A DNA stretch of 36,868 bases. Origin: an uncultured Actinomycetes bacterium (GTDB lineage: Bacteria > Actinomycetota > Actinomycetes > Nanopelagicales > Nanopelagicaceae). Where the stretch lies: contig CAITID010000187.1 of NCBI GenBank assembly GCA_903892335.1, positions 1 to 36,868 of the forward strand. The letters run 5' to 3'. Shown piece by piece: positions 1-36,868 of the stretch; position 1 is the stretch's first letter; the number at the start of each line of letters is the position of its first letter. The translations under genes and the position numbers were made by a program. The notes below the pieces were generated by a model. That model was not told the DNA's origin, did not search any database, and saw nothing but the letters and a program-made list of their open reading frames with translations.

Positions 1-73
1 TAAGTAATTTTAAAACAGTTTTAAGAACTGTATCCGGTCTATTGTATGTTGGAATCGCAATTGTAAGTTTCAT
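1..73 (-). CDS. Family 2 glycosyltransferase, N-terminal fragment (runs off window edge)
   Basis: Reverse complement of 1-73 reads MKLTIAIPTYNRPDTVLKTVLKLL, a typical GT2 N-terminus (I-P-T-Y-N-R). Not in the supplied ORF track. Confidence 0.85.
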   Translation of the reverse strand, partial: MKLTIAIPTYNRPDTVLKTVLKLL

Positions 74-169
74 ATTCCCTTTTCATGACCGCCAGGTCTT
101 AGAGGATAGCCTAACTAAAATTGCTTATTTATGGAGTGTTGAAATTAGTACTAGGTCTTTAAAATTAGT

Positions 170-322
170 ATGAAGACGCTCTCATACTTTTCAGACTGTG
201 TTTTACTTTGGTATTGGTGGGGGGTATCTTGTATCTTGATATTCTTGGTTGCATTTGACTCTGAAAAATCTGTGCTTTTAACACTTCAGAAATCGCCACC
301 TGTGGCCTTAGAGTTTTTCTAA
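170..322 (+). CDS. Possible 50-aa small membrane protein
   Basis: ATG at 170 to TAA at 322: MKTLSYFSDCVLLWYWWGVSCILIFLVAFDSEKSVLLTLQKSPPVALEFF. One hydrophobic segment; no clear SD. Confidence 0.2.
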   Translation: MKTLSYFSDCVLLWYWWGVSCILIFLVAFDSEKSVLLTLQKSPPVALEFF

Positions 323-391
323 GCTAACCTAGTATCAGAGCTAAATCCTTTCAATGCCACCATTTTTTGCGATAAACTCACTGATGTAATT

Positions 392-483
392 GGAGACGTC
401 GCATAGCCCGGTCTAGTGCGCCTCACTGCTAATGAGGTTTTCCCGAAAGGGAAACGGAGGTTCAAATCCTCTCGTCTCCGCCA
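392..483 (+). tRNA. tRNA-Ser (GCU)
   Basis: ggagacg...cgtctcc acceptor stem, long variable arm (ttttcccgaaagggaaa), ggttcaaatcc T-loop, anticodon GCT in ctgctaa, encoded CCA. Confidence 0.95.
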
Positions 484-517
484 GTCGATTTTAGTTTAGG
501 ATTCATAAGGAGAACCG

Positions 518-1828
518 TTGCCAACCTTTAAAGTTGCAATAGTTGGTGCAGGTCCAGCTGGTTACTTCACTGCGCAGGCACTTCAAAACTCACAAAGTGA
601 TGAATTAACCTTCCAGATCGACATGATTGAACGCCTGCCAACACCATGGGGATTAGTGCGAAGTGGTGTTGCCCCAGATCATCCAAAGATAAAGACGGTT
701 GCAAAAGTATTTGAAAAGATAGCCAAAGAGCCAAACTTTAGATTATTTGCCAATGTTGAAGTTGGCAAAGATGTCTCTATTAAAGAGCTACGTGAAAAGT
801 ATGACGCAGTCGTTCTTTCTACTGGTTCTACAATTGGGAAAAAACTTGGTATTAAAGGAGAGGAATTAACAAACTCATTATCAGCTGCGCAATTTGTGCC
901 TTGGTATAACGCCCACCCTGATTACACCGGCGTTGAGGTTGATTTATCAAGTGATACCGCAGTGGTAATCGGTGCAGGAAATGTGGCAATGGATGTTGCT
1001 CGGATGCTTGCTCTGGATCCGGCGGAGTTAGACCCAACTGATACGGCAACACATGCGCTCGCAGAATTACATAAAAGTAAAATTCGAAATGTAATTATCT
1101 GTGGTCGCCGCGGGCCAGAGCACGCATCTTTCACATCACCAGAATTGCGTGACCTACCAAAACTAGAACATACCGATGTTTATATCGACCTAAATGAGAT
1201 CGAGAAAGCACAAGTACGAGTTGAGGCAACTGGTGAAGTTGAAAAAGAGTTAAGGAATAATTTAGAGGCAATGCGATTAATCGCCGAGAATGAGAAAAAG
1301 GGCGTAGCTCGAAGATTAGAGATTAAATTCCTTACTACACCACTTGAGATCAAAGGTAGTGGCAAGGTTGAAGAGATCGTTTTTGGTATCAATCAAGTTG
1401 AAGCAGATGACAAAATAACCTCAACTGGAAAAACCTTTTCCATCAAGTGCGGACTAGTAATTACAGCAATTGGTTACGAAGTTGGTGAATTTTCTGGAGT
1501 CCCAGTTGAAAATGGTCGAATTACTAATATTGGTGGCAAGGTTGAACACAATCTTTATGTTGTTGGTTGGGCAAAGCGTGGACCAAATGGCGTTATTGGA
1601 ACAAACAAGAGTGATGCATCCGATGTAGTTGATCTGTTAATCTCAGAATTAAAAGAGCCAAAAGAAAGTAATGGCATATCTGATTTATTGAAATCAGGGC
1701 ATGAAGTAATTGATCAAGTAGGTTGGGAGAAGATCAATGCTTCTGAAATCCTCTCTGGTGAACCACATGGAAAACCACGCATAAAAGAGGTTGATTGGAA
1801 ACTTTTGATAAGTTTGGGACGAGCCTGA
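518..1828 (+). CDS. fprA: Ferredoxin/adrenodoxin-type NADP+ reductase (FprA-like)
   Basis: AIVGAGPAGYFTAQAL, PWGLVRSGVAPDHPK, GRRGPEHASFTSPELRDL, WAKRGPNGVIGTNKSDA. TTG start with SD aaggag. Confidence 0.92.
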   Translation: MPTFKVAIVGAGPAGYFTAQALQNSQSDELTFQIDMIERLPTPWGLVRSGVAPDHPKIKTVAKVFEKIAKEPNFRLFANVEVGKDVSIKELREKYDAVVLSTGSTIGKKLGIKGEELTNSLSAAQFVPWYNAHPDYTGVEVDLSSDTAVVIGAGNVAMDVARMLALDPAELDPTDTATHALAELHKSKIRNVIICGRRGPEHASFTSPELRDLPKLEHTDVYIDLNEIEKAQVRVEATGEVEKELRNNLEAMRLIAENEKKGVARRLEIKFLTTPLEIKGSGKVEEIVFGINQVEADDKITSTGKTFSIKCGLVITAIGYEVGEFSGVPVENGRITNIGGKVEHNLYVVGWAKRGPNGVIGTNKSDASDVVDLLISELKEPKESNGISDLLKSGHEVIDQVGWEKINASEILSGEPHGKPRIKEVDWKLLISLGRA

Positions 1829-1861
1829 TAAATCGCTAGACTTCGGCTCGCTTTAAAAATT

Positions 1862-1937
1862 GCGCCCGTAGCTCAACGGATAGAGCATCTGACTACGGAT
1901 CAGAAGGTTTGGGGTTCGAATCCCTACGGGCGCACCA
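1862..1937 (+). tRNA. tRNA-Arg (ACG)
   Basis: gcgcccg/cgggcgc acceptor, ctgactacggatcag anticodon arm (ACG), ggttcgaatcc T-arm, encoded CCA. Confidence 0.95.
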
Positions 1938-2034
1938 CTCAGTTTGAACGTAAAACTGAACTTCTAATCTGACACTCTGATTCTCTATCATTTCGTCCTT
2001 CTTAACAGAAGGTAATTAAGTAATTAAATGACTC

Positions 2035-2631
2035 CTAGTAAACTTGAATGTCGCCACATATATTTCCTGCGCTTGTTTTTGAAATTTGAACAGCATCGTC
2101 CTCATTCATTGTTATCAGATAATTGGCTTCATTTTTGAATCTTTCGGCCTTAGTTAAATCCAAGACACCCCCAAGGTAATCTCCGAGTTCTTTGCGTAGT
2201 TCTGCTAAACCAATCTCTGACTCTGCTTCCTCCAAAGCACTAAGACCTATTCGGTATAGAAAGCTTGAGCTGCAGATCTTGTATTTCGGCATCACAGCGA
2301 TCAGAGCATCCACTTCTGATTCTGCTCTCTCCAAAGTGAATGGATCGGGAAGATTCAATGTCCTTGCTTCTGTGTCACAGAAAGAAACTAAACTTTCGTC
2401 ACTCCGAATTTCACTAAGTGTAGACTCTGTCCACAATCGATAATCACTTGGATTAGGACACTCGAGTCGCCAGGATGGTTCTTCTGGGTCGGATTCATCC
2501 CATATCAATTGTCCTTGAGACGCATCATCTAAATTAAGTGGTTGAGTGGATTTGTCTTCGCTCGCACAACCGACAAGTGAAAGAAGAATTATTAAAACAA
2601 CAGGTGTTAAAAGTAGTCTTTTTTTCGTCAT
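2035..2631 (-). CDS. Hypothetical lipoprotein
   Basis: N-terminal signal with lipobox LVGC (MTKKRLLLTPVVLIILLSLVGCASED); no recognised domain. Confidence 0.7.
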   Translation of the reverse strand: MTKKRLLLTPVVLIILLSLVGCASEDKSTQPLNLDDASQGQLIWDESDPEEPSWRLECPNPSDYRLWTESTLSEIRSDESLVSFCDTEARTLNLPDPFTLERAESEVDALIAVMPKYKICSSSFLYRIGLSALEEAESEIGLAELRKELGDYLGGVLDLTKAERFKNEANYLITMNEDDAVQISKTSAGNICGDIQVY

Positions 2632-2638
2632 ATCTCAG

Positions 2639-2667
2639 ATATTAACTATTAAAACTGTGTTTTGCAA
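2639..2667 (-). promoter_or_regulatory. Putative leaderless promoter of the lipoprotein gene
   Basis: Minus strand: TTGCAA, 17 nt, TAATAT, 7 nt, ATG (2631). Confidence 0.55.
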
Positions 2668-2830
2668 TGATGCAGAAGGTTTAAACTCGTTCTCTTTAGG
2701 ATATTCATTTTATGAGATATTTCTAGATGGGGTGTACTAACAGGAGCGTAGAGCAATTAAACAAGGTGGGGTTAGTTCTATATCTATTAATTATTTATTC
2801 TTCTCAAGATAAGGCATGAATGTAACTTTA

Positions 2831-2859
2831 TTGGGTGATCACCATTATTGCTTTAAGAT
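2831..2859 (+). promoter_or_regulatory. Putative leaderless promoter of the GNAT-NSAR operon
   Basis: TTGGGT (2831-2836), 17 nt, TAAGAT (2854-2859), 6 nt, GTG (2866). Confidence 0.6.
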
Positions 2860-2865
2860 AAATAG

Positions 2866-3576
2866 GTGAGTTCAGAGATAAAAATAAAGCCTCTAATAAC
2901 TATTGAAGACCAGGACCTTGGTCGCGCAGTCTTTGATCACACCTGGGCTAAGGATGCCGGAACTGAGATCACTCCAAACTTATTGCAAGCAATGGTTCAT
3001 AGTGGCGCTTATTTATCTGGAGCATTCATAGGCTCTGATTGTGTTGGCGCAGCCTTCGCCTTCCCAGCAACTACCGGTGGTCTACATCTTCACTCACACA
3101 TGACCGCTGTGATGAAAAATCATCGCGATAAAGGAATTGGTTACTTATTAAAAATAGATCAGTGGCATTGGGCAAAGAAGAATAATTACAAAGAGATTAC
3201 CTGGACTTTTGATCCCTTGGTAAAGCGAAATGCCAAGTTAAACCTCTTAAAACTTGGCGCAGATGTCTCTGCCTACTTTCCAAACTTTTATGGAGATATG
3301 CCCGACGCGTTAAATGCCGGTGATGAATCAGATCGATTGCTTGCAAGCTGGAAGGTTCAAGGAGATGCACCAATGTCTAGGCAAGAGATTATCTCTGCAG
3401 AATCGCGTGATATCTTGATTGAAATTCCTGAAGATATCGTTGCAATACGAGAGAGTGATTTAGCGGAGAATCTTCGCTGGCGCCATAAGGTGCGCGAGCA
3501 ATTTACGGAAGCACTGGATAAAGGTGGGCGAGTAATTGGCTTTTCGGCAAATAGTGAATATGTTGTGCGGATATGA
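2866..3576 (+). CDS. GNAT-superfamily acyltransferase (COG3375-like)
   Basis: AVMKNHRDKGIGYLLKIDQWHWAKKNNYKEITWTFDPLVKRNAKLNLLKLGADV matches the COG3375-type proteins often paired with NSAR/OSBS enzymes. Confidence 0.8.
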   Translation: MSSEIKIKPLITIEDQDLGRAVFDHTWAKDAGTEITPNLLQAMVHSGAYLSGAFIGSDCVGAAFAFPATTGGLHLHSHMTAVMKNHRDKGIGYLLKIDQWHWAKKNNYKEITWTFDPLVKRNAKLNLLKLGADVSAYFPNFYGDMPDALNAGDESDRLLASWKVQGDAPMSRQEIISAESRDILIEIPEDIVAIRESDLAENLRWRHKVREQFTEALDKGGRVIGFSANSEYVVRI

Positions 3577-4673
3577 AATTACAAGAGTTTGAATTAAGAA
3601 CTATTCACCTGCCATTGGTGCGGCCTTTTAGAACCTCATTTGGAACGCAAACAAGCCGCGAGGTATTAATGGTTAAGGTAACAAATGAAAATGGAACAGT
3701 AGGTTGGGCTGAGTGTGTAGCAATGTCAGAGCCGCTGTACTCACCAGAGTATGTAATTGGCTGCCTAGATTTAATGAAGAGATTTTTAATTCCAGCACTT
3801 AGAGAAAAAAGCTCTATTGCTGCTGAAGATGTGCCAGTACTTTTAAAACCATTTTTAGGTGGGCAGATGGCAAAGGCTGCACTAGAGACCGCGATTTTAG
3901 ATGCGCAGTTGCGTGATCAAAATATTTCATTGGCTAAGTATCTAGGTGCGACAAAGAGCAAGGTTGAGTGTGGAGTCTCTGTTGGAATTGCAAATGATCT
4001 AGCGGCTTTGGTTGAAGAGGTTAAATCTTATGTTGATGCCGGATATCGCCGAATTAAATTAAAAATAGAGCCTGGTTGGGATTATGAAGCGGTAAAGACA
4101 ATTAGGCAGATCTACCCTGATATTCCATTACAGGTAGATGCTAATCAAGCGTATTCACGCAGTGACGGAAAGTTATTAGCAAATTTAGATGAGTTTAATC
4201 TTTTGTTAATTGAACAACCCTTAGATGAACATGACATCTTGGGTCACGCCATGTTGGCCAAAGAGGTTAAGACACCTATCTGTTTGGATGAATCAATAAT
4301 TTCGTTGCAATCAGCCCAAGATGCGCTAGCACTTGAAGCAACTACGGTAATAAACATCAAGCCAGGCCGAGTTGGTGGATACATTGAATCAAAGAAGATT
4401 CATGATCTTTGTGTTGATAAAAAAATTCCAGTTTGGTGCGGTGGCATGTTAGAGACTGGAATTGGTCGCGCAGCAAACCTGGTACTTGCAGCACTTCCTG
4501 GCTTTACTCTGCCAGGAGACACATCAGCCTCATCTCGCTACTTTAAGCAGGACGTAACAACACCTTTTGTGATGGAAGATGGTTATTTAACTGTTCCAAC
4601 TGGTCCAGGAATCGGTGTTGAACCTGATTTAGATTTCCTAGAGGAAATAACAACAACTAAAGAATTAATTTAG
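3573..4673 (+). CDS. o-Succinylbenzoate synthase / N-succinylamino acid racemase family (enolase superfamily)
   Basis: KxK in RIKLKIEPGWD, metal ligands QVDANQAY, LIEQPL, CLDESI, then INIKPGRVGG and GGMLETGIGRAANL. Confidence 0.9.
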   Translation: MKLQEFELRTIHLPLVRPFRTSFGTQTSREVLMVKVTNENGTVGWAECVAMSEPLYSPEYVIGCLDLMKRFLIPALREKSSIAAEDVPVLLKPFLGGQMAKAALETAILDAQLRDQNISLAKYLGATKSKVECGVSVGIANDLAALVEEVKSYVDAGYRRIKLKIEPGWDYEAVKTIRQIYPDIPLQVDANQAYSRSDGKLLANLDEFNLLLIEQPLDEHDILGHAMLAKEVKTPICLDESIISLQSAQDALALEATTVINIKPGRVGGYIESKKIHDLCVDKKIPVWCGGMLETGIGRAANLVLAALPGFTLPGDTSASSRYFKQDVTTPFVMEDGYLTVPTGPGIGVEPDLDFLEEITTTKELI

Positions 4674-4694
4674 TAAAAGGCTTGTAGGTGATAA

Positions 4695-5927
4695 ATGCTG
4701 GTTAAAGAGGTGCTTGCGCACAAGTATGTAAAGCGGTTATTTATTGCAAGATTTATCTCTAATTATGGAAATGGCCTTGGTCCAATTGCAATTGCTTTTG
4801 GCGTATTAGCACTACCGAATGGATCAGCAAATTTACTTGGAATTGCTCTGGGTTCAACAGCTGTTTGTTTCTTGATAATGGCGCCATTTGGCGGTGTAAT
4901 TGCAGATAAGTACGGCAGGGCGCGCATGGTTGGCCTAACAGACATGCTGGCTGGAATTATTTTATTTGTGCAGGTTTATTTCTTTGCAATCGGTGATGTT
5001 CCACTTCTCGTTCTTATTTTAGTAAACGGCGGCTTTGGTATTTTGTGGGGAGTTTTCTGGCCAGCTTTTGCTGGTGTATTGCCCTCTGTATTGCCGGAAG
5101 AGGCGCTGCAAAAAGGAAATGCAATTAACTCATTAGTTGCTAACGCCGGAATAATTCTTGGCGCCGCCTCTGCTGGGTTTTTGGTAAGTGGCTTTGGCGC
5201 AGCAACGGCACTCGCTATTGATGCCATATCTTTCTTTGTCTCTGGCGTAATGATTTTTACATTTAGACATGTGACGCCAAGGGCTGAGATTACAGAAAAT
5301 ACCGTTTTCGATGATTTAAAACATGGCTGGCAGGTGTTTAGATCATTTCGCTGGATTGTTGTAATTGTTATTTCATTTTCATTCATTGTTATGTGTTGGG
5401 CGGCAGCAGAGAGTGTTTTAGGGCCACTGATTGCACTTGAGCACTTTAATGGGCCAAAATCCTGGTCATTTGTAATCACGGCAGAGTCTGCTGGTTTAAT
5501 TGTTGGAGCACTTATTGCTTTAAAGATTAAGCCAAAGTTTCCAATGAGATTCTTAATGATCTCCTCATTTACAATTACTTTTTATATTTGGACAATGGCA
5601 AAGCCACAATCACTACTCCTAATTGCTTTTGGTGCATTCTTGTTTGGAATTACATTAGATCTTTGGGGAACTTTATGGAGCACCGCCTTACAACGAAAGG
5701 TGCCCCGTGATTCCCTATCTCGTGTTTCTTCATTTGATGCGATGGGTTCGATGATATTTAAGCCGGTTGGTTTAGCGATTGCAGCCCCGCTTTCGGTGCT
5801 GTTTGGCATAGATAACTTCCTACTAATCCTGGCTGGGATCACCGCCGTGGCCATCCTTGTGCCTCTTTTAGACCCAACTGTGCGCAATATGAGCTATCAG
5901 GATGATTTAAATCTAAGCCAGCAATAA
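4695..5927 (+). CDS. MFS transporter (enterobactin exporter-like)
   Basis: ~12 hydrophobic segments; MAPFGGVIADKYGRARMVGLTDM motif A; SD aggtgat. Confidence 0.85.
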   Translation: MLVKEVLAHKYVKRLFIARFISNYGNGLGPIAIAFGVLALPNGSANLLGIALGSTAVCFLIMAPFGGVIADKYGRARMVGLTDMLAGIILFVQVYFFAIGDVPLLVLILVNGGFGILWGVFWPAFAGVLPSVLPEEALQKGNAINSLVANAGIILGAASAGFLVSGFGAATALAIDAISFFVSGVMIFTFRHVTPRAEITENTVFDDLKHGWQVFRSFRWIVVIVISFSFIVMCWAAAESVLGPLIALEHFNGPKSWSFVITAESAGLIVGALIALKIKPKFPMRFLMISSFTITFYIWTMAKPQSLLLIAFGAFLFGITLDLWGTLWSTALQRKVPRDSLSRVSSFDAMGSMIFKPVGLAIAAPLSVLFGIDNFLLILAGITAVAILVPLLDPTVRNMSYQDDLNLSQQ

Positions 5928-5940
5928 GGTTGTTCTCAGA

Positions 5941-5961
5941 AAATTCTTACTTTAAGAATTT
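5941..5961. repeat. Perfect inverted repeat AAATTCTTA-CTT-TAAGAATTT
   Basis: 9-bp arms and 3-nt loop between the MFS and serine protease genes; not followed by a clear T tract. Confidence 0.6.
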
Positions 5962-6011
5962 AATCTCTAGCCATTACAAGAAAACTAATGATTAATCACT
6001 CAGGGAGAAGC

Positions 6012-7118
6012 ATGAAGAGCACAACCATTAAAGTATTAATCGGCTTTTTAATTGGCGCAGTAAGCGTGGGTGGCTTTGCTGTTGCAAATACTCCATCGGT
6101 GCCAGTCGTTAAAGCTTGTATGGATAATAAGAGTAAAGCGCTATTTGTTTCTACTAACGGCTCATGCGCCAAGGGGCGCACAGCAATTGATATTGGCGCA
6201 ACTGGTGCAAACGTAAAGAGCATCGCGCAATTAGTCTCACCTTCAGTAGTTTCACTTGAGGTTAACTCTTTAGCGGGCGGTGGAACTGGCTCTGGCTCGA
6301 TTATTCGCACAACATCTTCAATCTCCTACATTGTTACAAATAATCACGTAATTGAAGGGGCTGCCACTGGCGGGACGATTGATGTTGAATTAAATAATGG
6401 TGATGTATTGGTTGGCACAATTGTTGGCCGGGACTCTGAGTATGACCTTGCAGTTGTCTCCGTTAAAAAAGGTAACCTTCCAGTAATTACCCAAGGTGAT
6501 TCAAGCGCGGTTGCAATAGGAGATGCAGTAGTTGCATTTGGTTCACCACTTGGCCTATCTGGCACAGTAACAAGTGGAATCATTTCAGCGCTGAACCGTC
6601 CTGTAACAACAGGGTCAACTAGCATCACTTCATATATTGATGCAATTCAAACTGATGCAGCGATTAATCCAGGAAACTCTGGTGGTCCATTAGTTGATTC
6701 ACAAGGAAGAATTGTTGGAGTTAATTCAGCTATTGCCTCCCTTGGTACTGGATCTACCGTTGGAAATATTGGACTTGGCTTTTCTATTCCATTTAATCAA
6801 GCCAAACGAATAATCAATGAGATTATTGAAACTGGGAAATCAACCAAGCCAATCTTTGGCGTTTCCTTTGACTCCACCTTTACAGGTACTGGTGCAAAGA
6901 TCGGTGCACTAACTGCTGGTAAGGGTGCTGAGAAAGCCGGAATTCCAGTTGGTTCAATCGTGAAAACAATTGATGGTTACAAAATTAATGACGCAGTATC
7001 TGCAATTGTGCGTATTCGCTCAAAGGTGCCAGGGGATAAAGTAACCGTCGTAGTTGAATTAGTGGGCGGCACATTAAAAACCTTTATCGTCACATTGGAC
7101 TCTGCGCCATCGCTCTAA
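6012..7118 (+). CDS. Trypsin-like serine protease with C-terminal PDZ (HtrA/DegP-like)
   Basis: Triad contexts ITNNHVIEG, EYDLAVVSV, NPGNSGGPL; PDZ GAEKAGIPVGSIVKTIDG. Start set at 6012 by SD gggagaag, not the ORF-track 5988. Confidence 0.9.
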   Translation: MKSTTIKVLIGFLIGAVSVGGFAVANTPSVPVVKACMDNKSKALFVSTNGSCAKGRTAIDIGATGANVKSIAQLVSPSVVSLEVNSLAGGGTGSGSIIRTTSSISYIVTNNHVIEGAATGGTIDVELNNGDVLVGTIVGRDSEYDLAVVSVKKGNLPVITQGDSSAVAIGDAVVAFGSPLGLSGTVTSGIISALNRPVTTGSTSITSYIDAIQTDAAINPGNSGGPLVDSQGRIVGVNSAIASLGTGSTVGNIGLGFSIPFNQAKRIINEIIETGKSTKPIFGVSFDSTFTGTGAKIGALTAGKGAEKAGIPVGSIVKTIDGYKINDAVSAIVRIRSKVPGDKVTVVVELVGGTLKTFIVTLDSAPSL

Positions 7119-7169
7119 TGCTTTAAAACTCTATAATGGCCGCTTCAATCAATTATCAGGAGCGGTCAA

Positions 7170-8126
7170 ATTAGAAAGAAATACAAAGCAGAGCACCGGG
7201 TTGGATTAGAGCTCTTATCAGCGCTTTCGGGAGTCTTAATTGCAATTCAATCTCGTATCAATGGTGAGTTATCTCTTCGTTTAGGCGATTCACTTGAAGC
7301 GGCGATGGTCTCATTCACTTCTGGCTTAATTTTTGTAACCTTAATTGTTATTTTTCGAAAGAAAACCCGCACTGGCTTTGGTCTGATAATTGCTGCGGTT
7401 AAATCTAAGAAATTACCGCCCTGGCAATTAGGAGCAGGAGTACTTGGTGCCTCCTTTGTGGCCATGCAAACTCATGTTGTGCCGATCGCAGGTGTTGCAT
7501 TATTTACAGTTGCATCCTTAGCTGGACAAACCCTGATCTCATTGTTTGTGGACAAGATTGGATTATCTGGGGGCGTTAAAAACGCAATAAGTAAGCGCAG
7601 AGTAATTGCAGCCTTCATAACAATTATTGCAGTTGTTGTTTCAGCCTGGGATAGATTTTCAATGAGCTCATTTTCTGTAGCAGCTATATTCCTGGCAGTA
7701 TTAGCCGGTACTTGGGTTGGCGTGCAGCGGGCGCTTAATGCCCAAATTAATGTTTACTCAACTCAATCATTTGCAACCTCACAATTAAACTTTATAACTG
7801 GCACAACTTTTCTAGTTTTCCTATTTTTTATTAGATATTTAACAACTGGGCAGCCATTATCAAAACTAGTCTCAGCCCCATTTTGGGTCTATATCGGCGG
7901 CTCACTCGGCGTTATCTATATCGCCTTCTCAGCAACTGCAGTTCAACATATGGGAGTTTTAGAGTTCACCTTGTTTAGTGTTGGTGGAATGTTAGTTGGC
8001 TCATTAGCACTTGATTTAATCGCACCAACTAGTGGAACAGATATTTCATGGTACTTAATTGCCGGAATTCTGCTTACCTATCTCGGTGTTATTGCCAATG
8101 GTCAGTCACGATTTTCGCGGCGGTAA
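7170..8126 (+). CDS. DMT-family transporter (YdcZ/DUF606-like)
   Basis: Family-like N-terminus GVLIAIQSRINGELSLRLGDSLEAAMVSFTSG lies upstream of the ORF-track ATG (7305). Frame open from stop 7134; AGGAG (7158-7162), 7 nt, ATT at 7170. Confidence 0.75.
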   Translation: MRKKYKAEHRVGLELLSALSGVLIAIQSRINGELSLRLGDSLEAAMVSFTSGLIFVTLIVIFRKKTRTGFGLIIAAVKSKKLPPWQLGAGVLGASFVAMQTHVVPIAGVALFTVASLAGQTLISLFVDKIGLSGGVKNAISKRRVIAAFITIIAVVVSAWDRFSMSSFSVAAIFLAVLAGTWVGVQRALNAQINVYSTQSFATSQLNFITGTTFLVFLFFIRYLTTGQPLSKLVSAPFWVYIGGSLGVIYIAFSATAVQHMGVLEFTLFSVGGMLVGSLALDLIAPTSGTDISWYLIAGILLTYLGVIANGQSRFSRR

Positions 8127-8710
8127 TTAATAACACCTGAAATGATTGATGCGCTAATAAAGAAGGCAGCTAGCGCGTAGGAGATGCTCTTTACCCAAGG
8201 AATAGAGCCACTGTAGTAACCAGCTAAGGTGATTCCAACTCCCCACAAAAATGCACCTAATGCATTCGCAGATAAAAACTTGTAGTAATTCATCTTTACT
8301 GTTCCAGCAATTGGTGGCACAAATGTTCGAACCCATGGAATGTAGCGCGCAATTACAACCGCCCACCAACCGTACTTCTCATAAAAGATCTCTGATCTAA
8401 GTAACATCTTTTTCATGATTGGAGATTTTGCTCGCTGAAAGTAAGGCCGGCCAGCTTTGCGCCCGATTACATAACCAACTTGATCGCCGACAAAAGCAGC
8501 TAAGAAAACTACTGATATCAAAATAACAACATTCACATCATCGCGAGCGGCAGCTACCAAGCCAGCGCTAAATAGCAGAGAGTCACCAGGCAGAAAGAAG
8601 CCAACTAATAAGCCAGTTTCAATAAAGATTATGATGGCAATTACTAGATAAAAGATAAACGGTGCAATTGGGCTTAATTGCGTATCAAAACTTGCAGCGA
8701 AGTTATTCAA
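8102..8710 (-). CDS. DedA-family membrane protein
   Basis: FIETGLLVGFFLPGDSLLFSAGLVAA; GDQVGYVIGRKAG; ARYIPWVRTFVPPIAGTVKM. Confidence 0.93.
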   Translation of the reverse strand: MNNFAASFDTQLSPIAPFIFYLVIAIIIFIETGLLVGFFLPGDSLLFSAGLVAAARDDVNVVILISVVFLAAFVGDQVGYVIGRKAGRPYFQRAKSPIMKKMLLRSEIFYEKYGWWAVVIARYIPWVRTFVPPIAGTVKMNYYKFLSANALGAFLWGVGITLAGYYSGSIPWVKSISYALAAFFISASIISGVINYRRENRD

Positions 8711-10083
8711 GACTTCTTCTTAACTGATGCAGCCACCTTTTGCACCACATTTTGGTCAAAGACACTTGGCACAATGAAGTTAGCATTTAATTGATCATCA
8801 CTTACACAGGATGCAATCGCTTCAGCCGCCGCCACCAACATCTCATCGGTAATCTTGGTGATTCTGCCATCGAGTAAGCCGCGAAAAATCCCAGGAAATG
8901 CCAATACATTATTTATTTGATTTGGTTGATCAGATCTTCCAGTTGCAACCACCGCTGCATACTTTCGTGCGATCACTGGATCAATCTCTGGATCTGGGTT
9001 GGCTAATGCAAAGACAATTGAGCCTTTTGCCATTGATTTAATATCAGCCTCAGTTAAAACATTTGGCGCACTTACGCCAATGAAAACATCAGCATCCTTA
9101 AGCGCCTCATGGATATCACCACGGAAATCCCCTGGCGCGCAATTTGTAATAAACCATTGGCGCATTGGATCGTTCTCACCATTATTTTCTGCAACTAAGC
9201 CATCCTTATCAAATCCAATAATGTGCTTGGCACCCTTTGCTACTAACAATCTCGCCACAGCAGTTCCAGCTGCGCCAACACCACTTAAAACAATTCGAGC
9301 ATTTGATAAATCTTTTTTAACTATTTTTAATGCATTAGTCAGCGCTGCTAATACAACAATTGCTGTTCCATGTTGATCATCATGAAAGACTGGAATATCT
9401 AATAGCTCACGCAATCTTGCTTCAATCTCAAAACAACGTGGCGCTGAAATATCTTCAAGATTAATACCGCCATAAACAGGTGCAATAATTTGCACTGTTC
9501 TAACAATCTCATCAACATCTTGGGTATCTAAACAAACTGGCCAAGCATCAACATCTGCAAATCTTTTAAATAAAGCAGCCTTTCCTTCCATCACAGGAAG
9601 GGCGGCGCCTGGTCCGATATTGCCAAGTCCCAAAACAGCAGAGCCATCAGTTACAACTGCAACTGTGTTTCGTTTAATTGTTAGGCGGCGAAGATCTGCT
9701 GGATCCTTTGCGATAGCTTGTGAAATTCGGGCAACACCTGGGGTGTAAGCACGAGATAGATCATCACGAGTTTTTAGCGGCACCTTTGATGCAATCTCAA
9801 TCTTGCCACCTAGGTGGAGCAAAAATGTTCGATCCGAAACTTTGCGAACGACTAGATGTGGATTTGCTGAGATTGCAGCAGTAACAGTTTCTGCATGTTC
9901 GGCATCTATTGCATCACAAGTTACATCTATTACAACACGATCTAAAACAGATTCAACAACATCTAGTGCGGTAATTGATGCACCAGCACCGAGTATTGCT
10001 TGGGTAATTTCTGCTACTGGTTGCGCAGAGGCAGGGCCTTCAACACGGATTGTGATTCCATAACCTGGACTTGTACTTGCCAT
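8707..10083 (-). CDS. NAD(P)-dependent malic enzyme with N-terminal ACT domain
   Basis: SRAYTPGVARIS, VTDGSAVLGLGNIGPGAALPVMEGKA, PVFHDDQHGTAIV, LSGVGAAGTAVARLL; ACT-like N-terminus. Confidence 0.93.
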   Translation of the reverse strand: MASTSPGYGITIRVEGPASAQPVAEITQAILGAGASITALDVVESVLDRVVIDVTCDAIDAEHAETVTAAISANPHLVVRKVSDRTFLLHLGGKIEIASKVPLKTRDDLSRAYTPGVARISQAIAKDPADLRRLTIKRNTVAVVTDGSAVLGLGNIGPGAALPVMEGKAALFKRFADVDAWPVCLDTQDVDEIVRTVQIIAPVYGGINLEDISAPRCFEIEARLRELLDIPVFHDDQHGTAIVVLAALTNALKIVKKDLSNARIVLSGVGAAGTAVARLLVAKGAKHIIGFDKDGLVAENNGENDPMRQWFITNCAPGDFRGDIHEALKDADVFIGVSAPNVLTEADIKSMAKGSIVFALANPDPEIDPVIARKYAAVVATGRSDQPNQINNVLAFPGIFRGLLDGRITKITDEMLVAAAEAIASCVSDDQLNANFIVPSVFDQNVVQKVAASVKKKS

Positions 10084-10722
10084 TTAAACAACGCCGTACA
10101 GGCGATCGCCGGCATCTCCTAAACCAGGAACGATGTAACCATGCTCATTTAATTTTTCATCGAGAGCGCCAGTTACTAATTTGATTGCAACCTTTGAATT
10201 AGCAAAAGCTTTCTCAAGGACCGCAATTCCTTCAGGTGCTGCCAAGATACAAATTGCGGTGATATCTGTTGCACCCTTTGCTAGCAAGAACTCAATTGCA
10301 GCAACTAAGGTGCCACCTGTTGCAAGCATTGGATCCAAGATATAACACTGGCGGCCTGTTAAATCCTCTGGCAATCTATTTGCATATGTGGTTGCCTGCA
10401 AAGTTTTTTCATCTCGAACCATTCCTAAAAATCCAATTTCAGCTGTTGGAATCAGACGAGACATTCCTTCAAGCATTCCAAGTCCTGCTCGCAAGATTGG
10501 AACAACTACTGGTTTTGGTTTAGCTAAGTGCAAACCTTGCGCCATAGCGACTGGTGTCTTCACATTTACTGATTCAACCTTAACCTCACGAGTTGCCTCA
10601 TACGCCAGCAAGGTAACTATCTCTTCAGTAAGCCTTCGAAAGGTTGGTGAGTCTGTGCGCTCATCGCGCAGCACAGTTAATTTGTGGGTGATTAGCGGAT
10701 GGTCTGCAATATGAATCTTCAC
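10084..10722 (-). CDS. upp: Uracil phosphoribosyltransferase
   Basis: [60 protein letters not shown] start. Confidence 0.97.
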
Positions 10723-10728
10723 ATAATT

Positions 10729-10757
10729 ACTCTACAAGCCCTTGTCCATACATCCAA
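10729..10757 (-). promoter_or_regulatory. Putative leaderless promoter of upp
   Basis: Minus strand: TTGGAT, 17 nt, TAGAGT, 6 nt (aattat), GTG (10722). Confidence 0.6.
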
Positions 10758-10837
10758 TAAAAAGAGAGAATTTACACCGTAAAGTGGGATGTGAGATTGA
10801 ATAGGGCACTGAAAGTGCGAAAAGGGGTGTGATCTAA

Positions 10838-11299
10838 ATGGCAGTTGATTTTGGCGTTATTGCTTGGCATGAAGATGGCCGTTGGACCACATCCGGATTA
10901 GTTGAGACTCGCGATATTGGCATTGTGATTGACTCGCTAAAGGCGCAACAAACAAATGGTGGCGCAATTGCCATGATTGCTATTGAGGATGAGTTTGTAA
11001 TTATTGCGCGCATGCTTGGTGATCAAATGCGAATGATGATCAGTGATGTTACCTACGCACTTGATTACGATGTTGCCTCCGAGTTTGTTGAAGTTATGGA
11101 TTTAGATTTTCCAGAAGAAGAGGATGAACCAGCCCCTGCTGGTGACTTAGATTTGCTAAGTGATTTAGGTGTTGATGAGATGGAGCTACTAATAATTTTA
11201 GAAGACCCAGAGCTCTACCCTGATGAAGCACTAGAAGCAATTGCCAACCGCCTAGGTTTTGGTGATCAATTAAATAAGTTAGCTGAATTTAATAATTGA
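10838..11299 (+). CDS. tRNA adenosine deaminase-associated protein (TIGR03941-like)
   Basis: MAVDFGVIAWHEDGRW; acidic protein immediately upstream of tadA. Confidence 0.8.
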   Translation: MAVDFGVIAWHEDGRWTTSGLVETRDIGIVIDSLKAQQTNGGAIAMIAIEDEFVIIARMLGDQMRMMISDVTYALDYDVASEFVEVMDLDFPEEEDEPAPAGDLDLLSDLGVDEMELLIILEDPELYPDEALEAIANRLGFGDQLNKLAEFNN

Positions 11300-11745
11300 A
11301 CTTTGAATCTTTAATGCAGCAAGCTATTTCACTAGCTAAGGATGCTTCTGATAATGGTGATGTGCCGGTGGGTGCCTTAGTTGTTAATGAGCAGGGTGAA
11401 ATTTTAGGCACTGGCCATAATTTGCGAGAAGAAAGTAATGATCCAACTGCACATGCCGAGATTGTTGCAATGCGCGCGGCTGCGGCAAAGATAAGTAATT
11501 GGCGAATGGATGATTTAACAATGATTGTTACTTTAGAGCCATGTGCGATGTGTGCTGGTGCTATATCTCAATCACGATTTAAAAGATTGGTCTTTGGTGC
11601 TTGGGATCAAAAAGCTGGCGCAGTTGGCTCAATCTGGGATGTAATCAGGGATCCACGCAGTTTAAATAAGGTTGAAGTAATTACTGGTGTTTTAGAAAAG
11701 GATTGTGCTTTAGTACTAAGTAATTTCTTTGAAGGCAGGCGCTAA
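11296..11745 (+). CDS. tadA: tRNA-specific adenosine deaminase
   Basis: NDPTAHAEIVAMR (HAE) and TLEPCAMCAGAISQSR (PCxxC). TTG start overlapping the upstream stop. Confidence 0.93.
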   Translation: MNFESLMQQAISLAKDASDNGDVPVGALVVNEQGEILGTGHNLREESNDPTAHAEIVAMRAAAAKISNWRMDDLTMIVTLEPCAMCAGAISQSRFKRLVFGAWDQKAGAVGSIWDVIRDPRSLNKVEVITGVLEKDCALVLSNFFEGRR

Positions 11746-14114
11746 ATCAACAATTCATAAGATGGATTTAAAATAACTAGATTTCCATTATTTTCACCAA
11801 CCATACCTTCGGCCCTAATCTCAGAACCAACTTCAAGGCCAGTGATATCGCGGCGACCTAAGAATTGAAGTGTTACACCACCGGTTTCATCCCATACTTC
11901 TACCTCAACTAATGGTGATGAATCAGCTGGTGCTGATTTAATTGAGCTGACTTTTCCTTGTACATGCGCACGCTTGCGCCAGGTAATACTTCCGATAGGT
12001 AGGACATTTTCAGCGTAGTGGCTAACGCCTTCCTTCCTGTTTTGCTCGTTAGAAATTGCAGTTTTAATTAAATTACTTTGGGCGCGGACTGGCTCTGCCG
12101 TCTTTTGTGAAACAGTTTTTTTACTCTCTTTTACAACTGGCGTCGTAAGTACGGCATGACCAGAGATAATCTTTTCAACATCAAATGGCACAATCGTTGC
12201 AACTACTCGCTCAAGTTGCGAGATAGGACGCGCAATATCTTCGGCCGTCTGATCATGCAGTAACCAACCTAGAAACTTCGAGTAAGACCTACGTGGCAGC
12301 AACAGAGTCAACTCAACATCATTTTCAGTTGTTGCTCTTATTGCATAATCAACTGCGGCGTTTGCTAATCGGCGATCTGGGCAATCAATTAATTCAAGTG
12401 GCACATCTGTGCACGCCTCATTCTTTGCCCACTCAGCGCTTAATGCCTCAGCCCGCAGATCATCAATTACAAAGTGAACAGCAGAGAGATTTCTTGGCTT
12501 TAATGATCTGGCATATCTGATTGCACCAATTGTGGCTAGATCAAAGTTATCAATTAATACTGTTACATCGTGTCTAGTCATTGATGTTGCTCTTGAGCTT
12601 TGGATATTCACATTAAGTGCTTTTTGCTCCTGGGTGTATTGATTGCGAAGACGAAGAAAAGCAGTAACTAAAAATGGGGTTATGACAACAACTACCCAGG
12701 CGCCTTGATTGAATTTAACTACCGCAAAGATAATCACAACCACTAATGAGATAGCACCAGATAAACCATTAATAAAGAGTTTAAATCGCCACCCTTTATC
12801 ACGGTGCGTAGATGCGTGTTTTGCCATACCAAGGCCAGATAAGGTGAATGCGGTAAATACGCCAAGTGCGTAATAGGCAACTAAGTGCTCAACTGATGCC
12901 TTTGTTACAAGCACCAAGATCATCGCGGTAACTGTTAAAAGAATAATGCCATTTGAAAAATTCAGTTTATGTCCGCGCTTTGTTAGCCATCTTGGCAAGT
13001 AACCATCGGAGGCCACAAAGTTAACAAGTAATGGGAAAGCGCTATACGTTGTATTAGCACCGGCAAATAAGATCAACATTGTTGCAGCTTGGACAACGAT
13101 AAAGAAGGCACTTCCAATAGCGCTATCGCCCAAGATTGTCTTTGCAATCTGTGAAATTACAGTTGGTGTGCCAGATTCATACGGCATTGCATAGATTTTG
13201 TGAGCAAAGTAGGAGACACCTAAGACGAGCGATCCCAAGATGGTGCTCATAATTACTAAGGTGCGCCGGGCGTTTACATGTTCTGGCTCTTTAAATAGTG
13301 CAACACCATCAGAGATCGCCTCAAGTCCAGTCAAAGATGAGCCACCATTTGCAAATGCACGAAGCAAAATAAAGATAGCCGCAAAACTTAATAATCCTTG
13401 TGCTTGGCCAACTTCTACGGCGCCCGGTTGATTTACATCTAATTGCGGCAAACTGCCAGTGATTTCGCGATAAATTCCAGTTATAAAGACAATTAACATC
13501 GAGCCAACGAATAGGTAAGTAGGTAGTGCGAATGCTTTACCAGCCTCTTTAACACCGCGAAGATTTCCATAAGTAAGTAAAACTATGACAACTAATGTCA
13601 TATGTATTTTCCATGGGGCAAGCTCTGGGAAGGTAGAGACGATTGCAGCAACACCGGCTGCTGATTGAATTGCTAGCGTCACGATGTAATCCAGCATCAA
13701 TGCAACTGCAGCAACTTGTGCAACTACTGGACCAAAGTTATCTCTGGAGACTATGTAGGCACCGCCAACCTTTGTGTATACCGAAATTACATTTCGATAA
13801 GACAAAGTAACGATTAGTAAAATCAGCAGAACTATTCCAGTCATCGGCATCAACATTGCAAAAGCTGCAAGACCAAAAGCTGGTACTAGTGCCAACAAAA
13901 TTTGCTCAGAGCCATATGCAGATGATGAGATGCAATCTGAGGATAAAATTCCTAGGCCGTAGCGCTTACTTAATCTTTGATGGCTAAGTGTGTGACGATT
14001 TAATGGATTTCCAAGTAATTTTCGTTTGATCTTGTAAGAAAATGGATCCTTTAGGTGTGCATGCTCTTTTAGCACCTTTGGTGCTGGTGCATTATCAGTC
14101 CAGGACTTAGGCAA
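11742..14114 (-). CDS. APC-superfamily permease with Usp-like cytosolic region and C-terminal OB-fold
   Basis: N-terminal permease (SKRYGLGILSSDCISSSAYGSEQILLAL), Usp-like middle, C-terminal WRKRAHVQGKVSSIKSAPADSSPLVEVEVWDETGGVTLQFLGRRDITGLEVGSEIRAEGMV. Confidence 0.85.
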   Translation of the reverse strand: MPKSWTDNAPAPKVLKEHAHLKDPFSYKIKRKLLGNPLNRHTLSHQRLSKRYGLGILSSDCISSSAYGSEQILLALVPAFGLAAFAMLMPMTGIVLLILLIVTLSYRNVISVYTKVGGAYIVSRDNFGPVVAQVAAVALMLDYIVTLAIQSAAGVAAIVSTFPELAPWKIHMTLVVIVLLTYGNLRGVKEAGKAFALPTYLFVGSMLIVFITGIYREITGSLPQLDVNQPGAVEVGQAQGLLSFAAIFILLRAFANGGSSLTGLEAISDGVALFKEPEHVNARRTLVIMSTILGSLVLGVSYFAHKIYAMPYESGTPTVISQIAKTILGDSAIGSAFFIVVQAATMLILFAGANTTYSAFPLLVNFVASDGYLPRWLTKRGHKLNFSNGIILLTVTAMILVLVTKASVEHLVAYYALGVFTAFTLSGLGMAKHASTHRDKGWRFKLFINGLSGAISLVVVIIFAVVKFNQGAWVVVVITPFLVTAFLRLRNQYTQEQKALNVNIQSSRATSMTRHDVTVLIDNFDLATIGAIRYARSLKPRNLSAVHFVIDDLRAEALSAEWAKNEACTDVPLELIDCPDRRLANAAVDYAIRATTENDVELTLLLPRRSYSKFLGWLLHDQTAEDIARPISQLERVVATIVPFDVEKIISGHAVLTTPVVKESKKTVSQKTAEPVRAQSNLIKTAISNEQNRKEGVSHYAENVLPIGSITWRKRAHVQGKVSSIKSAPADSSPLVEVEVWDETGGVTLQFLGRRDITGLEVGSEIRAEGMVGENNGNLVILNPSYELLI

Positions 14115-14207
14115 TTAAAAACACTCTCCAAATATGCATTTTAGATCGGTTCAGAACCATAAGTATACGCAGGAAAATCTTGACTTTTTTAAGCGTAAAC
14201 CTGCGAG

Positions 14208-14213
14208 TATGCT
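14208..14213 (+). promoter_or_regulatory. Putative -10 box of a leaderless promoter
   Basis: TATGCT, 7 nt, ATG (14221). A TTGACT at 14180 lies too far away (22-nt gap) to be a good -35. Confidence 0.4.
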
Positions 14214-14220
14214 TACGTAT

Positions 14221-15648
14221 ATGCAGTTAAAAACTCAACTATTTATCGATGGTAAATGGGTCAATGGCTCTGGCAAATTACCAGTTACAGATCCAAGTAA
14301 TGAATCAGTAATTGCGCAGGTTGAAACTGCTTCAGATGAACTGTGCTTGGCTGCAATCGATGCTGCAGATAGAGCATTTAAAACTTGGTCAAAAACTCCT
14401 CCACGTGTTCGCGCTGAAATCTTGCGTAAAGCTTTTGAAATTATGGTGGCAGAAGCTGATCATTTAGCGAAGATTATTTCGATGGAAAATGGCAAGGTAT
14501 TAAGTGATGCTAAAGGTGAGATTCTCTACGCCGCTGAATTCTTCCGCTGGTTCTCAGAGGAGGCGGTTCGTATCAGTGGTGATTTTAGAACCGCACCAAG
14601 TGGTGACAAACGAATTCTGGTAACACATCAACCAATTGGTGTTTCATTATTAATTACCCCATGGAACTTTCCTGCAGCAATGGCTACACGAAAGATTGGA
14701 CCAGCACTGGCGGCTGGTTGTACCGTAATTTTAAAACCAGCGGGTGAAACCCCGCTTACTGCACTAGCAATTGTTGATATTTTAGATCGAGCAGGAGTTC
14801 CTGCCGGTGTGGTAAATCTAATTCTGCCAACACCAACCGGACCTGCAATTGCAAAGATTTTAAAAGATCCACGAGTACTTAATTTATCCTTTACTGGTTC
14901 AACTGAAGTAGGAAAAGTCTTACTTAAAGAGGCTGCAGATCGAGTTATTCGTTGCAGCATGGAGCTAGGTGGTAATGCACCATTTTTAGTTTTGTCTGAT
15001 GCAAATATTGATGATGCCGTAAGCGGGGCCATGCTGGCCAAGATGCGAAATGGTGGCGCTGCCTGCACAGCAGCGAATCGTTTCTATGTTGCCAAAGAGG
15101 TTGCTGAAGAGTTCACAAGTAAATTAACTAAAGCTATGAGTGGATTAAAGATGGCTGCTGGGTTATCAGATGGTGCGCAATTAGGCGCGAGTGTTTCAAT
15201 TAAAGAGCGAAATAAAATCGCAGAACTTGTTGATGCATCCTTATCTGCTGGTGCAAAAGCAGAGACTGGCGCAAAAATTCCAGAGGGTGCGGGCGCCTTT
15301 TATCCAGCAACTGTTTTAAAAGTTAAGAAAGATAATCCAATTTTGCAACAAGAAGTCTTTGGACCAGTTGCTCCAATTGTGGTTATTGAATCAGATGAAG
15401 AAGCGATTGAGTTAGCAAATGCAACCGAATATGGATTAATTGCTTATGTTTATTCAGGTGAAACTGGACGTGCAATTAGAACAGCTGAGGCACTACAAGC
15501 TGGCATGGTTGCGATAAACCGTGGTGTTATCTCAGATCCTGCTGCGCCATTTGGTGGCTTTAAACAAAGTGGATTAGGCCGTGAAGGTGGCTTTGATGGG
15601 ATTCATGAGTTCCTTGAAACTAAGTACATAGGCGTAGATCTTAAGTAG
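14221..15648 (+). CDS. gabD: NAD(P)+-dependent succinate-semialdehyde dehydrogenase-like aldehyde dehydrogenase
   Basis: LLITPWNFPAAMATRKIGPALAAGCTVILKPA, LSFTGSTEVGK, MELGGNAPFLV, NGGAACTAANRF, PFGGFKQSGLGREGG. Start at 14221 (MQLKTQLFIDGKWV) fits ALDHs better than 14134. Confidence 0.88.
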   Translation: MQLKTQLFIDGKWVNGSGKLPVTDPSNESVIAQVETASDELCLAAIDAADRAFKTWSKTPPRVRAEILRKAFEIMVAEADHLAKIISMENGKVLSDAKGEILYAAEFFRWFSEEAVRISGDFRTAPSGDKRILVTHQPIGVSLLITPWNFPAAMATRKIGPALAAGCTVILKPAGETPLTALAIVDILDRAGVPAGVVNLILPTPTGPAIAKILKDPRVLNLSFTGSTEVGKVLLKEAADRVIRCSMELGGNAPFLVLSDANIDDAVSGAMLAKMRNGGAACTAANRFYVAKEVAEEFTSKLTKAMSGLKMAAGLSDGAQLGASVSIKERNKIAELVDASLSAGAKAETGAKIPEGAGAFYPATVLKVKKDNPILQQEVFGPVAPIVVIESDEEAIELANATEYGLIAYVYSGETGRAIRTAEALQAGMVAINRGVISDPAAPFGGFKQSGLGREGGFDGIHEFLETKYIGVDLK

Positions 15649-15654
15649 ATTCTC

Positions 15655-17067
15655 TCAGATCGATAGAATTTCATTTACAATTCTTTTTGCTCCTTGTAAA
15701 TCAAAAATCTGATTTGATTTATTCGATAACTCATTTCGAAGCTCGAGTGAACTAAGAAGATTCTTTATTTCATTAACTTTCAAATCCCACTTACCACCTT
15801 CATACTTTCCAATTTGCGCAGCAACTCCCATTTCGGGAAGTGACTGATAGTACTGTTTCTGATTATCATAAATGCAGGCAATTCCAACCGCGCAACCTCT
15901 GGCAAGGAACTCTAACGATGTGGAGCCAGACGGTAGAAATACTAAGTCACTTTTGTTTCCAACTTCATCGAGATCATCTCCAATCGGAAATATCTTAAAT
16001 CTTGAATCTTTCGCTATTTTGTCGGGGAAATCGGAAAAGAAAGAAACTTTGAAATCTCCCGGAATTTCACTAACAATTCTTGACATTTCTTCCACAAATC
16101 CAACAGCATCGACTCCGCCTCCTACCACAGTTACATTTAAAGTTGCAGTATTCAGAGCATCCATCAATTTCTTAATTGATTTTCGAAATGGAATAAATCT
16201 TGGACCGGTAAGTAACCTAGACCCCTCGGCGCGATTCAAAAATTCTGAAACGCCCGGATGAATTTGTAGGTCTGCTAGATACTCTGGGGTTGAGCCGTCA
16301 ATGATTGTTATAACAAACTTCCATTTTTCTTGATTAATAAAGGGAGAAGTAGCATGCACAGTGTAGCTGTCTAAAATTAAAATATCGGTTTGATTATTTG
16401 AAACAAAATCTTCTTCATTCTCAAGAATTTGATAAAAACCTACGGACCTAATTCTCTTATTCACCCAAGAGATTTCAGAAATCTTGCCTATAAATATAGC
16501 TTTGTAGTTTAAGGAAATTAATTCTTCAATAATGCCTATCGATCTTTGTGTATGCCCAGTACCTATCTCTAATGAGGCATCTGCCCGCATGACAAACCTA
16601 ACATTCTCATTAACTTTTGCGATGGTAGTAAAATTCTCATCACGAGTAACTTCCTTAAATGCTGCACTTTTGAAAATCTTCTCCGAAGCAATATTTTGGT
16701 GGTTATAAGATGCAATAAGTCTGGCTAAGGGGAATTTAGCAAAAATTAGAGAAAGAGATTGATTTAAAATCGACTGACCGTATCCCTTGCCATAAAATTT
16801 CGGATTTAGACAAATGCTAATTTCTAGAGAGTTTAAATACTCAGTTGATTTATCAAATCTAACATAGCCAACCTCGTTGCTTTCATGGGTGAAAATCCAG
16901 AAAGGCTGAGAATCTAGCAATTCAAGACGGGATTTAAACCAATTCTCGTGATCTTCTTCAGTTATCGCAGTCTTAGATTTGGAGTATTTTCTAGCGGCTT
17001 CATGATTTCGCCAAGCAAGTACCATTGAGGAATCCTCCTGTTTGGCATTTCTCACTAACGGTTTCAT
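15655..17067 (-). CDS. GNAT (PseH-like) + PseG-like fusion protein
   Basis: N-terminal GNAT (LAWRNHEAARKYS, GYVRFDKS, KFYGKGYGQSILNQSL). C-terminal PseG/SpsG-like (MRADASLEIGTGHTQRSIGIIEEL, LDSYTV, GGGVDAVGFVEEM, FLPSGSTSLEFLARG). Confidence 0.85.
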   Translation of the reverse strand: MKPLVRNAKQEDSSMVLAWRNHEAARKYSKSKTAITEEDHENWFKSRLELLDSQPFWIFTHESNEVGYVRFDKSTEYLNSLEISICLNPKFYGKGYGQSILNQSLSLIFAKFPLARLIASYNHQNIASEKIFKSAAFKEVTRDENFTTIAKVNENVRFVMRADASLEIGTGHTQRSIGIIEELISLNYKAIFIGKISEISWVNKRIRSVGFYQILENEEDFVSNNQTDILILDSYTVHATSPFINQEKWKFVITIIDGSTPEYLADLQIHPGVSEFLNRAEGSRLLTGPRFIPFRKSIKKLMDALNTATLNVTVVGGGVDAVGFVEEMSRIVSEIPGDFKVSFFSDFPDKIAKDSRFKIFPIGDDLDEVGNKSDLVFLPSGSTSLEFLARGCAVGIACIYDNQKQYYQSLPEMGVAAQIGKYEGGKWDLKVNEIKNLLSSLELRNELSNKSNQIFDLQGAKRIVNEILSI

Positions 17068-17076
17068 TGTATGGAA

Positions 17077-17084
17077 AGTATACT
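17077..17084. promoter_or_regulatory. Palindromic AGTATACT giving a TATACT -10 on both strands
   Basis: Plus: TATACT 17079-17084, 6 nt, GTG 17091. Minus: TATACT 17082-17077, 9 nt, ATG 17067. Confidence 0.5.
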
Positions 17085-17090
17085 TTTATC

Positions 17091-18113
17091 GTGCCGATCA
17101 ATAATCCAGAAGTCCAGTTCATTGCGGAAATATCAGGCAATCATCTAGGCAAAATAGGTAGGGCCAAAGAACTAATCAAAGCCGCTGCAGATTCAGGTGC
17201 CACAGCCGTGAAATTTCAAACCTATACGGCGGACACGATGACATTAAATCTTGATAAGTTTAAGGTCACAAGTGGACATAATTTATGGGGTGGCAAGAAA
17301 CTTTATGAACTTTATGAAGAAGCTCATACTCCTTGGGAATGGCATGAAGAACTATTTGAACTTTGTCGCAAGTTGGATGTTGTTCCATTTAGTTCACCCT
17401 TTGATTTAACGGCCGTAAAATTTCTTGAATCTCTGGATGTATCTATGTATAAAATCGCTTCACTTGAAACGAGTGATCATTTGTTAATTAAGTCAGTTGC
17501 TGACACTGGTAAGCCAATCATAATTTCAACTGGTGCAACTGAGTGGCAAGAAATTGAAGAGCTAGTGGAGGTAGTTAAAAAAACAGGTAATAGAAATTTA
17601 ACATTACTCCTGTGTACAAGTTCTTATCCAGCAGACCCAATCGATGCAAATTTGTATAGAATTGATTTATTAAGACAACACTTTGGAGTGAATATTGGCC
17701 TATCTGATCACACTCTCGGGATTGGTGTCAGCATTGCAGCGATTGCATTAGGTGCAACCGTAATTGAAAAACATCTCACTTTAAGGCGATCAGACGGCGG
17801 TCCTGACGCAGCGTTTTCTATGGAGCCAAATGAGTTTAAAGCACTTGTTGAAGCCGGGAAAGAAGCGTATAAATCTCTTGGAGATAACAAATGGAGATTA
17901 AACGCATCTGAGGCGGAATCGAGGAGGCTCCGTCGGTCTCTCTATATTGTGAAAGATGTAAAAAAGGGAGATTTAATCACAAATCAGAATTTGCGCGCCA
18001 TTAGACCAGGTGCTGGCTGTTCACCTAAACACACTCCAGAACTTATCGGAAAGTATTTTAAGAATGACTACTCAATTGGAACTCCAATGGAAATTTCTTA
18101 CGCATCAGAGTAA
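17091..18113 (+). CDS. pseI: Pseudaminic acid synthase / NeuB-family synthase
   Basis: FIAEISGNHLGKIGRAKELIKAAADSGATAVKFQTY, IGLSDHTLGIGVSIAAIALGATVIEKHLTL, DGGPDAAFSMEPNEFKALV, C-terminal SAF domain. GTG start 17091 replaces 17025. Confidence 0.92.
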   Translation: MPINNPEVQFIAEISGNHLGKIGRAKELIKAAADSGATAVKFQTYTADTMTLNLDKFKVTSGHNLWGGKKLYELYEEAHTPWEWHEELFELCRKLDVVPFSSPFDLTAVKFLESLDVSMYKIASLETSDHLLIKSVADTGKPIIISTGATEWQEIEELVEVVKKTGNRNLTLLLCTSSYPADPIDANLYRIDLLRQHFGVNIGLSDHTLGIGVSIAAIALGATVIEKHLTLRRSDGGPDAAFSMEPNEFKALVEAGKEAYKSLGDNKWRLNASEAESRRLRRSLYIVKDVKKGDLITNQNLRAIRPGAGCSPKHTPELIGKYFKNDYSIGTPMEISYASE

Positions 18114-18973
18114 TGATGCAAAAAATAATTATTGGCACCGCAAATTTCACAGGGGAATACGGATTCATAAATACAAAGAAAATAGATTACTCAGAAATTA
18201 GCCAGATAATTAGAAAAGCTCAAATTAGCGGAATCAATCATTTTGACACCGCGAAGGCATACGGAAATGCAGAAGAAATACTAGGAAAAAACTTGGATAA
18301 ATCTCAATCTATAACTATTGACTCCAAGGTTAGTAAAAAGGACTGTGTTTCAGTTGACATGATTGTCCGCACAGCAAAAGAAACAATCAAAAAACTAGGA
18401 GTAGCAAAAATATCAACTCTTTACTTACATAGTTTTGAACTAATTAGAGAAGATAAGCAAAATATTGTGAAAAAAGGATTAGAAAAAGTACTTGAACTCG
18501 AACTTGCGCAACATGTAGGCGTATCTGCGTACACTAAAAGTGAATTGATTAGTGCTAAAGAGGCATTCCCACAATTTACCCATTTTCAAATTATTGAAAA
18601 TATATGTGATCGGAGACTAAATGAATCTGGTGAAATTGTAGAGTTCGTCGAATCTGGAAATGTAATCAACATCAGATCTATTTTTCTACAAGGTATACTA
18701 CTGTCTGACCCGAAAATGCTTCAAGATAAATTCAAATCGGCTTTTGATGCAATAAATGGAATGCATCATTATGCAGAATCACAAAACGTTTCGGTATTGG
18801 ATTTATGCCTAGCTTATGCGAAATCAATAAAATGGGCATCAAAAATTGTGGTAGGAATTGATTCAAAAAAACAACTTGAAGAAATCATAAAATCTAAATA
18901 CGAATTAACTACTGGTTGGGAAAACGAAATATCTACTGTCCCTATAAGCCTGCTGGACCCAAGATTTTGGTAG
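18113..18973 (+). CDS. Aldo/keto reductase family protein
   Basis: GTANFTGEYGF, NHFDTAKAYGNAEEILGK, LYLHSFE, GVSAYTKSEL, VVGIDSKKQLEE. Confidence 0.85.
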   Translation: MMQKIIIGTANFTGEYGFINTKKIDYSEISQIIRKAQISGINHFDTAKAYGNAEEILGKNLDKSQSITIDSKVSKKDCVSVDMIVRTAKETIKKLGVAKISTLYLHSFELIREDKQNIVKKGLEKVLELELAQHVGVSAYTKSELISAKEAFPQFTHFQIIENICDRRLNESGEIVEFVESGNVINIRSIFLQGILLSDPKMLQDKFKSAFDAINGMHHYAESQNVSVLDLCLAYAKSIKWASKIVVGIDSKKQLEEIIKSKYELTTGWENEISTVPISLLDPRFW

Positions 18974-18975
18974 AA

Positions 18976-19689
18976 ATGGAATACAAAACAATTGCTATTT
19001 TACAGGCGCGCATGTCTTCTACTCGCCTTCCTGGAAAAGTTATGCTAACTATTAATAGTAGACCGATGATTTACTGGCAAATTCAAAGAATTAAAAGGGC
19101 AAGGCAGGTAGATAAACTAATTCTGGCAATTTCAGAGGAAGCAAGTGACGATGTCTTAGCTGAGTATCTTGACACAATAAAACAAGTGTACGTGCGAGGT
19201 TCATTAAATGATGTATTAGATCGATTCATAAAGGTTAAAAGTATTTATAAATCTCAAGCAATAGTACGGTTAACCGGTGACTGTCCATTAGTTATGCCTA
19301 CCTTAATTGATGAGATAATCGAAGAATTTTATGCACATGATTTGGATTATGTATCTAATACTGTCACTTTAACATTTCCAGATGGATTGGATGTTGAAGT
19401 TTTTAAATCAGGTGCACTTGATCGCTTACGGAGCTTAAGTCTTTCCGAATCAGAAAAAGAACATGTAACTTTAGGAATCATTAACAGACCAGAGATTTTT
19501 ACTATAAAGAATTACGGTAATTATAAGAACTTAAGCTCTTATAGATGGACTGTCGACGACCAGAAGGATTTTGAGTTTGTTAATAAAGTTTTTGCACACT
19601 TTGAGTCAAAAGAAGTTGATTTTTCACAGAAAGAACTCGAAGAATTCGTGCGCAGCAACCCTGAAATCAATCAAATCAAATTTCGATAA
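18976..19689 (+). CDS. SpsF-like cytidylyltransferase family protein
   Basis: AILQARMSSTRLPGKVMLTINSRPMIYWQIQRI, VRLTGDCPLVMPTLIDEII, DGLDVEVF, YRWTVDDQKDFEFV. ATG 18976 is the better start. Confidence 0.87.
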   Translation: MEYKTIAILQARMSSTRLPGKVMLTINSRPMIYWQIQRIKRARQVDKLILAISEEASDDVLAEYLDTIKQVYVRGSLNDVLDRFIKVKSIYKSQAIVRLTGDCPLVMPTLIDEIIEEFYAHDLDYVSNTVTLTFPDGLDVEVFKSGALDRLRSLSLSESEKEHVTLGIINRPEIFTIKNYGNYKNLSSYRWTVDDQKDFEFVNKVFAHFESKEVDFSQKELEEFVRSNPEINQIKFR

Positions 19690-19717
19690 GTTCAATTCAT
19701 TTTTTATGGTATGGGTG

Positions 19718-19723
19718 TAGACT
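19718..19723 (+). promoter_or_regulatory. Putative -10 box of a leaderless promoter
   Basis: TAGACT, 6 nt (tgttga), ATG (19730). Confidence 0.45.
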
Positions 19724-19729
19724 TGTTGA

Positions 19730-21016
19730 ATGCGAAAGTTTCTAAACTCAGTTGCCCATTTAGAAAGAGCAGAGGTAACTATTCCATTAGGGTCGCAAAC
19801 ATTTAGCAAATCAAAAACTCAGTACCCAATCGGTGTATCTCCACTTTTTGCGACCAAAGCGCTGGGAGCCCATATTTGGGATATTGATGGCAACAAGTTC
19901 ATTGATCTTGTTAATTCATTAGCTGCGGTAACTTTGGGCTATGGTGATCGTCGGATAGAAAAAGCCGTGAAGAGTCAATTAAAAAGAGGCGTTTCATTAT
20001 CACTTCCTACAAAACTTGAAGCCGAAGTTTCTGAGTTAATTACTAATTTGGTTCCATCGGCAGAAATGGTGAGATTCAGCAAAAATGGAACCGACGCTAC
20101 TTCTGCAGCAATTAGATTGGCACGGAGCTATACCGGCCGAGACCACATAATTGTTTGCGGTTATCACGGTTGGCAGGATTGGTTTATTGGGTCGACGAGC
20201 AGAAACAAAGGCGTGCCTAAGGCAATCTCTGATCTCACTCACGCATTTGAGTACAACAACTTAGATTCTCTAATTGCAACCTTAAATAGGCTTGAAAATA
20301 AAGTTGCCGCTGTAATTCTTGAACCGATGAGTAGTACCTACCCCACAAAAGACTTTTTGTCTTCGGTAAAGGATTTAACACACAAGGCAGGCGCTGTTTT
20401 AATTTTTGATGAGGTAATTACTGGCTTTAGATTTTCTAAAGGGGGAGCTCAGGAGTTGTTTGGGGTAACTCCTGATTTATCTACATTTGGGAAAGGCATC
20501 GCTAACGGTTTTCCTTTATCAGCCGTAGTTGGTAAAAAAGAAATAATGCTAGAAATGGAAAACGTCTTTTTATCTGGGACTTTTGGTGGTGAACTACTCT
20601 CATTAGCAGCAGCCAAAAATGTACTCCAGCGGCACTTAGAGGAAGATATTTGTGGTGACTTAGAGAAAAAAGGGATAGCACTAGCTGACCTAACAACAAA
20701 AGCAATATCAGAAAACGGGCTACAAGATGTTGTGTCACTTACAGGCCATCCAAGTTGGAAGTTTTTTAATTGGCAACCTACAAATAAATACTCAGTAGGC
20801 GAGATTAAAACTTATTTTCTACAGGAGATTTTTCAAGAAGGTATTTTAGTTTTGAACTCCCACAATATATCACTTGCGCATAACGTAAAAATCATTTCAA
20901 GAATATCAGAAGCCTACAACAAGGTTTTTAGCAATATACGAGAGGCGCTAGACAAAAATATTTTACGAGATCAACTACTCGTTCCAGCGTTGGAGCCTCT
21001 TTTCAAAGTTAGGTGA
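19730..21016 (+). CDS. Class III PLP-dependent aminotransferase (glutamate-1-semialdehyde aminomutase-like)
   Basis: GAHIWDIDGNKFIDLVNSLAAVTLGYG, FSKNGTDATSAAIRLARSYTGRDHI, FDEVITGFRF, STFGKGIANGFPLSAVVG, SGTFGGELLSLAAA. Confidence 0.88.
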   Translation: MRKFLNSVAHLERAEVTIPLGSQTFSKSKTQYPIGVSPLFATKALGAHIWDIDGNKFIDLVNSLAAVTLGYGDRRIEKAVKSQLKRGVSLSLPTKLEAEVSELITNLVPSAEMVRFSKNGTDATSAAIRLARSYTGRDHIIVCGYHGWQDWFIGSTSRNKGVPKAISDLTHAFEYNNLDSLIATLNRLENKVAAVILEPMSSTYPTKDFLSSVKDLTHKAGAVLIFDEVITGFRFSKGGAQELFGVTPDLSTFGKGIANGFPLSAVVGKKEIMLEMENVFLSGTFGGELLSLAAAKNVLQRHLEEDICGDLEKKGIALADLTTKAISENGLQDVVSLTGHPSWKFFNWQPTNKYSVGEIKTYFLQEIFQEGILVLNSHNISLAHNVKIISRISEAYNKVFSNIREALDKNILRDQLLVPALEPLFKVR

Positions 21017-21211
21017 AAATAAAGGAACATTAATCTCTTATTTGCCACTCGCATCATAAATATCTTGCCAATAAACGAGCAGAAATGAATAACTCTTACT
21101 CCAGTAATTAAATTCCACTTTAATCGGAATATTTTAAAAATAGATCCTGAAATCTTAAGTGACCATAAAGAAAATTCTAAACTACCTCTGCCCCCACTAC
21201 TTTTTTGAAGA

Positions 21212-21871
21212 TTATGAATTAAAAGTAAAACGAAAGTCTTCTAATTTTCTGAATTTTAAATCACTTTCGATACACCATTCACCATCGTCCCGCGCAAATC
21301 TTTCAATGAAAACGAAATTTAATTCATGTTTCCTGGCTATTTCTGCGTCACTCTCGCTATCGGAAATTGAAAAAGTTTTTGAAGGCTTGTTTTCGCTTAT
21401 TATTTGCTGCATTCTCAAATCTTTGCTCGGCGGTGTTCCAATCAACTTATTTGCAAATACTTTGTGTAGTCCAAACTGAGCTGAGATTATTTTTAGTTGA
21501 TGATTATCGCAATTTGTAAGAAGAATTAAATTATGGCTGTCACTTAAGTCAGCGAAATAAAAAATAGCATCATCAATTTCTGATTTCAGTCTGGCTTGAA
21601 GCGAAAGCACGTCGAATTCTTCTAAAATAGATGAATACACCGTCTCTCTCTTGTAATCTGATACATCTTTTTGTAAATCGAGAAAGTAATTCACCTTATC
21701 AAACCTAGAGATTCCAGGGTTACTTATATCAAATTCCTTAAATTCGAGATAAACCTTATCTGAAATACAAAACTTAGAAACGGATTCTATAAGGCAGTTG
21801 GAGAGATTTTCGAGAGAATCCAATACAACCCCATCCATATCAAAAATTAGTAGTTTTTGATCAGAAATCAT
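21212..21871 (-). CDS. HAD-superfamily hydrolase
   Basis: LLIFDMDGVVLDSLENL (DxD) and motif-II-like LTNCDNH; 4-bp overlap with the upstream cytidylyltransferase. Confidence 0.75.
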   Translation of the reverse strand: MISDQKLLIFDMDGVVLDSLENLSNCLIESVSKFCISDKVYLEFKEFDISNPGISRFDKVNYFLDLQKDVSDYKRETVYSSILEEFDVLSLQARLKSEIDDAIFYFADLSDSHNLILLTNCDNHQLKIISAQFGLHKVFANKLIGTPPSKDLRMQQIISENKPSKTFSISDSESDAEIARKHELNFVFIERFARDDGEWCIESDLKFRKLEDFRFTFNS

Positions 21872-22587
21872 TTAAAGTCTCCGTATTTATTCACAAATTC
21901 ATAATCCGCCAAACTATCAACTGCTCTTCCGAAATTGGGAATTTCAATTGCGCGTACAGTAATTCCATTTTCTATCAACCTAAGTATTTCAACACTCTCG
22001 GCTGTTTCTAGAGGGCCTTTTTCAAAATTTCCAAACATTTCAAGATCCACTCTATTAAATCCATACAGTCCAGTGTGTTTAAGAAAACCTAGTTCAGCTT
22101 TCTCATTTGAAATTGGCAACTTACTACGAGAAGCATAAATTAATCTAGACCCGCTAACAGCAACTTTAACAACTGATTTACTTTCTATATAACTACTATC
22201 GTAGATTTTTGCGTATCCAATACAAGATTCCAAATGCTGTAGTGTTGTTTCCACAAAATTTTTAATTACGTTTGCAGGTAACATGGGCTCATCACCTTGA
22301 ACATTTATGAAGTATTCAATAGTGGTTGTATTCAGCAGCTCGACTAGCCTGTCTGTTCCAGTTTCACAATCCAAGGATGATTTTACAGAAGGAATATTAA
22401 ACTCAGCGCAAACTTTCAAGATTTCAGCATCCGGAGTACTGACAACGATATTTTCTACTCCAACTGCATCAATACATTTTTCCGCAACTCGAATAACCAT
22501 AGGTTTGCCTTGAATATCCATTAAGGGTTTTCCGGGTAGGCGTGTTGAGTTCATTCTGGCCGGAATTACAACCTTATAGCTGCTCAC
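21868..22587 (-). CDS. KdsB-like (CMP-KDO synthetase family) cytidylyltransferase
   Basis: VVIPARMNSTRLPGKPLMDIQGKPMVIRVAEKC, FINVQGDEPML, HTGLYGFNR, ETAESVEILRLIENG. Confidence 0.88.
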   Translation of the reverse strand: MSSYKVVIPARMNSTRLPGKPLMDIQGKPMVIRVAEKCIDAVGVENIVVSTPDAEILKVCAEFNIPSVKSSLDCETGTDRLVELLNTTTIEYFINVQGDEPMLPANVIKNFVETTLQHLESCIGYAKIYDSSYIESKSVVKVAVSGSRLIYASRSKLPISNEKAELGFLKHTGLYGFNRVDLEMFGNFEKGPLETAESVEILRLIENGITVRAIEIPNFGRAVDSLADYEFVNKYGDFK

Positions 22588-22685
22588 TCTATGACCCCTT
22601 AACTTCCATCTAATCTTTCATGCCCGGTGCCATAATGATAAGAGCCAAGTACATAATTTAAATCCATATGTTTGGGAAGTTTCCG

Positions 22686-22770
22686 CGGAGGATGAGGGAT
22701 TTGAACCCTCGATAGGTTTCCCTATACACGCTTTCCAAGCGTGCGCACTCGGCCGCTATGCGAATCCTCC
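22686..22770 (-). tRNA. tRNA-Ser (GGA)
   Basis: Minus strand: ggaggat...atcctcc acceptor, long variable arm, anticodon GGA in cttggaaag, discriminator G, CCA not encoded. Confidence 0.94.
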
Positions 22771-22838
22771 AGGCATCAACCTCGCATTAGATTGCTGCGG
22801 GAGAACCTTATCGGTGGTACTTACTATGATTCACCGCA

Positions 22839-22926
22839 GATCCTCCGTGCGGCATTAACGTGCTGAACTCCCCCAGGGCAGGAATGCAGCAAGGGTAGGC
22901 CCGCTCTAATGGGTGTACGGGGGATC
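22839..22926 (+). ncRNA. ffs: Bacterial small SRP RNA (4.5S)
   Basis: gatcctccgtgc...gtacgggggatc closing helix; agggcaGGAAtgcagcaagggt SRP domain-IV apical loop. Confidence 0.9.
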
Positions 22927-22968
22927 CCAAATTTATTAAGGTTTAAGTAAGTTCTACGGTGAGGGGAA

Positions 22969-24639
22969 ATGATGTCACTAGCGTTATATCGCAAGTACCG
23001 TCCCTCAGTTTTTGCTGACGTTATTGGTCAAGAGCATGTAACAACTCCACTTTCAAATGCGTTGCAATCAGGAAAAATTCATCACGCATATCTTTTCAGT
23101 GGCCCACGTGGATGCGGAAAAACATCAAGCGCTCGCATTATGGCGCGTTCACTAAATTGCGAAAAAGGACCAACTCCAAATCCATGTGGCATTTGTCAAT
23201 CTTGCACAGACCTAGTTGCAAATGGTCCGGGATCACTTGATGTAATTGAATTGGATGCAGCTACCCATGGTTTAGTTGATGATGCACGCGATCTTCGCGA
23301 TAAAGCTTTCTTTGCACCAGTGCAAAGCCGTTACAAGATTTACATTATTGATGAGGCACACCAACTTGGGCCCGGAGCAGCGAATGCGTTACTAAAAGTA
23401 GTTGAAGAGCCACCAGCACACGTTTTATTTATTTTTGCAACAACAGAGCCAGATAAGTTAATTTCAACAATTAGATCTCGCACCCACCACTATCCATTTA
23501 GATTGGTACCACCAGCAACTTTGGGCGCACACCTTGAAAAGATCTGTGATGCTGAAGGCATCAAGGTTGCCAAAGGTGTTATTCCTTTGGTTGTTAGGGC
23601 ATCAGGTGGTTCTGTTCGAGATGCATTATCTGTTCTTGGTCAATTACTTGCAGGTGCCGGTAAAGATGGCGTTACCTATGAGATTGCAGTAGCTCTACTT
23701 GGCTACACCGATGGTGCTTTATTAGATGAATCAATTGACGCTATTGCAGCCCGTGATGGTGCAACTCTGTTTACAACAATTGATCGGGTAATTGAATCTG
23801 GCTCTGATCCAAGAAGATTTGCTCAAGATTTACTAGAGCGTCTTAGAGATCTAATCATTATTGGCGCAGTAGAGGAGAACAACAGCCAAGTTTTAAATGA
23901 GTACCCAGAGGATCAATTAGAGCGAATTCGTACACAATCGAAGTTAATTGGTGTTGCAAATCTAATTAGATCAGCGGATATTGTGGCTGAGGGATTAACT
24001 CAAATGCGTGGTGCTACACCACCACGGTTATTACTTGAACTTATGTGCGGTCGAATACTGCTTCCAGCAAGTGATGATTCAGCGGTTCTAGCCCGGATTG
24101 AAAGATTAGAAAAAGCTGCAACCCTTACGCCAATTAACAAGGTTGAGTCCGCACCTGTTGCAAAGGTTGAAGTTGTTAAGGAAACACCGACAGTAAAGCC
24201 AGCAGAGAAAACAATTGAAGCAGTTAAGGAAACAGTCAAAGCAGCAGTTGCAAAACCAACCGGCAATGTTGATGTTGCCGCCCTTCGCCGGATGTGGCCC
24301 GATGTAATTGAAAATGTTAAAAAACGCCGCCGCCTTACCTGGTCCCTGCTAAGTGCAAGTGCGCAAATTCTTGGATTAGATGATCAAGCAATCACTATTG
24401 GAATAGTTAATGCTGGCGCCCGAGATTCATTTATTAGATCAGGCAGTGATCAGATATTGGCAGATGCCTTTGAAGAGGTAACAGGCTTAAAGCGAAAGAT
24501 TGAATGCACAGTTGATCCATCTGTTAATCCAGCACCAGCTGCGCGAAGTGATGAGGATCCATCAGATGAAAACATGCTTACCGGAACACAACTGCTAGCC
24601 AAAGAACTAGGCGCCAAAATTATTAAGGAGTCTCACTAA
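22969..24639 (+). CDS. dnaX: DNA polymerase III subunit gamma/tau
   Basis: YRKYRPSVFADVIGQEHVTTPL, HAYLFSGPRGCGKTSSARI, CGICQSC, IDEAHQLGPGAANALLKVVEEPP. Confidence 0.97.
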   Translation: MMSLALYRKYRPSVFADVIGQEHVTTPLSNALQSGKIHHAYLFSGPRGCGKTSSARIMARSLNCEKGPTPNPCGICQSCTDLVANGPGSLDVIELDAATHGLVDDARDLRDKAFFAPVQSRYKIYIIDEAHQLGPGAANALLKVVEEPPAHVLFIFATTEPDKLISTIRSRTHHYPFRLVPPATLGAHLEKICDAEGIKVAKGVIPLVVRASGGSVRDALSVLGQLLAGAGKDGVTYEIAVALLGYTDGALLDESIDAIAARDGATLFTTIDRVIESGSDPRRFAQDLLERLRDLIIIGAVEENNSQVLNEYPEDQLERIRTQSKLIGVANLIRSADIVAEGLTQMRGATPPRLLLELMCGRILLPASDDSAVLARIERLEKAATLTPINKVESAPVAKVEVVKETPTVKPAEKTIEAVKETVKAAVAKPTGNVDVAALRRMWPDVIENVKKRRRLTWSLLSASAQILGLDDQAITIGIVNAGARDSFIRSGSDQILADAFEEVTGLKRKIECTVDPSVNPAPAARSDEDPSDENMLTGTQLLAKELGAKIIKESH

Positions 24640-24662
24640 GTTAAGTACTTAGTAAATTAGAT

Positions 24663-25262
24663 ATGTATGAAGGCATAATCCAAGATTTAATTGATGAGCT
24701 AGGAAGATTGCCTGGTGTTGGTCCAAAGAGTGCACAGCGAATTGCTTTTCACATAATTCAATCAGAGCGGGTAGATGTAACACGACTGGCTGAGATTTTA
24801 AAAACAGTTAAAGAGAGAGTTAAGTTTTGCACCATTTGCGGCAACATCACTGAGGAAGAGCTTTGTAAAATTTGCCGCGACCCTAGAAGAGATAACACCT
24901 CTATCTGCGTTGTTGAAGAGAGCAAAGATGTGATTGCAATAGAGAAGACCCGTGAATTTAAAGGTAAGTACCATGTGCTTGGCGGTGCAATCTCGCCAAT
25001 TGATGGAATAGGCCCAGAGAATCTGCGTATCCGGGAATTAATGCAGCGCCTTGCTGAAACTCAGATCGCTGAGGTAATCATTGCCACCGATCCAAACCTT
25101 GAGGGTGAGGCAACTGCTACCTATCTGACTAGATTGATTAAGCCGATCGGAGTTAAGGTTTCAAGACTTGCCTCAGGCCTGCCAGTAGGCGGAGATCTGG
25201 AATATGCCGACGAGGTAACGCTTGGCCGGGCATTTGAAGGCCGAACTAGCTACGATTCCTAA
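24663..25262 (+). CDS. recR: Recombination protein RecR
   Basis: [30 protein letters not shown], Cys4 zinc motif, [15 protein letters not shown]. Confidence 0.97.
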
Positions 25263-25345
25263 GAATCTCATTATTTAAGATGTTCGGGCGTCTTAATATG
25301 TAAGACAATCCCCAATTAATCATCATCATGCTTCAAACTTGAGCC

Positions 25346-26617
25346 ATGGGTTTAATCGTTCAAAAGTTTGGTGGCTCATCCGTTGCCGACGCCGAAGGCA
25401 TGAAGCGGGTGGCAAACCGCATCGTTGCCACAAAGAAGGCTGGCCATCAAGTTGTAGTCGTCGTTAGCGCAATGGGTGATACCACCGATGAATTGATCGA
25501 TTTAGCCAATCAAGTATCTCCACTTCCAAATGGCCGTGAATTAGATATGTTGCTTACCGCAGGTGAGCGAATTTCAATGGCACTTCTTGCCATGGCGATT
25601 GCAAATCTTGGACATGAAGCAAGATCTTTTACCGGCAGCCAAGCTGGAATCATTACAACCTCAGCACATGGTCGCGCTCGCGTAATTGATGTAACACCGG
25701 GCAGAATTCAAGAAGCGCTCAAAGAGGGTGCGATTGCAATTGTTGCTGGCTTTCAAGGAGTATCACAAGATACAAATGACATTACAACTTTAGGACGCGG
25801 TGGCTCAGATACAACTGCGGTTGCACTGGCTGCAGCACTTGAAGCAGATGTTTGTGAAATCTACACAGATGTTGATGGCATTTTCTCAGCCGATCCACGA
25901 GTTGTGCCAACAGCTAGAAAGTTAAACACAGTTACATATGAAGAGATGCTAGAGCTTGCTGCATCTGGCGCAAAAGTATTACATCTTCGCTGCGTTGAGT
26001 ATGCACGTCGCTACGATCTGCCAATTCATGTTAGATCATCTTTTTCCAACAAGGAAGGAACCTGGGTGGTTAAGGATCATCCAGAAGGGGGCAAAATGGA
26101 ACAAGCAATAATCGCAGGCATAGCTCATGACAAGAGTGAAGCAAAGATAACAATTGTGGGTGTGCCGGACAGAACTGGTGTTGCCGCCAGAATCTTTCAG
26201 GCAATTGCCGATGCTGACATCAACGTGGATATGATCGTGCAAAATGTTTCAGCTGCTGCAACAGGTCTTACGGATATCTCATTTACCTTGCCAAAAACCG
26301 AGGGCGCAAATGCAACCTCTGTATTACAACGTATTCAAGGAGAGATTGGCTTTCAATCAATTCAATATGATGATCAGATCGGTAAATTGTCATTAATTGG
26401 CGCTGGTATGCGCTCTCATCCCGGCGTTACAGCAACATTCTTTGCATGCTTATCTGAAGCGGGTGTAAATATTGAAATGATTTCTACTTCAGAGATTCGA
26501 ATCTCAATTGTTTGCCGTGCATCCGATCTAGAAAAGGGTGTTCGCTCTGCACACACTGCCTTTGATTTAGATGCCGATCAGGTAGAGGCCGTTGTTTATG
26601 GCGGTACAGGTCGATGA
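25346..26617 (+). CDS. lysC: Aspartate kinase
   Basis: [53 protein letters not shown], two ACT domains. Confidence 0.97.
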
Positions 26618-27660
26618 GTAAAAAGCCTTCACTTGCCGTAGTAGGCGCAACTGGCGCGGTCGGCACAGTCATGCTTGATATTTTAAGCAAAAGAGAGAAT
26701 GTTTATGGTGAGATTAGATTAATTGCATCTGCTCGCAGTGCGGGCAAGAAATTGATTTGTCGCGGTGAGGAACTTACAGTCGTTGCTTTATCGCCAGAAG
26801 CCTTTGATGGTATTGATATTGCAATGTTTGATGTGCCGGATGAGATTTCTAAAGAGTGGGCACCAATCGCAGCGTCGCGCGGGGCTGTAGTAGTTGATAA
26901 CTCCGGTGCGTTTCGTATGGATGATCAGGTGCCACTTGTTGTTCCTGAGGTAAATCCGCAAGAGATTAAAAACAGACCTAAAGGAATTATTTCAAACCCA
27001 AACTGCACAACACTTTCCATGATTGTTGCAATGGGTGCATTACATCGTAATTACATATTAAAAGAGTTGGTTGTAGCTTCTTATCAAGCAGCATCTGGTG
27101 CTGGTCAAGCAGGAATAGACACTTTGCGCGAGCAAATGAAATTGGTAGCGAACACAACTCTTGGTGATGCAGCTGGTGATTCACGAAGTGTTATAAAAAA
27201 CTTTGATCCATTCCCAGCACCTCTTGCGCTTAATGTAATTCCTTGGGCGGGTTCATTGAAGGAGGACGGTTACACATCTGAGGAGTTAAAGGTGAGAAAT
27301 GAATCTAGAAAGATTCTTGGAATTAAAGATTTGAAGGTATCTGCCACATGTGTTCGTGTTCCAGTCCTTACAACTCACTCACTTGCAGTGCATGCAATCT
27401 TTGAAAAAACTGTTTCTCGTGAGATCGCTCAAGAAGTTCTTAGGAACTCTGCTGGAATTGAGTTAGTTGATGATCCAGAAAATCATAAATTTCCAACACC
27501 AGCTGATGTTGTAGGAACCGATCCAACCTGGGTTGGTCGGGTGCGCAAGTCACTAGATCATCCAAATGTGCTTGATCTATTTGTTTGCGGAGATAATCTG
27601 CGCAAAGGCGCAGCGCTAAATACGGCGCAGATTGCCGAACTAGTTGCTGCTGAGTTCTAA
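26614..27660 (+). CDS. asd: Aspartate-semialdehyde dehydrogenase
   Basis: [39 protein letters not shown]; 4-bp overlap with lysC. Confidence 0.96.
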
Positions 27661-27661
27661 A

Positions 27662-28666
27662 TTATCGGCGCAAGCCAGATTTAGTATTTTCAGCAATATG
27701 CACGATCGCAACCGCTAATTCAAAGATTAGACGAAGTGCAAGAAGTGCCAAGAAGCCGATTAACAAACCAGCAACTGCTGCCATTGGATAAATTGAATAA
27801 TCTTGATTTAAACCAAAGGTGGTAGCAGCAAATATCGGCGTACCAACGGCGACTAAGCCAACAATTACAACAAAGTAAAATGTGTATAGGTAGCTGGCGA
27901 CTTTTCGGGTCAAGTACTCATTTAATTTAAAATCCTTTAAATGACCGAGCACAAGTCGAATATCTTCTTTCCAAGAGATCCATGCCCAAAGCGCAGCGAT
28001 TAAACCCAAAGTTAAAATTAGCAACTTAAGCGCGATTGAAATTACGCCAAGCACTAGCAGCCAGATCAAAGATGAATTTAAACCGGAGGCCATCTCTCCT
28101 CGACTTACATCAAAATAATCGATCAGGGTTGTAACCATTATGTATGTAGATACTAAGTAAGCAACTCCGGAGATAACCTGGAATCCAATGCGGTGATTTT
28201 TATTTGCTGGTTGGCGCAAAAAATTGATCAATGCGGTTAAGAAGTTTGCAACTCTAGTCTTTTGAATAATGAGTGAAAGTACTAAAGGGACCATTGCAAT
28301 AAGTGCAAATAGCTCGATGAATGGGGCGTTATTTGTTTGAATAAATACATTTTTTAATAGTGTTGGAAATGAGACCTCATTAGATCGCCAAATATCAGTG
28401 ATCCATACTAAGAAGAAAACTCTAGTAACAATTGCAACCACTGTTAAAAAGGCACGCATCTCAAGCTTTTGGGCGACGATAGCAAAAAATAACGCAAGAT
28501 AGCTGACCAATAACCAAGTGAGTCCTGTGCTGCTAGTTATCGCATTAAATGCTGTTTGGTATGAGGTGTAATCATTTAATGAGTACCAGTAAAAGGTATC
28601 TGGGATTACTAGTACAAGTGCGATTGCTAGATAAACACGGTGTAACTTCTCAGTTATTAGATTCAT
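27662..28666 (-). CDS. Multi-pass membrane protein of unknown function
   Basis: Multiple hydrophobic segments; no recognised family. Confidence 0.7.
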   Translation of the reverse strand: MNLITEKLHRVYLAIALVLVIPDTFYWYSLNDYTSYQTAFNAITSSTGLTWLLVSYLALFFAIVAQKLEMRAFLTVVAIVTRVFFLVWITDIWRSNEVSFPTLLKNVFIQTNNAPFIELFALIAMVPLVLSLIIQKTRVANFLTALINFLRQPANKNHRIGFQVISGVAYLVSTYIMVTTLIDYFDVSRGEMASGLNSSLIWLLVLGVISIALKLLILTLGLIAALWAWISWKEDIRLVLGHLKDFKLNEYLTRKVASYLYTFYFVVIVGLVAVGTPIFAATTFGLNQDYSIYPMAAVAGLLIGFLALLALRLIFELAVAIVHIAENTKSGLRR

Positions 28667-28672
28667 ACCTAA

Positions 28673-28678
28673 AGACTA
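28673..28678 (-). promoter_or_regulatory. Putative -10 box of a leaderless promoter
   Basis: Minus strand: TAGTCT, 6 nt (ttaggt), ATG (28666). Confidence 0.45.
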
Positions 28679-28692
28679 CCTTACGCACTTGT

Positions 28693-29511
28693 TTATGCAG
28701 TTAAGGTGATTAACGAAACTTCCGGAGGAGATGCAACTCTAATGCGGGCAAATGGGCTTGTTCCCATTCCCGCAGAAACATTTAGCCAAGGTTCATCATT
28801 TACTTTACTTACACCACGAGAGCGCCAAGTTTCTAAATCACAATTAGTTGTTAACGCTTTACTCTCACCAAACCAAGGCAATCTCACCTGCCCACCATGT
28901 GTATGTCCAGCAAAGATCAAATCTAATTTATCAAGCTCCATCGCTGCTAAAACTCTTTCATAAGGTGCATGTGTTACACCAATTGCTAAATCCACTGTTT
29001 TGCTAGGTGAGCCTGCAACAATTGAGTAATCATCTAACTCAAGGTGAGCATCATCTGTGCCACGAGCCTCAATCTTTACGCCATTGATTTTGATAATCTC
29101 TTTCTGGTGATTTAAATCGATCCAACCATGCTTTGTTAGTGCCTTACGTAATTTCTCGGACGGTAATTTTGCACCCAACTTTCGCTCACCATGATCTTTG
29201 CCCAGATATGAGAAAGGATTCTTAAACTTTGGCGCGTAGTAATCATTAGAGCCAAAGACAAATAAGCCTGGTAGTTTTAACAAATCCTTTAATGCATCCA
29301 AGGTTGTGGCAACCGCCTCTTTGTGGGCTAGAAAGTCACCGGTGCTTATAACTAAATCAGGTTTTAACTTAATAAAGCTCTTTATATCTGCAATCTCTTT
29401 CTTGCGATTTGGCGTTAAGTGCAGATCAGAAAAATGCAAAATACGAATCTCTTTACTTGCCTTTGGAAGCAACGGCAGGGTCGCTTCTCGCACTTTGTAT
29501 GCCATAGGCAT
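28693..29511 (-). CDS. Metallophosphoesterase
   Basis: ILHFSDLHLTP, STGDFLAH, FGSNDYY, DLIFAGHTHGGQVRLP. Confidence 0.92.
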   Translation of the reverse strand: MPMAYKVREATLPLLPKASKEIRILHFSDLHLTPNRKKEIADIKSFIKLKPDLVISTGDFLAHKEAVATTLDALKDLLKLPGLFVFGSNDYYAPKFKNPFSYLGKDHGERKLGAKLPSEKLRKALTKHGWIDLNHQKEIIKINGVKIEARGTDDAHLELDDYSIVAGSPSKTVDLAIGVTHAPYERVLAAMELDKLDLIFAGHTHGGQVRLPWFGESKALTTNCDLETWRSRGVSKVNDEPWLNVSAGMGTSPFARIRVASPPEVSLITLTA

Positions 29512-29525
29512 GAGAAGATACCCCT

Positions 29526-29978
29526 ATGGGACTAAAAGAGAAACTACAAAGTGATTTAACGGATGCGATTCGCAGCAGAGCTGAGGTCAAGTCAGGAACA
29601 ATTCGGATGTTACTTGCCGCAATTACAAACGAAGAGGTTTCAGGTAAAGCGGCCAGAGTTTTAAAAGATGATGAGATTATTACCGTCTTATCTCGCGAGG
29701 CCAAGAAACGTCGTGAAGCAGTTGAGGCATACGTTGCAGCAAAACGTGATGATTTAGCGGATAAAGAAAGAGCAGAGGGTGAAGTAATTTCACAATACTT
29801 GCCAGCACAATTATCTGAAGATGAGATCAAAAAGATGATTGCTGATGCAATTAGTGAAACAGGCGCAGCAGGACCTGCTGGTATGGGATTAGTTATGAAA
29901 GTTTTATCACCAAAAATCTCAGGTAAAGCCGATGGTGGAGTTGTATCCGGGTTAGTTAAAGCAGCGTTAGGACAATAA
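29526..29978 (+). CDS. GatB/YqeY domain protein
   Basis: LKEKLQSDLTDAIRSRAEVKSGTIRMLLAAI, EAYVAAKRDDLADKERAEGEVISQYLPAQLSEDEI, GMGLVMKVL. Confidence 0.92.
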   Translation: MGLKEKLQSDLTDAIRSRAEVKSGTIRMLLAAITNEEVSGKAARVLKDDEIITVLSREAKKRREAVEAYVAAKRDDLADKERAEGEVISQYLPAQLSEDEIKKMIADAISETGAAGPAGMGLVMKVLSPKISGKADGGVVSGLVKAALGQ

Positions 29979-30134
29979 ATGAAATATGAATATGTAACAG
30001 TCCCACTACTTACACATGCAACTAAGCAAATATTAGACACCTGGGGCTCTGAGGGTTGGGAGCTAGTACAGGTTGTTCCAGCACCTGGTGGCGGGGATCA
30101 ATTAGTTGCTTATATGAAGCGAGAGCTTAAGTGA
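29979..30134 (+). CDS. DUF4177-like small protein (51 aa)
   Basis: MKYEYVTVPLLTHATKQILDTWGSEGWELVQVVPAPGGGDQLVAYMKRELK; fills the gap between yqeY-like and RidA genes. Missing from the ORF track (below length cutoff). Confidence 0.85.
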   Translation: MKYEYVTVPLLTHATKQILDTWGSEGWELVQVVPAPGGGDQLVAYMKRELK

Positions 30135-30592
30135 GTGTTAGAGAAAAATTAGCAGCACTTGGTTTAACACTGCCGCAGGCTGCAGCTCCAGTTGCTGCAT
30201 ATGTTCCAGCAGTTCGAACTGGGAACTTAGTTTTTACAGCAGGACAACTTCCATTAGTCGATGGAAAAATTCCATATGTTGGCAAAGTAGGTTTGTCAGT
30301 AACGCCAGAGCAAGCAAAAGAGATGGCGCAGGTGTGTGCACTTAATGCGCTGGCTGCTATTAACTTAGTTGCGGATGTTGATCAGATTAAAAGAATTATT
30401 CGTGTTGGTGGATTTGTTAATGGTATTCCAGGATTTATTGCAGTACCAGCAGTTGTAAATGGTGCGAGTGAGTTGTTAATTAAATTATTTGGTGAAGTAG
30501 ATGGAAAGCACGCCCGCACTGCAGTTGGTGTTGCAGAGTTACCACTTGATGCACCAGTGGAGATTGAAATGACGGCAGAGCTAAAGGCTTAG
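30131..30592 (+). CDS. RidA/YjgF family protein
   Basis: AYVPAVRTGNLVFTAGQLPLVDGKI, ALNALAAI, VGGFVNGIPGFIAVPAVVNGASELLIKLFG, HARTAVGVAELPLDAPVEIEM. Confidence 0.92.
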   Translation: MSVREKLAALGLTLPQAAAPVAAYVPAVRTGNLVFTAGQLPLVDGKIPYVGKVGLSVTPEQAKEMAQVCALNALAAINLVADVDQIKRIIRVGGFVNGIPGFIAVPAVVNGASELLIKLFGEVDGKHARTAVGVAELPLDAPVEIEMTAELKA

Positions 30593-31278
30593 CGGCCTCG
30601 TTTAGATAAACGCTCGTAATCTAGAACAACAACTGCTCGTGGCTCTAAGCGAACCCAGCCGCGACCTGCGAAATCAGCGAGAGCTTTATTTACGGTCTCA
30701 CGGGATGCGCCAACTAATTGTGCTAATTCCTCTTGTGTTAACTCATGGTTAACATGAAGTCCGTCATCTTTCTTTGTACCAAATCGTTCACCAAGATCCA
30801 TAATTGCTTTAGCAACACGTCCTGGTACATCTGCAAAAACTAAATCAGCAAGGACTTCGTTGGTGCGGCGCAAGCGTCGAGCAAGGCGTTTTAACAATTG
30901 AAGTGAAACTTGTGGGTGAGCAGTAACCCAACCGATTACTTGATCATTTGCTAAAGCCAAAACTCGTGCATCAGTTACTGCAGTTGCTGTTGCTGTGCGT
31001 GGTCCTGGATCAAATAGAGATAGTTCACCAAACATATCGCCTGGGCCAAGAATGGATAAAAGATTTTCGCGGCCATCACCGGATGAGGTGCCAAGCTTTA
31101 ACTTTCCTTCTACAACTACAAATAAGCGATCACCAGCATCGCCCTCTTTAAATAATGTTTGGCCTTTGCTGACCTTTACCTGAGTCATTGATTCACGCAA
31201 TGTGGCAGCAGAAGCGTCATCTAGCGCAGTAAAAAGTGGCGCCCGACGGATTACTTCCTCATCATTTTTTTGTGCCAT
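30589..31278 (-). CDS. crp: Crp/Fnr family transcriptional regulator
   Basis: cNMP-binding domain (LFKEGDAGDRLFVVVEGKLKL, GDMFGELSLFDPGPRTATA) and HTH (LTQEELAQLVGASRETVNKALADFAGRGWV). Likely start MAQKNDEEV, not the extended ORF start 31317. Confidence 0.92.
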   Translation of the reverse strand: MAQKNDEEVIRRAPLFTALDDASAATLRESMTQVKVSKGQTLFKEGDAGDRLFVVVEGKLKLGTSSGDGRENLLSILGPGDMFGELSLFDPGPRTATATAVTDARVLALANDQVIGWVTAHPQVSLQLLKRLARRLRRTNEVLADLVFADVPGRVAKAIMDLGERFGTKKDDGLHVNHELTQEELAQLVGASRETVNKALADFAGRGWVRLEPRAVVVLDYERLSKRGR

Positions 31279-31323
31279 TGTGGGGTAAGGGTACTCCCGG
31301 TAGGAAGTTAATTCCAATCGGGC

Positions 31324-31329
31324 TAATCT
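31324..31329 (+). promoter_or_regulatory. Putative -10 box of a leaderless promoter for nth
   Basis: TAATCT, 7 nt (tgatcag), GTG (31337). Confidence 0.45.
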
Positions 31330-31336
31330 TGATCAG

Positions 31337-32038
31337 GTGCGAGAGAGTTTTTCAAATAAAAAGGTTAGAGCCGCCAAGATGTATCGGGTTTTAACCAAAA
31401 GCTATCCAAATGTTAGATGTGAGTTAGTTTTTAAAAACCCATTTCAATTATTAGTAGCAACTGTTTTATCTGCACAGTGCACCGATAAAAGAGTGAATCA
31501 AACAACTCCTGCCTTGTTTAAAAAGTATAATTCAATTAAAAAGATGGCTAAAGCTGATCAAGACGATATTGAGCGCTTAGTTAAATCAACTGGATTTTTT
31601 CGCGCTAAGGCAAAAAACATAAAATCACTTAGCCAAAAAATAATTAGTGATTTTGATGGCCAAGTCCCTGAGCGATTAGAGGATTTAATTACATTGCCGG
31701 GGGTTGGACGTAAAACTGCGAATGTTGTTTTGGGTCATGCATTTAACACCCCAGGAATTACAGTTGATACACACTTTGGCAGATTGAGCAGAAGATTTCG
31801 TTGGAGTAAATCTATAGATCCTGTGAAGTTGGAGTTTGAGGTTGGGGATTTAATTCCCCAGAAAGAGTGGACCAATCTTTCACAGCGCTTAATTTGGCAT
31901 GGCCGGCGGGTATGTCACTCGCGCAAACCAGCATGTGGTGCTTGTTCATTAAGTAAGTTATGCCCATCATTTGGTATCGGTGAGATGGATCCAATTAAGG
32001 CAAAGCGATTAGTGAAGGTAGAGGCAGACTTTAGATGA
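31337..32038 (+). CDS. nth: Endonuclease III
   Basis: LLVATVLSAQCTDKRVNQTTPALF, LITLPGVGRKTANVVLG, VDTHFGRLSRRF, C-terminal 4Fe-4S cysteines (C-x6-C-x2-C-x5-C). Confidence 0.96.
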   Translation: MRESFSNKKVRAAKMYRVLTKSYPNVRCELVFKNPFQLLVATVLSAQCTDKRVNQTTPALFKKYNSIKKMAKADQDDIERLVKSTGFFRAKAKNIKSLSQKIISDFDGQVPERLEDLITLPGVGRKTANVVLGHAFNTPGITVDTHFGRLSRRFRWSKSIDPVKLEFEVGDLIPQKEWTNLSQRLIWHGRRVCHSRKPACGACSLSKLCPSFGIGEMDPIKAKRLVKVEADFR

Positions 32039-32583
32039 AGCGAGTTAGTGCTTTAGTAATTGCAACATTGTTGCTTTCTAGCTGCGCCAGTAAAACTCCA
32101 GATAATCTGGTTGCAGTTGGGGTTATTCCTGATTGTTCAACAATTACCCGGGTTGCAACCGCCGCTAAATCACTTGAGATGCCTTGTTTGGATGGCTCGG
32201 AGATAATTAATTTCCATACGATTCGTGGCCCAATTGTTGTAAATGTTTGGGGCTCATGGTGTGTTGGTTGCCGCGAGGAAATGCCTTACTTCATTGATCT
32301 ATATGCAACTAGTAAGTTTAAAAATGGTGATATCAAGTTATTAGGTATTGATGTGCAGGAGCGCACACTTGATGCTGGTCAAGCATTTATAAAATCATAT
32401 GGAATGAGCTGGCCACACTTAATCGATATCGAAGATAAAAGTAAGTTTCTATTCGGACCAGGCGTCCCTGTTACTTGGTTTATAGATAAAGCTGGCAAAG
32501 TAGTTGCAACTAAAATTGGTGCATACACAAATAAAGAGGAGTTATTTCAGCAGGTAGAAAAAGCTTTTAAAATTCGATTATGA
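32035..32583 (+). CDS. TlpA-like thiol-disulfide oxidoreductase lipoprotein
   Basis: Lipobox LLSSC; VNVWGSWCVGCREEMPYF (CxxC); GPGVPVTWFIDKAGKVV. Confidence 0.92.
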   Translation: MKRVSALVIATLLLSSCASKTPDNLVAVGVIPDCSTITRVATAAKSLEMPCLDGSEIINFHTIRGPIVVNVWGSWCVGCREEMPYFIDLYATSKFKNGDIKLLGIDVQERTLDAGQAFIKSYGMSWPHLIDIEDKSKFLFGPGVPVTWFIDKAGKVVATKIGAYTNKEELFQQVEKAFKIRL

Positions 32584-33074
32584 AAAGCTTTGACCTAATT
32601 GTTGCCGCAATACTTCTATTCACTGCATTAATTGGATTTAAAAATGGGCTCATTCAAACCTTATTTAAAACAATTGGCTATATCGCCGGTGGTGTACTGG
32701 GTCTTGCAATCGCACTTGAAGTGATTAAGAATTGGCAAAGCCCTTTTGCGAAGCTCGGCTTAGCGCTACTGCTAATTTTTACAGTTGCAACAATTGGTGA
32801 ATACCTGCTTGGTAAAATTGGCAAAGGTGTTCATAAACGTATTTTGTTTGGGCCGTTTAAACTAATTGATTCACTATTAGGAGCCTGCCTTTCAATCTTA
32901 AGAACTGCAGTCCTTATTTACTTAAGTGCGATTTTACTAATTGCTTCACCATGGGGATGGGCTGATTCAAATATAGATAACTCAAAGTTTTATACCTACA
33001 TCGAGGATCATTTTCCGAAGTTAATTACCGATTACCAGCCAAAGGTTGAGGAAATCTTTAAAAAGATTAATTAA
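32580..33074 (+). CDS. CvpA-family membrane protein (no protease domain)
   Basis: MKSFDLIVAAILLFTALIGFKNGLIQTLFKTIGYIAGGVLGL; ends at 164 aa after the membrane part. Confidence 0.88.
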   Translation: MKSFDLIVAAILLFTALIGFKNGLIQTLFKTIGYIAGGVLGLAIALEVIKNWQSPFAKLGLALLLIFTVATIGEYLLGKIGKGVHKRILFGPFKLIDSLLGACLSILRTAVLIYLSAILLIASPWGWADSNIDNSKFYTYIEDHFPKLITDYQPKVEEIFKKIN

Positions 33075-35050
33075 TCCTCTGATTTTGCGCTGTTTAATCC
33101 CTCAGAAATTAACTTCATAACATTTGGATCAGCAAGTGTTGTGCTATCTCCTACAGCTCGATTTTCAGCAACATCCCGCAGCAAACGTCGCATAATCTTT
33201 CCACTTCGCGTCTTTGGTAGCTCAGCTACAACCATGATCTGCCTTGGTTTAGCGATTGGGCCAATTTCTTTAGCAACATGATCGCGCAGTTGCTTAACTA
33301 ATTGCTCACCGCTGGCTGATTCAATGCCACCACGTAGAATTACAAATGCAACAATGCCTTGTCCGGTCATCTCATCATTTGCACCAACCACCGCAGCTTC
33401 AGCAATTGCCTCATGTGAGACCAATGCAGATTCAACCTCGGTAGTTGATATGCGGTGTCCAGAAACATTCATTACATCATCTACTCGGCCAAGTAACCAG
33501 ATTGCGCCATCTTTATCTAACTTGGCACCATCTCCGGCAAAGTACAAACCATTAAATCTTGACCAGTAAGTTTCTTTGTAACGCTCTGGCTCGCCCCAAA
33601 TACCGCGCATCATTGATGGCCATGGATGAGTTAAAACTAAGTAGCCACCACGACCATTACCAACAGCTTTTGCTTCATCATCTACAACCTCTGCAGAAAT
33701 TCCAGGAAGTGGCTTCATTGCAGATCCTGGCTTTGTTGCCGTTACACCAGGAAGTGGTGAAATCATGATTGCACCAGTTTCAGTTTGCCACCAGGTGTCA
33801 ACAATTGGGCAACGATTTGAACCAATTACTTCGCGATACCACATCCAAGCTTCTGGATTAATTGGCTCACCAACTGAACCTAAAACGCGAAGGGAAGAAA
33901 GATTACAACTATTTGGAAACTCATCGCCCCACTTCATCCAAGTTCTAATTAAAGTTGGTGCGGTATAAAGAATTGTTACCTTGTATTTTTGAATAATCTC
34001 AAACATTCTAGATTTAGATGGCGTATCCGGTGTTCCTTCATAAATTACTTGGGTTGCACCATTAATTAAAGGACCATAGACAACGTAGGAGTGTCCGGTA
34101 ATCCATCCAACATCGGCCGTGCACCAGTAGATATCTGATTCTGGCTTTAGATCAAAGACAATGCGATGGGTAAATGAAGCTTGGGTTAAGTAGCCACCCG
34201 TTGTGTGATAAATACCCTTTGGCTTTGCAGTTGTGCCAGAGGTGTAAAGAATAAATAAACCCTGCTCACTATCGAAAAATTGCGCCTCATGCTGATCAGA
34301 TTGGCGATCAACAATCTCATGCCACCAAATATCCCGGCCTGAATCAAACTCAGTTGGTTGGCCAGTGCGCTTAACAACTAAAACATTCTTAACCTTTGTC
34401 TTTCCTTTAAGGGCCTCATCAACTGCAGGCTTTAATGCAAATGGTGCACCTTTACGATATCCACCATCTGCGGTGATAACTAAAGTTGCATCTGCATCTT
34501 GAATTCGAGCAAGCAATGAATCTGCGCTAAAGCCACCAAATACAACTGAGTGCATTGCGCCAAGGCGGGCACAAGCAAGCATTGCAATTACCGCCTCTGG
34601 AATCATCGGCATATAAATTGCTATGCGATCACCCTGCTTAACACCTAACTCAATTAATGCATTAGTGGTTTTCTTAACCTGCGTTAGTAACTGTCCGTAA
34701 GTGATTGTTCTGGTATCTCCAGGCTCACCCTCAAAGTGAAATGCAACTCTGGATCCGCGTCCTTCTAAGACATGTTTATCTAGGCAGTTGTAAGAAGCAT
34801 TTATCTTTCCACCAATAAACCATTTGGCAAAAGGTAATTGCCAATCAATAACCTGATCCCATTTTTTATCCCAATGTAGGTTATTTGCTTGTGCTTCCCA
34901 AAAAGCTACTGGATCCCTCTTTGCTAATTCATAAATGTCTGATTTGGCATTTGCATTAGCGGCAAACTCTGCTGTTGGGGCGAAGGTGCGATCTTCATAG
35001 GATAAATTCTCAAATGATTCACTGCTCATGTACTCGAGATTACCAGCCAA
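33071..35050 (-). CDS. acsA: Acetyl-CoA synthetase
   Basis: YTSGTTAKPKGIYHTTGGYL, WCTADVGWITGHSYVVYGPL, DTWWQTETGAIMISPLPG, GRVDDVMNVSGHRIST, PKTRSGKIMRRLLR. Confidence 0.97.
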   Translation of the reverse strand: MAGNLEYMSSESFENLSYEDRTFAPTAEFAANANAKSDIYELAKRDPVAFWEAQANNLHWDKKWDQVIDWQLPFAKWFIGGKINASYNCLDKHVLEGRGSRVAFHFEGEPGDTRTITYGQLLTQVKKTTNALIELGVKQGDRIAIYMPMIPEAVIAMLACARLGAMHSVVFGGFSADSLLARIQDADATLVITADGGYRKGAPFALKPAVDEALKGKTKVKNVLVVKRTGQPTEFDSGRDIWWHEIVDRQSDQHEAQFFDSEQGLFILYTSGTTAKPKGIYHTTGGYLTQASFTHRIVFDLKPESDIYWCTADVGWITGHSYVVYGPLINGATQVIYEGTPDTPSKSRMFEIIQKYKVTILYTAPTLIRTWMKWGDEFPNSCNLSSLRVLGSVGEPINPEAWMWYREVIGSNRCPIVDTWWQTETGAIMISPLPGVTATKPGSAMKPLPGISAEVVDDEAKAVGNGRGGYLVLTHPWPSMMRGIWGEPERYKETYWSRFNGLYFAGDGAKLDKDGAIWLLGRVDDVMNVSGHRISTTEVESALVSHEAIAEAAVVGANDEMTGQGIVAFVILRGGIESASGEQLVKQLRDHVAKEIGPIAKPRQIMVVAELPKTRSGKIMRRLLRDVAENRAVGDSTTLADPNVMKLISEGLNSAKSED

Positions 35051-35144
35051 TACTTTTCCCCACCAACCTCACCTCATAACTCTTTTGCACTTCAAACTGG
35101 CTACCTTGCGCAGGCACAACCCATGAATAAGAGAAGGAGATAAC

Positions 35145-35264
35145 TTGGCAACCTCAGTCGTAATCACACTAATCCTGTTGATGCAGAAACTGCTTGCTAC
35201 CGGCATCTTGGGTAGCGCCTTGGCCACGGTGCTGAAAAAGGCGCTGCTTCTGCTAGCAGCTTAA
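35145..35264 (+). CDS. 39-aa hydrophobic small protein
   Basis: aaggagat, then TTG start: MATSVVITLILLMQKLLATGILGSALATVLKKALLLLAA. Missing from the ORF track (below length cutoff). Confidence 0.6.
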   Translation: MATSVVITLILLMQKLLATGILGSALATVLKKALLLLAA

Positions 35265-35365
35265 AAAATCACCACCTAATGGGGCGGGTAATTTTCAAAA
35301 CCGCCCTAAATGTGGTGGGATTGGTCGTAATCCCAAAGGGCCAAAAAGATAACTGGGAGATAAAG

Positions 35366-36868
<1,503 letters not shown>

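Follow-up and report, generated by a model that had tools for sequence, protein, structure and literature searches.

The window analysed here, a 36,868-nucleotide stretch of DNA from an uncultured bacterium of the Nanopelagicaceae (contig CAITID010000187.1), encodes a transporter of the KimA type that carries, at its cytosolic C terminus, a small OB-fold domain homologous to a standalone protein of the actinobacterial Trk locus. We consider it reasonably likely that this OB domain is a tethered module that helps to regulate or assemble a KimA-type symporter. The fusion gene is one uninterrupted open reading frame on the minus strand, and its features are as follows.

14124..14129, minus strand: GGAGAG, a ribosome-binding-like site 9 nt before the TTG, recognized from the sequence.
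11742..14114, minus strand: KimA-OB fusion gene, 790 aa, with a TTG start at 14114 and a stop at 11742-11744.
12615..14042, minus strand: predicted 12-TM K+/H+ symporter domain (residues ~25-500), from phmmer against KimA 6s3k, the residue map and AlphaFold/Foldseek.
12165..12572, minus strand: cytosolic PPAT/Usp-like KimA domain (residues ~515-650), from homology and Foldseek, with the pocket as in PMC10284832.
12003..12161, minus strand: flexible linker (residues ~652-704), with a pLDDT of about 40-50 through residue 700.
11745..12002, minus strand: OB-fold domain (residues ~705-790), with conserved G/GRRxIxG/NPxY motifs.

A reading made from the sequence only had placed a transporter and an OB domain on one polypeptide, and this holds: the C terminus that it quoted is present in the frame, where RKRAHVQ begins at residue 713. 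The draft genome of the window is 1.26 Mb and 85% complete. One-frame orthologues of the fusion without internal stops occur throughout the order, with a match in 136 of its 151 genomes, and nearly all of these matches are full-length to residue 789-790, the exceptions being contig fragments and one genus, g8, whose matches are all of the unfused type. The fused gene is also found in named finished genomes (e.g. Candidatus Planktophila lacus, NZ_CP016769.1, which with other Nanopelagicaceae is among the named close relatives of the window), and, outside the order, in Acidimicrobiia, Kitasatospora, and Mycobacterium. A frame or assembly error as the source of the fusion is thus ruled out by intact orthologues throughout the order and in finished genomes. 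Both forms exist across Actinobacteria, fused in this order and in other groups and split elsewhere. The KimA-OB fusion is real and old. Downstream, a cytidine/tRNA-adenosine-deaminase-like gene (11296-11745) converges on the fusion gene with a 4-base overlap of their ends (11742-11745), a gene order also kept in locus L111.

The same reading had called the transporter an amino-acid permease, which is the Pfam name of its superfamily ("Amino acid permease"). This identity is ruled out by homology to KimA and by conservation of the K+ site. Residues 27-624 match Bacillus subtilis KimA (phmmer against 6s3k, E 1.1e-95), a K+/H+ symporter of the KUP family whose structure and inhibition by c-di-AMP have been described (PMC10284832). 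As assessed by Foldseek, the top matches of a full-length AlphaFold model (pLDDT 82) are the KimA structures 8b70, 8b71, and 6s3k, with which the window protein has in common the 12-TM plus PPAT-like architecture, the K+ site, and the fold. The region described as Usp-like corresponds to the PPAT-like cytosolic domain of KimA. When the K+-coordinating residues of KimA (PMC10284832) were transferred by residue map, D36, Y43, T230, and Y377 corresponded to D60, Y67, T262, and Y415 of the window protein; all four are conserved in 73/73 family sequences and are invariant or nearly so across all clades compared. The window protein is therefore a K+/H+ symporter by homology, and its conserved K+ site suggests that it transports K+. 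B. subtilis KimA (607 aa) differs in that it ends at the cytosolic domain, without an OB domain.

The OB-fold assignment of the C-terminal ~80 residues was borne out by structure prediction and by domain search. The AlphaFold model of this domain is all-beta, in keeping with a five-stranded OB barrel, with a pLDDT of 93, and Foldseek matches it to the OB domains of PolC, RPA, Stn1, and RecG, the last with a TM-score of 0.76. Pfam PF01336 (OB-fold) matches 27 of 35 family members at E<1 (best E 2e-8). The domain in the window scores 26.1 bits (E 8.5e-6), slightly short of the curated threshold of 27 bits. Matches of the OB domain to ubiquitin PDB profiles were taken as artefacts, since no stretch passed alone. 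The core motifs (G, GRR, and NPxY) are conserved through most of the fused lineage. In the full-length model the linker is disordered and the OB domain makes no fixed contact with the transporter. Could the domain simply bind RNA or ssDNA and recruit an mRNA or a ribosome to the membrane, while transport is not directly affected? By sequence and fold, the RecG wedge and the OB domains of PF01336 are its nearest outside relatives; these occur in DNA-repair or tRNA-synthetase contexts, and the similarity is weak. Its structural matches are mostly nucleic acid binders, and standalone homologues of the domain average a net charge of +3.9. However, the genetic association of the OB domain is with ion-uptake genes, and in the window's family the fused domains have a mean net charge of -1.9, although charge is a weak argument. 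We therefore regard a purely nucleic acid-binding role as improbable.

The OB tail had also been proposed, from the sequence, to resemble a standalone OB protein encoded near DUF3159 and Trk genes, and hmmsearch confirmed this. A profile of the fused OB domain finds 11 short standalone ORFs near KimA genes of a second clade (clade B), with E values of 1e-14 to 1e-24. These are separate ORFs of ~125-180 aa, with a domain more basic than the fused OB of the window, and alignment of fused and standalone domains shows the G, GRRxxxG, and NPxY motifs in common. Many families share the locus order dut-OB-DUF3159-TrkA-TrkA-KimA-TRAM methyltransferase. The KimA of this locus belongs to the same family as the window protein (about 35% identity over residues 29-648) but is unfused, and its OB partner is encoded separately at a distance of about 2 kb. 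In the KimA-domain tree, clades A and B are separated with full support; in this tree the split-pair loci are labeled as without OB, and two rows labeled by alignment length contradict the HMM labels (L162 has OB; L166 is without).

In basal clade-A relatives, KimA and OB are separate adjacent genes that overlap or are one base apart, with stop-start junctions of ATGA (L182), GTGA (L186), and TGA-T-ATG or TGA-G-ATG (L191 and L192). These adjacent pairs are likely the pre-fusion state. In the window's genus, the fused gene is located away from the Trk locus, which keeps dut, DUF3159, both TrkA genes, and the TRAM gene, so that exactly OB and KimA are gone. In the sister genus g8, the split KimA/OB pair is in place, only clade-B KimA matches are found, and there is no fused copy. 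In genome G161, the fused gene occupies the KimA slot of the Trk locus, at which neither a standalone OB gene nor DUF3159 was found. As side observations, L191 (CAMCTY010000001.1) and L126 (CAMAPN010000034.1) are MAGs titled Bifidobacterium breve whose KimA/OB is of an environmental actinobacterial type (41 and 71% identical to the window, respectively), and these records are probably mislabeled.

Absence of OB inside clade A is concentrated in one Streptomyces group and one mycobacterial group of tandem copies, and counts against a link between KimA and OB. Tandem mycobacterial KimA copies occur in L184 (3601-10026), L155, L062, and L064, two being without OB; in L184, two OB-less copies are followed by a third with a fused OB domain. 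Such clade-A copies without OB are what would be expected if the fusion were neutral, with OB a passenger kept by descent and with no effect on the transporter. Conservation of G, GRR, and NPxY over most of the fused lineage, together with retention of the OB domain on KimA almost everywhere in the order, argues against this, and we judge a neutral fusion to be decidedly improbable.

Because OB adjoins DUF3159 and TrkA at nearly all loci examined, its true partner might be the TrkA (RCK) pair or DUF3159 rather than KimA, in which case the fusion would tether a TrkA-side factor to the transporter. Co-occurrence bears on this. We surveyed a class sample of 297 genomes, all except the window's own at least 90% complete, scoring KimA as present at E<1e-20 and OB at E<1e-12, a cut-off that lies beyond the background matches to RecG (near 1e-4 to 1e-7). 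Both were present in 250 genomes, KimA without OB in 12, OB without KimA in 8, and neither in 27. All 27 genomes of the last group keep DUF3159, and 22 keep TrkA, so OB was lost without the entire locus going with it; these genomes also argue against an OB protein that serves TrkA or DUF3159. Two of the eight cases of OB without KimA are contig breaks, and six represent real loss of KimA with OB still beside TrkA, four of them with weaker OB scores. Conversely, KimA is present and both OB and TrkA are absent in ten genomes of family f31. These six and ten genomes favor a TrkA-side OB and speak against a link to KimA. In the fused lineage, by contrast, OB and KimA form one covalent chain, and in clade A the split pairs join OB with KimA, not with TrkA. 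On this evidence, a partnership with TrkA or DUF3159 in place of KimA is a serious alternative that we nevertheless think unlikely.

The preferred link between OB and KimA finds support in the adjacent stop/start pairs, in the loss of the standalone pair from genomes with the fused gene, and in a partial joint loss, OB being absent mainly from old KimA-less lineages in which TrkA and DUF3159 are kept. A fair reading is that OB persists after recent loss of KimA and is gone from old KimA-less lineages. Mapped on a TrkA tree, KimA undergoes 9 changes and OB 4; about two of seven independent pairs change together and none in opposite directions, for which a sign test is not significant. Co-occurrence is clustered by lineage, and a strict dependence of OB on KimA is not established once phylogeny is counted. 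The raw Fisher p of 4e-22 for KimA and OB, which ignores this clustering, was accordingly set aside as proof. TrkH is anti-correlated with OB, being present in 37/39 genomes without OB versus 67/258 with it, and in 26 of the 27 genomes lacking both KimA and OB versus just 65 of the 250 with both; many KimA/OB genomes thus carry TrkA without TrkH. This anti-correlation is likewise lineage-clustered and finds no support among the independent pairs of the TrkA tree.

A further possibility is that the window protein is a KimA gated by c-di-AMP as in B. subtilis, with OB as an accessory. Where KimA has its c-di-AMP loop (H579-N580-Q581-S582), the window protein reads H620-D621-Q622-T623, and it retains R375 (R337 in KimA), H620, and Q622, plus T623 in place of Ser. 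In KimA numbering, R337, H579, and Q581 are therefore kept, whereas V457E, F568R, V506F, N580D, and P479L are changes. The remodeling extends over the fused clade, which has E457 throughout, R568 in all but one copy, and mostly D580 and F506, with R337, H579, and Thr at 582 mostly kept. Unfused clade B, in contrast, retains most pocket residues of B. subtilis, with positions 457, 506, and 580 unchanged in all or the majority of its copies. The genus g8 has a clade-B KimA, and both copies examined carry Ala at the R337 position. Moreover, diadenylate cyclase (PF02457) was found in none of 113 genomes of the window's family (all except the window's own at least 90% complete) and in 12/12 genomes of other families, and the whole family seems to be without c-di-AMP synthesis. 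Because of this absence and the remodeled pocket, c-di-AMP is an unlikely ligand of the window protein, and the suggested c-di-nucleotide role is not upheld for this organism. Gating as in B. subtilis is, in our estimate, very improbable.

Other recognizable K+ importers are scarce in the window's family. Kdp is present in 2/113 genomes, and no family member within the 297-genome class sample has TrkH, so the fused gene is probably the family's main K+ importer. With c-di-AMP control apparently gone, the allosteric control that is left may come mainly from OB. Elsewhere in the window, positions 15655-22587 hold a pseudaminic-acid-type sugar cluster (PseI, E 5e-132) that includes a PseH-PseG-like fusion at 15655-17067, two cytidylyltransferases, an aminotransferase, and an aldo/keto reductase.

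Taken together, these findings are consistent with the following mechanism. A former partner of KimA, the small OB protein of the actinobacterial Trk locus, would have been fused to the cytosolic C terminus, where a flexible linker would tether it to a KimA-type proton-coupled K+ importer. OB probably contacts the cytosolic dimer of KimA or the TrkA (RCK) proteins, tuning transport. The earlier proposal that OB works with the transporter, rather than or as well as binding nucleic acid, is reasonably supported as to joint function, but as to mechanism we infer both a physical contact with the transporter and a regulating rather than merely stabilizing role.

Published observations touch on several components of the locus. 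In Streptomyces venezuelae, KimA-like proteins occur without TrkH/KtrB (PMC10117811), and a Streptomyces OB-fold gene (cluster 13947) is syntenic with trkA (PMC13118837). In Mycobacterium smegmatis evolved with rifampicin, the OB-fold gene MSMEI_2699 acquired 11 mutations versus 1 without drug, and the nearby trkB gene MSMEI_2701 acquired 4 versus 0 (PMC10433840). From its annotation and gene order, MSMEI_2699 appears to be an ortholog of the Trk-locus OB family. In Mycobacterium tuberculosis transposon screens, ceoB and its neighbor Rv2690c have a common effect (PMC12216072), and gene order would place clade-B KimA at the Rv2690c position. In the literature searched, which covered few subscription papers, we found neither a KimA-OB fusion nor an OB protein assigned to KimA. 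What is new here is a KimA that carries its Trk-locus OB partner as a fusion, KimA itself being already known.

More speculatively, the TrkA pair, KimA, and OB of Actinomycetia without TrkH might constitute one K+-uptake system, in which KimA would be the unrecognized membrane partner of the mycobacterial and streptomycete "Trk" proteins and OB a gating subunit, and from which freshwater actinobacteria would have fused KimA and OB and abandoned c-di-AMP control; we put this forward only tentatively. The findings suggest KimA as a possible membrane partner for the Trk proteins of actinobacteria that lack TrkH. They give a widespread actinobacterial OB protein, labeled only "nucleic acid binding," a concrete and testable role tied to K+ uptake, and they point to a transporter lineage with a remodeled c-di-AMP pocket that has been kept by a major freshwater group seemingly without c-di-AMP synthesis.
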